64,000 bases of DNA from NCBI GenBank assembly GCA_015063605.1, contig SVTV01000007.1:1-64000 (forward strand). Reading direction: 5' to 3'. Shown piece after piece: positions 1 to 64,000 of the stretch. The position numbers and the translations under genes were made by a program. The stretch is from Oscillospiraceae bacterium. GTDB lineage: Bacteria > Bacillota > Clostridia > Oscillospirales > SIG627. The notes below the pieces were generated by a model. It searched no databases, was not told the DNA's origin, and saw only the letters and a program-made list of their open reading frames with translations. How positions within the stretch are numbered: position 1 is the stretch's first letter; each line of letters starts with the position of its first letter.

Positions 1-1
1 G

Positions 2-181
2 TTTATCGCAAGGATCGAGATCGGAGAACGCACTGTGAAATACTCACGGCACTCCGCTCAAAAAATCCGAATCATTTACCGTGACATCGGTGAATGGGAT
101 TACGACGATGCGGCAGAAGCCGAACAACAACCGCAGATCGTAGCAGTGACCGTAGCACAACCGGAACTGCTCCCTGCATAA
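2..181 (+). CDS. C-terminal end of a large serine recombinase (DUF4368-like tail), 5' truncated by the window
   Basis: The frame is open from the left edge and ends at TAA 179-181, giving the last 59 residues of a protein. The segment RIEIGERTVKYSRHSAQKI followed by IIYRDIG resembles the DUF4368 C-terminal region of large serine recombinases of the TnpX/Tn4451 and conjugative-transposon type, which often reads 'I.V.E...KYS....Q.I.I.Y..IG'. These enzymes integrate and excise mobile elements using a catalytic serine in an N-terminal domain that lies outside this window. The last 20 or so residues are Gln/Ala/Val-rich and not recognisable. The call rests on a short tail and on memory of the family, so it is moderate. 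If right, an element ends at or just right of this gene. Confidence 0.6.
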   Translation, partial: FIARIEIGERTVKYSRHSAQKIRIIYRDIGEWDYDDAAEAEQQPQIVAVTVAQPELLPA

Positions 182-207
182 ACACCGCACAATGCGGGAT
201 AAACGCA

Positions 208-242
208 GTAACGGCGGATGACTAACCGCAATCCGCCGTTAC
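208..242. terminator. Perfect 12-bp stem-loop after the recombinase gene
   Basis: GTAACGGCGGAT (208-219) is repeated inverted at 231-242 with an 11-nt loop, 27 nt after the recombinase stop. No T-run follows on either strand, so it may be a terminator that does not need a U-tract, or a structure at the element end. The rest of the stretch to 321 holds no gene that I can see. Confidence 0.45.
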
Positions 243-321
243 CACACCTACATACTGTCAGAAAATGTCCCTATGAACACTAACAGAAGCCTTTTTCTTG
301 TTTTTATTGGCAGCGCAAAGA

Positions 322-1515
322 TCATTTCCACAAGGCTCTTACATCGTAAAAGCCTATAAGCTCTCCCTTTTCTCCGTCTTCATCGGATGAAAGACGGGAG
401 AAGATCAATCTCGTATCGGTGGGGTCAAGAGTTATATTCTTATTTATCTTATACTCTTCAAGCTCAATTATCTTCACTCTCGTGTCCTTTTCCATATCGT
501 ATATGTAAAATTCTCCGCCGAGCATTACGGAAGAAGGAGCCGTATAGATAAAGAGATAATTTCCCATTTTATCGCAAGTATATCCGTACACGGGAACGGA
601 TGTGGGAACGGATACGCCGGATGTATTTCCCGAATCAAGGTCAAGGAAGGTAAACTCATGAGCACGCTCCGTGGTATTCTTAAAAAGCACAGTATTTTCG
701 CAAAGCCTTACGGATTCATCAAATTCAAGCTCTGTTTTGTTTTTCGATAACATATCGGCTTTTCCCGATGAAACGCAGTCGGAATATTCAAAATATGCAT
801 ATCCCGTAAACTTTTCGCTTCCCTCTTTTTTCATGGCGTAATATATCTTATTTTCACCTTTGTCCATTCCCAAAAGCGATCCGTAATCCTCAAGCCTTGT
901 TTTCGGGCAGAGAACGTATTGAGTCTGAAAATCCATAAGAGCCATCAGAACAAGCTTTTCATTTTCATAAATGAAAGCGGAATCATCACGCAGTAACGCA
1001 TTTGTCAGATCCGCACCCGTTTCAATTACACTTGACGGTATCTCAAAGCTTTGAAATGAGCCTTGTGCAAGAGAAGAAATGAAAACGCTGTTGTCAAATA
1101 ATGAAACCGCATTCGACTTTTCCGTATCAAATATGAGAAAGCCGTCGGAGGACAGCGAATCCTTTTTAGCCAATATATTTTCGGAAAGGATCATTTTTTC
1201 AAGATCGAAATAGCCTGCCACATGACCGCTTTCACCTCTGACCATGTAAACTGTACCGTTTTCCAATCTGGTAAAGCGGGCATTCACTCCCGCAACGCCC
1301 TCGGGCAACCCTATCTTGAAAACACTTTCAAAGCCCATTTCGGCAAGAGCGATATTCCCTTCGCTCTTTTCATACGAATGTGCTCTTGAGCCCGACTGCA
1401 CGCCTGTGCTTTCAACTGTACCCGTTTCTTTTGTAATATTTTCATCCCCGCCGCAGGAAAAGAGCGATCCAACGGTAAGAAAAAGCGACAATATAACGCA
1501 AAGCGTTCTTTTCAT
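322..1515 (-). CDS. Secreted lipoprotein of unknown function
   Basis: Predicted 397-residue lipoprotein. The N-terminus has two basic residues, a hydrophobic stretch (about residues 5-19) and the lipobox LFSCGG, so the mature protein would begin at the Cys and be anchored outside the cytoplasmic membrane. The rest is rich in short beta-strand-like segments with repeated aromatic/Gly turns, reminiscent of a beta-propeller, but I recognise no family. The ATG at 1513-1515 was chosen because the signal peptide starts there and AGAAAGG lies 13 nt upstream, a spacing used repeatedly in this genome; an ATG four codons earlier has the SD too close. It is the third gene leftward after the Y-family polymerase and its small partner, with a 76-nt gap, so it may be co-transcribed or have its own promoter. 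No function is inferred. Confidence 0.7.
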   Translation of the reverse strand: MKRTLCVILSLFLTVGSLFSCGGDENITKETGTVESTGVQSGSRAHSYEKSEGNIALAEMGFESVFKIGLPEGVAGVNARFTRLENGTVYMVRGESGHVAGYFDLEKMILSENILAKKDSLSSDGFLIFDTEKSNAVSLFDNSVFISSLAQGSFQSFEIPSSVIETGADLTNALLRDDSAFIYENEKLVLMALMDFQTQYVLCPKTRLEDYGSLLGMDKGENKIYYAMKKEGSEKFTGYAYFEYSDCVSSGKADMLSKNKTELEFDESVRLCENTVLFKNTTERAHEFTFLDLDSGNTSGVSVPTSVPVYGYTCDKMGNYLFIYTAPSSVMLGGEFYIYDMEKDTRVKIIELEEYKINKNITLDPTDTRLIFSRLSSDEDGEKGELIGFYDVRALWK

Positions 1516-1591
1516 AGTTATACACATGCCTTTCTGTGACGTATCTTCGTATATTATATACTATCCCGACGTATTCCGCAAGGCTTTTCCA

Positions 1592-1855
1592 TTATTTTAT
1601 AGATATTATCTCCGCTTCCACGAACCATCTATCCTCCTCCCGGAACATATATCTTTGCTTCCCTCCTATCATGACGGTATACCGTATACCTCTGCCCCCC
1701 ACTTTCAATGATGCGGCGGGAGTGATATGCAAAACTCTGTCTATCTTGTATTTTTCTCCGTCTTCCCAAACGAAGGATCTGGGAAGCAAGGTTCCGTCCT
1801 TACGCATTACCGCATATACATCCACATAAACCTTTCTGTATTCCCTTTCGTTCAT
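1592..1855 (-). CDS. Small protein encoded with the Y-family polymerase
   Basis: An 87-residue protein starting 13 nt after the polymerase stop, with a good Shine-Dalgarno (AGGAG about 7 nt before ATG), so it is almost certainly co-transcribed and translated with the polymerase. The sequence alternates charged and hydrophobic residues (WEDGEKYKIDRVL, GIRYTV, WFVEAEI), as in a small beta-barrel. In other bacteria small partners lie next to Y-family polymerases (YolD next to UvrX/YqjW in Bacillus; DUF6504-type proteins next to ImuB/DinB), and the pattern here is similar in size and spacing. I cannot show homology by eye. The best guess is an accessory factor of translesion synthesis; this is inferred from context only. 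Confidence 0.7.
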   Translation of the reverse strand: MNEREYRKVYVDVYAVMRKDGTLLPRSFVWEDGEKYKIDRVLHITPAASLKVGGRGIRYTVMIGGKQRYMFREEDRWFVEAEIISIK

Positions 1856-1868
1856 TTCCTTTCTCCTC

Positions 1869-3107
1869 TCATTTAGGTACTCCCGTAGGCATTATAACCT
1901 TCGTTTCGCAATCCAAGGGTATCTTAAGTCCGTCGAGCAAGCACCCGTTGCATATAATATCTTTTCCGAATCGACGGCGGATATCCTCCACGATGCGTTC
2001 TAACTTCTCACGCTTTTCCAAAGCTTCGGAATCGCAGAAAATATTGAATTGATCGGTATAGCTCATATCCACAAGGTTTATGGCTCGTACGGTCACCGAG
2101 CGTATGGGATTCTGCCATTCGTATCTCTGCCTGAAAAGCTCAAATGCTTCACGGGCAATATATGACGGACTTTGAGTGGAAAATTCTATACCGCATTGCC
2201 ATTGCTTCACGGAAAGCTTGTTGTCCCTTATATATATGGCTATCCCCGTAGCCTTCTTTTTATACGTGTAAAGCTTATGACCTATATCCTGGCAAAGGGC
2301 AAGCATCACCTTCCATACCTCTGCGGAATTTTCAAGATCCTGCATGGTCGTGATACCGTGTCCCACGGATTTTACGGGAACTTGCGTATCGACCGATGCA
2401 ACTATGCTGTGATCGAGACCGTTTGCAAACCGCCACAGATCAACTCCGCATTTACCTAACTTATGCTTAAAGAAATCAACGGGCCAATTTGCAATATCAC
2501 CTATCGTTCTGATGCCGTAGTACGAAAGCTTTCTTTCGGTGGCTCTCCCCACACCGATCATTTCCGAGGCGGGCAGGTCCCATACTATTTCCTTGAAATG
2601 CTCCTTCGGAATGCAGGTGACGGCATCGGGCTTCTTCATATCGCTTCCCAGCTTGGAAAAGACTTTATTGAAGGATACCCCTGCAGAGACAGTAATACCG
2701 AGCTCAAATTTTATGCGTTCTCTTATCTCATTTGCTATCTTCTCTCCGCTTCCCTTAAGTCTTACGGAGCCTGTGACATCGAGCCAGCATTCATCCATAC
2801 CGAAGGCTTCCACCTGATCCGTATATTCCTTATATATTTTGCGTGCCGCCTTGGCGAATTTCATATATTCCTCGTAATGGGGCGGTACTACCACAAGATC
2901 GGGGCATTTCTGCTTTGCCTCCCATATGGCTTCACCCGTTGTGACTCCGCAGCCCTTCGCCTTATAATTTTTGGCAAGCACTATCCCGTGACGCTCCTCG
3001 GCACTTCCGCATACCGCTATGGGAAAAGGCTTCAATTTCGGATCGAGAAAGCATTCCACGGATGCATAAAAGTTATTCATATCGCAATGAAGTATCGTTC
3101 TGTCCAT
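1869..3107 (-). CDS. dinB: Y-family translesion DNA polymerase (DinB/UmuC family)
   Basis: A 412-residue error-prone polymerase that copies across damaged template bases. Palm-domain metal ligands are visible in the N-terminal HCDMNNFYASVE (Asp 9, followed by the steric-gate region NNFY) and in FGMDECWLDVTGS near residue 105. Helix-hairpin-helix segments around 170-200 (GVGRATERKL, IGDIANWP) are followed by the little-finger domain. A sliding-clamp binding peptide QFNIF is seen at residues 353-357. Length is somewhat above classical Pol IV (about 350) and like UmuC/YqjW-type enzymes. It is read divergently from a XRE repressor, from a consensus promoter (TTGACA-17-TATAAT on the minus strand, 3232-3204) whose spacer contains an operator, so it is probably tightly repressed and induced by damage through the neighbouring XRE/ImmA pair. 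Confidence 0.95.
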   Translation of the reverse strand: MDRTILHCDMNNFYASVECFLDPKLKPFPIAVCGSAEERHGIVLAKNYKAKGCGVTTGEAIWEAKQKCPDLVVVPPHYEEYMKFAKAARKIYKEYTDQVEAFGMDECWLDVTGSVRLKGSGEKIANEIRERIKFELGITVSAGVSFNKVFSKLGSDMKKPDAVTCIPKEHFKEIVWDLPASEMIGVGRATERKLSYYGIRTIGDIANWPVDFFKHKLGKCGVDLWRFANGLDHSIVASVDTQVPVKSVGHGITTMQDLENSAEVWKVMLALCQDIGHKLYTYKKKATGIAIYIRDNKLSVKQWQCGIEFSTQSPSYIAREAFELFRQRYEWQNPIRSVTVRAINLVDMSYTDQFNIFCDSEALEKREKLERIVEDIRRRFGKDIICNGCLLDGLKIPLDCETKVIMPTGVPK

Positions 3108-3146
3108 AAATTTACAAAAAACATTATAATATTTTTATCAAAGCCA

Positions 3147-3175
3147 TTGACAAAGTGAGTGTATTGATGTATAAT
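3147..3175 (+). promoter_or_regulatory. Consensus sigma-A promoter of the XRE repressor gene
   Basis: TTGACA (3147-3152), a 17-nt spacer and TATAAT (3170-3175) match the housekeeping consensus exactly. The predicted transcription start, near 3182, falls inside operator copy A (3180-3197). A weaker operator half (GTGAGTGTAT, 3155-3164) lies in the spacer. This placement suggests autorepression by the encoded XRE protein. Confidence 0.85.
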
Positions 3176-3179
3176 ATAT

Positions 3180-3257
3180 ACGCAAGGTTGAGTGCGTAAT
3201 AACATTATACACTCAAGTTTACGTCTTGTCAATAGATTTACGCAAATTTGAGTGCAT
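3180..3257. promoter_or_regulatory. Three copies of an 18-bp operator between the polymerase and repressor genes
   Basis: Copy A is 3180-3197 and copy C is 3240-3257 on the plus strand; copy B is 3224-3207 on the minus strand. All fit ACGYAANNTTGAGTGYRT. Copy A spans the predicted start points of both divergent promoters, copy B sits in the spacer of the polymerase promoter, and copy C lies between the polymerase -35 and the repressor ribosome binding site. The arrangement fits simultaneous repression of both directions by the adjacent XRE protein; the binding itself is inferred. Confidence 0.8.
3204..3232 (-). promoter_or_regulatory. Consensus sigma-A promoter of the Y-family polymerase operon
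   Basis: On the minus strand TTGACA (3232-3227), a 17-nt spacer and TATAAT (3209-3204) form a perfect consensus promoter pointing to the polymerase gene. Operator copy B (3207-3224) fills the spacer. A perfect promoter covered by an operator is typical of genes kept off but strongly inducible. Confidence 0.85.
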
Positions 3258-3278
3258 ATTTTGAAAGGATGAGTACAT

Positions 3279-3707
3279 ATGAGTTTTGCAGACAGACTTA
3301 AAGCCGCACGTAAAGAAAAAAATATGCTCCAGCAAGAGCTTGCCGAAGCCAGCGGAGTTGCATACAGAACCATACAGAACTGGGAAAGCGGTTCGAGACG
3401 CCCTTCCAACTTTGCGAAGGTGGAATTGGTAGCCGCAGCTCTGGGTGTGAGCACCTCGGAGCTTCTCGATGACAACGAATCCTTTATTGCCGAAGCAGGT
3501 GAAAAATACGGTTCAAAGGGTGCAAAGGATGCCGAGGGGCTTCTTATGGAAATGAGAGCTCTTTTTACCAACGGTGAAATGAAGGATGACGATATGGATG
3601 CTTTTATGAGAGCGCTCCAGGAAACTTATTGGGAAATAAAGGAACACAACAAGCAGAAATTCGATCCCAATAAAAATATCAAGCCCCGGGCTTCAAAGAA
3701 GCAGTAA
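3279..3707 (+). CDS. XRE-family repressor paired with ImmA/IrrE protease
   Basis: A 142-residue protein with an N-terminal Cro/CI-type helix-turn-helix (about residues 5-62: LKAARKEKNMLQQELAEASG then YRTIQNWESGSRRPS) and a C-terminal helical extension (about 68-125) ending in a basic tail. The two-part layout matches repressors such as DdrO and ImmR, which are inactivated by a partner metallopeptidase cutting in the C-terminal part. Its gene is followed 53 nt later by exactly such a peptidase and is divergent from a translesion polymerase. The intergenic region carries three identical-type operators over both promoters. I infer an autoregulated repressor of the polymerase operon. SD GAAAGG lies 11 nt before the ATG. 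There is no LexA-like S24 domain, so self-cleavage is not expected. Confidence 0.85.
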   Translation: MSFADRLKAARKEKNMLQQELAEASGVAYRTIQNWESGSRRPSNFAKVELVAAALGVSTSELLDDNESFIAEAGEKYGSKGAKDAEGLLMEMRALFTNGEMKDDDMDAFMRALQETYWEIKEHNKQKFDPNKNIKPRASKKQ

Positions 3708-3760
3708 GCTTAAATATGATATTTATTATATTGTAATACCCGCATCGAGGTGTGAATATA

Positions 3761-4270
3761 ATGGCAAAGACAAAAGATCCGGCTGCTGTTGCCGACAAGG
3801 TCATATATGAATGTAACAGCCGTGATCCCGAAAGGATCGCCCGTCAAAACGGGATCATGATACGAGAAGTAGAATGGAAAGAGCAAAGCGGTGCTTATAT
3901 CGAAATGATGCGCCAGCCCGTCATATTTGTGGCTGAAAGATTGGACCCCGTAATGAGATCCATCGTTATTGCTCATGAGCTGGGACACCATTTTCTCCAT
4001 AAAAAAGAAGCCGCCGAATCGGGCGGATTCCGTGAATTCAAAATTTTCGATATGATGTTAAACAATATGGAATACGAAGCAAATACCTTTGCCGCTCAGC
4101 TTCTCCTTCCCGATGATGAGATAAAAGATCTTATTTATGAGGGATATGACGTGGCACAAATAGCAAGCATCATGAATTCCGATATAAATCTCGTTGCCCT
4201 GAAGGTCTCGGGATACATCAAGGAGGGCTCTCCCTTCCGCAAGCAAGAATATAAAAACAAGTTTTATTGA
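3761..4270 (+). CDS. ImmA/IrrE-family zinc metallopeptidase
   Basis: A 169-residue protein of the ImmA/IrrE (PF06114-type) family. The zinc motif AHELGHHFLH (HExxH, His 72, Glu 73, His 76) is followed by YEANTFAAQLLLP, the usual third-ligand helix and 'A..LL.P' signature. Such enzymes cut a specific XRE repressor: ImmA cuts ImmR in ICEBs1 and IrrE cuts DdrO in Deinococcus after DNA damage. Here the upstream gene is a XRE protein of the right architecture and the shared target is apparently a Y-family polymerase operon. The ATG at 3761 was chosen because GAGGTG lies 9 nt upstream; a GTG three codons earlier overlaps that SD. No GAF-like sensor domain as in Deinococcus IrrE is present, so how damage would be sensed is unknown. 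Confidence 0.9.
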   Translation: MAKTKDPAAVADKVIYECNSRDPERIARQNGIMIREVEWKEQSGAYIEMMRQPVIFVAERLDPVMRSIVIAHELGHHFLHKKEAAESGGFREFKIFDMMLNNMEYEANTFAAQLLLPDDEIKDLIYEGYDVAQIASIMNSDINLVALKVSGYIKEGSPFRKQEYKNKFY

Positions 4271-4301
4271 TAAGGTCATTACGAAAGGCATGGTCATGAG
4301 T

Positions 4302-4499
4302 ATGAAAAACAGATTCCAAAAAATAATAGATTACATTACATCTGCGATGCAGGATGCGGGATACGATCCGTACGAACAGCTTTGTGCATATGCCGCAACG
4401 GGCAACGACGCGTTTATAACACGCAAGTCCCACGCCCGCACATTGATTTCAAAAGTAGACAGATTGCAGTTGATGGAATATCTGTCAAAAAAGCAATAA
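4302..4499 (+). CDS. IreB/ReoM-like (UPF0297-type) small protein, N-terminally short
   Basis: A 65-residue protein whose core, AGYDPYEQLCAYAATGNDAF then HARTLISKVDR, resembles the IreB/ReoM (UPF0297) pattern 'GY.P..Q..GYL.SGDP.YI......AR..I...DR'. In Enterococcus and Listeria these proteins are phosphorylated by a PASTA kinase and control cell-wall synthesis (ReoM controls MurA turnover). This copy lacks the N-terminal segment that carries the regulatory threonines in those proteins, so it may be a paralogue with another role. It follows the ImmA-like gene by 31 nt and probably shares its transcript. The ATG at 4302 is preferred because CGAAAGG sits 13 nt upstream, as at other genes here; in-frame ATGs at 4290 and 4296 are also possible. 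Confidence 0.6.
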   Translation: MKNRFQKIIDYITSAMQDAGYDPYEQLCAYAATGNDAFITRKSHARTLISKVDRLQLMEYLSKKQ

Positions 4500-4516
4500 A
4501 AAGGTAATATGTAAAT

Positions 4517-4576
4517 AGCCGCTTCAAGCTAAGTTTCAAAAACATGTTTCGTTAAAACTTGCCTGAAGCGGCTTTT
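4517..4576 (+). terminator. Rho-independent terminator of the XRE-ImmA-IreB-like operon
   Basis: AGCCGCTTCA (4517-4526) pairs with TGAAGCGGCT (4564-4573), followed by TTT and, a few bases later, a longer T-run (4582-4587). The inner part can pair further (AAGTTT with AAAACTT). It lies 17 nt after the IreB-like stop. Confidence 0.75.
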
Positions 4577-4638
4577 CAAGTTTTTTCTAAGAACTCATAC
4601 CAAAATGCCACACTCTATACAGATGGAATATGTGCCAT

Positions 4639-4678
4639 AAGAAACAGTTGAAAGGATCTCTCCCTCCAACTGTTTCTT
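4639..4678. repeat. Perfect 12-bp hairpin in a 230-bp gene-free stretch
   Basis: AAGAAACAGTTG (4639-4650) is repeated inverted at 4667-4678 around a 16-nt loop. It stands alone between the terminator at 4517-4576 and the end of the epimerase gene. From about 4684 to the epimerase stop one plus-strand frame is open and reads like protein (about 40 residues, rich in Asp/Asn/Ile/Lys), possibly the remnant of a lost gene; no family is recognised. Confidence 0.5.
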
Positions 4679-4808
4679 AATTAAAGATGATTATTCCGAT
4701 ATCGCAAACGCAATACTTGCGGATATAAAAAATTATTACCTCTTTCGGCGTAATGATAGGATTGAAAAACAGATCACTCACATTATTCAGCTTAACAGCC
4801 GGTCTAAA

Positions 4809-5753
4809 TCATATCTCTTCCTTTATGTATATCCTCGACTTATACGTCTTGGCTTTTCCGGGAGCGATAAAGTCAAAGCCCGTTTTATCTCTTCCGAAGG
4901 ATGAATTGGCGCAATCCGCCATACAATTCTGAGGCTCGAGGCAAATGAATTCTCCTCTGTTGAATATCAATCTGAAGGAATATTTTTCATCATTTTCATA
5001 TATCATGCTCAGTTTATTTGATTTGTCGTAAATTGCCATTCTTCCGCCGAGTGATGCTTTGAAATGTTTACTTATATCCCGGGAGAAGGGGTTGAAGGTA
5101 CCCTTTGCAAGGGAATCGGAAACATCATCGAATTCGGGGATATTTCCCGTGGGAAGGTAATTATTCATATTGCGCTCATACTCCTCGGATATATCGGCGT
5201 AAACCAAGGTCTCTTCCCTTTTACCCGATGCAAAAAGTGTATTGAAAGTGGTATGGAAGCCTATCATTACGGGCATATTATTATTCGATGTGTTTTTGAT
5301 ACACGTAGTATGAGTAAATCCGTCACCGCTTAAGCGGTATTCAATATCTATAATAAAGCTGTGGCAAAAATCGAGATAGGGGCTGTCCGCCGTTGCTTCA
5401 TATCTGCAAAGGATCATGTCCGTTTCCTTACGGATAAGCTTGAAACTCGTCTCATGCAGTATGCCGTGGAGATGACAGTTTGTATCAGGCTCATTGATCG
5501 GAAATCTGTATTCTCTTCCCTCAAATTCAAAGCTTCCTCCCGATATTCTGTTCACGGGAAAAAGTATGGGCATACCGTATAAATAGGGATTGTCAAGCTC
5601 TCCTCCTGTATAATCCGACGGATCGGATACATAATAAGGCTCACGCAATATCCGTAAGGTGCCCTTCCGCAAGCTTATGCAGTTACCTCCGCGGTCAAGA
5701 TCTATCACCGCCTCGTAATCTTCGTATTTTATTTTTTCAAAACTTCTTGTCAT
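4809..5753 (-). CDS. Aldose 1-epimerase family protein
   Basis: A 314-residue protein of the galactose mutarotase-like fold, which interconverts alpha and beta anomers of sugars. Family signatures are GMPILFPVNR (about residues 61-70), a catalytic-type His in NCHLHG (about 92-97), a second His region in IGFHTTFN, and the C-terminal FICLEPQNCMADCAN, where the Glu of 'LEP' is the usual catalytic base. The overall sequence is of the divergent LacX/YeaD-like type, so the natural sugar is not predictable. ATG 5751-5753 is preferred over an upstream ATG (5777) because GAGGG lies 6 nt before it. It stands alone on the minus strand downstream of a gap and the tyrosine-lyase terminator. Confidence 0.85.
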   Translation of the reverse strand: MTRSFEKIKYEDYEAVIDLDRGGNCISLRKGTLRILREPYYVSDPSDYTGGELDNPYLYGMPILFPVNRISGGSFEFEGREYRFPINEPDTNCHLHGILHETSFKLIRKETDMILCRYEATADSPYLDFCHSFIIDIEYRLSGDGFTHTTCIKNTSNNNMPVMIGFHTTFNTLFASGKREETLVYADISEEYERNMNNYLPTGNIPEFDDVSDSLAKGTFNPFSRDISKHFKASLGGRMAIYDKSNKLSMIYENDEKYSFRLIFNRGEFICLEPQNCMADCANSSFGRDKTGFDFIAPGKAKTYKSRIYIKEEI

Positions 5754-5838
5754 GCTGTCCCTCTTTTCGGAATCCATTGTTTCTGTTTACTTTAATTATA
5801 ACATATCGGAGGCGATTCTTCAATAAGCGGGAAAAGAA

Positions 5839-5876
5839 ATATGCACCTCGAAGGAAACATCTTCCGGGGTGCATAT
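5839..5876 (-). terminator. Bidirectional-looking terminator after the tyrosine phenol-lyase-like gene
   Basis: ATATGCACC (5839-5847) pairs with GGTGCATAT (5868-5876) with additional inner pairs (GAAGG/CTTCC). Reading the minus strand, the stem is followed by TTTCTTTT. It lies 47 nt past the stop of the lyase-like gene. Confidence 0.75.
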
Positions 5877-5923
5877 CTGTTTTATAAACGGAGTCTTATA
5901 TTTTTTTAAAAGGTTTATCGGAA

Positions 5924-7372
5924 TTACTGATCCTCACCGAATTCCGCAATGTAAGCCGCAACGAGTTTTTCGGGCCAATCGGATGTGGGCTCAAGCTTAC
6001 CTGTGAAGAAGCGGAGTGTCTTGGGCTCATGAACGAAGCGGAGACCGCCTACAAGCTCTCTGTGATCGTACAGCCACTTTACTCTGTCAATAACGTATTC
6101 GGTCTGGGAAAGAGTGAATACTCTGCGTGGGAATGCAAGACGAACCATTTCAACGGAGGCAATATGCTCGCTTCCGTCTGCATTGCGTTCCTCGGACAAG
6201 GTTCCTCTTTCCATGCCTCTTATACCGCCGCAAAGATAGAATGCGGTAACGAGAGCGCCTGCGGGATACTCTTCCGCGGGAATGTGAGATACGAACTGAC
6301 GTGCATCGATGTGTGCACCGAGACCGCCGCCGGGAGTAACCATGGGAATGCCCGCCGCATCAAGTGACTTGACGCAATGGTTGATAAACTGAGGTCCCTG
6401 GGAAATAACATCGAAATCCATGGATTCGTCAAAGCCGACTATGAGAGCCTCCATTTCCTTAACGGACATACCGCCGTATGTGAGGAAGCCTTCGAACATC
6501 GTTATATAGTCTTCCATGTCGTGGAAAACCTTTTCATCTCTTACAAGTATTCCGCCGCCGCGTGCAAAGCCGAATTTACGTCCGGAGAAGTAAATGATAT
6601 CGAAAAGATCGGCTACCATGCGTGTTATCTCACGGATGGACTTATCCTTCATGCTTTCTTCTCTTGTCTTGATGAAATAAAGGTTATCCTGAAGGAGAGA
6701 AGCGTCGAGAATAGCTGTTATGCCGTTAGCCTTAGCCACATCGGTAACTTCCTTCATGCTCTTGTAGGAGATAGGCTGACCGCCTATAAGGTTCGTACCC
6801 GCTTCTATACGTATAAAGGGAATGTTATCGGCACCTTCCTTTGCGATGCAAGCCTTTACCTTATCTATATCTATATCGCCCTTGAAGGGAAGATCGCTCT
6901 TTGTTACAAGACCTTCATCCTTTACAAGCTCTTCAACTCTGCCGCCGAGACGGGTGATATGAGCCTTTGCTGTCGTAAAGTGGTAATTCATTATAACGCA
7001 GTTTCCGGGCTTTACAAAGTGCTGGGAAATGATATGCTCGCAGGCACGTCCCTGGTGAGTGGGAAGAAGATACTTCATACCGAATATCTCGGTAAGCTTA
7101 TCGTTCATCTTATAGAAGGTCTCGCTTCCCGCATATGCATCATCGGCATGAAGCATAGCCGCCTGCATATTGTCACTCATGGCGTTAACGCCGGAGTCGG
7201 TAAGCATATCCATAAAAATATCTCCGTTATGGAGAAGGAATGTATTGAATCCCGCCTGACGCATTTTTTCAAGTCTTGCCTTTGCGGGAAGAAGATTGAG
7301 CTTTTGTACTATCTTAACCTTGTGCATCTCCATGGGGATGGCATCGCGGCTGTAAAATTTGATTTCGGGCAT
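5924..7372 (-). CDS. PLP-dependent beta-eliminating lyase (tyrosine phenol-lyase/tryptophanase family), with altered active-site residues
   Basis: A 482-residue fold-type I PLP enzyme. Conserved segments are LTDSGVNAMSDNMQAAM (57-73), YAGSETFY (Tyr 87), PTHQGRA (104-110), TNLIGGQP (193-200), ILDAS (Asp 223, binds the pyridine N), GRKFG (Lys 266, Schiff-base lysine by position) and VRLAFPRR (410-417). Residues that in tyrosine phenol-lyase recognise the phenol are kept: Thr 133 (as Thr 124) and the MER at 387-389 (as Met 379/Arg 381); tryptophanases differ there. However, the KKD around the lysine is RKF, and the Arg four residues into the Asp 223 motif (Arg 217 in Citrobacter TPL) is Leu 226. 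So I call family and mechanism (amino acid to ammonia, pyruvate and a leaving group) but not the substrate. It is divergent from a LysR regulator, which probably controls it. Confidence 0.85.
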   Translation of the reverse strand: MPEIKFYSRDAIPMEMHKVKIVQKLNLLPAKARLEKMRQAGFNTFLLHNGDIFMDMLTDSGVNAMSDNMQAAMLHADDAYAGSETFYKMNDKLTEIFGMKYLLPTHQGRACEHIISQHFVKPGNCVIMNYHFTTAKAHITRLGGRVEELVKDEGLVTKSDLPFKGDIDIDKVKACIAKEGADNIPFIRIEAGTNLIGGQPISYKSMKEVTDVAKANGITAILDASLLQDNLYFIKTREESMKDKSIREITRMVADLFDIIYFSGRKFGFARGGGILVRDEKVFHDMEDYITMFEGFLTYGGMSVKEMEALIVGFDESMDFDVISQGPQFINHCVKSLDAAGIPMVTPGGGLGAHIDARQFVSHIPAEEYPAGALVTAFYLCGGIRGMERGTLSEERNADGSEHIASVEMVRLAFPRRVFTLSQTEYVIDRVKWLYDHRELVGGLRFVHEPKTLRFFTGKLEPTSDWPEKLVAAYIAEFGEDQ

Positions 7373-7451
7373 TTTAAATTACTCCTGTGTTTTAAAATCT
7401 GTTAAAAAAAGAATTGATTTTTATCGCCATATAGTATATAATAAAACGCAG

Positions 7452-7490
7452 GATTAGTCAAGCTAATCTTTTCGATCAAAGTCATCGAAA
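7452..7490. promoter_or_regulatory. Two palindromes between the lyase and LysR genes, probable LysR-binding region
   Basis: GATTAG (7452-7457)/CTAATC (7463-7468) with a 5-nt centre, and TTTCGAT (7470-7476)/ATCGAAA (7484-7490) with a 7-nt centre, lie between the divergent genes. The first has the T-N11-A form of a LysR box. On the minus strand a TATA-rich -10-like segment for the lyase gene lies just beyond, about 7424-7440. Confidence 0.65.
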
Positions 7491-7522
7491 TATTAGATGG
7501 TAAGAAAGACAAGGTCATACTC

Positions 7523-8413
7523 ATGGAAATACGAAATCTTTTAACACTTGTTCATGTAGCGGAACAGAACAGCTTTACAAAAGCCGCCGCAGTTCTCGGA
7601 TATTCCCAATCGACGATATCATTTCAGATCAAGCAGCTTGAAACGGAATTGAACTGCCTGCTCTTTGAGCGTATAAATCACAATATCGCATTGACCGAAA
7701 AAGGCAAGGAAGTCCTTGAATACGCACAGCAGATACGACATCTCACCGAAGAATTTCAGCAGAATCTGAACGATGCTTCAGAGATAAGCGGTCACATTCA
7801 CATCGTCACGTCCGATTCAATTTGCGAGGATATGCTTCTGACAAATTATCCCGACTTCTATAGAAATTATCCGAAGATAGAGCTCAAATTCTCCACAGCT
7901 GACACAGACGAGATGTTCCGTATGCTTTCCCACAACGAAGCCGATGTAATGTTCACTCTTGACAACCATATATTCCGCCAGAATTACGTTATCGCAAAGG
8001 AGGAATCCGTACCCGCCCATTTCGTTGCGGGCAACGGCTTTCCTATAGATGAAGATACCGAGATAAAGCTTCAGGATATTATAAGCTATCCGTTCATACT
8101 GACTGAAAAGGGCGAGGGATACCGCCACGCCTTTGACAGCGCACTTGCACGCATGTCAGTGGATATAAAGCCCGTTCTTGAGGTGGGACGCACCGATATA
8201 ATTACTTCTCTTCTTGAAAAAAGTCAAAGTGTTTCATATCTTCCGGATTTTGTGACTAAAAAAATGGTTTCCGAAAAGCGGCTCAAATATGTCAACGTGA
8301 CCGACTTCGAAGGAGATATATGGAAACAACTTATATATCATAAGAGCAAATGGCTATCAAAGCCCTTCAAAGCATTTTTAAGCTATGTAATGAAAAACGA
8401 GTTTTCAAGATAA
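7523..8413 (+). CDS. LysR-family transcriptional regulator
   Basis: A 296-residue regulator. The N-terminal winged helix-turn-helix is canonical (residues about 1-60: NLLTLVHVAEQNSFTKAAAV, then GYSQSTISFQIKQLE), followed by a coiled linker and a periplasmic-binding-type effector domain (about 90-290; SGHIHIVTSDSI starts it). LysR proteins usually sense a metabolite of the pathway of the divergently read gene, here the tyrosine phenol-lyase-like enzyme, and also repress themselves. The 150-bp intergenic region holds two palindromes. The leader before the ATG (AAGAAAGACAAGGTCATACTC) is a variant of the extended leader seen at other genes of this window. The effector is unknown; an aromatic amino acid is a fair guess. 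Confidence 0.93.
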   Translation: MEIRNLLTLVHVAEQNSFTKAAAVLGYSQSTISFQIKQLETELNCLLFERINHNIALTEKGKEVLEYAQQIRHLTEEFQQNLNDASEISGHIHIVTSDSICEDMLLTNYPDFYRNYPKIELKFSTADTDEMFRMLSHNEADVMFTLDNHIFRQNYVIAKEESVPAHFVAGNGFPIDEDTEIKLQDIISYPFILTEKGEGYRHAFDSALARMSVDIKPVLEVGRTDIITSLLEKSQSVSYLPDFVTKKMVSEKRLKYVNVTDFEGDIWKQLIYHKSKWLSKPFKAFLSYVMKNEFSR

Positions 8414-8441
8414 ATTATTTTTTCTTAAAAATATCGTATCG

Positions 8442-8508
8442 TGAAAATAAAAAAGGATCTCACCCGGCTCCTTACGGCAGCTTATTCGAGGTGTGATCCT
8501 TATTTTCA
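8442..8508. terminator. Convergent bidirectional terminator between LysR and LRR genes
   Basis: TGAAAATAA...AGGATCTCACC (8442-8464) pairs with GGTGTGATCCTTATTTTCA (8490-8508) with one small bulge. A-rich and T-rich arms on both sides make it work on both strands. It separates two converging genes. Confidence 0.8.
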
Positions 8509-8532
8509 TCTGTTATTTACGTCACGGAAAAA

Positions 8533-9705
8533 TTATTCCGCTTCGTCTTCCTTCTCGATATCCTGATCGTCCTTACCTGTTATATAAGCACTGAGCTCAT
8601 CGAGAGATGTCCAATCGGAGATCTTATTGTGCTCTGCTGTGAGATAGTAGAGAGACGTACATGTCTTGAGGGGAGAAATATCCTCTACAAGGTTGTTGCC
8701 CATTGTACACTGGAGAAGACCTGTCATACCGCCGAGAACGGAGATATCCTTGATCTCATTGTGAGACATGGAGATCATTTCAATACCTGTAGCCTTTTCG
8801 AGAGCCTTGATGTCGCTGATCTTATTGTTATCCATATAGAGATAAGTAAGAGCTGAAGCGGAGGCCTTGAGAGAAGATATATCGGAGATCTCATTCTTGG
8901 ATATGTTGACGTATTCAAGAGCTGTCATATTCTTAAGAACGCTTATATCGGAGATCTTGTTATCGGATATATCAATCTCTTCGAGAGACTTCATGGAAGA
9001 GAGAGCGGATATATCTGAGATAGCATTTCCGGAAAGTGTGAGAGACTTAAGCTCGGTAAGTCCGGATATGGAGGAGATGTCTTCGCATTCATTGTTATTG
9101 AAGGAGAGGAGTGTAAGTCCCTTGAGCTCGGAGAGAGCGGATATATCGGAAACGCCGACAGAATTCAAGGAAAGTCTCTTCAAGGATGCGAAATTCTTCA
9201 AGGAATCCAGAGAATCAAGCTTTTCGTCGGAAACAGCAAGATAATAAAGGTTGGGATAGCAAGCAATGTCGCCAAGACCTTTGAAGCAGTGAGCATCGCT
9301 TACGCTGAAATACTCAAGGCTTGTGAACAAGGAGAGATCTGCGAAATCTGTTATGGATGTTTCAAGCGTATAGGACTTGTAAAGATCATTGAGAGATGTC
9401 TGATTCTCGGCATCGGCAGTTTCGTTTGCCTTCATAGCCGCCATCAATTCCTCACCGCCCACAACAAGCTCTGTGTCGCTGAGAATTATCGCTCTGATCT
9501 TACCAAGGTCTTCATTCTTGATAGCTGCGGGAACCTTTCCGAGATAATCGGAAACGATCTCCTTCATCTGATTGTCCGAAAAGATATCGGAGCGGTTAAG
9601 CACTGCGGATACTATAGCGGAAACTGCGAGGATCGCCAAAAGAATGCTGACGACATTGAGAGCTATAACAGAGCCGCTTGTTTTCTTCTTATAAACGGTT
9701 TTCAT
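8533..9705 (-). CDS. Membrane-anchored leucine-rich-repeat protein
   Basis: A 390-residue protein with a basic N-terminus, one transmembrane segment (about residues 13-37), a mixed alpha region to about 110, and then about ten 22-residue leucine-rich repeats of the internalin/SDS22 type with the recurring unit 'ISDISxLxxxxxLxxLxLxxN'. The C-terminal tail is strongly acidic. The repeats would be outside the cell and bind a protein or glycan. There is no LPXTG motif; anchoring is by the N-terminal segment. A strong promoter lies upstream on the minus strand (TTGACT-17-TATAAT). Neighbours give no functional clue. Confidence 0.9.
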   Translation of the reverse strand: MKTVYKKKTSGSVIALNVVSILLAILAVSAIVSAVLNRSDIFSDNQMKEIVSDYLGKVPAAIKNEDLGKIRAIILSDTELVVGGEELMAAMKANETADAENQTSLNDLYKSYTLETSITDFADLSLFTSLEYFSVSDAHCFKGLGDIACYPNLYYLAVSDEKLDSLDSLKNFASLKRLSLNSVGVSDISALSELKGLTLLSFNNNECEDISSISGLTELKSLTLSGNAISDISALSSMKSLEEIDISDNKISDISVLKNMTALEYVNISKNEISDISSLKASASALTYLYMDNNKISDIKALEKATGIEMISMSHNEIKDISVLGGMTGLLQCTMGNNLVEDISPLKTCTSLYYLTAEHNKISDWTSLDELSAYITGKDDQDIEKEDEAE

Positions 9706-9743
9706 GTTTAATTTCTTTTCCCTTTCGATAAACGTACCATGAT

Positions 9744-9772
9744 ATTATATTGCATTTCCTTTACGAAGTCAA
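9744..9772 (-). promoter_or_regulatory. Promoter of the LRR protein gene
   Basis: On the minus strand TTGACT (9772-9767), 17 nt, TATAAT (9749-9744), 39 nt before the LRR start codon. This makes the LRR gene independent of the GH4 gene upstream. Confidence 0.75.
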
Positions 9773-9852
9773 TAGGAAAAATGCTTTTTTCGAAAAATAT
9801 TCATAATTATGACTATTTTTCGATAAAAAATCAAAAATCCTATCAAGCACCA

Positions 9853-11097
9853 TCAATCGAGCTGTATAAAAGGCTCTACCGACTTGTGATGTGCCAGAAA
9901 ATCCTCAACCTCATGACATTCCACACGCTCGGGATAGCAGAGAAGAGCACGGCGCATAAGCATTTCGTTTCCGTCTGCCAAAGCCCTTGCCATAAGATGG
10001 TTCTGAGTTATTCTGGATGAAAGCACTCCCATGATATATTCATCGATCTTGGAAAGATCGGGACGTCTGATACCGTCACGGGATATTCCGCAGCTCATCT
10101 GAAGGAGAACATCATCGGGGTATCCCGGAAGTGCGCCGTTGTTGAGAGCAAGAACATGATGCTCTTTTCCGTCGTTTCTTGCAAGAGAGGCAAGGACTCT
10201 CGCAGCATAGGTGGGTATTCCCGCCGCACATCTTGCCGCTTTTTTCTTTATCTGTTCATTCGTAAGATCGGGATCGAGAAGCTCCTCAAAATCCGCCGCC
10301 GTGGGTCTTGTTGCTATTGCCCACATATCCTTGAGAACAACGGGAAGCCCCTTATATCTGTTGGAGCCCCCTACGGGTCCGGGCATAAAGCCGCAGAGCT
10401 CCATAAGCTTTACGTTATTGTTGAAGCCGAGACTCCATTCGGGAAAATCCTTATGGAATTCTCCCAGATATCCCTTCGTTTCGCTCCTTATCTTATCGGT
10501 GGAGTATTCCTTTACCATCTTTTCACGGAGAAGATCGTATATATCTTCGCCGTCCTTTGTTATCTCGTAAAACCAATACTCGTGGTTTACGCCTATCTCA
10601 TGCATGACTATATCGTCTTCACCGCATCCGAGGAAAGAAGCAGTAACTCTTCTGTTGAAAATGGGGGCGTTGCACAAACCGATAAGCTTATCTATACCGA
10701 AGCGCATCTTGACTGCCGCAAGAGGGATATCCGGAGGATTTGTAAGCACCGCAAGGTGTGCATCGGGGCAGAGAGATGTCATCTTTTCGCCTATACTCAT
10801 TATATAGGCACCGTTTGCGATACCCATTGAGCGGTAATTACCGCAATCCTCGCATCCGTATGTTGCACAGTAGAAGACAACATCAGCGCCTCTCAAAGCA
10901 TCATCGAGCTCTTTTTCTCTGTATACTGCGGCATTTTCACCCGCAAATCTTTTGGAGATAGTCAAGGTATCCGATATCTTTTTGTCATTTCTTCCGTAAA
11001 GTGCGAAAGAGAGGGGAATGTCCTTTACGGTGTCGAGCATTTCATATATTACCGCAGAGGAGATCTTTCCGCCTCCGCCTATAACAGCTATTTTCAT
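9853..11097 (-). CDS. Glycoside hydrolase family 4 (NAD- and metal-dependent)
   Basis: A 414-residue enzyme. The N-terminal Rossmann motif is GGGGKISSA; the family's metal and nucleotide contacts are seen as TNPPD (Asn 120), GLCNAP (Cys 142) and GVNHEYW (His 172), the usual Cys/His pair that holds Mn2+. GH4 enzymes cleave alpha- or beta-glycosides, often phosphorylated or glucuronidated, by a redox-assisted elimination with transient oxidation at C3. The sequence is divergent from MelA and CelF, so the substrate is not assigned. An NAD-dependent Gfo/Idh/MocA oxidoreductase lies directly upstream in the same direction, suggesting a joint carbohydrate route. SD AGAAAGG lies 10 nt before the ATG. 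Confidence 0.88.
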   Translation of the reverse strand: MKIAVIGGGGKISSAVIYEMLDTVKDIPLSFALYGRNDKKISDTLTISKRFAGENAAVYREKELDDALRGADVVFYCATYGCEDCGNYRSMGIANGAYIMSIGEKMTSLCPDAHLAVLTNPPDIPLAAVKMRFGIDKLIGLCNAPIFNRRVTASFLGCGEDDIVMHEIGVNHEYWFYEITKDGEDIYDLLREKMVKEYSTDKIRSETKGYLGEFHKDFPEWSLGFNNNVKLMELCGFMPGPVGGSNRYKGLPVVLKDMWAIATRPTAADFEELLDPDLTNEQIKKKAARCAAGIPTYAARVLASLARNDGKEHHVLALNNGALPGYPDDVLLQMSCGISRDGIRRPDLSKIDEYIMGVLSSRITQNHLMARALADGNEMLMRRALLCYPERVECHEVEDFLAHHKSVEPFIQLD

Positions 11098-11155
11098 GAT
11101 ATTTCGCCTTTCTCTGTTTATTGTATATGCCGGTAACGTCCTAAACTGCGGAAAT

Positions 11156-11180
11156 GGGGCTGTCGGATAAAAACAGCCCC
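11156..11180. terminator. Small hairpin between the oxidoreductase and GH4 genes
   Basis: GGGGCTGT (11156-11163) pairs with ACAGCCCC (11173-11180) around a 9-nt loop. No T-run follows on the minus strand, so termination would be weak; it could also act as an mRNA-stabilising end. It lies in the 148-nt gap between two co-directional genes. Confidence 0.45.
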
Positions 11181-11245
11181 AAGCAGCAGCTATGATGGTA
11201 TATTCAAATTTTTTTTACATCGTATACCCTCAGGCTAAAGTCCGA

Positions 11246-12316
11246 TCAGTCAATAATTACCTCATGACCTGTTCTTGCAGACTCATAGATAGCGTCAAGT
11301 ATCTTCATGAGAACAACGCCGTCCTCTGCGGGAGCCTTGCAGGGTACATTGTTAGCAACGCAATCAACAAATCCCTTGAGCTCTGCATCGAAGCTTGCCG
11401 TAAAGTCATTCTTGGGAAGACCGTAAGGAGTCATATCCATGAAGTAATCGTTGTACTGAGTATATATTTCCATACCGTCGCTTATATCAATACCCGCTTT
11501 TGTACCGAAAAGCTGGAAGGATGTTCTGTCTTCCTTGATATTGAGGTTGAAGCTTGCTTCAATATTGAGAACGAAGCCGTTATCGAATCTGATGATAGCG
11601 GTTGCGAAATCCTCAACATCGTGAACAACATCCTTGGGCGCCTTGTTGTCTCTTGCGTATCCGAAATCGGGAACGGAGTGCTTAGCTCTGTCTCTGCCGA
11701 GGTTGCTGAATGTAGCACCGTATGCGCTTATGGGCTTGGGATTGCCCGCAAGATACTTAGCTATATCGATAACGTGAACGCCGAGGTCTATGAGAGGACC
11801 GCCGCCTGCATATTTCTTGTCTCCGAACCATCCGCCGGGGCATCCGTTTCTTCTGAGGTAAGCAACCTTTGCGTAGTATATATCACCGAGAAGTCCCTGT
11901 TCGGAGAAGCTTCTTATAACGTCCGTGGTAGATTCAAAACGTCTTACAAAGCCGATCTGAAGAAGCTTGCCGTTCTTTTCTGCTGTTTCCTTCATGATCT
12001 GAGCCTCCGCAGCGTTCATTGCCATGGGCTTTTCGCATATTACGTTGACGCCTGCGTTCAAAGCTGCGATGGTTGCGGGCATATGAGCCGCATTCCATGT
12101 GGTAACGCTGGCAAGATCAAGCTTTTCATTTGCAAGCATTTCATTTACATCCGTATACCACTTGGGTATATTGTTTCTTGCCGCATAATCCTTAGCAGTC
12201 TGCTCATTTATATCGCAGCATGCAACCACCTCAACATTGGGAAGTCTTCTGTATCCTCTGAGGTGACAAGCGCTGATTCCGCCGCTTCCTATAATAGCCG
12301 CTCTCAATTTTTCCAT
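11246..12316 (-). CDS. Gfo/Idh/MocA-family NAD(P)-dependent oxidoreductase
   Basis: A 356-residue sugar or inositol dehydrogenase-type protein. The N-terminal dinucleotide-binding fold begins RAAIIGSGGISACHL; the family motif 'EKP' is present in VICEKPMAMN, followed by QIGFVRRF and the C-terminal alpha/beta domain with GGGPLIDLGVHVIDI, where Asp and His are the usual catalytic residues. These enzymes oxidise or reduce a hydroxyl on sugars, cyclitols or nucleotide sugars. The ATG at 12314-12316 was chosen from the family start and the AGAAAGG 13-14 nt upstream; the frame is open 19 codons further but without SD. Its gene precedes the GH4 gene; both use NAD and may act on the same glycoside. 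Confidence 0.9.
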   Translation of the reverse strand: MEKLRAAIIGSGGISACHLRGYRRLPNVEVVACCDINEQTAKDYAARNNIPKWYTDVNEMLANEKLDLASVTTWNAAHMPATIAALNAGVNVICEKPMAMNAAEAQIMKETAEKNGKLLQIGFVRRFESTTDVIRSFSEQGLLGDIYYAKVAYLRRNGCPGGWFGDKKYAGGGPLIDLGVHVIDIAKYLAGNPKPISAYGATFSNLGRDRAKHSVPDFGYARDNKAPKDVVHDVEDFATAIIRFDNGFVLNIEASFNLNIKEDRTSFQLFGTKAGIDISDGMEIYTQYNDYFMDMTPYGLPKNDFTASFDAELKGFVDCVANNVPCKAPAEDGVVLMKILDAIYESARTGHEVIID

Positions 12317-12442
12317 AATTATTACCGTTGCCTTTCTGACGTATCGGACTATTCCGTCTGCGTCTGTATACATTTTAATTTTTTATTTATTCATATGCGG
12401 TATTGACCGCACGGTAAACATAAATCAATGCACCTACATGCA

Positions 12443-13015
12443 TCACATGGCAAAGGCGCACACATATCTTTCTTCCTTAAAGGTAGTTCCATCCTTTGTT
12501 CTCATCAGAAGACTTATCAGAAAAATCCCGTTTTCTTCGTCTGTGAGGGAAAATTTCAGATCATCAAGGGCTATCCTTTCGGAAGGACTTTTCAGGGTGT
12601 TTTTTCCCGAAGGCTCACCCTCCGCCGAAAAAAATGCAATACATACTTCATTTTCTCCGCAAGCAGCACAAAATTCCGTCCCGCCGTACGTAATGGAAAT
12701 ATCCGATGTGCATATAAGGACCTTTCTGCCGCCTACCGATAAAAGCAATGCAGAGCCTGTTCCGTCTTCATCACTATCCGCAATGACAACATCGGATGAT
12801 CTTTCTATCAGATCCGTCAGCGGATCAATCACAGCCGATGTACAGAGATCCCTATCGTGTGAAATAAAAGCTTTTTCAGCGGATCCCGAAAATGCGGCAA
12901 CAAACGAAAACACCGCCGAAAGAACAAGAATTGACAGAGCTGCCGCTACGATGACCTCTATAAGAGTATGACCTTTGGAAAAAGTATCCGTTCTATCCAT
13001 CGGAAGAAAAGCCAT
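12443..13015 (-). CDS. Prepilin-like protein with type IV pilin methylation motif
   Basis: A 190-residue protein with a short basic leader, the prepilin peptidase signature KGHTLIEV (cleavage after Gly 15, Glu at +5) and a long hydrophobic helix (to about residue 40), then a globular part. The Glu+5 is the residue needed for assembly of pilins and pseudopilins. It is the last of three overlapping genes with similar N-termini, so it probably encodes the major or most typical pseudopilin of a small fibre or competence/secretion apparatus. No assembly ATPase, membrane core protein or prepilin peptidase is within the window. Overlaps the preceding gene by 23 nt. ATG at 13015 is preferred (GGAG 9 nt upstream). 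Confidence 0.8.
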   Translation of the reverse strand: MAFLPMDRTDTFSKGHTLIEVIVAAALSILVLSAVFSFVAAFSGSAEKAFISHDRDLCTSAVIDPLTDLIERSSDVVIADSDEDGTGSALLLSVGGRKVLICTSDISITYGGTEFCAACGENEVCIAFFSAEGEPSGKNTLKSPSERIALDDLKFSLTDEENGIFLISLLMRTKDGTTFKEERYVCAFAM

Positions 13016-13313
13016 ATACCTTCACTCCGCCGTATTCCGCTTCTCTGATAATACCATGAAACGAGAATGCGTATTCTCCTTCCTCATCATACACATTGAT
13101 CCTTTCGGCTCTTTCCGTGACCTCTGCATCAAGAGGTTCGTCCGAATAATATGCGGCAATACATTTGTTCACACTATCGATCATATTATGCGTTTTCGCA
13201 CGAATTGCAGAGAGACTGTTGAGCGATACGGTAAAAACGATCAAACACACAAAAAATATAAAGAACGCACATATAACACTTACAAGAGTACTTCCGTTTC
13301 TGCTGTTATTCAT
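12993..13313 (-). CDS. Small prepilin-like protein lacking Glu+5
   Basis: A 106-residue protein. The N-terminus NGSTLVSV followed by a hydrophobic helix (about residues 10-32) has the layout of a prepilin (Gly before a hydrophobic helix), but the +5 position is Ser rather than Glu, as in some minor pilins that cap a fibre (GspK/PilX types). The ATG at 13311-13313 overlaps the stop of the gene before it by 8 nt and its 3' end overlaps the next gene by 23 nt, so the three are one translational unit. Function beyond a minor pilin-like role is not supported. Confidence 0.7.
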   Translation of the reverse strand: MNNSRNGSTLVSVICAFFIFFVCLIVFTVSLNSLSAIRAKTHNMIDSVNKCIAAYYSDEPLDAEVTERAERINVYDEEGEYAFSFHGIIREAEYGGVKVYGFSSDG

Positions 13314-13902
13314 ACAAAGACCAACGCCATTCGCTGTCGGAATCACGATAATCATCCGTATATATCCCATCTGTCATTCTGACAAAGCGAAGCTCTTTCA
13401 TACATTTTTCTTTTCCGGAAAAAGCATATACCGAAACCGTAAGTATAACACCGGGTATTTCGTCTTCTCCGAAATTCGGGCACTCCCAATACATATCGAA
13501 AAACACTTCAACCGATGCATCCGGTAAATCGAATGAAAATGTCCGAACAGATTCATCAAGTCCCTCATCGGAAACTTCGTATCTTTTCCAGTTACCGCCT
13601 CCGTCAATGACTGCACCGTTACCTATCTCATTTTTCAGGTATGCCGCAATGCCGTCATCGGGATATCCTCCGGTATTTATCAAAGAATCGCATATCATGT
13701 CTGCCGCCGAGGAAACGGCAACACCGCAAATATCACGATTCACTTCGGACACTGCATATTCTGTCCTGACAGCAGTCATGGACACCACTAAAACGGACAC
13801 CGTCATGACAAGTGCAAGAACACACATAACGGCACTCACGGCGAAACCGCCGTTAGCATTATTATTTTTTATTGTCTTTATCGGACATAACATTTCAGCC
13901 AC
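13306..13902 (-). CDS. Prepilin-like protein, first gene of the trio
   Basis: A protein of about 195-198 residues with a hydrophilic leader ending NNNANGG, then FAVSAVMCVLALVMTVSVLV as the hydrophobic helix. Gly-Phe at the leader end is prepilin-like, but Glu+5 is again missing. The rest contains many aromatic and acidic residues and no known domain. The start is uncertain: GTG at 13900-13902 or ATG at 13891-13893, neither with a strong SD. It lies 77 nt after the rsmA stop, in the same direction. The three genes are best viewed as minor pseudopilins; a PilX-like role is a guess. Confidence 0.65.
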   Translation of the reverse strand: MAEMLCPIKTIKNNNANGGFAVSAVMCVLALVMTVSVLVVSMTAVRTEYAVSEVNRDICGVAVSSAADMICDSLINTGGYPDDGIAAYLKNEIGNGAVIDGGGNWKRYEVSDEGLDESVRTFSFDLPDASVEVFFDMYWECPNFGEDEIPGVILTVSVYAFSGKEKCMKELRFVRMTDGIYTDDYRDSDSEWRWSLYE

Positions 13903-13979
13903 TCTGAATCGTATGCATCTATTTTACATTGCAAAGGACGATATGTCAATAGTAAAAATGCATATAAAATATCTGTTTT

Positions 13980-14879
13980 TTATTTTCTGCCGTATTCTTC
14001 GCCCAAAACGGAGCAGATCGCGTCGATTTCCGATAAGGAAAGTGTCTCGCCTCGTCTTTCCGAAGCTATTCCCGCCTTTTCCAGAACGGAAAGCAGCTCC
14101 TCCTTCCGGAATCTGTCGCCAAAGTATGATGTCATGGAATTTATAAGAGTCTTTCGCCTTTGCGCAAATGATGCCCTTATCAGTTCAAAGAAAAGCTTTT
14201 CATCCTTCGGTGTAACGGGTGCTTCCTTATATGGTGTCATCCGTATGACGCTTGAAGTCACCTTGGGTCTGGGCATAAAATTTCCCGCTCCGACATCGAA
14301 GAGCATTTTTATTTTTGCATAATAGCTTGCCGCTGCAGTTACCGAGCCGTAATCCGCATCCCCCGGAGACGCGCACAATCTTTTTGCCACTTCCTTCTGT
14401 ATCATGACCACGGTATCGTCAAAGCATCCGCTTTCAAGAATGTGCAATATAGCCTCGGAGGTAACGGAATAAGGGAGATTTGAGCAAAACACCGTCCTCT
14501 CATTACCGAACTCTTCAGATACAAGCTTTGCTATGTCGGTCTTTAAAGCATCCGCATACACCACCTTAACATTGTCATAAGGCGACAACACATCGGAGAG
14601 CATATCCTTCAAGCCTTCATCCACCTCGATGGAAATGACCTTTTTGAATATTCCGCAAAGTTTTGTTGTAAGACTTCCTATACCGGGGCCTATCTCCACG
14701 CAACAGGCATCGAGCTTTTCAGAAGGCATTCCGTTCGCCGCCTCTATCCCCGCAGATGCAAGAGCTATCCTTTCCGGTATCTTTTCGTTTATCAGAAAAT
14801 TCTGACCGTATTGTTTTTTAAAGGAAAAGCCGTGTTTTTCGCAAAGAGCGGCTATATCCTTGGGTGAATATATATTCAT
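13980..14879 (-). CDS. rsmA: 16S rRNA dimethyladenosine transferase RsmA (KsgA)
   Basis: A 299-residue SAM-dependent methyltransferase that dimethylates A1518 and A1519 near the 3' end of 16S rRNA. Signatures are KKQYGQNFL at the N-terminus, GPGIGSLT (SAM motif I), SNLPYSVTSEAIL (motif IV, NLPY) and the C-terminal helical domain with SFAQRRKTLINSM. Length is normal. The ATG at 14877-14879 has GAGGA 11 nt upstream and fits the family start; an in-frame TTG six codons earlier is less likely. It follows the LytM-like gene by 21 nt. Confidence 0.95.
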   Translation of the reverse strand: MNIYSPKDIAALCEKHGFSFKKQYGQNFLINEKIPERIALASAGIEAANGMPSEKLDACCVEIGPGIGSLTTKLCGIFKKVISIEVDEGLKDMLSDVLSPYDNVKVVYADALKTDIAKLVSEEFGNERTVFCSNLPYSVTSEAILHILESGCFDDTVVMIQKEVAKRLCASPGDADYGSVTAAASYYAKIKMLFDVGAGNFMPRPKVTSSVIRMTPYKEAPVTPKDEKLFFELIRASFAQRRKTLINSMTSYFGDRFRKEELLSVLEKAGIASERRGETLSLSEIDAICSVLGEEYGRK

Positions 14880-14900
14880 TGATCCAAAATTCCTCAAAGC

Positions 14901-16721
14901 TCATTTTCCGAGCATCTCTATTCCGTTAGCGCATGGGTAATAGGGATTTATGCATACGCCGTTTGCAAATACGGCAAACATAACGCTGTTTTTTGTACTG
15001 TATCCCGATTTTCCGAGAGTACCGACACTTTGTCCCTTTGTTACCGTGTCTCCCACTGAAACGGAGATACTGTCAAGATAATAATATACTGTCTTTATTC
15101 CGAAACCGTGATCTATGACTACCGTGTTTCCGGAATACGCATGCTCTCCGGCAAACACTATCTTACCGTTATTGGAAGCGGCTATCCTTTCTCCCGATGA
15201 ATTTGCGGCATATATTATACCGGGGCATCTTATCTTTCCGTTTGTACCGAGGACAGACCATACCGCACCGAAGCGTGTATCTATCCAGGTCGTCTTATCC
15301 GATGTGGGATATACAAAAATACCGCTCCAGAGCTTTTCCTGTATGACCTCCTCATCGAGAGAGGCAAGAAGCTTCTTAAACGAAGCGTATGAATTATTAT
15401 ATTCAGAGGGTGTGCAGCCGTACTTGGTAGAATCCACCGTAAGCGCATTGAACTCTTTGGAGGAAACGTAAAGCTTCAAAACGTTTTCCGTTCCTCTTTC
15501 ACTCGTTACACGTATCGTCTTGTTTCCCGATGCATTTTCGCATGCTATGGGTATCAGAGCGTATCTTGCACCGTTGTAATCGAAAAGCTCAATTGTTTCC
15601 GTGGTTATTATGTCCGATTTTATAGTGAAGTTTTCTTCCTCACCGTTCACCATCTTCAATATGACCAACTCTCCGGGATTCACGGAATAGCTGCTGAGCT
15701 CACAGCTGACCGCCTTGTCATATATGGCATTAAAGCAAAGCTTGAGATTTCCGTGATATTTCTTTGCGTCCTCCGCTCCCGAGGTGTCCTCATACCACTT
15801 TGCCGTGATCTCACCCTTAAGCTTAACATCCTTATCGTATCCGTAAGAGCCGATACCGTCAATGCTTCCCTCATAGATCACCGATCCGCTTTCATTGTAA
15901 AGCTTTATGTAAAGCCAATCGGGGGCAACATCGAAATCAACGGAAAGCTTTATATCATCCGATATGACTATCGTGTCGGACTCCTCCGCTGCTTTTTCGT
16001 TTTTCTCCTCGGTCGTCCTGTATTCACCGTCGGCTATTCTGTAATGCCAATCGTACTCATAGGGAACGAGCTTATTCTTTCTCGCATCCGTAAGCACGGT
16101 AAAAGACGGAAGAGACGGGTTCTCGTAAATATAATCAAGCTCATCCATCAAAAGGAGCTTCATTGCATTTTCCTTGTCGATCCTGTAGCATTCGCCGTTA
16201 TCGTCAACAATGAGACAGTCATACGCCGAATCGGAAAGGTATATATCATACTTGAACTCACGTGCGATCTTGCTTACCTTCAAAGACATCTTCTTGTATT
16301 CCGCAAGGTCGCGTGCGGGATCGCTTATATGCTCGGCATTGTTTATAAGATCTGCAAATCTTTGCAGATCCTCCTCGCTTTCATAGACCTCTTCACCACC
16401 GTTGTAAGAAAATTCGACACGCACAAGCTGGCTCGCCTCTATATTATCGGACAAAAGCTCCTTTATGAAGTTATATGCAATGAATGCGGGAATCGAAAGC
16501 ACAACGAGAACGATAAGATACACTACCCACTTTCTCAGCTTCTTTTTCTTTTTTCTTGTGTATCCCGTACCGTTTGATGAAGCGGGTCTTTTGGGAGCAT
16601 TACCGGATGCCCTTTCGCTTCCCGTAGAGACTCTCTGTCCGTGTGATGTGCTTCTGACGACCGTTTTCCTGCTTTGTTCCCCGGATCTGCCCGTATTTCT
16701 GTTCTGATCGTTGCCTTTCAC
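14901..16721 (-). CDS. Membrane protein with a degenerate LytM/M23 domain lacking zinc ligands
   Basis: A 606-residue protein: a basic, Ser/Arg-rich cytoplasmic tail (1-63), one transmembrane helix (about 66-88), a long extracellular middle part, and a C-terminal LytM (peptidase M23) fold from about residue 485. The fold is clear (GKIVFAG, NTVVIDHGFGIKTVYY, VSVGDTVTKGQSVGTLGKSGYST), yet the catalytic pattern is gone. HxGxD reads CPGII (Cys 499, Ile 503), the His of 'YAHL' is Tyr 548, and HLH reads SVM (579-581). It therefore cannot be a normal zinc endopeptidase and more likely binds or activates others, as EnvC does for amidases or SpoIIQ does in the engulfment channel. The GTG start overlaps the stop of the S24 repressor gene (GTGA), so both are translationally coupled. 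Confidence 0.85.
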   Translation of the reverse strand: MKGNDQNRNTGRSGEQSRKTVVRSTSHGQRVSTGSERASGNAPKRPASSNGTGYTRKKKKKLRKWVVYLIVLVVLSIPAFIAYNFIKELLSDNIEASQLVRVEFSYNGGEEVYESEEDLQRFADLINNAEHISDPARDLAEYKKMSLKVSKIAREFKYDIYLSDSAYDCLIVDDNGECYRIDKENAMKLLLMDELDYIYENPSLPSFTVLTDARKNKLVPYEYDWHYRIADGEYRTTEEKNEKAAEESDTIVISDDIKLSVDFDVAPDWLYIKLYNESGSVIYEGSIDGIGSYGYDKDVKLKGEITAKWYEDTSGAEDAKKYHGNLKLCFNAIYDKAVSCELSSYSVNPGELVILKMVNGEEENFTIKSDIITTETIELFDYNGARYALIPIACENASGNKTIRVTSERGTENVLKLYVSSKEFNALTVDSTKYGCTPSEYNNSYASFKKLLASLDEEVIQEKLWSGIFVYPTSDKTTWIDTRFGAVWSVLGTNGKIRCPGIIYAANSSGERIAASNNGKIVFAGEHAYSGNTVVIDHGFGIKTVYYYLDSISVSVGDTVTKGQSVGTLGKSGYSTKNSVMFAVFANGVCINPYYPCANGIEMLGK

Positions 16722-17434
16722 AGTATCACCTTCCCAACTCCTCTGATATCGTCCGTTTCCTTTATCTCTATCGGCTCATAAGCCTTATTTTCCGATACAA
16801 GAAAGCATTTTCCGCCGCTGTACTCAAGTCTCTTGCAGAGACTTTCTCCGTTAACAATAAATATTCCCACTTCTCCGTTTCCGACAGCCGTATCTCTGTT
16901 GACCCAGACTATGCTTCCATCAGCAATAAGAGGCTCCATACTGTCGCCCTTTATCTTGATGCCGAAGGACGCACCCTCGGGAACGTTCTCGCTGTATGTC
17001 TCGAAATAGTCATCCGTTATGATGGGCAAAGCTGATCCCGCCGCCGCAGGCGCCTCATAAACTATCATATTTCTGCCGTGGCGCTTTGTTTTTTCAAAGC
17101 CGGATGAAAAGCCGCTTTCGTGCTCCGCAATGCTCATAACAGCACTTTTTCCTCTGCTGTCCATAGCTCTGAACATGGCAATAAGCTTTTTTTCATTTTC
17201 GGACAGTGCTTTCGGCTCTTTTATGCCCGATGATCTTTCATCGGATATCAATTCCTCAATGCTCACTCCGAGATATCCCGCTATCCTCGCCGCGGCGGCA
17301 AGTCTTTTTGTATCGGAATCCCTTTTGAGCATACTGTCCAGAGTGGTGTAAGGAATTCCCACAGCCTTGGCAAGCTCCGCTTTTGTTATTCTCTTTTCTT
17401 TTAAAAGATCGTTGATCTTTCGGCTGAAGGACAT
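16718..17434 (-). CDS. XRE-S24 repressor with LexA-type self-cleavage site
   Basis: A 238-residue protein: N-terminal XRE helix-turn-helix (about 4-60, ITKAELAKAVGIPYTTLDSM), a linker, and a C-terminal S24/LexA protease fold. The scissile Ala-Gly is in PAAAGS (132-133), the nucleophile is Ser 165 in GDSMEP and the general base Lys 201 in LCKRLE; spacings match LexA. This is the HdiR/CI type of repressor that cleaves itself when bound to RecA filaments, not LexA itself, whose DNA-binding domain is of another family. ATG 17434 was chosen because AGAGGTG lies 5-6 nt upstream. A 15-bp palindrome next to a -10 box upstream suggests autoregulation. Its stop overlaps the start of the LytM-like gene, which is thus probably the regulated cargo. 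Confidence 0.88.
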   Translation of the reverse strand: MSFSRKINDLLKEKRITKAELAKAVGIPYTTLDSMLKRDSDTKRLAAAARIAGYLGVSIEELISDERSSGIKEPKALSENEKKLIAMFRAMDSRGKSAVMSIAEHESGFSSGFEKTKRHGRNMIVYEAPAAAGSALPIITDDYFETYSENVPEGASFGIKIKGDSMEPLIADGSIVWVNRDTAVGNGEVGIFIVNGESLCKRLEYSGGKCFLVSENKAYEPIEIKETDDIRGVGKVIL

Positions 17435-17456
17435 TTTCATCACCTCTGACTGAATT

Positions 17457-17471
17457 TACGGTCTGACCGTA
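17457..17471. promoter_or_regulatory. 15-bp palindromic operator upstream of the S24 repressor
   Basis: TACGGTCTGACCGTA is a perfect palindrome around its central base. On the minus strand a TATAAT-like -10 lies about 10 nt upstream of it (about 17479-17486), so the palindrome covers the transcription start of the repressor-LytM operon. The obvious binder is the S24 repressor; this is inferred. Confidence 0.7.
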
Positions 17472-17561
17472 TCTGTTTATTATAGTAACATATTTTTTCG
17501 ATTCTGTAAATAGTAATATTACGAAAATTCATAATTTTCATGTGAAATTTAACTTTACATA

Positions 17562-17590
17562 TGGAAAAACCACAAGATATATGTTATAAT
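17562..17590 (+). promoter_or_regulatory. Probable promoter of the rsmD-coaD leader
   Basis: TGGAAA (17562-17567), 17 nt, TATAAT (17585-17590). A transcript from about 17597 would have a leader of about 170 nt before rsmD. The wider gap 17435-17767 holds only this promoter, the S24 operator and two hairpins. Confidence 0.6.
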
Positions 17591-17626
17591 ATATTGGTAT
17601 AGTATCATAGGGTACAAATACTTGTG

Positions 17627-17660
17627 TCCGGATAACGTAACCGGAGTATTACGATCCGGA
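17627..17660 (+). ncRNA. Strong hairpin in the rsmD leader (attenuator or small RNA candidate)
   Basis: TCCGGAT-AA-CGTAA (17627-17640) pairs with TTACG-ATCCGGA (17649-17660), 12 base pairs with a 2-nt bulge and an 8-nt loop, followed by TATTTTC. It sits about 30 nt after the predicted start point, as expected of a leader attenuator or the 3' part of a short RNA. I recognise no known riboswitch class. Confidence 0.5.
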
Positions 17661-17719
17661 TATTTTCACCGTTTTGAGTAAAAATAACATGTAAAAACAA
17701 TGCATACAAAATAACCGAG

Positions 17720-17747
17720 GTCAGCCCGAATCTTTTTCGGTCCTGAC
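17720..17747 (+). promoter_or_regulatory. Second leader hairpin directly before the rsmD ribosome binding site
   Basis: GTCAG (17720-17724) and CCGAA (17726-17730) pair with TTCGG (17736-17740) and CTGAC (17743-17747) around a 5-nt loop. The SD GAAAGG begins two nt later, so this stem could affect translation of rsmD. Confidence 0.55.
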
Positions 17748-17767
17748 GGAAAGGCAGGTAATAAAAC

Positions 17768-18367
17768 ATGATGAGAATTATTACGGGAAAGGCTCGCGGC
17801 ACACGTCTCGATGCCCCCAAAACAGATAAAACACGCCCCACTACCGAAATGGCAAAGGAAGGAGTATTCAGCTCCATACAGTTCGACCTTGAGGGAAGAA
17901 CCGTCCTTGATCTTTTTGCGGGAAGCGGGCAGCTCGGTCTCGAAGCGCTCAGCCGCGGTGCTTCCAAAGCCGTATTCGTTGACAGTGATGCGGAATCCTT
18001 TGAGGTGATAAAGAAAAACGCACAGAAAACGGGGCTTTATGCACAGTGCCGTATTCTGAGAATGGAATACGGTGAATATATAAAGGCGGCTTCAAGAGAA
18101 GGTGCATCCTTTGATTTTATTTTTCTCGATCCCCCCTACCGTGAGACGGTGGTTCCCGAGACAGTAAAAAGGATACTCAAGGCGGGACTTTTAAAGCCCG
18201 GCGGAAGGATCTTCTGTGAATCCGACGATCCGGAGCTTTTCGGAGCGGACAATATAATCCCCGAAAACGAAAGCTTCACGGTAAAGGTCAAGGAGATAAA
18301 GGTGTATAAATACGGAAAAACCTATTTCCATACTGTCTGCGCCGAGCAAAATGAGGCAGACATCTGA
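17768..18367 (+). CDS. rsmD: 16S rRNA (guanine966-N2)-methyltransferase RsmD
   Basis: A 199-residue Rossmann-fold methyltransferase that modifies G966 of 16S rRNA. Seen are RIITGKARG at the N-terminus, RPTTEMAKEGVFSSI, the SAM motif VLDLFAGSGQLGLEALSRGA (about 44-63) and the N6/N2-methylation motif LDPPY (catalytic, about 121-125). Length is normal. Two adjacent ATGs are possible (17768, 17771) after the SD GAAAGG. It is followed after 48 nt by coaD, a pairing common in bacteria. Confidence 0.95.
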   Translation: MMRIITGKARGTRLDAPKTDKTRPTTEMAKEGVFSSIQFDLEGRTVLDLFAGSGQLGLEALSRGASKAVFVDSDAESFEVIKKNAQKTGLYAQCRILRMEYGEYIKAASREGASFDFIFLDPPYRETVVPETVKRILKAGLLKPGGRIFCESDDPELFGADNIIPENESFTVKVKEIKVYKYGKTYFHTVCAEQNEADI

Positions 18368-18415
18368 GAATAAATTTTTAGGCGTAAAGCTTGTACGAAA
18401 GGAATGGTCATAATC

Positions 18416-18901
18416 ATGAAGATAGCTCTGCTTCCGGGAAGCTACGATCCTATTACGATCGGTCATTACGATATCGCCCTGAGAGCCGCGGAGATCTTTG
18501 ATCTTGTGGTAATAGCCGTCATGCAGAATGCGGAGAAAAGGTATATGTTCTCAATAGATAAACGGTATGAAGCAGCAAAGGCATCATTCTGCCTTGATGA
18601 CAGATTCCGTGTCATTCGCTCAGAAGGTCTTTTGGCACAGCTTGCCCGGGATATCGAAGACGAATACGACAATGCAAAGTGCGTTCTCGTGAAGGGTCTG
18701 AGGAATGCTTCCGACTTCACATACGAATACGAAATGTACGAAATAAACAAAAGCATACGCTCCTGCGAAACCATGTTCATCCCCTCCCAAAAGGAGCATA
18801 TGTTCGTCTCTTCCACGTTTGTAAGAGAGCTTATAAAGTACGGTGAGGACTTTTCCCCATACGTACCGCAAAATTCGTATAATTATTTGAAAAATAATTA
18901 G
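18416..18901 (+). CDS. coaD: Phosphopantetheine adenylyltransferase CoaD
   Basis: A 161-residue nucleotidyltransferase making dephospho-CoA from ATP and 4'-phosphopantetheine, the fourth step of CoA synthesis. Motifs are GSYDPITIGHYDI (the HxGH-like T.GH ATP site), QNAEKRYMFS, KGLRNASDFTYEYEM and the SSTFVREL C-terminal ATP motif (ISST.VRE in the family). Length is standard. The start is ATG 18416, with CGAAAGG 13 nt upstream; four codons of open frame precede it. Confidence 0.95.
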   Translation: MKIALLPGSYDPITIGHYDIALRAAEIFDLVVIAVMQNAEKRYMFSIDKRYEAAKASFCLDDRFRVIRSEGLLAQLARDIEDEYDNAKCVLVKGLRNASDFTYEYEMYEINKSIRSCETMFIPSQKEHMFVSSTFVRELIKYGEDFSPYVPQNSYNYLKNN

Positions 18902-18919
18902 TTTTTTTCAAAAAAACTA

Positions 18920-18948
18920 TTGCAAATTCCCTTCTTATATTGTATAAT
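18920..18948 (+). promoter_or_regulatory. Promoter of the mraZ/dcw cluster
   Basis: TTGCAA (18920-18925), 17 nt, TATAAT (18943-18948); the predicted start near 18955 is at the first of the MraZ-type repeats. Confidence 0.8.
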
Positions 18949-18952
18949 ATCA

Positions 18953-18987
18953 GTGGTTGACGGTGGATGGATGTGGCATACCGGTGG
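18953..18987 (+). promoter_or_regulatory. Four phased GTGG repeats, MraZ-binding boxes
   Basis: GTGG occurs at 18953, 18963, 18973 and 18984, that is at 10, 10 and 11 bp spacing, between the promoter and mraZ. Direct TGGG/GTGG repeats on one helix face are the known target of MraZ. It implies autoregulation of the dcw cluster. Confidence 0.8.
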
Positions 18988-19028
18988 TGAACATCCTCCA
19001 AAAACTGAAGTGAGAGGGGGAATTGCAT

Positions 19029-19448
19029 ATGCTTATAGGCGAATACCGCTATTCGGTGGACCCGAAGGGCAGAATTTTTGTGCCCGCAAAGCTGCGCGAA
19101 GAGACGGGCGATGCTTTCATAGTTTCAAAGGCTATGGATGATTGTCTCAATCTTTATACTCCCGAGCAATGGAAAGCTTTTTCGGAAAAGCTCACCTCCC
19201 TCTCCGACATAAAGGCACGTTCCGTAAAGCGTTTCATTTTCTCCACCGCTCAGGAGGTAAACGTTGATTCTCAGGGAAGAATATGTATTCCTCAGAATCT
19301 GAGAGAGTATGCGGGACTTACAAAGGAAGCCGTTATAATCGGCGTCGAGACCCGTATAGAGATATGGAGTGCCGAAGCATATGCCGCAATGGAAGGAGAA
19401 GCCGACCGCGAAGAAATGCTTGCGTTCCTGGCTGAAAGCGGATTCTGA
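19029..19448 (+). CDS. mraZ: Transcriptional regulator MraZ
   Basis: A 139-residue protein with two AbrB-like (SpoVT/MraZ) repeats: GEYRYSVDPKGRIFVPAKLR near the start and AQEVNVDSQGRICIPQNLR in the middle. MraZ forms ring-shaped oligomers and represses the dcw promoter by binding spaced GTGG repeats; four such repeats lie directly upstream. ATG 19029 follows a GAGAGGGGG SD; an in-frame TTG two codons earlier is less likely. Its TGA overlaps the ATG of rsmH (TGATG). Confidence 0.95.
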   Translation: MLIGEYRYSVDPKGRIFVPAKLREETGDAFIVSKAMDDCLNLYTPEQWKAFSEKLTSLSDIKARSVKRFIFSTAQEVNVDSQGRICIPQNLREYAGLTKEAVIIGVETRIEIWSAEAYAAMEGEADREEMLAFLAESGF

Positions 19449-20389
19449 TGGCTGCGTTTTCTCATTACTCCGTTCTGCTTGAAGAATCCATACGTTATCT
19501 CGATGTAAAGGAAAACGGCATATATGCAGACCTTACCCTGGGCGGAGGCGGTCATTCCCTCGAGATACTCAAAAAGCTTACAAGCGGACGTCTCATTGCA
19601 TTTGACAGAGACCCCGCAGCAATAGAAGCTTCGAAAATACGCCTTGCCGATCACAACGACAAGGTCATATACATAAACGATAATTACAAGAATTTCCCGG
19701 CTCATATAGCTTCGATCGAAGAGGCAAGCGAAGGTCTTGACGGAATAATAATGGATCTGGGTGTTTCCTCCTATCAGCTCGACACTCCCGAAAGAGGATT
19801 CTCATACCATGCCGATGCGCCTCTGGACATGAGAATGAATCCCGGTGACACACTTGATGCAAGGACCGTCGTGAACACTTACACAAGGGAGCATCTGCGC
19901 AAGATCATCTTCGAATACGGCGAGGAGAAGCTTGCCGACAAGATCGCATGTGCGATAATATCCGCACGTGAAGAAAAGCCTATCGATACCACCTTTGAGC
20001 TTGCAGAGATAATAAAGAGTGCTTTCCCTCAGAAAATGAGATTTGAAGGAAAGCATCCCGCAAGAAGAACATTTCAAGCTATACGCATAGAAGTAAATGA
20101 CGAACTCACGGGGCTTTCGGAAACTATATCCTCCTGTGTCAGGTCTTTGAAAAAGGGCGGCGTAATAGCTGTAATATCATTCCATTCCCTGGAAGACAGA
20201 ATAGTCAAGGAAACATTCAAAAGCTTTATAGACGGATGCACATGTCCTCCCGGATTTCCCGTCTGCACATGCGGATTCGTCCCCTCTCTCGAGCTTCTTT
20301 CCAGAAAGCCCATAACGGCAGATGAAAACGAGCTCGAAGAAAACAATCGTTCAAGAAGCGCAAAGCTGCGCGTTGCAAAAAAACTGTAA
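19448..20389 (+). CDS. rsmH: 16S rRNA (cytosine1402-N4)-methyltransferase RsmH (MraW)
   Basis: A 313-residue SAM-dependent enzyme that N4-methylates C1402 in the ribosomal P site. Signatures: HYSVLLEESI at the N-terminus, DLTLGGGGHSLEIL (SAM loop), MDLGVSSYQLD, GFSYHADAPLDMRM and the C-terminal ISFHSLEDRIVKETF. Length is typical. It begins at the last base of the mraZ stop codon and ends 11 nt before ftsL. Confidence 0.97.
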   Translation: MAAFSHYSVLLEESIRYLDVKENGIYADLTLGGGGHSLEILKKLTSGRLIAFDRDPAAIEASKIRLADHNDKVIYINDNYKNFPAHIASIEEASEGLDGIIMDLGVSSYQLDTPERGFSYHADAPLDMRMNPGDTLDARTVVNTYTREHLRKIIFEYGEEKLADKIACAIISAREEKPIDTTFELAEIIKSAFPQKMRFEGKHPARRTFQAIRIEVNDELTGLSETISSCVRSLKKGGVIAVISFHSLEDRIVKETFKSFIDGCTCPPGFPVCTCGFVPSLELLSRKPITADENELEENNRSRSAKLRVAKKL

Positions 20390-20400
20390 AGGAGTATAGC

Positions 20401-21138
20401 ATGCCTGTTAAAACATATACATATGATAACAATGTCGTTGAAGGCAACGAAAACAATACGGATATACTTGTAACCCGCAGAAATACTCGCCCCGCAGTTA
20501 TTCCGAACGAGGAAATTTCAATAAGATCCGGACAAAGCCGCTCTCACAGAAAGCCCAGAGAGTTGAACACATCAAAAAAGATAAGAAGAGATATCAAAAC
20601 TCTGAACAAGGGATACATTCTTGCTCCTTCGGCACAGATCTCCATAATAGATCCCGTATCTCTCGAAAAAGAAGCAGCGGAAAGAGCCGCCGCAGAAGCC
20701 AAGGCAAAAAAAAGATCGAGAGTTCTTGCCGGAGATGATGCCATGACAGATTCGAAGGTAGTGAAGGTAAAAAGACCCTTCCCCTTCTTTTTCGTGATAC
20801 TTATGGGCATCTTCACCTTGGCTTTGATGTACAACATAACGCTTTTCGTAAAGGTGGACGATTATAATTCAAGACTCAACGATCTTAATGCGCGTCTTGT
20901 AACGGCAAGGGAAGAAGAAACTCAGCTTCAGTTAAAGCTTGATGCGAAATTCAATCTCGCCTCCATCAGCCGCATAGCCCAGGAAGAGTACGGTATGGTA
21001 AGTGCCGATTCTCTGCCCAAGAATTATGTTTCCATATCCGGAGACGACCAAATAGAGATAATCGAAAACGAAGGTCAGAATACAGCCGGCTCGCTTCTCT
21101 CTGCTTTCGGTGATATGATAAACGAACTGTTGGAATAA
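20401..21138 (+). CDS. ftsL: FtsL-like cell-division protein
   Basis: A 245-residue protein, single-span membrane type: an unusually long, basic and charged cytoplasmic region (1-123, with an Ala/Glu/Lys-rich helix at 88-105), one membrane helix (about 125-146, PFPFFFVILMGIFTLALMYN) and a coiled coil outside (about 150-190, NSRLNDLNARLVTAREEETQ), then an acidic tail. Position between rsmH and the PBP gene and the topology identify it as FtsL, which joins FtsB/DivIC and FtsQ/DivIB to activate FtsWI. FtsL proteins are normally around 100-130 residues; the cytoplasmic extension is the unusual part. SD AAAGGAG precedes ATG by 6 nt. Confidence 0.75.
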   Translation: MPVKTYTYDNNVVEGNENNTDILVTRRNTRPAVIPNEEISIRSGQSRSHRKPRELNTSKKIRRDIKTLNKGYILAPSAQISIIDPVSLEKEAAERAAAEAKAKKRSRVLAGDDAMTDSKVVKVKRPFPFFFVILMGIFTLALMYNITLFVKVDDYNSRLNDLNARLVTAREEETQLQLKLDAKFNLASISRIAQEEYGMVSADSLPKNYVSISGDDQIEIIENEGQNTAGSLLSAFGDMINELLE

Positions 21139-21180
21139 ACTTCAACAATTCTACATAGTATTTCATATAACATCAAAAGA

Positions 21181-21214
21181 AGCAAGGAGGACAATTCAGT
21201 TGTCTTTCCTTGCT
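21181..21214 (+). terminator. Hairpin between ftsL and the PBP gene
   Basis: AGCAAGGA (21181-21188) and GACAA (21190-21194) pair with TTGTC (21200-21204) and TCCTTGCT (21207-21214) around a 5-nt loop. No long T-run follows, so it may be a partial terminator or an mRNA processing or stabilising point within the dcw transcript. Confidence 0.45.
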
Positions 21215-21258
21215 CTTGAATTTATTTACCATTTCTCAAATTACATTTCGGAGGCATT

Positions 21259-23592
21259 ATGATATATTCACAAAGCTGGCGAAGATCTCTTCTGAATAAA
21301 AAGTGTGCATTCGTTTTTTTTGTTTTTCTTCTTGCCGCAGCTTATTTGGTATACGTTCTTGCCGACTTACAAATAATAAATTACGATAAATATCAAAACT
21401 CAGCTATAGATCAGTTCACAAGGACCGTCACCATAGAAGCCAAGCGCGGAACAATATACGACAGAAACATGAACGCTCTTGCCGTAAGCGCAACCGCTGA
21501 AAGAATATTTATATCCCCCAATACGATACCTCAGATGACGGTCGGAGAATTTATAGAAGAAAAGGTCTCCAATACTGCCGAGGAAAGACAAGCGGAGGTA
21601 AGGGCAAAGCTCAATTCGGTTTTCGAAGATAAAACGATAACCGTATCGGAGGATCTTTCGAAGCTCCTTTCTTCCCTTCTCGACGTGGACGAGGAAGCAG
21701 TGCTTGCAAAAGCAAAAAAGCTAAAAAGAGCCGATGAGACTATAAAGAATAAGGTAGAGCTCGACGACGCCAACGCAGTAAGAGCTGCGGTAAACGAAAG
21801 ATACTATTCATCCTTCGTCCATTTTGCGGAGCAGTCTAAAAGATACTATCCCTACGGAACTCTTGCCGCTCACGTAATAGGATTTACGGGAACGGATAAC
21901 AAGGGTCTTGCGGGAGTCGAGGCATATTATAACACGGAGCTTTCGGGAACGAACGGAAAGATCGTCACAGCCAAGGACGGTGTGGGCAATACTCTCGATA
22001 TGAATTACGAGGAGTATGTATCGGCAATGAACGGCACGGATATAATGCTGACATTGGATTGGACTCTTCAGAGCATTCTCGAAAAGCACCTTGTAACGGC
22101 TCAGCAGGAAACTCAGGCGCAAAACAGAGTTGCGGGAATAATAATGGATGTCAACAACGGCGAGATCCTGGCCCAGGCTACAAAAAACGATTTCGACCTT
22201 AATTCTCCCTTCACTCTTGACGATAATTCGCAGGCTGTTCTCGATACATTTCTCGGTACCGAGGAGCAGATAGCTCAGAAGCGTTCTTCTCTTCTTTATG
22301 AGTTGTGGAAGGATAAGATAATCACAGAGCTTTACGAGCCGGGCTCCACATTCAAGATAATCACTTCATCTATTGTATTGGAAGAAGATCTTGTGGACGA
22401 CGATGATACATTCTTCTGCTCGGGCTCAATAAAGATATCGGGCTACGATACACCGATACACTGTGCCCGCAGAGCAGGCCACGGACTTTTATCCTTCGCT
22501 CAGGCACTTCAGCAGTCCTGCAATCCCGCCTTCGTTACATTGAGTAAGCGTGTGGGTAACGATCTCTTCTATAAATATTATAAGGCATTCGGATACACCA
22601 ATAAGACGAACGTGGACCTCCCCGGTGTGGCTAGCAACTATTTCTTCAATCTTTCTACCTTCGGTCCCGTCGACCTTGCGGCGGCATCCTTCGGACAGAA
22701 CTTCAAGGTAACTCCCATTTCCCATCTCAGCGCAATAGCCGCTGTAGCAAACGGAGGATACCTCGTTACACCTCATGTCCTCAAGGCTACTCTCGATACG
22801 GAGGGAAATATCCTCAACGAATACGAGCTTCCCGAAACAAGACAGGTAATCTCAAAGGAAACGGCAACAGAGATATGCTCCATCCTTGAGGAAGGCGTAA
22901 TTACGGGCGGAAGCAAAAATGCCGCGGTAATGGGCTACAGCGTTGCCGCAAAAACGGGAACATCCGTTAAAACGGAATTGAAGACGGAAACAGAAACAAA
23001 ATACGTTGCTTCCTGCGTGGCATTTGCTCCCGCAAACGATCCGCAAATAGCAGTTCTCATAATGATTGACGAGCCTATCGGCTCATATTACGGCGGAACG
23101 ATAGCAGCACCCGTAGTATCAAAAGTGCTTGCGGAAGCTCTTCCCTATCTCGGTATAGAACCGAAGTATTCCGAGGAAGAGATCGAGCAGAAGACCAACA
23201 TTCTTCCCGATTACAGACAGAACAGCGTTTCCGTTGCCGTAAACGATCTGAAAAACAAGAAACTTACATATAAAATAATAGGAGACGGAGATAAGGTTAC
23301 AAATCAGGTGCCCGCTCACGGAACCTCCCTTATGGCTAACGGAACAGTGGTGCTTTACACCAATAACATTGCCCCCGAGGAAACCGTGCGTGTACCCAAT
23401 GTGATAGGACTTACCGCCGCCGCCGCAAACAAAGAGCTGACAAATGCAGGACTCAATATCGCAATAGTAGATTCCACCTTTGACAAGCTTGAGGGCGCAA
23501 TAGCTATAAAGCAGAGCATCGACAGCAACGAAAAGGTCGTCCCGGGAACGGTGATCTCCGTCGAGTTCAGACACTACAACGGTATTGAATAA
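21259..23592 (+). CDS. ftsI: Class B penicillin-binding protein (FtsI/SpoVD type) with PASTA domains
   Basis: A 777-residue transpeptidase that cross-links septal or spore peptidoglycan. Order: short basic N-terminus, membrane helix (about 15-36), dimerisation domain (RGTIYDRN at 63-70), transpeptidase domain with Ser 363 in STFK (363-366), SCN (420-422) and KTGTS (565-569), and two C-terminal PASTA domains (about 655-705 and 707-772). PASTA domains and the position before murE fit SpoVD or PBP2B of Bacillus; only one such gene is present here, so it may serve both division and sporulation. It starts with ATG after CGGAGGC. Confidence 0.93.
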   Translation: MIYSQSWRRSLLNKKCAFVFFVFLLAAAYLVYVLADLQIINYDKYQNSAIDQFTRTVTIEAKRGTIYDRNMNALAVSATAERIFISPNTIPQMTVGEFIEEKVSNTAEERQAEVRAKLNSVFEDKTITVSEDLSKLLSSLLDVDEEAVLAKAKKLKRADETIKNKVELDDANAVRAAVNERYYSSFVHFAEQSKRYYPYGTLAAHVIGFTGTDNKGLAGVEAYYNTELSGTNGKIVTAKDGVGNTLDMNYEEYVSAMNGTDIMLTLDWTLQSILEKHLVTAQQETQAQNRVAGIIMDVNNGEILAQATKNDFDLNSPFTLDDNSQAVLDTFLGTEEQIAQKRSSLLYELWKDKIITELYEPGSTFKIITSSIVLEEDLVDDDDTFFCSGSIKISGYDTPIHCARRAGHGLLSFAQALQQSCNPAFVTLSKRVGNDLFYKYYKAFGYTNKTNVDLPGVASNYFFNLSTFGPVDLAAASFGQNFKVTPISHLSAIAAVANGGYLVTPHVLKATLDTEGNILNEYELPETRQVISKETATEICSILEEGVITGGSKNAAVMGYSVAAKTGTSVKTELKTETETKYVASCVAFAPANDPQIAVLIMIDEPIGSYYGGTIAAPVVSKVLAEALPYLGIEPKYSEEEIEQKTNILPDYRQNSVSVAVNDLKNKKLTYKIIGDGDKVTNQVPAHGTSLMANGTVVLYTNNIAPEETVRVPNVIGLTAAAANKELTNAGLNIAIVDSTFDKLEGAIAIKQSIDSNEKVVPGTVISVEFRHYNGIE

Positions 23593-23634
23593 CCATTATT
23601 CAAAGGCTCAGAATACAGAAAGGAAATCGGACTT

Positions 23635-25140
23635 ATGATAAAATTAAGTGAAATACTGAAAAAGTATAAAAACAATGCCGAGGTATCCTTTTGCAACGCT
23701 GATTGCGAATGCGGTATAACCGGAATAACATCAAACAGTAAAAATATACAGCCCGGAAACATCTTTGTATGTCTCAAGGGCGCAAAGCGTGACGGTCACG
23801 ATTACGCTTCGGAAGCCATCGAAGCCGGTGCCTGCGCTGTAGTTGCCGAGCATAAGCTTGATGACAGTATTCCACAGATAGTAACAGACAACACAAGAAA
23901 GGCTCTCCCCCTCCTTCTCTCGGCTTTTTACGGCGAGCCCGAAAAAAGCTTCAAGCATATGATAGGTCTTACGGGAACAAACGGAAAGACCTCCACCTCC
24001 TATATGCTTAAAAAGATATTTGACGAAGCCGGATATAAAACAGGTCTTATCGGCACTACCAAATACCTCATCGGTAACGAAGAGTACAAATGCGACGAGA
24101 CAAAGGCTTTCCTTACCACGCCTGACCCCGAGCTTCTCTTTACGCTTTTCGATGAGATGAGAAAAGCGGGAACAGAGATACTTATAATGGAGGTATCCTC
24201 CCATTCTCTCCAGCTCGACAAGCTCGGTCCCGTCACCTTTGACAGCGCTATTTTCACAAATCTTACAAGAGATCATCTTGACTTCCATAAGAATTTTACC
24301 GCATACAGAGAAGCAAAAACGAAGCTTTTCAACATTTCCGCAAAGGGCTTCTTCAATAAAGACGATCCCGCCTCGGCAGAAATGATGCGTAATTCCTCTT
24401 GCAGTAAATTCACATACGGTATCGACGGAAACGAAGCTGATTTTATCGCCAAAAATGTGACATACAAGGGATCCGAAGGCATCAAATATGAATTTCTATC
24501 CGAAAACCTCATATTCAGGATAACCCTTCCCATCCCCGGCAGATTTTCCGTATACAATTCTCTTGCGGCGGCTTCCTGTGCCATTGAGTTCGGCATAGAT
24601 CCCGCTGTTGTGGTAAAGGCTCTCGAAAATATGGAGCACGTTCAGGGAAGAATAGAAAAGGTTCCCACCGATACGGATTTCTCCGTGTTCATAGATTTCG
24701 CCCACACTCCCGATGCCCTTGAAAACGTTCTTAAGACGGTAAAGGGCTTTGCGGAAGGCAGAGTAATAACTCTCTTCGGATGCGGCGGAGACAGAGACAA
24801 GACAAAGCGTCCCATAATGGCAAAAATAGCCTCCGAGCTTTCCGATTACGTAATAATCACCTCTGATAATTCAAGAACAGAAGAGAAGGAAGCCATAATC
24901 GCAGACATTCTCGAAGGAATAAAAGGAAGCAAGACTCCGTATATCTCTATCACCGACAGAACTGAAGCCATAAAATATGCTATGGACAATGCTCTTCCCA
25001 AGGATACGATAATACTTGCCGGCAAGGGGCACGAAGAATATGAGATTGACAAAACGGGCAAGCATCCTTACTCCGAGAAAAATATAGTAATGGAATACTC
25101 CGCAAAATTCACAAAGGAAAAGGGAACAGGTAATGCTTGA
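23635..25140 (+). CDS. murE: UDP-MurNAc-tripeptide synthetase MurE
   Basis: A 501-residue Mur ligase adding the third residue of the peptidoglycan stem. N-terminal UDP-binding domain (SNSKNIQPGNIFVCLKG), ATP loop TGTNGKTST (about 107-115), central domain ending with HTPDALENVLK, and C-terminal domain. The amino-acid recognition motif reads DNSR (411-414) where diaminopimelate enzymes have DNPR and lysine enzymes differ at the Arg; retention of Arg points to meso-diaminopimelate. AGKGHEEYE is also typical. SD AGAAAGG lies 11 nt upstream; the end overlaps murF by 8 nt. Confidence 0.95.
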   Translation: MIKLSEILKKYKNNAEVSFCNADCECGITGITSNSKNIQPGNIFVCLKGAKRDGHDYASEAIEAGACAVVAEHKLDDSIPQIVTDNTRKALPLLLSAFYGEPEKSFKHMIGLTGTNGKTSTSYMLKKIFDEAGYKTGLIGTTKYLIGNEEYKCDETKAFLTTPDPELLFTLFDEMRKAGTEILIMEVSSHSLQLDKLGPVTFDSAIFTNLTRDHLDFHKNFTAYREAKTKLFNISAKGFFNKDDPASAEMMRNSSCSKFTYGIDGNEADFIAKNVTYKGSEGIKYEFLSENLIFRITLPIPGRFSVYNSLAAASCAIEFGIDPAVVVKALENMEHVQGRIEKVPTDTDFSVFIDFAHTPDALENVLKTVKGFAEGRVITLFGCGGDRDKTKRPIMAKIASELSDYVIITSDNSRTEEKEAIIADILEGIKGSKTPYISITDRTEAIKYAMDNALPKDTIILAGKGHEEYEIDKTGKHPYSEKNIVMEYSAKFTKEKGTGNA

Positions 25141-26527
25141 TCTTACACTTTCCGAGCTTGCCGAGATCATCAAGGCAAAAAAAGTAAATGTATCCGATGA
25201 CATAAGAATAAAAGGAATATCCACAGATTCCCGTACCATCGAAAAAGGAGGCGCATTCATTGCACTTCCCGGAGAAAAGTTTGACGGTCACGATTTTATT
25301 ACCGCGGCGTCCATATCCGCCTCATGTATAATTGCTCAAAGAGAAACGGATACAGCGTGCCCTCAGCTTATAGTCGGGGATACGTATGCGGCTCTTGCCA
25401 TGATAGGAAGCGCTGCAAAGGACAGGCTTGTAAAGAATTTCAATCTCAGATGTACCATAGGCGTAACGGGAAGCGTCGGAAAAACCACCACAAAGGAATT
25501 CATCTCCTGCGCTCTCCAGCCCATCTATGAGACCTTCTGCACACCCGGTAATTTCAACAATCATATAGGACTGCCCCTTACACTCTGCGCCGTGCCCGAC
25601 GATACGAAATATCTTGTGTGTGAAATGGGCATGAGCGGAAAGGGTGAGATCGATCATCTTGCCTCCATATGCCATCCCGATATTGCGGTAATAACGAATA
25701 TAGGCGTTTCCCATATAGAAAATCTCGGTTCAAGAGAAGCGATACGCGACGCCAAGCTTGAAATGGTATCCCATATGAAAAAGGGCTCTCTCGTTATTTT
25801 AAACGGAGATGAACCGCTTTTGAGGGATGAAAGAGCGAGAGAGCTTCTTTCGGACATGCGTGTTATCTATGCGGGATTCGATCCCAATAACGATATATAC
25901 CCCGCCGATATACTCAATGCGGGAGGAAAGGTATACTTTGACGTTATATCGAGACACGGAGACGACAGAATGGCTTTGCCCGTTATCGGAGATCATTTCG
26001 TGCTCAACGCACTTTTCGCATATGCCGCCGCAACGGAATGCGGCGTACCTGCAGAGCTTATTGCCAAAGGACTTGCCGGATACAAGCCTACAGGTCTTCG
26101 TCAGAAGATATATAAGAAAAACGGCATTACCGTCATAGCCGACTGCTACAATGCGGGTCCTGAATCTATGGAAGCCGCTTTGAAAGTCCTTGGCGGCTTT
26201 GACTCCCGAAGGATTGCCGTATTGAGCGATATGCTTGAATTGGGCATGATGACAAGAGATGCTCACATCACCGTAGGAAAAAAGGCAGCAGAATTCCATG
26301 CCGACGAGCTTTTCATCTACGGAAAAAATTCCGATTATATTTCCGAGGGAGCGCTTTCATGCGGAATGAAATCGGAAAACATACACATATTTGAGAATAA
26401 GGATACCCTTTCCGACTTCCTGTCGGTATTCATGAAGTCCGGTGATACTATCCTTTTCAAGGCAAGCAGAAGAATGCGCCTTGAGGATGTCATCGAAAAA
26501 GCCGGACTCAATGACACGGATATGTAA
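25133..26527 (+). CDS. murF: UDP-MurNAc-tripeptide-D-Ala-D-Ala ligase MurF
   Basis: A 464-residue Mur ligase that adds D-Ala-D-Ala to the UDP-MurNAc-tripeptide. Visible are GISTDSRTIEKGGAFIALPG, the ATP loop GVTGSVGKTTTKEF (about 105-118), NFNNHIGLPLTL (MurF-specific), MGMSGKGEIDHL and the C-terminal domain DCYNAGPESMEAAL. It overlaps murE by 8 nt, so they are coupled. Length normal. Confidence 0.96.
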   Translation: MLDLTLSELAEIIKAKKVNVSDDIRIKGISTDSRTIEKGGAFIALPGEKFDGHDFITAASISASCIIAQRETDTACPQLIVGDTYAALAMIGSAAKDRLVKNFNLRCTIGVTGSVGKTTTKEFISCALQPIYETFCTPGNFNNHIGLPLTLCAVPDDTKYLVCEMGMSGKGEIDHLASICHPDIAVITNIGVSHIENLGSREAIRDAKLEMVSHMKKGSLVILNGDEPLLRDERARELLSDMRVIYAGFDPNNDIYPADILNAGGKVYFDVISRHGDDRMALPVIGDHFVLNALFAYAAATECGVPAELIAKGLAGYKPTGLRQKIYKKNGITVIADCYNAGPESMEAALKVLGGFDSRRIAVLSDMLELGMMTRDAHITVGKKAAEFHADELFIYGKNSDYISEGALSCGMKSENIHIFENKDTLSDFLSVFMKSGDTILFKASRRMRLEDVIEKAGLNDTDM

Positions 26528-26561
26528 GAGACACTAAAAAAACTTAGGGGGAATGACTGCC

Positions 26562-27569
26562 ATGAGTGATATTACAAAGCTCTCTCTCGTATTTATCGGC
26601 GCTTTGCTGCTTTCATTTATAACGACTTTTCTTTTGGAAAAAAAATTCATACCTGCGCTCATGCGCATAAAACTGGGACAAGTCATCCTTGAAATAGGAC
26701 CTCGTTGGCACAAATCAAAGGAAGGCACACCTACCATGGGCGGTCTGTTCTTCATCGGAGGTACTCTTGCGTCCTTTGTAGTCTTCGGTATTCCCGCCGT
26801 TGTAATGGGCGGAAATACCACCGTATTGACGGTATACATATTCATGCTCCTCAACGGAGCCATAGGCTTTATAGATGACTTTGTAAAGTTCGTCAAAAAA
26901 CGCAACAAAGGTCTAACGGCAACCCAGAAACTTATTCTACAGACAGCCACAGCCGCCGCATTCCTTTTCACGATGGCATTGAACGGCAATATCAATACGA
27001 TCGTGAATATTCCCTTCACCGATATATCCTTTGACTTGGGTATCGTGTTCTGGATATTCGCTCTTCTGTTTATCTTGTTCATTGTAAATGCGGTAAATCT
27101 TACGGACGGTCTTGATGGGCTTGCGGGAAGTATTTCAACATGTATTTTCATTCTCTTTGCGGTGATAGCATTCGTATTCCACGGAGAGTTTTCCGACATA
27201 AATATGCCGAAGATCGTAATGACAGGCGCATTGATCGGCGGTCTTATCGGATTCTTATGTTATAATCTGTATCCCGCCAAGATATTTATGGGCGATACGG
27301 GATCTCTGTTTTTGGGTGGCGGCGTCGTTGCCTTTGCCTTCTGGTACGGAGAGCCCTTGCTCATAGTATTCTTTGGAATAATGTTCATAATCGAGGCTCT
27401 TTCCGTCGTTATTCAGGTATTAAGCTTTAAGCTTACAGGCAAAAGAGTATTCAAAATGGCTCCCATACATCATCACTTTGAGATGTGCGGATGGCATGAA
27501 ACAAAGGTAGTAAAGGTATTCACTGCAATAACATTTATTTTCTGCATATTATCATATTTCGGTTTTTAG
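26562..27569 (+). CDS. mraY: Phospho-MurNAc-pentapeptide transferase MraY
   Basis: A 335-residue integral membrane enzyme with about ten helices that moves phospho-MurNAc-pentapeptide to undecaprenyl phosphate, forming lipid I. Motifs: KEGTPTMGGLFF, the Asp pair GFIDDFVKF, VNLTDGLDGLAG, FMGDTGSLFLGG and the loop MAPIHHHFE. ATG 26562 is preferred because AGGGGG lies 10 nt upstream; an ATG three codons earlier is too close to it. In most dcw clusters murD follows, but here ftsW is next after 12 nt. Confidence 0.96.
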   Translation: MSDITKLSLVFIGALLLSFITTFLLEKKFIPALMRIKLGQVILEIGPRWHKSKEGTPTMGGLFFIGGTLASFVVFGIPAVVMGGNTTVLTVYIFMLLNGAIGFIDDFVKFVKKRNKGLTATQKLILQTATAAAFLFTMALNGNINTIVNIPFTDISFDLGIVFWIFALLFILFIVNAVNLTDGLDGLAGSISTCIFILFAVIAFVFHGEFSDINMPKIVMTGALIGGLIGFLCYNLYPAKIFMGDTGSLFLGGGVVAFAFWYGEPLLIVFFGIMFIIEALSVVIQVLSFKLTGKRVFKMAPIHHHFEMCGWHETKVVKVFTAITFIFCILSYFGF

Positions 27570-27581
27570 GAGGGGTGCCCG

Positions 27582-28862
27582 GTGGATAACAAAAAGAAAA
27601 AGCCAAAGCTTACACGTATCCCCTCGGCTAAAGCTGTCAAAACCAATAAAGAGCTCGCCGCTGCTACCGAAACACATCACGAGGTTCAGGAAAACAACAG
27701 CCGTCCCGTAATAAAGAGGAAAAAGAATGCCCGCCCGCGCTCGGAAAGAGCAATGGATATCACCTTCGTTTCGGGCATCGATATACCCTTTTTTCTCTTG
27801 GTATTGGCTTTACTCTGCATCGGAACTCTTATGATATTTTCGGCAAGCTACGCTTATGCAAAGCAGAATTTTCAGGGAGACAGTTATTACTTTGTAAAAA
27901 GACAGCTTATATGGGTGGCGGTATCCTTAGCCGCCATGCTTATCACGGCAAACTTCAAATACACATTTTATGAAAAATGGGCTCCTCTCATATCTGTTTC
28001 TGCATTGGTACTTCTTGCCCTGGTTCCGATAATAGGTTACTCCGCAAAGGGTGCTAAAAGATGGATAGGCTTTGGAGACATAAACATCCAGCCCTCTGAG
28101 CTTGTAAAAATAGCGGTGGTGATCTTTATTGCTTGGTATGCTACAAAATATGCCCATCGTATACAAAGCTTCTGGAAGGGTCTTGTATTCGTAATGGCAT
28201 TTGTGGGAGCAGCCGATCTGCTTCTCGTTTTACAGCCCCACCTTTCCGCAATGATAATCATAACGCTCCTTGCATTCATAATGCTCTTTCTCGGCGGTGT
28301 ACGCATCCGTTATCTTGTCGGAAGCGGACTTGTGGGAGCAATCGGAATACTGGGCGTTATAGGTCTCACAAGCCACGGAAGATCGAGAATAAAGGTCTGG
28401 CTAAATCCGGAGGACTATCTTCTTGGTGAAGGCTGGCAGCCTTATCAGTCAAAGCTTGCCATCGGATCCGGTGGTCTGTGGGGTGTTGGACTGGGACAGA
28501 GCAGACAGAAGCATCTTTATCTGCCTGAACCTCAAAACGACTACATATTCGCAATTCTTTGCGAGGAGCTGGGTTTTATCTGCGCAGTCGGCGTTTTGGC
28601 TCTCTTCATGCTTCTCGTTTGGAGAGGCTTCTACATTGCAAGAAACGCACCGAGACGTTTTCCCGCTCTCGTCGCAATGGGTCTTACCATCCATATTGCC
28701 ATACAGGTTCTGCTCAACATAGCAGTCGTAACGAATGCCATTCCCGCAACAGGCGTTTCGCTTCCCTTCTTCAGCTACGGAGGTTCATCCCTTGTAACTC
28801 AGATGGCGGAGATGGGTATTATTCTCAACATATCAAGATATTCATATATCGACAGAAATTAA
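27582..28862 (+). CDS. ftsW: FtsW/SpoVE-type peptidoglycan glycosyltransferase (SEDS)
   Basis: A 426-residue SEDS protein with a basic, hydrophilic N-terminal tail of about 60 residues and ten membrane helices. Family features: GSDYSFKRQL-like DSYYFVKRQLIWV, the catalytic-type Asp region after GAKRWIGFGDINIQPSELVKI, QPHLSAMIII, LPEPQNDYIFAILCEELGF, and NIAVVTNAIPATGVSLPFFSYGGSS near the C-terminus (motif shown in part: GVSLPFFSYGGSS). It polymerises glycan strands with its PBP partner. Start is GTG 27582, with AGGAGGGG 7 nt upstream. SpoVE-like sporulation function is possible since only one copy lies here. Confidence 0.94.
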   Translation: MDNKKKKPKLTRIPSAKAVKTNKELAAATETHHEVQENNSRPVIKRKKNARPRSERAMDITFVSGIDIPFFLLVLALLCIGTLMIFSASYAYAKQNFQGDSYYFVKRQLIWVAVSLAAMLITANFKYTFYEKWAPLISVSALVLLALVPIIGYSAKGAKRWIGFGDINIQPSELVKIAVVIFIAWYATKYAHRIQSFWKGLVFVMAFVGAADLLLVLQPHLSAMIIITLLAFIMLFLGGVRIRYLVGSGLVGAIGILGVIGLTSHGRSRIKVWLNPEDYLLGEGWQPYQSKLAIGSGGLWGVGLGQSRQKHLYLPEPQNDYIFAILCEELGFICAVGVLALFMLLVWRGFYIARNAPRRFPALVAMGLTIHIAIQVLLNIAVVTNAIPATGVSLPFFSYGGSSLVTQMAEMGIILNISRYSYIDRN

Positions 28863-28885
28863 CGTATATTAAAGGAGATATCCTT

Positions 28886-29980
28886 ATGAGAGTTCTTCTG
28901 AGCGGCGGTGGTACAGGCGGTCACATAAATCCCGCACTCGCCATTGCAAAACGTATAAAAAAGGAACAGCCCGACAGTGTCATAGAATTTGTAGGCACAC
29001 CCAAGGGAATGGAAAACATCCTTATCCCGAGAGAGGGCTACAAGATACATCACGTTGAGGTAATGGGCTTCAAAAGAAGCCTCAGCCCGAAAAATCTCAA
29101 GGCAGCATACCTTGCCGTCGAATCGGTATACAAGGCAAAAAAGATCATAAAGGAATTTGCGCCCGATATCGTTGTGGGAACAGGCGGATACGTCTGCTGG
29201 CCCGTATTGAAGGCTGCATCGTCAATGGGCATCCCCACTCTTGTGCATGAGCAGAATGCCATCGCAGGCGTGACAGTAAAAATGCTTGCAAAGTATGTGG
29301 ATAAGATACTCCTTGCCTTCGGTGAAACGGCAAAGGAATTTTCCTGCCCCGAAAAGCTTGTCACGGTAGGCAATCCCGTAAACCCCGCAATGACAGAGGT
29401 GGCGGGAAGTGATTCACGCAGCAAGCTCGGTATCACATCTCCCTATGTTCTCTCCTACGGCGGAAGTCTCGGAGCACGTCCCATAAATGAAGCCGTATTC
29501 GATATGCTCAACACATTCGGAAAGGATTCGCCTTACAGATTCTCCCATGCATTCGGCAGGGGAACATACGATAAGTGGACGGAAAAAGCTAAGGAAACAG
29601 GGCTTGACAAAGCGGAGAACATAGAGCTTACCGATTACATCTACGATATGCCCGTAAGGATGTCTGCTGCGGATCTCGTAATATGCAGAGCAGGCGCTCT
29701 CACCTTAAGCGAGCTTGCCGTACTTAGGAAGCCCGCCATACTCATTCCCTCTCCATATGTTGCAAATAATCATCAGTTCAAAAACGCTTCCATGTATGCG
29801 CAAGCGGGAGCAGCGTATCTTCTTGAGGAAAAGGATCTGACAAATGAAAAGCTTTCCGCAGTGATAGAAGAACTCCTTTCGGATCCCGGAAGATTATCCG
29901 AAATGCAGAAGAATCTTTCAGTCTTTGCGGTAAGCGATGCTGACGTAAAGATATATAATGTAATAAAAGAACTGCTATGA
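28886..29980 (+). CDS. murG: UDP-GlcNAc:lipid I N-acetylglucosaminyltransferase MurG
   Basis: A 364-residue GT-B glycosyltransferase, membrane-associated on the inner face, that converts lipid I to lipid II. Features: LLSGGGTGGHINPALAIA (glycine loop near the N-terminus), GTGGYVCWP, HEQNAIAGVT, SYGGSLGARPIN (second G loop) and CRAGALTLSELA, with IPSPYVANNHQFKNA for UDP-GlcNAc binding. ATG 28886 follows AAAGGAG with 9 nt spacing. Its stop overlaps the ftsQ start (ATGA). Confidence 0.96.
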   Translation: MRVLLSGGGTGGHINPALAIAKRIKKEQPDSVIEFVGTPKGMENILIPREGYKIHHVEVMGFKRSLSPKNLKAAYLAVESVYKAKKIIKEFAPDIVVGTGGYVCWPVLKAASSMGIPTLVHEQNAIAGVTVKMLAKYVDKILLAFGETAKEFSCPEKLVTVGNPVNPAMTEVAGSDSRSKLGITSPYVLSYGGSLGARPINEAVFDMLNTFGKDSPYRFSHAFGRGTYDKWTEKAKETGLDKAENIELTDYIYDMPVRMSAADLVICRAGALTLSELAVLRKPAILIPSPYVANNHQFKNASMYAQAGAAYLLEEKDLTNEKLSAVIEELLSDPGRLSEMQKNLSVFAVSDADVKIYNVIKELL

Positions 29981-30771
29981 ATACCCACGCCTTCGAAAAA
30001 GCTCACCAAACAAAGCTGTCGCGTCAAAAAAGTAAGATCATACTATTTATTGCGATAATCGCCGCAATACTTTTCGTTGCCGGTTATCTTTTGTCCGAGA
30101 TCGTATTTGTCATAAAACATGTGGAGATAAATGAGCTCAGCATATATGACAAGAACGATATCTTGAACGATATCGGTCAGGTTGAAGGCTCTTCCCTTTT
30201 CTTTACATCCTTTGCGGATAAAAAAGAAGAGCTAAAAAGCAAATATCCTTATATTACGGATATAAAGGTGAAGCGTATACTCCCCGGTACAGTTTCCTTC
30301 AATGTGGTTGAGGACAGCGGTTCTCTGAGCATTAACGTGGGAAGCGAATTGTTTTTGCTTACCAAGGAGCTGAGAGTCATCTCCCTTCTTTCCGAATCTC
30401 TTGAATCGGAAAAGCTTCTGGGCGGAAATGTAAGAAGAATTAATCTTGTAACAGGCAAGGTCTCCAGATGCGTAACAGGCGAGATCCTGGAGTTCAGCGA
30501 AGCATATATAACCGAAGCCGTGGCGGACATATATTCCGCTTTGGTCGATTGCGGGATATCCGATAGAATATCCTACATCGACCTTACGAATAAGTTCTAC
30601 ATAAAGCTCGGATATGATGACAGATTCACCATACAGATGGGCGACTGGAAAAATGCGGTGGACAAGGTAAGGATGTTTATCAAGGTCTCCTCCGAGCTGA
30701 ACGAAGATTCGACCGGTACCATAGACGTTTCCGCAACAAGAGAAGCCATCGTTTCGCTCGATGACTTTTAA
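29977..30771 (+). CDS. ftsQ: FtsQ/DivIB cell-division protein
   Basis: A 264-residue bitopic protein: basic cytoplasmic tail (1-20), membrane helix (about 23-45), POTRA domain (about 48-115, starting HVEINELSIYDKNDILNDI, with YITDIKVKRILPGTVSFNVVE cut by its usual turn) and a beta domain. Shown motif parts: DIKVKRILPGT. It links FtsL/FtsB to the divisome. Position between murG and ftsZ is where divIB/ftsQ lies in Firmicutes. Overlaps murG by 4 nt. Confidence 0.88.
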   Translation: MNTHAFEKAHQTKLSRQKSKIILFIAIIAAILFVAGYLLSEIVFVIKHVEINELSIYDKNDILNDIGQVEGSSLFFTSFADKKEELKSKYPYITDIKVKRILPGTVSFNVVEDSGSLSINVGSELFLLTKELRVISLLSESLESEKLLGGNVRRINLVTGKVSRCVTGEILEFSEAYITEAVADIYSALVDCGISDRISYIDLTNKFYIKLGYDDRFTIQMGDWKNAVDKVRMFIKVSSELNEDSTGTIDVSATREAIVSLDDF

Positions 30772-30833
30772 GGGTGTTTTTCCCGAAAAAATGTACTTTA
30801 CATGTCATTTTTGAGAAAAAAAGCCGATATTAT

Positions 30834-30903
30834 AAAAAATATTAAAAAATATTAAAAAAATTTCAAAAAAAAGCTTGCAAAATCTTGCGTTTTCGTATAA
30901 AAT
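30834..30903 (+). promoter_or_regulatory. ftsZ promoter preceded by phased A-tracts
   Basis: TTGCAA (30875-30880), 17 nt, TAAAAT (30898-30903) is a plausible promoter about 100 nt before ftsZ. Immediately upstream four A-tracts (30834-30839, 30844-30849, 30854-30860, 30865-30872) repeat at about 10-11 bp, as in bent DNA or an UP element. The rest of the leader to 31005 shows nothing else certain. Confidence 0.6.
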
Positions 30904-31005
30904 GTAAGGTAGAGAAAATATATATGATTCCTTGGGGTGTTTTTGCCTCGCACGGATACTATAAATTTATTTACAGATGTACAATTCAGGAGGAATTTTA
31001 ATATC

Positions 31006-32121
31006 ATGTCCCACGATTTCGATTCAAATTACACCGACCTTGTTCAGATAAAGGTAGTAGGTGTCGGCGGCGGCGGAAATAACACCATCAACAGAATGAT
31101 CGCCAACAAATCATCCGGCGTAGAATTTATCGCCATCAACACCGATAAGGCAGCTCTCGTTAAGTCTGAAGCTGACGTTAAGATAGCTATCGGCGAAAAG
31201 ATAACAAAGGGCCACGGTGCAGGCGCTAACCCCGAAATAGGCAAAAGAGCCGCTGAAGAATCTCTCGAAGAAATTACGGAAGTACTCAAGGGTGCTGACA
31301 TGCTCTTCCTTACAACAGGTATGGGCGGCGGTACGGGAACAGGTGCTTCTCCCATAATCGCAAAGCTCGCTAAGGATATGGGTATCCTTACGGTTGCAGT
31401 AGTTACAAAGCCCTTCGCATTTGAAGGCAAGAGACGTATGGAGCAGGCTGAAAACGGTATCAAGGCTCTCAGCGAATTTGTTGACTCCCTTATCGTTATC
31501 CCCAATGAAAGACTCCGCCTCGTTTCCGAAACAAGGATCACTCTCCTCAACGCTTTCGAAATAGCTGACGGCGTTCTCTCCCGCGGTGTTCAGAGCATTT
31601 CCGAGCTCATCACATGCACAGGTATCGTTAACCTCGACTTCGCCGATGTAACCGCTATTATGAACAATGCAGGTCTTGCACACATGGGCGTAGGAAGCGG
31701 CAAGGGTAAGGACAAGGCTGAACAGGCTGCCAAGATCGCTATATCCAGTCCTCTTCTCGAAACAAGCATTACAGGTGCGCGCGGTATTATCGTAAGCATC
31801 ACAGGTTCTCCCGATATAGGATTCGAAGAAGTTGAAATAGCTTCTCAGATGATCTCCAACGAAGCTCATCCCGATGCAAACATCATCTGGGGTGCTAACC
31901 TCGATCCCGAGCTTGAAGACGAAATGCGCGTAACCGTTATTGCTACAGGCTTTGACAGCGACAAGAAGAAGTCCGTTGCAAAGAAGGCTTCTCAGGATGC
32001 TCCCGCAGCTGACGATTCCGAAGACGAAAAGGCAAAGGAAAAGTCCACGGCTGACATCGACGAGGACGACATTGAGTATTTCGTAAAGATGCTCAGCCAG
32101 TCTAAGAAAAACAGAGAATAA
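31006..32121 (+). CDS. ftsZ: Cell-division tubulin FtsZ
   Basis: A 371-residue GTPase that forms the Z-ring. GTP contacts: [16 protein letters not shown] near the N-terminus, the tubulin signature [10 protein letters not shown] (about 107-116), and the T7 loop [11 protein letters not shown]. The C-terminal linker is short (about 40 residues, Lys/Ala/Asp/Glu) and the end reads [17 protein letters not shown] where FtsZ normally has a 'DIPAFLRR'-like peptide for FtsA/SepF binding; here Phe is kept but Pro is not. Codon use (GCT, GTT, CTC) differs from neighbours and fits high expression. ATG 31006 follows AGGAGGA with good spacing. Own promoter upstream. Confidence 0.96.
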
Positions 32122-32127
32122 TTAATA

Positions 32128-32958
32128 ATGCGAATAGGCTGTCATCTTTCTTCATCCAAGGGCTTTTGCCATATGGCGGAGGAGGCTCTGTCCATCGGTG
32201 CAAACACTTTTCAGTTTTTCACCCGTAATCCGCGCGGAGGAAGTGCAAAAGAATTGGATGAAAATGATATTGCAAGATTCAAGACATTGTGTGCGGAACA
32301 AGGATTGAAGCATATTCTGGCTCACGCCCCCTATACTCTCAATCCCTGCTCTGCCGATGAGCGCATAAAAGAATTCACTCTCAACACTCTTTCCGACGAT
32401 ATTTCCCGTATGGAAAGGATTCCGGGAAACATGTACAATCTCCATCCCGGAAGTCATGTGGGCAACGGTGCCGAATTCGGAATCAACGCTCTTGCGGAGC
32501 TTCTTATTAAGGTGCTTCCGGGTGCCCGCAACACTTACGTTCTCCTTGAGACCATGTCGGGAAAAGGTACGGAGATCGGCAGAAGCTTCGAAGAGCTGCG
32601 AGAAGTGATCGACCGTGTCGAAGGTCATGAAATGGTTGGAGTTTGTCTCGATACATGTCATGTATATGATGCGGGCTATGATGTAGTGGGAGATCTTGAC
32701 GGTGTCCTTACAAAGTTCGATAATGTTATCGGATTGAAGCGTCTGAAGGCTGTTCATATAAACGACTCAAAAAATCCCTTCTCTTCTCATAAGGACCGAC
32801 ACGAGGTAATAGGCGGCGGTTCTCTCGGCAACGAAGCCTTTAAGCGTATTATCAACCATCCCGCTCTTTCATCCCTTCCCTTTTATCTGGAAACTCCAAA
32901 TGATCTTGACGGATATAAAGCTGAGATCGCTTTTCTGCGCAGCTTATATAAGCAATAG
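32128..32958 (+). CDS. nfo: Endonuclease IV (AP endonuclease) Nfo
   Basis: A 276-residue TIM-barrel tri-zinc enzyme that cuts 5' of abasic sites in base-excision repair. Characteristic segments are [91 protein letters not shown] (family ligands His and Asp within) and [10 protein letters not shown]. It starts 6 nt after the ftsZ stop and ends at a strong terminator, so it is the last gene of the ftsZ transcript. Confidence 0.95.
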
Positions 32959-32965
32959 ACTTTCT

Positions 32966-32993
32966 GTCCGGAAATTTACTTTCCGGACTTTTT
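32966..32993 (+). terminator. Intrinsic terminator at the end of the dcw/ftsZ-nfo transcript
   Basis: GTCCGGAAA (32966-32974) pairs with TTTCCGGAC (32980-32988) around a 5-nt loop and is followed by TTTTT. It begins 7 nt after the nfo stop. Confidence 0.92.
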
Positions 32994-33041
32994 AACCTTT
33001 GTTTATCATTTAATCTTTACGTAATAAAAAGGAGACATATC

Positions 33042-33677
33042 ATGGCATATTGCAAACATTGCGGCACAAACAACGGCGACGATGTTAAATTCTGTACTTC
33101 CTGCGGACAGCCTATGACTGCATCCAACGAGCAGAAAGCTCCCGAACAGAAAAACGAACAGACCGTACCCGAAAAGGAACAGCTTTCCGCGCAGGCTCAG
33201 CCTGCTCCCCAGAATGAATCCGCAAATTCTTATCAAAATCAGCAGCAGCCTCACGTTCAGGATCCTAATCCTTATCAGCAAGCTCAGGCTCAATACCAAG
33301 CTCCTCCCATGCAGAATCCCAATCCCTATCAGCAGCAGTATCAGCAATATCAACAGCCCGGTAACGGCTACTATGCACCGCAGAGCTTTGCGGATCCTTA
33401 TGCCGAGCCTCCCAAGGGCAGCAGATATGCGCCTCTTTCTCCCTGGGCTTACATGGGTTACTTCCTGCTTTTCTCAATTCCCTGTATCGGACTTATAGCG
33501 CTGATCGTATTGGCATTTGTGGGAGACAACGAAAACAGAAAGAACTTCGCAAGAGGATACCTCCTTTACGGGCTCATTATTACCTTGATAAGCATAATTA
33601 CGCTTATCGGTGCCGGCGCCGCTATCGGTTCCATCATAGAAGATATTATCTATGAATTTGGCGGTATGTATTATTAA
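33042..33677 (+). CDS. Zinc-ribbon membrane protein with Gln/Pro-rich linker
   Basis: A 211-residue protein: N-terminal zinc ribbon (YCKHCGTNNGDDVKFCTSCG, two CxxC knuckles), a long low-complexity linker rich in Gln, Pro, Tyr and Asn (about 30-135), and two hydrophobic helices (about 141-165 and 175-200) separated by a charged loop (DNENRKNFARGYLL). Such zinc-ribbon/DUF proteins are common in Clostridia; no function is established. It is a single gene between two terminators. Confidence 0.88.
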   Translation: MAYCKHCGTNNGDDVKFCTSCGQPMTASNEQKAPEQKNEQTVPEKEQLSAQAQPAPQNESANSYQNQQQPHVQDPNPYQQAQAQYQAPPMQNPNPYQQQYQQYQQPGNGYYAPQSFADPYAEPPKGSRYAPLSPWAYMGYFLLFSIPCIGLIALIVLAFVGDNENRKNFARGYLLYGLIITLISIITLIGAGAAIGSIIEDIIYEFGGMYY

Positions 33678-33698
33678 ATCTACATATTTTTTAAATAG

Positions 33699-33722
33699 GC
33701 CGCAGACTTTTCCGTCTGCGGC
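33699..33722 (+). terminator. Intrinsic terminator of the zinc-ribbon gene
   Basis: GCCGCAGAC (33699-33707) pairs with GTCTGCGGC (33714-33722) around a 6-nt loop, followed by TTT. It begins 21 nt after the stop codon. Confidence 0.88.
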
Positions 33723-33752
33723 TTTAAATTTGCGTCTGTTTTCTTTTTTAGA

Positions 33753-34456
33753 GCGGTATTTGTTCAGGCACAGATAGACAAGGCAAAGAACAGCAAAACG
33801 CATCCGAGAGAATTGTCTTATGACGAAGCTCTTGAGGAAGTGGTAGCGGACTCTTGCTAAGCTATGCTTACCGATACGGATATTGTATCGAAAATAGCGG
33901 AGCTTAAAGCCAAGGACGAAAGCTTGTGGGAAAAGATCCGTGACTTTTTCATAGACCTTGCCGACAGAATCAAGGCGGCTTATGAAAATTTGGCTCCCTT
34001 GATAGTGAGAACCACGAACATCACGATAACAATACAGTTAATGACTATATAGCGTTTGACCATAAATTATACGCTTTAGGGAAAGACAAAAACGGTCATA
34101 TAGCATTGGACAGCGAACAAGTCAAATCCGCAACCGACAACATCGGTACTTTTGACGAAAGCAATCCGGATATCCGTTATTCCGCACGTACCGAGGATGC
34201 GGAAAACCGCACACCCGATATGAGCGACATTGCGAGAAGCACGGTGAAGATTGCCAATGCCCATGGAACCACCGTAGAAACGCAGGATTTTGCGGATATG
34301 AGCGATAACGCACCCGAAGCATTATGGAATGAGGCAAGCAGAAAAATCGTTCTTAACGCAAAAGCGAAGCGAAATGCGGCGATGCTTCCGGGACACGAAA
34401 TGTTCCCAAGGAGCATAAGCAAAGAACCGTATTATACAAACAAAAAGCACTTATGA
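33753..34456 (+). pseudogene. Decayed fragment of a prophage/ICE-type polyvalent protein
   Basis: Three blocks read like parts of one large protein common in phages and conjugative elements of gut Firmicutes. Block 1 (33753-33857) ends LSYDEALEEVVADSC at a TAA (33858); block 2 continues in the same frame (AMLTDTDIVSKIAELKAKDE ... ADRIKAAYENLAP) to 34052. Block 3 is in another frame (about 34010-34456) with ATDNIGTFDESNPDIRYSAR, the widespread 'N..TFD.SNPDIRYS' motif. A single base change (GAA to TAA) would explain the stop and an indel or deletion near 34000 the frame switch. No start codon or SD is visible for block 1. Family attribution is from recognition of the motif, not a search. Confidence 0.75.
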
Positions 34457-34499
34457 AGGCCGCCGAACAGACATGTTCAAAAACGAGCTCATAAGTGCT
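34446..34499 (-). terminator. Terminator of metK
   Basis: On the minus strand AGCACTTATGA (34499-34489) pairs with TCATAAGTGCT (34456-34446), with a 32-nt loop that contains a further small stem (GAACA/TGTTC), and is followed by TTTTTG. It overlaps the end of the pseudogene and begins 11 nt past the metK stop. Confidence 0.75.
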
Positions 34500-34510
34500 G
34501 AATTTATTTG

Positions 34511-35629
34511 TCAGATATTAAGATCTGTCTTTTCCCAAAGAACTCCGAGATCCTCTCTTCCCATATGACCGTAGGAGGAAAGAGGTGTATAGATGGGCGC
34601 TTTAAGTCCGAAGCGCTCGATTATTCCCGCAGGAGAAAGGTCTACCAATGACATAAGCTTTTCGGAAATAAGCTCATCCTTGATCTTACCTGTGCCGAAT
34701 GTCTCAGTGAATACGGAAACGGGCTGAGCTATACCGATAGCGTAGCTGAGCTGTATCTCGCATTTTTTTGCCAATCCCGCTTTTACGACATTTTTCGCAA
34801 GATAACGAGCGGCATAAGCGGCACTTCTGTCAACCTTTGTCGGGTCTTTTCCGGAGAAGCATCCGCCGCCGTGACGTGCGCATCCGCCGTATGTATCCAC
34901 AATGATCTTACGTCCCGTAAGACCCGTGTCACCCATGGGACCGCCAATACAGAAGCGTCCTGTGGGATTTATGAAATACTTTGTATCGCTGTCAAGAAGA
35001 TCGGAGGGAATAATAAACTTCACTACCTTTTCAATGATATCGGCACGAAGCTTATCCATATCGGCATTTTCATCATGCTGAGATGAAACCACCACGGTAT
35101 CGACTCTCTTGGGATTTCCTTCAGAATCATACTCTATTGTAACCTGAGTCTTTCCGTCAGGTCTCAGCTCGTTCATCTCGCCGGATTTTCTTACATCGGT
35201 AAGTCTCTTTGCAAGCTTATGAGCAAGTGAGATGGTAAGAGGCATAAGCTCGGGAGTTTCATCGCATGCATATCCGAACATCATACCCTGGTCACCCGCA
35301 CCCGATCTGTCAACGCCGAGAGCTATATCGGGAGACTGAGCATGGATAGAGCTGAGAACTGCACAAGTATTGCAGTCAAAGCCAAATTCCGCTCTGTCGT
35401 ACCCTATTTCTCTTACTGCTTTTCTTACTATATCCTGAATATTGTATTCGGCAGATGTTGTTATCTCACCCATTACGGACACGATACCCGTTGTCGCAAA
35501 TGTCTCGCAGGCAACTCTTGCATCCTTGTCCTGACTTAATATCGCATCCAAAACGGAATCGGATACCCTGTCACATAATTTATCGGGATGTCCTTCCGTA
35601 ACCGATTCGGAAGTAAATAATCTTTTCAT
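34511..35629 (-). CDS. metK: S-adenosylmethionine synthetase MetK
   Basis: A 372-residue enzyme making SAM from methionine and ATP. Motifs: [20 protein letters not shown] at the start, [15 protein letters not shown] (ATP signature, about 107-121), [21 protein letters not shown]-type segment (shown: [14 protein letters not shown]) and [20 protein letters not shown] in the P-loop-like region. ATG 35627-35629 is the family start, with CGAAAGG 13-14 nt upstream; the frame is open a further 35 codons. No SAM riboswitch core is seen in the 113-nt gap to ftsH. Last gene of the DUF2232-to-metK series. Confidence 0.96.
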
Positions 35630-35742
35630 TACCTTAGTCTTTCCTTTCGTACAAAACCGAAGTCGGAGAAGCTTGTCCGCAGTGCTCATTCTGTGAAGAT
35701 TTCGAATAAGCCGATATCTGCGGGCAAGCCGCAAACCTCTAT

Positions 35743-37740
35743 TTATTCTTTTTTGGTCGTTTTATCTTCATTCTCGGAGGAAGCATCAGCGCTCTCGGAT
35801 GATGCAGCCGCTTCAGCCGCCGCCTGCTCGCTCTTTATTCTGTCTTCCTCGCGCTTTTGCTCGTTCTGCTGATTGCTTGCGAATATCTTATCAGCCTTGA
35901 TCTGTTCGATCTCCTCCATAGTAGCATCCGTGGTCATTGCCTTTTCAAACTGATCCGCATCCATCATTTCATTCTTGATGAGGAATCCCGCTATGAAGTG
36001 GAGCTTATCGCTATGCTCTGTAAGAATTCTTTCCGCTTCGTTATAAGCCTTGTTGATGACCTTCATTACTTCATCGTCTATCATGGCTGCTATCTTTTCG
36101 GAATAGTTTCTCGTGTTATTGAAATCCTTTCCGAGGAATACTTCCGAGTGGCCCGTACCGTATACAATAGGACCGAGGTCGTCACTCATACCGTACTGAG
36201 TTACCATCTTACGTGCAAGATTTGTTGCACGCTCAATATCATTGGAAGCGCCTGTGGATATATCGTTGAGAACGAGCTTCTCGGCAACACGTCCGCCGAG
36301 CAATGTGATAATTTCTTCCTCGATCTCTATCTTTGACATATAGGACTTATCCTGCTGAGGAATGGACAATGTATAACCGCCCGCTCTTCCGCTGGGAACA
36401 ACGGATATCTGATGAACGGGATCCTGTGTTTCCAAAAAGCGTGTAACGATCGCATGGCCCGCTTCGTGATAAGCGGTAAGCTTTTTGTCCTTCTCGGTTA
36501 TCACCTTGCTCTTCTTGGGAGTTCCCACTATCTCCTTCAATGTAGCTTCCTCAAGCTCGTCATTTCCGATAAGCTTCTTTCCCTTGCGTGCCGCAAGAAG
36601 CGCCGCCTCATTAAGGATATTTGCAAGATCCGCACCCGTGAAGCCTACCGTTGTCTTTGCAAGATTCGTAAGGTTGACGTCTGATTCAAAGGGCTTACCC
36701 TTTGCATGGACCTTGAGTATCTCTTCTCTTCCCTTGATATCGGGATAATTTACAGTTACCTGTCTGTCGAAGCGTCCCGGTCTGAGAAGTGCGGGGTCAA
36801 GTATGTCGGGACGGTTTGTCGCCGCCATTACTATAACGCCTTCGTTGCTTCCGAATCCGTCCATTTCAACAAGAAGCTGGTTAAGTGTCTGTTCTCTTTC
36901 GTCATGTCCGCCGCCGAGACCTGCACCTCTGTGACGTCCCACAGCATCTATTTCGTCGATGAATACGATGCTGGGAGAATTTTTCTTTGCGGTATCGAAA
37001 AGGTCTCTTACTCTCGATGCGCCGACGCCGACGTACATTTCAACGAAGTCGGAGCCTGATATGGAATAGAAGGGAACCTTAGCTTCGCCCGCAACAGCCT
37101 TAGCAAGCAGAGTCTTACCTGTACCGGGAGGGCCTACGAGAAGAACACCGTGGGGTATTCTCGCACCAAGCTCCTGATACTTACCCGGATTCTTAAGAAA
37201 ATCTACTATTTCCCAAAGCTCTTCCTTTTCCTCGTCGGCACCTGCCACATCGGTGAAAAGGATACGCTTCTTTTCATCTGAGCCCATCTTGGCGCGGGCT
37301 TTTCCGAAGCTGGATATTTTTCCGCCCTTGCCTCCCATTGCTGTGTTGGCAATGTAAATGTAGAAAAATATAATCACTGCCAAAACAATGATATAAGGCA
37401 TAAACTGGAGCCACCAGGGGGTCTCCTTGGGAGCCTCATAATTATACTTTGTTATGATTCCCTTGTCAAACTGCTCCTGTATAAGATCGCCTACGTGCTC
37501 TTCAAACAAATAAAGATCTCTTACACGGAACACTACTTCCTTACCGTCAGTAGTCTTTATATTAAGATAATTGCCTGTATCAACAGAGAATTCTTTTACC
37601 TTTTCCTCCTTGAAAAGCTTGACGATATCACTGTAGCCCAGCTCCTCAATCTCGGTATTGCTCAAAAGCATATTCACTACTACCAACACCGCAATTATCA
37701 TAACGGCATAGAAGATTATTATTTTTACGCTGTTTTTCAT
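35743..37740 (-). CDS. ftsH: ATP-dependent zinc metalloprotease FtsH
   Basis: A membrane-bound AAA+ protease of about 665 residues. Two membrane helices (near residues 5-25 and about 110-130) flank the extracytoplasmic domain; then the AAA domain with Walker A GPPGTGKT, Walker [11 protein letters not shown], and SRH region [20 protein letters not shown]; then the zinc site HEAGH and third-ligand region. The C-terminal tail is Glu/Ala/Ser-rich. It degrades misfolded membrane proteins and regulators. Start: ATG 37738-37740 fits the family N-terminus ([13 protein letters not shown]) after a G-rich SD, though an ATG 13 codons earlier is open. Gene order tilS-ftsH is widely conserved. Confidence 0.95.
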
Positions 37741-37863
37741 ATACCCCCCGATCGACATGTATTTGCCCGAAAAGGACATTGTCTTTATGTGAGTTATAAA
37801 CCGTAATATATACGGATAATGATACTGTTTTATAAAGCTCCCGACAAAAGGTATCTCCTTTTA

Positions 37864-39423
37864 TCAAGGCTGTGCTTTTATGATGTATGTTATTTTTACA
37901 AGGCTTTCATCCGAAGCCTTATCCTTGCCGTCTGATCTCAGCGGATTGCATCTGTCGCACACTGTCCCGCCGGGTACCCAGACAATACCTTCGCTGTCGC
38001 AAAGCACGGGGACAGAATTTCTCTTATGAGACGGAACTCCCGCTTCCGCAAGGATATTCTTTATACTGTGAGACATACCGCCGTAAACGACCTTGTCTCC
38101 GTTTTTACGCATTCTGACATATAAACCTCTGTTCATAATTTCGAGATCAACATATATCGTCATGCTTTTTTTATCGGTTTTTTCGGGAACATCGAAAAAT
38201 GTACATTTCTCCGCAGAAATGATACATTCCGCAAAGGAAATATCATTCTCACCGAATGAAATCGGTATCCGCTTTTCCTCATCATCCCCTACATCGGATA
38301 CTCCCGGAAATGATATATCCGTATTCTTTCCTCTGCTGCGGCTGTTATGCTCCTTTTCGATAAAGCCGAAGGTTTCTCTTTCGAAAACACACACAATCCC
38401 GTTTCCGAGAACTATTTCTTTACCGATATGGGAAGCTTTGTCTCGTTGGATCTTCAAAAGAAGATCACGTATAGCCTCAAACCGTTCCCTTGTGAGGGAT
38501 GAAGCTTTTTCCTTCGGAAGCATTCTGAACAGATACTCATACAGTACCGCCCGTCGGTTTTCATCTGCGGCAAGAGATACTGCGGGACTCAGGAGGGCAA
38601 ATCCGCTGCCTCCTATGTCTATATTATCCTCAAAAACAGCATCGCATTCGTCTTTTATCAGTCCGTGATAATTTTCAGCCTCGACCGTCAACTCACGGAT
38701 GCTTTTTTCAAAGGACGGATTCAACCTTTTCATCCGAGGAATGATCTCATGTCTGATAAGATTTCTTGCGTATACCGTGTCATTATTCGTACTGTCCGTA
38801 ACATACGGCAAGGAATTTATCCTTACGTATTCCATGACCTCATCGGTCGTCAGAGAAATTATGGGACGAATAAGCTTTACGCCATTCTTATCCGATGAAG
38901 CGCTAAGATCCCTTACGGCAGGTATTCCCGAAACTGATATAAGACCCTTTCCGCGGATCATATTGAAAAGCACCGTTTCACACTGATCCGAAAGCGTATG
39001 CGCCGTTGCTATCCTGTCAAATCCGTGCTTTTCGGAAAGCTCGCCGAAAAATTCATAACGGGCATCCCTTGCTGCTTCTTCAACGCTCTTCTTTTCATCC
39101 TTTGCCTTTTTCGGAATATCAACACGCTTTGCAAAAAATTCAATACCGTATCCTTCGCACAGCTTCCTTGAAAATCCCTCATCTCTCAAGGCTTCCTCAC
39201 CGCGAATCATATGATTCAAGTGGCAGGCGCCCAAAGAGATACCGTATTTTTCCGATATTTTTGAAAGGATATCGGTAAGGCACACCGAATCCTTCCCCCC
39301 CGATAAAGCGATCAGTATCTTACTGCCTCTTTCAAGCATTGAGCACTCTTCTATGGTGCTTATCGCCTTCTCGATCAGCTCATCGGATCGTTTTAAATCA
39401 TTCCTGTCCTTCAAGTCTGTCAT
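37864..39423 (-). CDS. tilS: tRNA(Ile)-lysidine synthase TilS
   Basis: A 519-residue N-type ATP pyrophosphatase that attaches lysine to C34 of tRNA-Ile(CAU), changing its codon from AUG to AUA. The PP-loop is LIALSGGKDSVCL (about residues 37-49); HLNHMIRGEEA, RYEFF, ATAHTLSDQCETVL and LIRHEIIPRMKRLNP are all TilS features. The C-terminal TilS domain is present (MSHSIKNILAEAGVPSHKR). It starts within the end of dnaB (26-nt overlap), so the two are translationally coupled; SD is weak, and the start could be slightly downstream. Confidence 0.94.
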   Translation of the reverse strand: MTDLKDRNDLKRSDELIEKAISTIEECSMLERGSKILIALSGGKDSVCLTDILSKISEKYGISLGACHLNHMIRGEEALRDEGFSRKLCEGYGIEFFAKRVDIPKKAKDEKKSVEEAARDARYEFFGELSEKHGFDRIATAHTLSDQCETVLFNMIRGKGLISVSGIPAVRDLSASSDKNGVKLIRPIISLTTDEVMEYVRINSLPYVTDSTNNDTVYARNLIRHEIIPRMKRLNPSFEKSIRELTVEAENYHGLIKDECDAVFEDNIDIGGSGFALLSPAVSLAADENRRAVLYEYLFRMLPKEKASSLTRERFEAIRDLLLKIQRDKASHIGKEIVLGNGIVCVFERETFGFIEKEHNSRSRGKNTDISFPGVSDVGDDEEKRIPISFGENDISFAECIISAEKCTFFDVPEKTDKKSMTIYVDLEIMNRGLYVRMRKNGDKVVYGGMSHSIKNILAEAGVPSHKRNSVPVLCDSEGIVWVPGGTVCDRCNPLRSDGKDKASDESLVKITYIIKAQP

Positions 39424-40762
39424 CTATTGAACAAAAGCGCGTATATGCTCCTTCCCATCCGAGAGCTACCTTACCCGTAGAGCCGTGACGGTTCTTGGCT
39501 ATGATACACTCCGCCTGATTCTTCATATCGCTGTTATCCTTGTAATACTCGTCTCTGTAAAGGAACATTACTATATCCGCATCCTGTTCTATTGCACCGG
39601 AGTCTCTCAGGTCGGAAAGCTGAGGCTTTTTATCCGTACGGGACTCGGGACCTCTGGAAAGCTGAGAAAGAAGCATTATGGGAATCCCCAGCTCCTTTGC
39701 CATTATCTTGAGGTTTCTTGAAATATCGCCTATTTCAAGAACTCGGTTATCTATTCTTTTATCTGCCTGCATCAACTGGAGATAATCTATGACCACGAAT
39801 GAAAGATTCTTTATCCTGCGAAGCTTCGCCTTCATTTGCGATACGGTAACATCGGAAGTATCGTCGATATATATATTCGTCGCAGAAAGCATTGTGGTGG
39901 ACATGGAAAGGCGCTTGAAGTCATCGGGCGTAAGCTCACCCGTACGAAGCTTATAGCTGTCTATCCTTCCCTCCGAGGAAAGAAGTCTTCCCACGAGCTG
40001 TGTTTTCGACATTTCGAGAGAAAACACTGCCACAGTCTTGCCGTGCTTTGCCATATTTGAAGCTATGTTCATCGCAAAGCTCGTTTTACCCATACCGGGA
40101 CGGGCACCCACAAGAACAAGGTCGCCTTCGCCCAAGCCTACAAGAACAGCGTCAAGGGAGCTGAAATACGTGGGCATACCTCTCGTGGATAAAGGATCCT
40201 TGGATATCTTATGGATATTCACCATGTATTCGATAATAACATCACGTATATGGGAAAAATCCTGCGTAACGGAGCCCTGTGTCAATGCAAATATCTTGGC
40301 TTCCGCCGCATCGATTATTCTTTGAGTTTCCTCCGTCTGATCGTATGCGCTTTCCATTATCTCCTCGCAGGACAATATAAGCTTCCTTAAAAGAGACTTT
40401 TCTCTGACTATTTTTGAATAGTCCTTAATATTTGATATTGCGGGTACTGTTTCCGCAAGCTGATATATATATGCACTTGCACCCTCCTCGGTATAATCTC
40501 CGTCCTTTACGAGACGGTCGATGAGGGTAACGGGGTCTATCACTCTGCTTTCGAGAAAAAGTCCCTGCATTGCGGAAAATATAGCCTTGTGCCTGTCTAT
40601 ATAAAAGTCATCCGCCGAAACAGCAGATACGATATCGTTCATCTTACTGCTGTCAAGTATCAACGCACCGAGAACGGCACGCTCAGCCTCCGGGGAATAC
40701 GGAAGTCTTCGCGCCGTCATTATGTCCTTTGTTTCTTTTCTTCCGTTTTCTCCGTCGCTCAA
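39398..40762 (-). CDS. dnaB: Replicative DNA helicase DnaB (DnaC in Bacillus)
   Basis: A 454-residue hexameric 5'-3' helicase. N-terminal domain from RLPYSPEAERAVLGALILD; RecA-like domain with Walker A ARPGMGKTSFAMN, GRLLSSEGRID, Walker B FVVIDYLQLM, LSQLSRGPESR and CIIAKNRHGSTG. Start codon ambiguous: TTG 40762 has AAGGGTG 7 nt upstream; ATG 40720 (MTARRLPYS) has a closer AAAGGA. The gene follows rplI, as in Bacillus (rplI-dnaC). It would be loaded by the DnaD/DnaI-like proteins encoded at 58.6-60.6 kb. Confidence 0.95.
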   Translation of the reverse strand: MSDGENGRKETKDIMTARRLPYSPEAERAVLGALILDSSKMNDIVSAVSADDFYIDRHKAIFSAMQGLFLESRVIDPVTLIDRLVKDGDYTEEGASAYIYQLAETVPAISNIKDYSKIVREKSLLRKLILSCEEIMESAYDQTEETQRIIDAAEAKIFALTQGSVTQDFSHIRDVIIEYMVNIHKISKDPLSTRGMPTYFSSLDAVLVGLGEGDLVLVGARPGMGKTSFAMNIASNMAKHGKTVAVFSLEMSKTQLVGRLLSSEGRIDSYKLRTGELTPDDFKRLSMSTTMLSATNIYIDDTSDVTVSQMKAKLRRIKNLSFVVIDYLQLMQADKRIDNRVLEIGDISRNLKIMAKELGIPIMLLSQLSRGPESRTDKKPQLSDLRDSGAIEQDADIVMFLYRDEYYKDNSDMKNQAECIIAKNRHGSTGKVALGWEGAYTRFCSIDDRLEGQE

Positions 40763-40846
40763 ATCAGTTCACCCTTTTCATAGCTTTTTATTAACTCAAG
40801 AGTAATTCTTGACTGCTGTCCCATAAAGGAGCAGCCTCTCAAAAAA

Positions 40847-41299
40847 TTATTCCTCCTTAGGCTTGATAGCCACCTTAAGCTTAGAAGTAACACCGGGATA
40901 TATCTTAACCTCTACCTCATATTCACCGTAGCTCTTCATATTGTCATCGAGAACGAATCTTCTCTTATCCACCGTGATATGAGCCTGAGCGAAAAGCTCC
41001 TCGGCTATCTTTGCGCTTGTAACGCTTCCGTAAAGCTTACCGTTTGCTCCCGAGGGCATTTCGATTACTATCTTTACAGCCTTAAGCTTATCTGCAAGAG
41101 CCTTTGCCTTTGCTTTTTCATTGTCCGCCTTTGTCTTTTCGGCAGCCGTCTTTGTCTTATACTCATATTCAGCCTGAGCATTGGCTTCAAAAGCCAATCC
41201 CTTGGGAATAAGATAATTTCTTGCATATCCGTCGGATACATTCACCTTGTCTCCCGCCTTACCGAGACCGGAAACATTTTCCTTCAAAAATACTGTCAT
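40847..41299 (-). CDS. rplI: Ribosomal protein bL9
   Basis: A 150-residue large-subunit protein: N-terminal domain [20 protein letters not shown] then [13 protein letters not shown], a long connecting helix (about 41-75, Lys/Ala/Glu-rich) and C-terminal domain ([14 protein letters not shown]). Normal length. Placed between gdpP and dnaB as in many Firmicutes. SD AGAAAGG lies 10-12 nt before ATG. Two small hairpins lie in the 84-nt gap to dnaB (CTGCT/AGCAG and TCAAGA/TCTTGA), which may adjust the L9 to DnaB ratio. Confidence 0.97.
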
Positions 41300-41385
41300 T
41301 TTATGTCTATCCTTTCTTACGTCCTAAAGGGTTATATACCGTAATTTATAATTACAAACACCCTTCTCCCGAAAACGGGAACGTA

Positions 41386-43374
41386 TCAATCATTGTTAAG
41401 ATATTCGTCTATTGCTTCCTTCAGCATCGAAAGAGCATTTTTCATGGGCATATCCTTAAGCTGAGCACCTGCGGAGTCAAAATGTCCGCCGCCATGAAGC
41501 TTTTCAAGAATAAGCTGTACATTCACACTTCCCGAGGAACGGGCGGATATGTGGACCGCATTATCGACTATGCAGAGCACAAAGGATGCGGAAACGCCCT
41601 CTACCGCAAGAAGTCTCTCCGCCGCCTTGGATGCGGCTATCTTATCTGCGGGAACAGCAAGTCCCTCATATACGGAAATTGCTATCACATTCTTGTAAAT
41701 TACCACATTGCTCTCAAATTTGACTTCTCTTAAGAATTCCTTCAGATCGGTCTTGAAGAGCATCTGCGCTTCTCCGGGATTAGCACCCTCGCCTCTGAGA
41801 TAAAGTGCCGCAGAGAAGGTACGTGTACCCGTATTTCTTGTAAACTGCTTTGTATCGAGAATGATTCCCGAGAAAAGAAGCTCCGCTTCCTCCTTGAGAA
41901 GGCTTCCCTGAGGCAGCGCCTGCTCCAATATTTCCGATACAAGCTCGGAAGCAGATGAAGCCGAAGGCTCTATGTATGTTATCTTGGGAGTTATAACGAA
42001 TTCTCCCGTTTTTCTGTGGTGGTCTATTATTACAACGTTGGGTACACTGCCATAAAGCTCAGGGGACTCAAACATTGCGCTGTTATTTACATCACAAATA
42101 ACGAGAAGTGTATCGGGGCGTACAAGCTCCTGAGCCGTTGCCGCATCCACGAATGTATCCTCGTATTTCTCAATTCCCTTCAGCTTTTCGAAAATATTCT
42201 TAAGGTTGATATCATTAAGGTTTACAACTATGTTTATCTTATCGCAATGCTCCTCTGCAAGTCTTGCCACACCGACGCATGAGCCGATGGAGTCGTGGTC
42301 GGCATATCTGTGACCCATTATAAGAACATTTCCCGATTTTTTAATAAGAGAAGTAAGCTCACCCGCAACTATTCTCGAGCGTATCTTCGTTCTCTTCTGA
42401 ACGGTCTTCGTTCTTCCGCCGTAAAATTCGATAGCCGTCTTCGTCTTCACAACAGCCTGATCGCCGCCTCTCTGAAGAGCAAGATCGAGAGCTGTGTGAG
42501 CCACCTCTTCCTTTTCGCTGAAGCTTCCGTCAACGAAAGCAACGCCTATGGATATAGTAACCGGGACATCCATACTGTCTTCGGAAAGATCTCTTACATC
42601 GTCAAGTATATCGAATTTCTTTTCCATCATGGAGGCAAGATACTTTTCCTCCATTATCATTATATATCTGTCTCTGTCGGTTTCACGAAGTATAGCATTA
42701 TGCTCGGATGCCCAATTCTGAAGGAGCATGGCAATTTTAGCGGTGACCGTTCTGTAATCATTCTGTCTGCTTGATACGGAATCGGAATAATTATCAACAG
42801 ATATATAAGAAACTATGGGATTCTTCTCTTTTATCTCATTTTCAAGCTTCGTTACCTCGCTTCTGTCCTGCCATACGGTGAGGTAATAAAGCTTTTTTCC
42901 CGCAGATACGGTATAGGAAGAAACATCGTAGGAGTTTTCCGCAAGAGTTGCTCTGAACCGCCCGTCGCTCTTGTCATTCCCCAAATGCTTCATATTGATC
43001 TTCTCCGGCAATACATCGTTAAGATTCAGGTTATAAAGAACCGTAGAAGACATCACATTGTCCGAAAAGCTTTTGTTATACCAAATTATAACCCCTTCCG
43101 AATCAACTATAACTACGGGATATATAAATTGCATGAGAAAATCCAATGTGATATTGCTGAGGACGGGAAAATTCTTTTCCGTTATGGAATTTTTCTTTGC
43201 AGTTGCAATACTGTAAGCAAAATATGCCGACAATTCCAATATCGCCAAAAACAAGCCGACATATGTAAGATTCACATCTACTTTTGCACAAACTGCGGAA
43301 AACGCAGCCAAGACACCCGCGGAAATAAATACCACCGTTCTCATTCTCGCCAAAGCGTGCGCCGATCTTTTCAT
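41386..43374 (-). CDS. gdpP: Cyclic-di-AMP phosphodiesterase GdpP
   Basis: A 662-residue membrane enzyme that breaks c-di-AMP to pApA. Order: two membrane helices (about 12-55), degenerate PAS domain (about 80-150, YPVVIVDSEGVIIWYNKSF), degenerate GGDEF domain (about 170-300, without an intact GGDEF), DHH domain with GHRYADHDSIG and the signature VVIIDHHRKTG, and DHHA1 domain with GGGHFDSAGAQL. All metal-binding Asp/His positions appear kept. Controls osmotic balance and cell-wall homeostasis. It lies between a DUF2232 gene and rplI, the usual order. Confidence 0.96.
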   Translation of the reverse strand: MKRSAHALARMRTVVFISAGVLAAFSAVCAKVDVNLTYVGLFLAILELSAYFAYSIATAKKNSITEKNFPVLSNITLDFLMQFIYPVVIVDSEGVIIWYNKSFSDNVMSSTVLYNLNLNDVLPEKINMKHLGNDKSDGRFRATLAENSYDVSSYTVSAGKKLYYLTVWQDRSEVTKLENEIKEKNPIVSYISVDNYSDSVSSRQNDYRTVTAKIAMLLQNWASEHNAILRETDRDRYIMIMEEKYLASMMEKKFDILDDVRDLSEDSMDVPVTISIGVAFVDGSFSEKEEVAHTALDLALQRGGDQAVVKTKTAIEFYGGRTKTVQKRTKIRSRIVAGELTSLIKKSGNVLIMGHRYADHDSIGSCVGVARLAEEHCDKINIVVNLNDINLKNIFEKLKGIEKYEDTFVDAATAQELVRPDTLLVICDVNNSAMFESPELYGSVPNVVIIDHHRKTGEFVITPKITYIEPSASSASELVSEILEQALPQGSLLKEEAELLFSGIILDTKQFTRNTGTRTFSAALYLRGEGANPGEAQMLFKTDLKEFLREVKFESNVVIYKNVIAISVYEGLAVPADKIAASKAAERLLAVEGVSASFVLCIVDNAVHISARSSGSVNVQLILEKLHGGGHFDSAGAQLKDMPMKNALSMLKEAIDEYLNND

Positions 43375-43465
43375 TGTATTTTTCTCCTTTCCCGATTTTT
43401 AATATAAAACTCTATTCTAAAAATTGAATTATACCGCCTTCTATATACAGTTCGTATGACTGTTA

Positions 43466-44617
43466 TCATTCGTCATCGTCATCCGCACCGTCTTCGAATT
43501 TCTTTTTCAGTGAGTTCATTGTATTCCTGATAATATACAGCACTCCCAAAGGGGGAAGTATGGAATACAGAAGCATCGACAGCATAAGTGCCGCGATTAT
43601 CGCAGTCACCTTGAAGTAACCTCCGTACACCTCGGAGCGCTCTTCAAGAAATTCCATCGCTCTTTCAAATCCGTATGCCAAAAATATGTGCGTTATTATT
43701 ATCTTAAGGTTGTAGAACACAAAGTACATTTCCGCATCGTTTCCGAAAGTCAAAAACAGATGGAACGTACATATGAGAATATATACGACCGCAGAAACGA
43801 ATGATATCTTAAGCTTATATCCGCAGGGGAATACTTTTTCCAATACCCCCGCCGATCTCAAAGACATTTTAAAAAACACGGTGGAAAAATAACCGCAGGA
43901 AAAGCACAGAACCGCAATAAAGGATACGGAAAGAAGATACATGGTCTGTATCGCCTGCTTGATGGTCTCGGTTGACACGGCTTCCTCAACACCCGTATTC
44001 ATGGAGGCTATGATCTCCTCCGAGGCGCTGTACAGTAGATCCATGAAGGAATTAACATAATCCTTCACGGCTTCAATGCCGAATGTTCCCTTGAAGGATA
44101 TTACGCTCAAAGCAAAGGCAAAAGCAAATAACGCAAAGTACACGGCGGACATCACTCCCGCCGTTAAGGTCTTGGAATAATCGTTCGGTTTGTATTCCGT
44201 AAGCACACCGTTTTCTCCGCAAAAGCCCTTGTAACCGGATATCTTCACGCCCGTGCATCTTAACGTGCAAAGGTACAGCGGAATGACCGGAAGAAGATAG
44301 AACAGAAGCATGAAAATGCTCTCCGTTGAGACCGACTTAAAAAGAGAAAGCACAAATCCGATAAGCGTTCCCGCAAAAACAAAGGGAGACGGCTTACGTA
44401 TAAGGCGGCTTACGATCGAAGCCGAGGACCATATGCCGAAAACATAGGACAAGGGAGAAATATATCCGAAACCGAAGAATGCCAACAGTAAAAGAGATAC
44501 CTGATGCTTAAGATACTCCTTCATATCAACATTGCTTTTCACAGCGTCACGGTGTATCTCCGCAGGATCGGAGGATACTGTATTTTTATTTTCGTCAAAG
44601 TTATCGTTATGGTTCAT
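43466..44617 (-). CDS. DUF2232 (YybS-like) membrane protein
   Basis: A 383-residue integral membrane protein with a hydrophilic N-terminus (1-33) and seven to eight hydrophobic helices; the C-terminus is acidic (DGADDDDE). Size, topology and its position directly before gdpP-rplI-dnaB match YybS/DUF2232, whose role is not established (an energy-coupling-factor S-component-like fold has been suggested for the family). Ends 91 nt before gdpP. First gene of a seven-gene minus-strand series down to metK. Confidence 0.82.
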   Translation of the reverse strand: MNHNDNFDENKNTVSSDPAEIHRDAVKSNVDMKEYLKHQVSLLLLAFFGFGYISPLSYVFGIWSSASIVSRLIRKPSPFVFAGTLIGFVLSLFKSVSTESIFMLLFYLLPVIPLYLCTLRCTGVKISGYKGFCGENGVLTEYKPNDYSKTLTAGVMSAVYFALFAFAFALSVISFKGTFGIEAVKDYVNSFMDLLYSASEEIIASMNTGVEEAVSTETIKQAIQTMYLLSVSFIAVLCFSCGYFSTVFFKMSLRSAGVLEKVFPCGYKLKISFVSAVVYILICTFHLFLTFGNDAEMYFVFYNLKIIITHIFLAYGFERAMEFLEERSEVYGGYFKVTAIIAALMLSMLLYSILPPLGVLYIIRNTMNSLKKKFEDGADDDDE

Positions 44618-44757
44618 TACGTAATTACACTTCTTCCCAAAATCGTAGCCATGATATCATTATATTATTCTATCACATTTTTTTTACAAAGTAAAGAGAT
44701 TTTTTCGTTTTTCATTAAAAGCTTTACTGAAATACATGGGATTTCCCCGTAAAAACG

Positions 44758-44786
44758 AAAAAAGGAGAAATCAGATCTCCTTTTTT
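44758..44786 (-). terminator. Terminator of the topoisomerase subunit gene
   Basis: AAAAAAGGAGA (44758-44768) pairs with TCTCCTTTTTT (44776-44786) around a 7-nt loop; A- and T-rich arms mean it can act on both strands. It begins 8 nt past the stop of the topoisomerase gene. The gap to the DUF2232 start holds that gene's promoter region. Confidence 0.85.
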
Positions 44787-44794
44787 TGATTTTC

Positions 44795-46978
44795 TCAAAG
44801 TATTTCGCCGGGGGAAGGGATCTTTCTCTTCCTTACCATATCGGGATAAGCACCCTGAGCGCAAGGCTCTGCGTACACGGGAACATCTCCCTTTCTGAGT
44901 GCGATGGTCTGTGAACCGCCCGAGGATCTCGATTGAAATTCCGGAATAAGCTCCGAGGGGATAAGCAATCCCCTGCCCGCCTTTGTCTTTATGAATATAT
45001 CGCACTTGTCCTTCACCGTAAACGCTGCCACAACAGGTGACGAAGATGAGACCGCTCCCGTCAGCTTCTTTCTGTGGGTCTTTGTTTTGTAAGCCTCGAG
45101 AGGTATCATTACACTCTTGCCGTTTTCAAACAGAATGAACAGCTTTTCGCTGTAATCGTTTGTTGCAGCCATAAAGGTAAATTTTTCACCCGATTCAAAT
45201 TCAAGCTTTGTTCCGACGAAATCACCCAAAGCCGATGCCTTGGTATTGTCGAATTCTGACATTGAGGATTTATAGCACTGAGCGGAGGAGGTAAAGAAAA
45301 GAAGCTCCGTGCGTTCCGAAAGCTGTTCAAAGAACACCTGCTCGTCTCCGTCCTTGAATTTCTGCGTGTCATTCATTCTCAGTGAGGACGGAAGTATCTT
45401 CTTGAAATATCCCTCGCGGCTCATAACGGCATACACGGGAGTATCGGGGATCAGCTCCTCCTCTTCCTCCGTCTCCACGGTATCGTCCTCCGTGATAATC
45501 CGGGTCTTTCTGGGCTTTCCGTATTTTTCCTTTATCTTTTCAAGCTGCTTTATTATCAGGTTGTCCATACGGCGCTTGCTCTTGAGGATGCCCTCTATAT
45601 CGGCTATCTCCTTCATAAGCTTTTCTATCTCCGCAGTCTGGCGCAATATATACTCCTTATTGAGGTTGCGGAGCTTTATATCCGCTATGAATTCCGCCTG
45701 AGTCTCATCTATATCAAAGCCTGCGGCAAGATTTGGAACTACATCTCTGTCATTCTTTGTGGAACGAATTATGGCAATAGCCTTATCTATATCGAGAAGG
45801 ATCTTCTCAAGACCCTTAAGAAGGTGAAGCCTTTCTTCCTTCTTTCTCAATTCGTGGAAAAGCTCTCTGGACAGACATTCGCATCTGTAGGCATGCCACT
45901 CATCAAGTATTTCGGCGACACCGAGAAGGTGGGGAGTACCGGCTATGAGAATATTAAAATTACATTTGAAGGTATCCTCCAATGTGGTAAGCTTATAAAG
46001 ACGCTTCATAAGCTTATCGGGATCAGTTCCTCTTTTAAGGTCTATGGCGATCTTCAAGCCGTTAAGGTCTGTCTCGTCCCTTACGTCGGATATCTCCTTC
46101 AATCTTCCCGCCTTTATAAGCTCGGCAAGTCTGTCGATTATCACTTCCGTATAGGTAGTATAAGGTATTTCCGTTATCTCGATTATATTGCCGCTTTTTT
46201 CGTAATTATATTTCGCTCTGAGACGGAAGCTTCCCTTACCCGTTTTATATATATTTTCAAGCTCCTGCTTATCGTAAAGGAGAAGTCCTCCCGTGGAAAA
46301 ATCGGGAGCCTTCAATATATCGGTAAGAGGAGTATCGATCCCCTCCCGTATAACGGCTATCGCCGCATCGCATACTTCCGCAAGATTAAAGGAGCATATA
46401 TCGGAAGCAAGTCCTACCGCTATACCCTTATTCGCACTTACGAGAACATTGGGAAAGGATGTGGGAAGGAGCACCGGCTCCTTCATGGTGCCGTCGTAAT
46501 TATCCTTGAAATCAACGGCATCCTTATCAATACCGCCGAATATCTCGGCGCAGATAGGCTCAAGCTTTGCCTCGGTATAACGGGCAGCAGCATACGCCAT
46601 CTTCGAATACTGCTTACCGAAGCTTCCCTTGGAATCAATGAAGGGATGAAGAAGAGCTTCATTTCCGCTCGTAAGACGGACCATGGTCTCGTATATGGAA
46701 GCATCACCGTGAGGATTGAGCTTCATCGTATCACCGACGATGGTAGCGCTCTTCTTTCTCTGACCGTTGAGAAGTCCGTTTTTATACATCATGTAAAGAA
46801 GCTTTCTGTGGGCGGGCTTGAAACCGTCTATCTCTGGAATGGCTCTGGATATGATAACGCTCATGGAATATGGCATATAATTCTCTTCAAGAGTCCTTGT
46901 AATGGGGTGCTCCTCAACAACGGCTACAGTCTCCGTTACCTCTTTTGCCTTAGGGATATCCTTTCTTGCTCTTGCCAT
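44795..46978 (-). CDS. Type IIA topoisomerase subunit A (ParC/GyrA-like)
   Basis: A 727-residue DNA breakage-reunion subunit. The catalytic tyrosine is Tyr 134 in AARYTEAKL, the DNA-gate region is PAHRKLLYMMYKNGL, and the tower/coiled-coil region is followed by a shortened beta-pinwheel (EGYFKKILPSSLR, KTKAGRGLLIP). No GyrA box (QRRGGKG-like) is seen, so it is closer to ParC/topoisomerase IV. In the quinolone region HGDASIYE, Ala 93 replaces the Ser that anchors quinolones through a metal ion; Glu 97 is in place. No subunit B gene is adjacent; it should lie beyond hflX or elsewhere. SD AAGAAAGG is 13-14 nt upstream. Confidence 0.9.
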   Translation of the reverse strand: MARARKDIPKAKEVTETVAVVEEHPITRTLEENYMPYSMSVIISRAIPEIDGFKPAHRKLLYMMYKNGLLNGQRKKSATIVGDTMKLNPHGDASIYETMVRLTSGNEALLHPFIDSKGSFGKQYSKMAYAAARYTEAKLEPICAEIFGGIDKDAVDFKDNYDGTMKEPVLLPTSFPNVLVSANKGIAVGLASDICSFNLAEVCDAAIAVIREGIDTPLTDILKAPDFSTGGLLLYDKQELENIYKTGKGSFRLRAKYNYEKSGNIIEITEIPYTTYTEVIIDRLAELIKAGRLKEISDVRDETDLNGLKIAIDLKRGTDPDKLMKRLYKLTTLEDTFKCNFNILIAGTPHLLGVAEILDEWHAYRCECLSRELFHELRKKEERLHLLKGLEKILLDIDKAIAIIRSTKNDRDVVPNLAAGFDIDETQAEFIADIKLRNLNKEYILRQTAEIEKLMKEIADIEGILKSKRRMDNLIIKQLEKIKEKYGKPRKTRIITEDDTVETEEEEELIPDTPVYAVMSREGYFKKILPSSLRMNDTQKFKDGDEQVFFEQLSERTELLFFTSSAQCYKSSMSEFDNTKASALGDFVGTKLEFESGEKFTFMAATNDYSEKLFILFENGKSVMIPLEAYKTKTHRKKLTGAVSSSSPVVAAFTVKDKCDIFIKTKAGRGLLIPSELIPEFQSRSSGGSQTIALRKGDVPVYAEPCAQGAYPDMVRKRKIPSPGEIL

Positions 46979-47037
46979 TTTTCAAAACCATTCCTTTCTT
47001 GTATTATCTTCAGATTTTTTCAAAGCCGCAAAAAAGC

Positions 47038-48324
47038 TCAATCGGCAACGTACATCCGTACAGAACCATATGTCTTTTTATCCACAACGGCTTCAACCTT
47101 TATAAACGCTCCCTCATATTCAACATTTTTTACGTATGATGTTTCATAAAGAGAGCTTAATATACCGCCCTTCGACATGGGAAGGGACAGCTTTACATCT
47201 ATTCTGTCTTCTTTTATCAATTTCTCGAGAGCCTTTATCAGGTCGTCTATTCCCTGTCCCGTCACGGCAGATATAAACACCGCATCGCTCATTGAGGAAA
47301 GTCCCGTATAAAGCTCGGAAACGTCTATTTTATCGCATTTATTAAATACATACAGAGTTTTTGCACGCTCTTTTCCTTCGAACAGATCGTTCAATATACT
47401 CTGAGTGACCTCGTAATGCTTTCTCACTCTGTCATCGGATGCATCGAGAAGCACTACGATGATATCGGCGAAGGTAACCTCCTCAAGAGTCGATCTGAAT
47501 GCCTCTACGAGGTGGTGAGGCAAACGGTCGATAAACCCTACCGTGTCCGTCATAAGCGCCTCTCCCGCTTCGGGAAGCTCAAGGCGGCGTGTTGTGGGAT
47601 CAAGCGTCGCAAAAAGCTTGTCCTCCGCAAATATTCCCGCATTTGTAAGAGTGTTCAGTAATGTGGATTTACCCGCATTTGTGTATCCCGCTACAGCGAT
47701 CTGAGGAATACCGCTTTTCTTACGTGTCTTACGCTGTTCGCTTCTCTTTTTCTCAAGCTCTTTAAGATCCTCCGCAAGAGCCGTTATTCGTCTTTTAATA
47801 TGACGTCTGTCGCTTTCCAGCTTTGACTCACCGGGGCCTCTCGTTCCTATACCGCCTCCGAGTCTTGACAACTCTGTGCCCTTTCCGAGAAGACGGGGCA
47901 TAGTATACTTCAATCTTGCTATCTCTACCTGAAGGATACCCTCTGCTGTTGCGGCTCTTCCCGCAAATATATCGAGAATGAGCATGGTTCTGTCGATAAC
48001 TCTTACATTTTCAAGCCTCTCTTCGATATTTCTTATCTGAGACGGAGTAAGCTCATCGTCGAACACTACAAGCTCCGCACCTACAGATACCGCCAGATCA
48101 CGTAATTCCTCTATCTTTCCCTCGCCCAGGTATGTGGCGTTATCGGGCTTGTCACGCATCTGCACAAGACGTGCTTCCGCAACACCGCCTGCCGTATCGA
48201 GAAGTCTTTCAAGCTCGTTCATGGAAAATTCCGAGCCGGGACCTTCCGCATCTCCGTCTGATGCCGCCGCCAGAATACATTTCGGCTTTTCGGTCGTTAT
48301 AGTCTTTTTGAATTTATCTTCCAT
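47038..48324 (-). CDS. hflX: Ribosome-associated GTPase HflX
   Basis: A 428-residue GTPase that splits stalled ribosomes after heat or antibiotic stress. N-terminal HflX domain (TYLGEGKIEEL, FDDELTPSQIRNIE, DRTMLILDIFAGRA), the linker motif LSRLGGGIGTRGPGESKLE, then the G domain: G1 GYTNAGKST, G3 DTVGFI, G4 NKCD. Length typical. Transcribed with and just before the topoisomerase subunit gene (59-nt gap). Confidence 0.96.
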   Translation of the reverse strand: MEDKFKKTITTEKPKCILAAASDGDAEGPGSEFSMNELERLLDTAGGVAEARLVQMRDKPDNATYLGEGKIEELRDLAVSVGAELVVFDDELTPSQIRNIEERLENVRVIDRTMLILDIFAGRAATAEGILQVEIARLKYTMPRLLGKGTELSRLGGGIGTRGPGESKLESDRRHIKRRITALAEDLKELEKKRSEQRKTRKKSGIPQIAVAGYTNAGKSTLLNTLTNAGIFAEDKLFATLDPTTRRLELPEAGEALMTDTVGFIDRLPHHLVEAFRSTLEEVTFADIIVVLLDASDDRVRKHYEVTQSILNDLFEGKERAKTLYVFNKCDKIDVSELYTGLSSMSDAVFISAVTGQGIDDLIKALEKLIKEDRIDVKLSLPMSKGGILSSLYETSYVKNVEYEGAFIKVEAVVDKKTYGSVRMYVAD

Positions 48325-48412
48325 ACGGATAACCGCCTTTCATTTACCTTTTCTGTCCGGGATATCGATATTACACCCGCGCCTCTTAAAATATTACATA
48401 AGCCTTACCACG

Positions 48413-48448
48413 AAAAAAGGGGTTGTCTCACTAAGGTGAGCCACCCCC
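48413..48448 (-). terminator. Terminator of rpmE
   Basis: On the minus strand a G/C-rich stem (GGGGGTGGCTCAC/GTGAGACAACCCC with small mismatches) is followed by TTTTTT (48418-48413). It lies 60 nt beyond the rpmE stop and before the hflX start, so rpmE is monocistronic. Confidence 0.88.
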
Positions 48449-48507
48449 AAAAATCGCAACAAACGATCCGAAGCGCCTGAAACGCTCCGAAATAACATTT
48501 ACGGTAA

Positions 48508-48708
48508 TTAACCTCTGTTGAACTTCTTGTTGAACTTATCAACACGTCCGCCTGCATCAACGAACTTCTGCTTTCCTGTATAGAAAGGATGACACTTAGA
48601 GCATATTTCAACGTGGAGATTACCCTTTGTCGACTTTGTAGGATACTCAGCGCCGCAAGCACAAACTATAACAGTATCTTTATATTCAGGATGGATTCCT
48701 TCTTTCAC
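48508..48708 (-). CDS. rpmE: Ribosomal protein bL31, zinc-binding form
   Basis: A 66-residue protein beginning [11 protein letters not shown]. Zinc ligands Cys 16, Cys 18 (CAC), Cys 36 and Cys 39 (CSKC) are all present, so this is the zinc-containing (C+) L31 type, which in Bacillus is replaced by YtiA when zinc is scarce. Start is GTG 48706-48708, preceded by GGAGG 8 nt upstream; an in-frame GTG three codons earlier overlaps the SD. Confidence 0.96.
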
Positions 48709-48881
48709 TGTATACACCTCCGATTTTATTATCTTTTAATAACAGCATAAAATATATCACAATTTACGAAAAAAAGCAATAGCTTTTTTTAAATAGAGGG
48801 AATTTTTTTTTAAAAAATCACATATTTTTATCGTGTGAAAGGCAAAAAACTCAAAAAACTCAAAAAATGAGGCATGACCGC

Positions 48882-49115
48882 ATGAAAAAGAACATCATCA
48901 AGCTTACAGCCGCCGAGGCGTTCATCTTAGCCGCCGCAGTAATTCTGACAGCATCAGCCGTCAAAAAAACTCTCAACGCCAAAGGTGGCGAAGGAAAAAA
49001 CAATACACACAACACCCGTGACACAAGCATTGCCGCGGTATCGGATGCCATATTGGAATCCCCTGCCGCAGAATATGTATTCGGTGAAATAAACACAGGA
49101 ACAGATATCGTATGA
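48882..49115 (+). CDS. Small single-span protein coupled to an M50 protease
   Basis: A 77-residue protein with a basic start, one hydrophobic helix (about residues 9-29) and a hydrophilic, Asn/Thr-rich tail. Its stop overlaps the start of the M50 protease gene (ATGA), so both are translationally coupled. In Bacillus the SpoIVFB protease is held by SpoIVFA, also encoded just before it, but SpoIVFA is larger and carries an M23 domain that is absent here. It might be a reduced partner; no homology is seen. ATG 48882 is used since GAGG lies 9 nt upstream. Confidence 0.65.
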   Translation: MKKNIIKLTAAEAFILAAAVILTASAVKKTLNAKGGEGKNNTHNTRDTSIAAVSDAILESPAAEYVFGEINTGTDIV

Positions 49116-49747
49116 GGCTTCCCTGCTTTAAGACCGGCATATTTACCGTAAGCATTGGAGCTGTCATTGCGTCATCGCTGCTGTTTATCTTCAACGATGA
49201 TGCATATTTTTTCATAATGCTTCTCTCCGTTATCATTCACGAGCTCGGTCATATCACAGCATGCATGATATTTGGCAGTAAAGTAAGGGAGATATACATC
49301 GGCATAGCCGGTGCACAGATAGAAACAGCAAGCAAGCTGTCGTCATATACATCAGATGCCGTTACAGCACTGTCGGGACCTGCCGCAGGATTGGGCGCTG
49401 CCGCAACAGCCCTCTTCATTATAAAAGAAAGAATAAAGCTTATGCCCATCGGACATGCCGAAGAGCTTCTCATATTCTTTTTCCTGTCCAATCTGTTCTA
49501 TGCCGTCGTCAATCTCCTGCCCGTCAAGGGACTTGACGGAGGAAACGCACTTTATGCGCTTATCGCTTTAAGATGCAGACTTGATACTGCAGAAAGGATA
49601 ATTACGATATCGTCTTTTATATCTGTTTTCGCAATTGCCTCGGTATCACTGGTGCTTTTGAAAAAATTTAATTTCAATTACAGTCTTGTGATCCTTGTAT
49701 TTTCATTGCTTTTCGATCTGATTCCAAAAAAGCCTTTTTTGCATTGA
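49112..49747 (+). CDS. M50 site-2 protease, SpoIVFB-like
   Basis: A 211-residue integral membrane metalloprotease. Zinc motif HELGH (His 43, Glu 44, His 47) lies in the second helix and the family's NLLPVKGLDGG (Asp 142) in a later helix; together they form the active site of site-2 proteases. SpoIVFB processes pro-sigma-K in the mother cell during sporulation, and the neighbours gpr and spoIIP are also sporulation genes, making this role likely but not proven. It is shorter than Bacillus SpoIVFB (288), lacking the C-terminal CBS domain. Confidence 0.85.
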   Translation: MRLPCFKTGIFTVSIGAVIASSLLFIFNDDAYFFIMLLSVIIHELGHITACMIFGSKVREIYIGIAGAQIETASKLSSYTSDAVTALSGPAAGLGAAATALFIIKERIKLMPIGHAEELLIFFFLSNLFYAVVNLLPVKGLDGGNALYALIALRCRLDTAERIITISSFISVFAIASVSLVLLKKFNFNYSLVILVFSLLFDLIPKKPFLH

Positions 49748-49784
49748 ACCGCCTTTTCCCTTCGGAAATAGCGGTAATCGTTCA

Positions 49785-49811
49785 AAAGGTACGACGCAAG
49801 GTCGTACCTTT
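49785..49811. terminator. Convergent terminator between the M50 protease and rpsT
   Basis: AAAGGTACGAC (49785-49795) pairs with GTCGTACCTTT (49801-49811) around a 5-nt loop. On the minus strand it is followed by TTTTG. It serves the rpsT mRNA and probably also the protease mRNA. Confidence 0.85.
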
Positions 49812-49831
49812 CGAAAAAAAATCAATATGAT

Positions 49832-50098
49832 TTACGCGCCGAGAGAATTAAGCTTCTTTGTGAACTGGCTCTTCTTTCTGGCTGCCTTATTCTTATGAAT
49901 ATGACCCTTTGCCACTGCCTGATCAAGCTTCTTAACCGCTGCCTTGTATGTTTCCATAGCAAGTTCTTTGTTACCTTCTGCCAAAGCCTTTTCGTACTTC
50001 TTCATAGAAGTCTTCATAGCGGAAACAAACATCTGATTTATCAAAGTTTTCTTCGCTGTAATCTTTACACGCTTTTTAGCCGACTTGATATTTGCCAA
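49832..50098 (-). CDS. rpsT: Ribosomal protein bS20
   Basis: An 88-residue basic helical protein of the small subunit, beginning ANIKSAKKRVKITAKKT and ending HKNKAARKKSQFTKKLNSL. The start codon is TTG (50098-50096), identified from the family N-terminus and AGGAGGT placed 7 nt upstream; the open frame upstream is not conserved. E. coli rpsT also uses UUG, which is needed there for autogenous control. A promoter lies about 60-85 nt upstream. Confidence 0.96.
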   Translation of the reverse strand: MANIKSAKKRVKITAKKTLINQMFVSAMKTSMKKYEKALAEGNKELAMETYKAAVKKLDQAVAKGHIHKNKAARKKSQFTKKLNSLGA

Positions 50099-50153
50099 CT
50101 GTCGCACCTCCTTATTATACGGCTTGATGCCGCCAAATCTTTCGATATCCGTA

Positions 50154-50182
50154 AAAATATCGAATCTCACTATTCAAGTCAA
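50154..50182 (-). promoter_or_regulatory. Promoter of rpsT
   Basis: On the minus strand TTGACT (50182-50177), 17 nt, TATTTT (50159-50154), about 55 nt before the TTG start codon. Confidence 0.7.
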
Positions 50183-50329
50183 TATTTTATCACCATTGGA
50201 CAAAAAAAGCAAGCCTTTTTTCAAAAATAATTTATTTTTTTTAAAAATATTTTATCGGGTACTATTTTTGCTGCTTTGAGGATATCATATATCAAGCCAC
50301 GATCATATGCGAAAGGAATAACAACGATC

Positions 50330-51274
50330 ATGAAAAAGTTTATAAGGACGGATCTTGCCGCCGAGGTAAGAGAATCGGACCCGGAAAAATTCAATACGGA
50401 AGGCTCGAAGCATTTCGAATACGAAAACAAAAGTATAAAGGTATCCGAAACTCACATAGAAAGTGACGAAGCCGCCGAAACAACGGGCCAAGCCAGAGGC
50501 ATATACATCACAGCAGATATCGGAAGGATATGGCTTGACGGCTCGGAAATATTCAAGGAAAAGGTATACGCACTTGCCGATATCCTCAGAAGGCTTACCG
50601 ACACAACCCTCCCGCAAGTCTCCTCCCTTCTCGTCGCAGGTCTCGGAAACCGCTCCATAACGGCGGATTCCATAGGTCCGAAATGCATTGAAAACATCAT
50701 AGTTACACGCCACATCAAAAATGAGCAGCCTCTTATATACGAAAACCTCGGATTGTTCGATATCTCCGCGATCTCCCCGGGAGTGTTGGGGCAGACGGGA
50801 ATAGAAAGTGCAGACATTCTTAAAAGCATCGTAAATCAGATAAGCCCTGATCTTCTTATCGTTATCGATGCTCTTGCTTCAAGAAAGCTTGAGAGACTCG
50901 TTACCACGGTTCAATTGTCAACTGCGGGGATCTCACCCGGAAGCGGTGTTGGAAACAGAAGATATGCTCTCAACGAAGAAACTTTGGGATGTCCCGTTAT
51001 CGCCATAGGTATACCGACGGTCGTCGATGTGGCTACTCTTGCATTTGATGCTGTAAGCGGATATACTTCATCCGAGAACGAAGTTGTATTTGACGAGGAA
51101 AAATACGAAAGTATAAAAGAGCATCTTTGCGCTAACGATCTGAATTTTTTTGTTTCGCCCAAAGAAAGCGACACGATAATGAAAAAGGCGGCGGAGCTTA
51201 TAGGTTATTCCGTAAATCTTTGCTTTAATAAGGATCTGGAATACGAAGAAATGCTTTCCCTTGCCAACGCATGA
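50330..51274 (+). CDS. gpr: Germination protease GPR
   Basis: A 314-residue spore endopeptidase that degrades small acid-soluble proteins when spores germinate. It is made as a zymogen; the N-terminal IRTDLAAEVRE resembles the propeptide/processing region (RTDLAVEA in Bacillus). The catalytic-type Asp regions are seen in VAGLGNRSITADSIGP and LLIVIDALASRKLERL, and SGVGNRR is also family-typical. ATG 50330 has CGAAAGG 13 nt upstream; the frame is open further up. Followed after 27 nt by spoIIP, as in Bacillus, which is strong evidence that the organism forms spores. Confidence 0.95.
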   Translation: MKKFIRTDLAAEVRESDPEKFNTEGSKHFEYENKSIKVSETHIESDEAAETTGQARGIYITADIGRIWLDGSEIFKEKVYALADILRRLTDTTLPQVSSLLVAGLGNRSITADSIGPKCIENIIVTRHIKNEQPLIYENLGLFDISAISPGVLGQTGIESADILKSIVNQISPDLLIVIDALASRKLERLVTTVQLSTAGISPGSGVGNRRYALNEETLGCPVIAIGIPTVVDVATLAFDAVSGYTSSENEVVFDEEKYESIKEHLCANDLNFFVSPKESDTIMKKAAELIGYSVNLCFNKDLEYEEMLSLANA

Positions 51275-51301
51275 TAAGGAATAAATAAAGAGTGGAATAC
51301 T

Positions 51302-52591
51302 ATGAACACAAATAAAAAGCGGCATCATTCGCTGATGCTCAGATACAGATTGACAAGGCTTATCATTCCCGTCAGAACATTTCTTCTTTTCTTCTCTCTT
51401 CCCCTTATATCGTTTATTCTGATCTTTATTTTTCTCAAAAAGGGTATATTTCCGCAACGGGACATGAACGGTAAATCGGAGCTTACGAAGGAAAGCCACG
51501 TATCTCTCGAAGAAAGCTTCTCCCTTTTTTTGCCCGAATTGTTCATTCTGAGCGCAAACAACGGAAGAGAGAGTCATGAGGATAAAGGTATTGTTCTTTC
51601 TCCCATCGGGATCTATCTTCCGCATCATTCATTAAGCGGAATAGCAAACGGCGTTTTCGACATGATGGACACCCACAATGCCGAATCATTATTTTTGGGA
51701 GAAGAAAGTCTTCGTTCGGAAAGCTCATTCACAGAGGAGAAGATAATCCTTCCCTCTGTTCTTCCCGAGGGCTACATACCCGTAATGCGTACCGATCTCG
51801 CCTACAAGACCTTCGACATCATAAATGATACAGATTACAAATTGGACAGAGCTAAGCTTGACAATGCGGAATATCCTTTTCTCGCACCTTCAAAAAACGG
51901 TCCCTCCGTGCTTATCGTCCACACCCATGCAACGGAAGCCTTTTACGAGGATGACAGCGAGGTATCCTATTTCAAAAAGACAAATCCATCCAACGATGAA
52001 AAGATCGCAGGCTACTATCTGAAGGACTCTGCTGCGCCCAGAAGCTCCGATACCTCCGAAAACATGGTGAGAGTGGGCGAGATCTTCGCCGCAACGCTGG
52101 AGTCTTTGGGAATATCCGTTATACACGATAAGACGCTTCACGACCTTAACAATTACAACGGAGCATATCAATCGACATATAAGACCGTCTCGAAGTATAT
52201 CGAAAAGTATCCTACCGTACAATACATACTCGATATTCACCGTGACTCCCTCATAAAATCGGACGGAACCAAATTGGCTCCGACCACCGTGATAGACGGG
52301 AAGCCTGCGGCTCAGGTCATGCTCGTTGTGGGAAGTGACGGAAGCGGATACTATCATCCCAATTGGAGATCGAATCTCAGTCTTGCATTGAGATACAGAA
52401 GTTACCTCGGAAAGGTATCGGATGAATTTGTACGCCCCATATATCTGCGTACGGGAAGATTCAATCAGCAGGTCTCTGTAGGAAGCATGCTTCTTGAGAT
52501 AGGATCATGCGGTTCGACCCTTGAAGAGGCAGAAAACGCCGCCGTATACGCCGCCCGTGCTCTTGCCGACATGATATATTCCAATACGTAA
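51302..52591 (+). CDS. spoIIP: Stage II sporulation protein SpoIIP
   Basis: A 429-residue membrane-anchored peptidoglycan hydrolase (amidase and endopeptidase) that, with SpoIID and SpoIIM, drives engulfment of the forespore. Basic N-terminus, membrane helix (about 27-46), then the SpoIIP domain with SVLIVHTHATEAF (zinc ligand region), YILDIHRDS, and MLLEIGSCGSTLEEA near the C-terminus. Length close to Bacillus SpoIIP. Transcribed with gpr. Confidence 0.94.
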   Translation: MNTNKKRHHSLMLRYRLTRLIIPVRTFLLFFSLPLISFILIFIFLKKGIFPQRDMNGKSELTKESHVSLEESFSLFLPELFILSANNGRESHEDKGIVLSPIGIYLPHHSLSGIANGVFDMMDTHNAESLFLGEESLRSESSFTEEKIILPSVLPEGYIPVMRTDLAYKTFDIINDTDYKLDRAKLDNAEYPFLAPSKNGPSVLIVHTHATEAFYEDDSEVSYFKKTNPSNDEKIAGYYLKDSAAPRSSDTSENMVRVGEIFAATLESLGISVIHDKTLHDLNNYNGAYQSTYKTVSKYIEKYPTVQYILDIHRDSLIKSDGTKLAPTTVIDGKPAAQVMLVVGSDGSGYYHPNWRSNLSLALRYRSYLGKVSDEFVRPIYLRTGRFNQQVSVGSMLLEIGSCGSTLEEAENAAVYAARALADMIYSNT

Positions 52592-52596
52592 AAACA

Positions 52597-52629
52597 GCCC
52601 GTATCCGAGCATAAGATCGGAATACGGGC
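52597..52629. terminator. Convergent terminator after spoIIP
   Basis: GCCCGTATCCGA (52597-52608) pairs with TCGGAATACGGGC (52617-52629) with one bulged A and an 8-nt loop, followed on the plus strand by ATATTTTC. It also lies just past the stop of the converging membrane-protein gene. Confidence 0.75.
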
Positions 52630-52648
52630 ATATTTTCATAATCGCATT

Positions 52649-54481
52649 TTAGATCACACTTTTATTTTCGGTATTACGCTCTCTGAAAAACCATATTCCC
52701 AAAAGCATGAAATCAGCGTATATATACGGCAGGGCATAGCGAACGCCGTTAACAGTAAAAGTAGGAGAGAAAACACAACCCACAGCGCTTATAAACGATG
52801 GGATAAGCAAAAGGAGCAGTTTTTTATCCTTTCTGCGTACAGCACTGACGAAAAGATATATCACTATCCAGAAATGTGCTCCCACACTGCCTATAAGCAT
52901 TAAAACGGGAAGAGATTCAAATAAAGCCACATAATCGAAAAGATCGTTTTTCGCTTTCGAGAGCTCTTCGGGTACATCGAACATCAATTCGTGCATATTC
53001 CATGTATGGCTGTAGAAGATCAAATTGCGGGCATTGGGATAATAAAATCCTATCGTATTATTGAGTGTCGCATCGAAATATACAAGGGGATGACGAAGAA
53101 ATTGCGAAAACCATGCTCTGAAATAAGGTATAAGATCCTCAGACTCGCCGTGAAACGAATTTTTAACGGGATCGCTGAGATTCGGATCGTAAATGGAGGC
53201 AAGGTTTTCGTAATCCAATACGGCGGCTATAGCACGGGCTTCATCATCTGTCACATCATCGGGATATTCCCTGAGATACCGTGCCGTCTGCTGAAAAGGA
53301 AGTGAAAAGGATTCTCCCTTTGGCGCGGAGGGAATGTTAAGTCCCGGAAGTATCACGGAAGTATAAACAGAATTACACAATACAGCTGCGCACAAAAGCA
53401 ACGCCACGGATATTCTGTTGATGTCCGCTTTACGTGTCTTTGCGTATCTTATTACCGTTACAACCGCGAAAACGACTGTAAAGGGCGCAAGATAAAGGAT
53501 ACCGTTATTTCTGAACAAGCACATGAGTACGGCAGACAAGAATGTACATATCTTATGATAAGCACTTGTGTTTCCAAGAAGTATCTCCTCAGCCATCAGA
53601 GCAATAAAAAGTGCTGTCATTGCGGAAAACATCGCATCCTTGATGGCGGCGGTAACATATGAAACAAATATTGGTGATACAGCGTATATCAATACCGAAA
53701 TAACACGCCATTTTTCAGATACTCCCATCCGCTTCATTACCGAAACGGTATACGCAAATACCGCAGAGCAGAGGAGGGACTGAACAGTAACAAGAATACA
53801 AAGTCCGACTTCGTAAGAATCGAACAGGTTTTTACCGAGCCAAACAAAAAAGCCCATAAACGCCGACGAAAAAGGCGGTGAATACGCCGTCATTTCCGTC
53901 ATGCCCAAAAACTGCTCTATCTGATAATATGCATCAAATTCCATTCCCGCGGGATAGCGTACAACTATGTAAGGAATACATCCCAAGAATATAACAGTCC
54001 ATGAAACAATAAATGAGTGACGCGAAAGAAAGGCAGGCAATTTAAATTCCCATGAATTAAAGCGCTTCACGATCCTTCTCAAAAAGGAGAGAACAAACAG
54101 CATCCCCAAAGCCGTACCGATAAAAGCCGAAACAGAAAGAATAACGCTTACATGATGGCTGTGAAGGATGTCTCTTGAATTCGTTTTGTAAAAGCTGTAT
54201 CCCAAAAGATACATAAACGAAAACAACAACGAAAAAACTATATCGGATCTTTTGATATCCTCCTTTGGAGTATGATAAGCAAGCACAAAAACAGCCGCAA
54301 GAAGGAGCGTCTGCACCGAATCGTAAGGAAACAGCACCGATATGATATTGCGATCTCCCCACTCACCGCTTACCGCGAAAATTTCGATATCCAAAAGTAT
54401 GTTACTGTCAAACACTCTGAAAGCCGCATATATAAAAAGAGCCGCAACAGCTGTAAAAATAAGGTGTTCCCGTTTTTTCAT
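52649..54481 (-). CDS. Polytopic membrane protein, DUF6020/GT-C-like
   Basis: A 610-residue protein with about 12-14 hydrophobic helices and a soluble segment (about 385-480). The segment VVRYPAGMEFDAYYQIEQFL and the following AYSPPFSSAFMGFF resemble the 'YPG..D...Q......Y..H.P' pattern of DUF6020 proteins, a GT-C-like group related to lipid-linked sugar transferases. Function and donor are unknown; a cell-surface glycan role is plausible. It lies 75 nt after a VTT protein gene on the same strand. Confidence 0.7.
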   Translation of the reverse strand: MKKREHLIFTAVAALFIYAAFRVFDSNILLDIEIFAVSGEWGDRNIISVLFPYDSVQTLLLAAVFVLAYHTPKEDIKRSDIVFSLLFSFMYLLGYSFYKTNSRDILHSHHVSVILSVSAFIGTALGMLFVLSFLRRIVKRFNSWEFKLPAFLSRHSFIVSWTVIFLGCIPYIVVRYPAGMEFDAYYQIEQFLGMTEMTAYSPPFSSAFMGFFVWLGKNLFDSYEVGLCILVTVQSLLCSAVFAYTVSVMKRMGVSEKWRVISVLIYAVSPIFVSYVTAAIKDAMFSAMTALFIALMAEEILLGNTSAYHKICTFLSAVLMCLFRNNGILYLAPFTVVFAVVTVIRYAKTRKADINRISVALLLCAAVLCNSVYTSVILPGLNIPSAPKGESFSLPFQQTARYLREYPDDVTDDEARAIAAVLDYENLASIYDPNLSDPVKNSFHGESEDLIPYFRAWFSQFLRHPLVYFDATLNNTIGFYYPNARNLIFYSHTWNMHELMFDVPEELSKAKNDLFDYVALFESLPVLMLIGSVGAHFWIVIYLFVSAVRRKDKKLLLLLIPSFISAVGCVFSPTFTVNGVRYALPYIYADFMLLGIWFFRERNTENKSVI

Positions 54482-54556
54482 GCAGAGCTTTCCTCCTTGA
54501 TCGATCTAAAATAACAGGGTTGCCGCCATATATCCTGCAAGACAACCCCTTGATTT

Positions 54557-55264
54557 TTATTTTCTTTCGAGACGGTTCATTATCTTCTCGCTCAAAAAAT
54601 AGCCCGCAGCGGCGATAATACCGCACACGGCGAATATAAGCACCGCCGCAAGGATATTACCGTCCATCGCATACGACGCCGCTATAGTGGACGACAGAAC
54701 AGACGGAATCCGTGCCGTCAGCGTTATGATAAGAAATCTCGGAAGGGATATTCCGAAAAACGGTGCCGCATATGTCAATATATCCTTCGGTATGCCGGGG
54801 ATAAAGAACAGCCAGAAAATAATGCTGTCTCTTCTTTTGTGCTCCCCGTATTTCTCGAAGCGCTTCATCTTCTCTTCTCCGAGGGCAGCGTAAACCAGGG
54901 GTCTTCCCAATTTTCTCGTAACGAAGAAGATAACCGAGGTGGCAAGAGCAACACCCAGCATAGAAAGGAGGAATCCGAAAAACGCTCCGAATACCACTCC
55001 CGCCGCTATCTCCACAAACTCTCCCGGTATAACGGCGACAACTATCTGAAGGATCTGTATTCCGAGAAATATAAATATTCCCGCAAAAAGATTCTCACTG
55101 ATATAGTCTGTAAACAAAGAGGGCTCTTCGGAATAGATGCTTATAAGCGGCATAAGCTTTACAGCTATGAATACGCATACTGCCAGAAACAGGACAAGTG
55201 CCGCAATATTCATTATAAGCATCACTCTTTTTGCTTTTTTGTTTGTTTTTTCTTTTTCAACCAT
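54557..55264 (-). CDS. TVP38/TMEM64 (VTT-domain) membrane protein
   Basis: A 235-residue membrane protein with a basic start, first helix at about 14-36, and the VTT core: VVAVIPGEFVEIAAGVVFGA, a re-entrant loop, FWLFFIPGIPKDILTYAAPF, then SLPRFLIITLTARIPSVL. VTT/DedA proteins include lipid scramblases and undecaprenyl-phosphate flippases. Starts 18 nt after the sortase stop, so probably one transcript with it. Confidence 0.9.
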   Translation of the reverse strand: MVEKEKTNKKAKRVMLIMNIAALVLFLAVCVFIAVKLMPLISIYSEEPSLFTDYISENLFAGIFIFLGIQILQIVVAVIPGEFVEIAAGVVFGAFFGFLLSMLGVALATSVIFFVTRKLGRPLVYAALGEEKMKRFEKYGEHKRRDSIIFWLFFIPGIPKDILTYAAPFFGISLPRFLIITLTARIPSVLSSTIAASYAMDGNILAAVLIFAVCGIIAAAGYFLSEKIMNRLERK

Positions 55265-55282
55265 TGTAAAATGCCTTCGGCT

Positions 55283-56377
55283 TTACTCTTTTCCTATAAG
55301 CACGGCGTGGACTACGAATCGGTAATCGCTGGAAACAGTAGCATTGACGCAGGTACTTAGAGTCAATACCTGATCGGTGGGCTTAAGAACGATATCCGTT
55401 TTGTATTTTGACATATTCTGCAAGCCGAGAATAAAATCATAGTAATCGTTTACGCTGTTGAACTCTGTCCTGAAATAATAGAGAGTCTCATGGGGAACGT
55501 GAACGGAAAACATTTTATATACAAATGTTCCTTCATCGGTCATTATCTTTACGATACCGTCCTTGAAAAGCTTCTCATTGTCATAATTATGAAGCTGTGC
55601 CAGCATCGAGCCGTCTCTCATATTATGGCCGTATATAACGGTATGCCAGTTTTTGGACAGCTTTTTATTATTGGTGTAATCCATAAAAATGGATCCGCCG
55701 GGATTATAGTCCCCGATGTAATTGAATTTCAGATAATGATCGTTGTCCGTACCTCTGAGAACGGGGTAATTGATCTTCGTACCGTCTATCTTTATCCAGC
55801 CGAATATATCCTTATTAATTGCCTTAAGCTTCTCGAATTTAGCATACAGAAGCTTTTGTTCATCGGTAAGAACAACCTTTGTCTCGTCTATAACGGGAGC
55901 TTGTGCGCCGCCCAAGGAATCAAGGACTGTATTGGAGGATACGTTGGGAACGGATTGGTCGAGATACTGAAGGACAAATCTGTTGTCGCTCTCGAATATT
56001 TCGGCTATCTCGCCGTAATCCTGCTCACCCTTTATATAATAATAGAATCTTTCCGCAAGCATATATGCGGAATAGCAGAACACAGCCAGACAAATAAAGA
56101 GAGCAAAGCTTCTCACCACATCAGAAGTATCCTTTTTCGGCTTCGGACACAGGTCGGCAATATCCTCGGCTTTGAGAGAGCGCAGAGATTCATCAAACGC
56201 ATACGTGTTGCGTTCGGATCTGCTTATTTCCTCTTCCGCCGCTCCTGCTTCTCTTCTCTTGCGTGCCGGCGTGGAATAGACAGCGGAGGAATTTTCGGTG
56301 ATGCCCGATAATTCCTTCAAAACCTTTTCACTGTCATAGGACTTTTTTATCAAACTTCGTCTTGGAGTTCGTTTCAT
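55283..56377 (-). CDS. Class B sortase
   Basis: A 364-residue transpeptidase for covalent attachment of surface proteins. A long cytoplasmic, charged tail (1-88) precedes one membrane helix (90-110); the catalytic domain holds His 251 (VIYGHNM), Cys 343 (TLSTCVN) and Arg 353 (DYRFVVHAVL), the complete triad. FGWIKIDGTKINYPVLRG is typical of class B. The extended cytoplasmic tail is unusual for sortase B. No gene with an NPQTN- or LPXTG-like signal lies nearby, so the substrates are elsewhere. Preceded by a HAD phosphatase and followed by a VTT protein. Confidence 0.93.
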   Translation of the reverse strand: MKRTPRRSLIKKSYDSEKVLKELSGITENSSAVYSTPARKRREAGAAEEEISRSERNTYAFDESLRSLKAEDIADLCPKPKKDTSDVVRSFALFICLAVFCYSAYMLAERFYYYIKGEQDYGEIAEIFESDNRFVLQYLDQSVPNVSSNTVLDSLGGAQAPVIDETKVVLTDEQKLLYAKFEKLKAINKDIFGWIKIDGTKINYPVLRGTDNDHYLKFNYIGDYNPGGSIFMDYTNNKKLSKNWHTVIYGHNMRDGSMLAQLHNYDNEKLFKDGIVKIMTDEGTFVYKMFSVHVPHETLYYFRTEFNSVNDYYDFILGLQNMSKYKTDIVLKPTDQVLTLSTCVNATVSSDYRFVVHAVLIGKE

Positions 56378-56420
56378 ATAAAAACCTTTTTCAAATCTGA
56401 TTTAAAATATATACCCTTTA

Positions 56421-57224
56421 TTACGCTTTTGCGATCTTCGGTATCTCTCCTACCCCTTCCAGCACGTATGAGGGCTGATAAGGGAATGTAATAAGCTCTT
56501 CCTGAGATGTAACACCTGAGAGAACAAGAATGGTATCAAGCTCTGTCTGAACGCCTGCGATTATATCGGTATCCATTCTGTCTCCGATTATTACGGAATC
56601 CTCGCGGAGGCATCCAAGCTTCTTCAAAGCGTGGCGCATGATGAGAGGATTGGGCTTTCCTATAAAGTAAGCGCTTCTTCCCGTTGCCAATTCAATGGGA
56701 GAGATGAGAGCACGGCATGCGGGTATTATGCCGTTGGTTGAGGGACCCGTAAGGTCTGTATTTGTTCCTATAAGCTTAGCGCCCTTTCTGACAAGCTTTA
56801 CGGCGTGCTCTATCTTTTCATAATTGTATGAGCGTGTCTCACCGACTATAACGTAATCGGGGTTATAATCGTTCATGCTTATTCCGGCTTCGTACAAAGC
56901 ATATACGAGACCGGGCTCTCCTATTACGTATGCACTTCCTCCGGGGCACTGGCTGGAAAGGAAGGATGCCGTTGCGAGAGCGCTTGTATAGAAATGTTCG
57001 GGAGATACATCAAGTCCCATTCTTTCAAGCTTTCTGGAAAGCTCAACGGGTGCTCTTTCACTGCTGTTGGTCAGGAAGAGAAAATTCTTATTGTTTTCTC
57101 TGAGCCAATTCACAAACTCGGGAACGCCTTCAAGAAGCTTATCTCCGTGATATATAACACCGTCCATATCGCATATAAAGCCTTTTTTGGCTGCAAGTAC
57201 TTCTTTAAGATCTCTTTTAGTCAT
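56421..57224 (-). CDS. HAD-superfamily phosphatase, subclass IIA (NagD/AraL type)
   Basis: A 267-residue phosphatase. Motif I is FICDMDGVIYHG (nucleophile Asp and the acid Asp), motif II FLTNSS, the IIA cap lies between, motif III region GKPNPLIMRHAL and motif IV IIGDRMDTDI. Family members dephosphorylate nucleotides or sugar phosphates as house-cleaning enzymes. ATG 57222-57224 is chosen because CGAAAGG lies 14 nt upstream; an ATG four codons earlier would sit on it. Confidence 0.92.
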   Translation of the reverse strand: MTKRDLKEVLAAKKGFICDMDGVIYHGDKLLEGVPEFVNWLRENNKNFLFLTNSSERAPVELSRKLERMGLDVSPEHFYTSALATASFLSSQCPGGSAYVIGEPGLVYALYEAGISMNDYNPDYVIVGETRSYNYEKIEHAVKLVRKGAKLIGTNTDLTGPSTNGIIPACRALISPIELATGRSAYFIGKPNPLIMRHALKKLGCLREDSVIIGDRMDTDIIAGVQTELDTILVLSGVTSQEELITFPYQPSYVLEGVGEIPKIAKA

Positions 57225-57493
57225 AATATCTATCATATCCTTTCGTCCGCATTTTCTTGCGGTTTACATTATATATATCCGAAAAATCGGTTATTTCTCT
57301 ATTCTTTGAGGTAATTATTTTACTCCACCATTACTATAACATATTTTTGAGAGAAATTCAATAGAAAATTTTATTCTATTGGTATTTTCATTTAGAGTTT
57401 TATATGTTATAATATAAAATACGAATAAAATACAAAGTAAAAGCACTTTTATATTCCGCAGAAAAGAAGTATGCGAAAGGTACGGTAAAAAAT

Positions 57494-58576
57494 ATGTCCA
57501 ACTCAAATTTCATCAAAAGCAACGATCTCATAGATTTCAACCAGCTCTCAAGGGAGGATTGGGATTCTCTCTATTCTCTCGCCTCAGATATTTACGCACA
57601 TCCCGCAGATTATGCAGATGCGTGCAAAGGCAAGCTTCTCGGAACACTGTTTTATGAACCGAGTACCAGAACACAGCTTTCTTTTCAAGCCGCAATGCTC
57701 AGACTCGGCGGTCAGGTTATAGGCTTCTCCGATCCCTCCCGCTCCTCCGTATCAAAGGGTGAAACCCTTGCAGACACCATAAAGATAGTTTCGGGCTACT
57801 GCGATGTAATAGCAATGCGTACGGCAGTCGAGGGAAGCGCTCTTGCGGCATCTCTCTATTCCCTCTGTCCCATCATAAATGCGGGAGACGGCGGTCATTT
57901 CCATCCGACGCAGACTCTCACCGACCTTTTCACGATACGTAAGCTTAAGGGAAAGACAGAAGGACTCTCCATAGGTATATGCGGCGACCTTCTCAACGGA
58001 AGAACGGTACACTCTCTTGCCGGTGCTCTTTCGGGATATCACGGAAATACGATATATCTCATATCCACAAACGAGCTTAAGATACCCGTATGGTCATTAA
58101 AGCAGCTCCTTGACAGCGGAAACCGTGTCATAGAGCTTTCCTCCCTTGAGGAATGTCTTCCCGAACTTGACGTTCTTTACATGACAAGAATACAGAGAGA
58201 GCGCTTTGCTTCCGAAGCCGCTTACAAGGAACAGGCAAGCATATACAGACTCGATACGGAAAAATTAAAGTCCGCAAAAAAAGATCTGATAATCATGCAT
58301 CCCCTGCCCAAGGTAGACGAGATAACTCCCGATGTTGATGACGATATAAGAGCCGTTTACTTCTATCAGGCACGTCTCGGAATGTATATCAGAATGGCGC
58401 TTATAATAAAGCTTACGGAAAAGGAATACGTTCCCAAATCCTTCACTCCTCACGAGGACGGTCACAGATGCACAAATCCCAAGTGTGTGATCACATCCGA
58501 GCCTTACCTTCCCTCACTCATAAAGACCGACGGAACGGCTCTCTCATGTGCTTACTGTGACAAGAACGTCAAATGA
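57494..58576 (+). CDS. pyrB: Aspartate carbamoyltransferase with C-terminal PyrI-like zinc domain
   Basis: A 360-residue enzyme of pyrimidine synthesis joining carbamoyl phosphate and aspartate. Catalytic features: FYEPSTRTQLSFQAAM (STRT phosphate loop), SSVSKGETLADT (80s loop with Lys), HPTQTLTDLFT, and HPLPKVDEI. The catalytic part ends near residue 312. The rest, from HRCTNPKC to CAYCDK, has four cysteines (326, 331, 352, 355; Cx4C and Cx2C) matching the zinc domain of the regulatory chain PyrI (CPNSNC...CKYC in E. coli). The nucleotide-binding allosteric domain of PyrI is absent. So the chain carries its own zinc clamp. No pyrI lies next to it. CGAAAGG lies 13 nt before ATG. Confidence 0.93.
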   Translation: MSNSNFIKSNDLIDFNQLSREDWDSLYSLASDIYAHPADYADACKGKLLGTLFYEPSTRTQLSFQAAMLRLGGQVIGFSDPSRSSVSKGETLADTIKIVSGYCDVIAMRTAVEGSALAASLYSLCPIINAGDGGHFHPTQTLTDLFTIRKLKGKTEGLSIGICGDLLNGRTVHSLAGALSGYHGNTIYLISTNELKIPVWSLKQLLDSGNRVIELSSLEECLPELDVLYMTRIQRERFASEAAYKEQASIYRLDTEKLKSAKKDLIIMHPLPKVDEITPDVDDDIRAVYFYQARLGMYIRMALIIKLTEKEYVPKSFTPHEDGHRCTNPKCVITSEPYLPSLIKTDGTALSCAYCDKNVK

Positions 58577-58630
58577 TGGCAGGCTTGATTTTTCCGCCCA
58601 TAAGTTGTTACGAAAGGCACGGTCATAAAT

Positions 58631-59625
58631 ATGCCATTTAAATTAAAACCCTTCCGCCCTGCGGATACTCTTTACATCCCGTCGGAGATATGCCGTTTTT
58701 TACCTGCGGCAAATCCCGCCGATGTAAAATTCATACTGTACCTTTACGATCATGCTGCGAAGGATCCGTCCTTTGAAGTGTTTGACGAGGATACTGTGCG
58801 CTCCCTCGGAATGCTTTCGGAAGCCTTCACCGATGAAGAGCTTCACCACGCCGTCATGTTCTGGCGTGCTGTCGGCGTGCTTGCGGAAAGCGACATATCG
58901 GTGCCCTCCTACAATATTCCCGTCCGTAATACAGAACCTGTTACCGCACCTTCAAAAAACACAGTTTTTGACAAAGAGAAAAAGCCGTCCTACACATCCT
59001 CACAGCTTGCAGATGCAGCTGAGATCCCCGCTTTTTCCGCACTTTTGGAATATACGGAGAAACGCTTGAACAAAATGCTCAATCCCTCCGAGCTTGCGGT
59101 GCTCTTTTCCTTTTACGATTATCTCGCACTGCCTCCCGAGGTCATAATGCTTGCAACCGAGCACTGCCTTTCCGAGGGAAAAAGGTCTCTGCGATACATA
59201 GAAAAGCTTCTTCTCGATTTCGTGGACAAGGATATAATAACATACGAAGCGGCGGAAGCGTACGTAAATCAGAGAAAACGGTATAAATCACTTGAAGGAC
59301 AGGTACGCTCCCTTTGCGGAATGGGCGACCGCTCTCTGACAAAGACAGAAAAAACGATAATAGGCGAATGGTCATCCGACTCCTCCTTCAATTTCGATCT
59401 TTTAAGGGAAGCATACGATATAACCATACGCACCATCAATAAACCGACTATCTCATACATCAATAAAATACTTATACGCTGGGCAAACGAAGGCATCGAT
59501 ACCGTGGAAAAGCTCCACCGGCAAAGCACCTCCGGAAATTCCGGAAACGGTTCTCCCGCAGGCGGTACGCTTCCCACATACGATCTTGACGATTTCTTCA
59601 AAGCCGCAGTTGAGAAGGAAAGAAA

Positions 59626-59629
<4 letters not shown>
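58631..59629 (+). CDS. DnaD-domain replication protein
   Basis: A 332-residue protein with an N-terminal winged-helix-like region (about 10-90) and two helical DnaD/DnaB_2 modules (about 120-205: ALLEYTEKRLNKMLNPSELA; about 235-300: LTKTEKTIIGEWSS, with PTISYINKILIRWANEG, the 'Y..IL..W...G' signature). In Firmicutes such proteins remodel oriC and help load the helicase. It overlaps the following ATPase gene by 4 nt (ATGA), as a primosome pair. CGAAAGG lies 13 nt upstream of ATG. Confidence 0.9.
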
Positions 59630-61056
<1,427 letters not shown>

Positions 61057-61058
<2 letters not shown>

Positions 61059-61118
61059 GTTTGCGGCTTGTCCGCAAAAGCAGGCGGACATTTTGCTGAC
61101 GCAAAAACGCACAAACTT
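61057..61118 (+). promoter_or_regulatory. Structured groES-groEL intergenic RNA
   Basis: Directly at the groES stop, AAGTTTG (61057-61063) can pair with CAAACTT (61112-61118). Within it, TTGCGG/CCGCAA (61061-61077) forms a tight hairpin competing with the outer stem, and AGCA/TGCT brackets a further GC segment. The 154-nt gap is long for a groES-groEL pair; there is no terminator T-run. Confidence 0.45.
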
Positions 61119-61209
61119 ACATCAGGCAATAAGACGAAGCTATGTTTGAAAATAAATTTTCAAACTCGTATTAAGCAGACAAAACCACATTATATTTACT
61201 AAGGAGTAA

Positions 61210-62853
<1,644 letters not shown>

Positions 62854-62884
62854 TAGCTGAATAACCCTTTGGCATAACAAATTC

Positions 62885-62923
62885 GGAGCTTGTCCCACAC
62901 AGGTGAGGCAAGCTCCTCTTTTT
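62885..62923 (+). terminator. Terminator of groESL
   Basis: GGAGCTTG (62885-62892) pairs with CAAGCTCC (62909-62916); the loop can form a small inner stem. TCTTTTT follows. Confidence 0.9.
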
Positions 62924-62944
62924 GACTTTTCATAGAATAATAAC

Positions 62945-62981
62945 GCACGGGCATGCAGACATTTTATCCGCTTGCCCGTGC
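62945..62981 (-). terminator. Terminator of the solute-binding protein gene
   Basis: GCACGGGCA (62945-62953) pairs with TGCCCGTGC (62973-62981), 19-nt loop, 45 nt past the stop of the minus-strand gene. The T-run is weak (GTTATTATT). Confidence 0.65.
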
Positions 62982-63025
62982 AATTATATTACTTTATGAC
63001 ATTATATAGTACGTATACCTTTATA

Positions 63026-64000
63026 TCAGTCGAAGTACTGCTCGTATGCGTCTATCGTATCCTGGATCTCCTGAAGAGTAGCTTCCTTGTCCTTTTCTAT
63101 AGTAGAAGCGAACTGGTCTGCGTTATCGGGCATTCCCGCGATGGAATAGAAGTAGTACATCCAACCGAGGTTGTGCTGTGTTCCCCAAGAATTCATGTAA
63201 GCAACGTCATATACTCTGGAGTTGATGATGATATCGAGCATATCGTAAGAATCGTCATCTCTGAGACCACGGCTCTTAACTGTTGTTTCCATGTAAGCCT
63301 GCTTCAAGGTATCAACGGAGCTTCTGCAAAGCATTTCTACCATAAAGCTCGTAGCTTCGGGATCGTTTGTGCATCCTGCAATACCTACGAGGGATCCTGT
63401 GGTAGCGCAGCTTACAGAGTGAGAATAGGATTCCTGACCTTCTTCATACATGGGAAGAGGAAGAATACCGTAGTCGCCTTCCATTTCTCTGTAGGTATCT
63501 ATAGCGTTAAGTATAGTACCGCAGAAGAGGGCTCTGTTATCCTTGGAAATAGGAACTATTACACTGGAGTAGTTGATGAATACGCTTTCGTCGGAATAGA
63601 ATTCCTTCATCTTACCAACGAATTCAGCAGCTCTGGGAGTTTCTACAGCGAGAACGGGAAGGTCGTCGGCGTCCTTTGTAACGATTCTTTCGCCGGAGCA
63701 GAAGTACAATGCATAGCTGTCATAGTTTTCTGCAACGTAACCGTACTTATCTTCGGTACCCCATTTGCCGTTACCGTCATCTGCTGTGTAGTCCTTAGCC
63801 ATTGTAAGAAGCTTTTCCATTGTCCACTTCTTTTCGCGTGCAAGCTGGTAAGGATCTTCATGGTCTTCTTTTTCGTTGAGAACGTCCTTGTTCATGAATA
63901 TACAGTAAACGCCTCTGATATCCGCTGTGTTGAGAGCACCGGATGTAAAGAATACTCTGTTAGCTATGGAGAGGTCCTTTGTAGCATTCTGGTCCCACCA
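63026..64000 (-). CDS. ABC-transporter extracellular solute-binding protein (sugar type), 5' part outside the window
   Basis: The frame is open to the right edge (64000) and gives the C-terminal 324 residues. The layout (WWDQNATKDLSIANRVFF near the cut, then KKWTMEKLLTMAKDYT, WGTEDKYGYV, GDYGILPLPMYEEGQESY, TGSLVGIAGCTNDPEATSF, ending EIQDTIDAYEQYFD) is that of family 1 extracellular solute-binding proteins, where 'Y.ILPLP' and 'A..F..' segments line the cleft. Such lipoproteins deliver oligosaccharides or other solutes to an ABC permease. Signal peptide and partner permeases should lie to the right. The ligand cannot be told. Confidence 0.9.
   Translation of the reverse strand, partial: WWDQNATKDLSIANRVFFTSGALNTADIRGVYCIFMNKDVLNEKEDHEDPYQLAREKKWTMEKLLTMAKDYTADDGNGKWGTEDKYGYVAENYDSYALYFCSGERIVTKDADDLPVLAVETPRAAEFVGKMKEFYSDESVFINYSSVIVPISKDNRALFCGTILNAIDTYREMEGDYGILPLPMYEEGQESYSHSVSCATTGSLVGIAGCTNDPEATSFMVEMLCRSSVDTLKQAYMETTVKSRGLRDDDSYDMLDIIINSRVYDVAYMNSWGTQHNLGWMYYFYSIAGMPDNADQFASTIEKDKEATLQEIQDTIDAYEQYFD

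Follow-up and report, generated by a model that had tools for sequence, protein, structure and literature searches.

What does a repressor with the residues of a self-cleaving LexA-like protein control, and why should its gene overlap that of a membrane protein carrying a degenerate wall peptidase domain? These questions were raised by a locus in a 64,000-nucleotide stretch of DNA from an Oscillospiraceae bacterium (contig SVTV01000007.1), referred to here as the window. The original prediction held that a stress signal would cause self-cleavage of the repressor and raise a cell-envelope factor, an SOS-to-cell-wall link. The family-level comparisons below refer to 22 genomes of the host GTDB family. 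Most genomes in the analysis were MAGs, and public records of the relatives, of gut and rumen origin, bear the titles Oscillospiraceae bacterium or Clostridia bacterium.

The repressor and its operon

The repressor start proposed in the original prediction is correct, since relatives begin at the same M-S-F; the reading frame itself stays open beyond it, to 17443. Pfam searches assigned HTH_26/HTH_3 and Peptidase_S24 (3.9e-22) to the protein. Its HTH is of the CI type; LexA_DNA_bind was not among the Pfam domains listed for it, HTH_26/HTH_3 standing in place of the LexA-type winged HTH, and the score against the LexA model TIGR00498 was 42.9 bits, below the cut-off of 110.95. An HMMER alignment with full-length LexA (7b5g) paired PAAAG with VAAG, GDSM with GMSM and CKRL with VKRL, and bore out the predicted Ala-Gly site and Ser/Lys dyad as A132-G133, S165 and K201 (numbered as in the first row of alignment A1, from the M at 17434). 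These residues were unchanged across 15 orthologues, in which PAAAG, GDSMEP and K201 were invariant and the hinge around the site was variable. By its Ala-Gly bond and Ser-Lys dyad, the protein is a putative member of the LexA/S24 self-cleaving repressors. In the genome of the window (96% complete) it is the sole S24 regulator, the other PF00717 match being signal peptidase I.

The overlap between the repressor stop (16718-16720) and the GTG start of the partner (16719-16721) was confirmed, and a Shine-Dalgarno-like stretch, AAGGTGAT, lies shortly 5' of this GTG. An identical 4-bp overlap was found at five other loci (L006, L007, L018, L019 and L021). The repressor was detected in 19 of the 22 family genomes and the partner was adjacent to it in 17, so that the proposed co-conservation of the two genes held. 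The order S24-partner-ksgA recurs in genus g7, and several genera have the operon diverging from a run of rsmD, coaD, mraZ, rsmH, ftsL and a PBP gene (Table 1). Searches for the pair on phages or plasmids returned only partial relatives, of the M23 or CI type.

Table 1. Features of the repressor operon and its surroundings in the window
Feature	Position	Strand	Basis or remarks
Operator O1 (predicted), TTATGAATTTTCGTAA	17519-17534	-	Directly upstream of the -35 box; 15/16 to consensus
Promoter of the repressor operon, sigma-A type (TTTACA-17-TACTAT)	17482-17510	-	Sequence
XRE-S24 repressor	17434-16718	-	238 aa; HTH at residues 9-65; S24 domain
GTGA overlap, repressor stop/partner start (translational coupling)	16718-16721	-	Sequence
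Single-pass membrane protein (partner), 606 aa	16721-14901	-	C-terminal degenerate M23/LytM 501-593 (Pfam Peptidase_M23, 6.1e-22)
rsmA/ksgA	13980-14897	-	Third gene of the operon, 3-bp gap; NCBIfam TIGR00755 2.6e-67
rsmD	17768-18367	+	Divergent neighbour; begins the rsmD-coaD-mraZ-rsmH-ftsL-PBP run

In genus g8 the repressor and the partner are unlinked. At one such locus (genome G012, L112:5001-6809) the repressor is followed by a gene for a VanY-type D-alanyl-D-alanine carboxypeptidase (PF02557, 1.8e-40) with an N-terminal membrane span; as this gene occupies the place of the partner, the envelope theme outlasts a change of partner. Past ksgA, the window contains three small genes (12443-13902; 198, 125 and 190 aa) of pseudopilin-like appearance, the last of which has a weak N-methylation motif. 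They are preceded by a strong promoter, TTGACA-17-TAAAAT (13949-13921, minus strand).

Operators, dinB and LexA in the host family

A palindrome, O1 (TTACGAAATTTCRTAA), was common to the repressor promoters, upstream of the -35 box, and many of them also contained a half site, O2 (TTACGAAAT), 30-34 bp past O1 and inside the -35/-10 spacer. O1 was trained on 5 promoters and tested on 14 others, where it reached a summed score of 180, against 145.2 (sd 3.2, maximum 155) for dinucleotide shuffles. The O1 of the window, scored with a consensus trained on other genera, was the best-scoring site of its own genome, and none of 300 shuffles scored as well. The O2 of the window, in the spacer where the O2 of relatives falls, was weak (5/9), which counts against SOS control.

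A composite consensus of O1, O2 and promoter, derived from repressor promoters without dinB, gave at a score of at least 30 one match in a whole 1.5 Mb genome and zero in five shuffles. When 1340 upstream regions of genus g3 were ranked by it, the top seven belonged to a DUF1492-like gene (34, 34), dinB (33, 33, 32) and the S24 repressor (31, 30), and the rest scored at most 29; the significance of the operator is based on this ranking and on the shuffles. The dinB genes encode a Y-family polymerase (IMS, PF00817, 6e-38), and their promoters in G008, G013 and G002 bear the O1/O2 element, that is, in all three g3 genomes in which dinB was seen. The three promoters differ in sequence and keep the O1/O2 architecture, but because they are orthologous they are not fully independent. 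One operator would thus serve the repressor's own promoter and that of a Y-family polymerase, as for HdiR, in genus g3 only; dinB was located in this genus only, which counts against SOS control for the family. The operator was not found at recA, ruvB, polA, mutS or uvrC in g3, and any regulon would therefore be small. A small set of targets, comprising the repressor's own operon and dinB, under a non-LexA S24 protein is what a minimal SOS regulon looks like, as described for HdiR and UmuDAb (PMC8565304).

Canonical LexA scored above the cut-off in only 2 of the 22 family genomes (G013 and G017), but did so in most of the order outside the family. In G008 the repressor was the sole match to the LexA model, and no other LexA/S24 regulator was found there. 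The presence in G013 of LexA as well as the S24 repressor counts against SOS control by the latter.

In place of DNA damage, the repressor might sense another cue, such as heat, envelope stress or a ligand, and simply autoregulate a local envelope operon, with another protein that has a similar site controlling dinB. This is rather unlikely in our view, but several observations would fit it: HdiR responds to heat too (PMC8565304), no second close O1 site was found in the genome of the window (11 forward matches versus 25 in the reversed control), and the operator lies ahead of the DUF1492-like gene also in genomes in which the repressor was not detected (G016, G017 and G019). The last point weighs against SOS control as well; the missing repressor in G016 is a gap in the bin (see below), and those in G017 and G019 may be gaps likewise. 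The two-part architecture of the repressor promoters at the three top-ranked dinB promoters argues against a second controlling protein, as do the content of G008 and the invariance of the Ala-Gly/Ser/Lys set. Of the predicted SOS-to-envelope link, the SOS half is independently supported by the operator before dinB in three related genomes, the lack of canonical LexA in most family genomes and the invariant cleavage residues; as to the envelope half, the partner may act on division or the wall.

Further sites were noted in the course of the operator searches. The DUF1492-like protein (~165 aa, with a C-terminal HTH; L160:1612-2103, L157:858-1394, L150:1616-2095 and L275:380-898) has the strongest O1/O2 elements of g3, and near the end of contig C78 of G006 (L296:9588) an O1/O2 element precedes a cut-off gene. 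The g3 dinB loci (L279:6432-8660; L282:8844 onward; L283:8151 onward) stand immediately ahead of the spoIIIA operon and are read in the same direction (in G008, 49 bp ahead of spoIIIAA), so that a damage-type operator precedes a sporulation channel operon. A conserved TCACGAAATTTCATAA occurs near rex in four g3 genomes (L147:1501, L151:1501, L161:1501 and L162:1501), without O2. In the window, a perfect palindrome, TACGGTCAGACCGTA, lies at 17457-17471, at the 5' end of the repressor transcript near the transcription start; relatives do not have it, and one further good copy in the genome precedes an ABC transporter gene (L034:1501). We rejected this palindrome as a regulon element: with at most 2 mismatches allowed, the genome has 13 sites and the control 2, but 11 of the genomic sites fall inside ORFs.

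The partner protein and the question of sporulation

The partner was analyzed as an AlphaFold2 model (pLDDT 83; N-terminal domain modelled alone, pLDDT 90.6), and its topology was predicted. The predicted layout comprises a basic cytoplasmic tail of ~60 aa, a membrane helix (63-90), an alpha/beta domain (~92-195), Ig-like domains (~200-420), a helical linker and the M23 domain. Over residues 345-606 it matches the peptidoglycan peptidase Pgp3 of Campylobacter, which combines an Ig-like domain with M23 (Z 26.3, 21% identity), and the LytM domain matches those of SpoIIQ (Z 17.4) and EnvC (Z 17.9). Within an N-terminal fragment, an Ig-like match was found at 277-359 (fragment numbering; Z about 10). 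Structural comparison (Foldseek/VIA) of the alpha/beta domain yielded no firm match; a thioesterase-like fold was considered for the N-terminal domain and discarded, since 4q0y alone resembled it (Z 9.4, 101 residues), too weakly for an assignment.

The HxxxD...HxH zinc site of active M23 peptidases is missing from the partner. The predicted loss of all four zinc ligands was confirmed: C-I-Y-S-M stands at the zinc and catalytic positions where the intact relative L010 has His-Asp-His-His-His, so that neither the catalytic His nor any of the four ligands remains. Judging from the homologues compared, this loss is not peculiar to the partner in the window, as at least one zinc ligand is missing in 18 of 19 M23-bearing homologues, L010 being the sole intact one. 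In the L010 protein, which is the G003 partner (L010:1435-3087), the zinc site is complete (H434, D438, H483, H514 and H516) and is either ancestral or the result of a domain swap. Of the 17 family partners encoded next to the repressor, 9 have no M23 domain whatsoever, and the N-terminal half and the coupling are kept. The conserved output is therefore the membrane anchor and ectodomain, not the dead peptidase. The pairing with the repressor accordingly stood, but the dead LytM domain is not the conserved core, since the domain is gone from half of the partners; it is apparently a decaying appendage. Outside the host family the partner occurs without the repressor, and many of these homologues have their own sigma-A promoter, which counts against SOS control.

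As an alternative, the pair could be a sporulation module, with the pseudo-LytM protein joining SpoIIIAH in the manner of SpoIIQ; this was suggested by gene neighbourhood and co-absence. A partner homologue in family f6 comes after spoIIIAF-AG-AH (spoIIIAH is a neighbour in f6 only), one in f19 lies near gerA-type genes, and S24, partner, SpoIIIAH and SpoIIIAE are absent together in three genomes (Fisher 1/1540). The argument from co-absence mostly failed, however: inspection of nearly all of G016 showed that it also has no MetRS, UvrC, TrmD, TyrRS or sigE-region genes, and with such essential neighbours missing its absences are a bin gap, as those in G017 and G019 may be too. The three pair-less genomes are moreover not sisters, all of them have SpoIVA, and g6 and g7 have lost the LytM domain while retaining SpoIIIAH. 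No clear promoters for sporulation sigma factors were found ahead of the lone partner homologues, many of which, like the family operons, have sigma-A types. The partner itself is probably not SpoIIQ, since a separate SpoIIQ-like M23 protein in its own genome (L109) is a better candidate. A sporulation module is accordingly very unlikely. It is likewise very unlikely that the repressor no longer cleaves, keeps its S24 domain for dimerisation only and forms with the partner a relic of a phage repressor region: its closest phage relatives are indeed Streptococcus CI-like repressors (29.6% identity over the full length), but PAAAG, GDSMEP and K201 are invariant amid a variable hinge, and the gene belongs to the single-copy core of the host family and lies outside any prophage.

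Proposed mechanism and related systems

We consider it probable that the repressor is an HdiR-like SOS regulator replacing LexA and that its partner is a candidate damage-induced division or wall factor. The gene pair, its co-conservation, the cleavage residues, the operator common to the promoters and the absence of LexA are observed at the sequence level; binding of the repressor to the operator, its cleavage triggered by RecA and the action of the partner on septum or wall are what we infer from them. The repressor would serve as a LexA of a non-canonical kind: an XRE-S24 protein resembling CI and HdiR, it would have taken over DNA-damage control in a family of uncultured Clostridia in which LexA was mostly lost. 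Two dimers, one on O1 upstream of the -35 box and one on O2 in the spacer, about three helical turns off, would silence its own operon, and in genus g3 the same repressor would also silence dinB and the DUF1492-like gene. Cleavage at A132-G133, triggered by RecA filaments on single-stranded DNA, would then lift repression, and the translationally coupled membrane protein would rise. Its conserved anchor, alpha/beta domain and Ig-like ectodomain, which in half of the species are joined by a pseudo-LytM end that would bind the wall, may act at the envelope, most likely by delaying septation or by adjusting the activity of wall hydrolases for as long as repair lasts.

More tentatively, the S24 repressor may have replaced LexA throughout the family, and the checkpoint effector may be a new SOS division inhibitor, a membrane-anchored Ig-like/pseudo-LytM protein that arose from a wall hydrolase in decay and has no relation to SulA, YneA, SosA, ChiZ or SidA. 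If SOS control by the repressor is true, it would be another independent takeover of this role by a phage-type S24 protein, and, in the literature that we sampled, we know of no earlier one in Clostridia. An envelope protein would here be tied to the repressor itself through translational coupling, and a wall hydrolase domain would first have lost its active site and then have disappeared, with the regulatory coupling retained. The reading offers a testable answer to how LexA-less gut bacteria would control an error-prone polymerase and hold back division once their DNA is damaged.

Like EnvC, NlpD and SpoIIQ, the partner has an M23 fold without zinc ligands on the envelope side; unlike in those proteins, its LytM domain is joined to an Ig-like one, an arrangement also seen in Campylobacter Pgp3, and is dispensable in half of the family. 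S24 proteins exert SOS control where LexA is absent in Acinetobacter (UmuDAb) and in Bacteroidetes, whose repressors are described as non-canonical LexA. The repressor would resemble these in both respects, but they use another operator, and the text consulted reports no coupled envelope gene for them (PMC8565304). HdiR of Lactococcus and Streptococcus is a LexA-like XRE-S24 SOS repressor that targets itself and a umuC homologue (PMC8565304). The repressor in the window probably shares with it the CI-type HTH and S24 domain, Ala-Gly, Ser-Lys, the replacement of LexA, self-control and a Y-family polymerase target (here in g3), but its operon includes a coupled envelope protein; the likeness to HdiR is by description, the identity of ~30% being to Streptococcus phage CI-like proteins.

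The link between SOS and the cell wall, which the original prediction did not recognize from characterized systems, is already known from YneA, SosA, ChiZ and DivS, Gram-positive division inhibitors encoded next to lexA that have one membrane span, an extracytoplasmic end and an association with the wall (PMC6851548). The partner likewise lies beside an SOS-type repressor, with one membrane span and an extracytoplasmic C-terminus in the predicted topology, and part of its family has a wall-associated domain. It differs in being co-operonic and translationally coupled, as opposed to the divergent arrangement in S. aureus, and in being far larger, with an Ig-like and pseudo-LytM ectodomain; this size counts against the proposed reading, and an inhibitor role for the partner is suggested by its resemblance to these small proteins in position and predicted topology.
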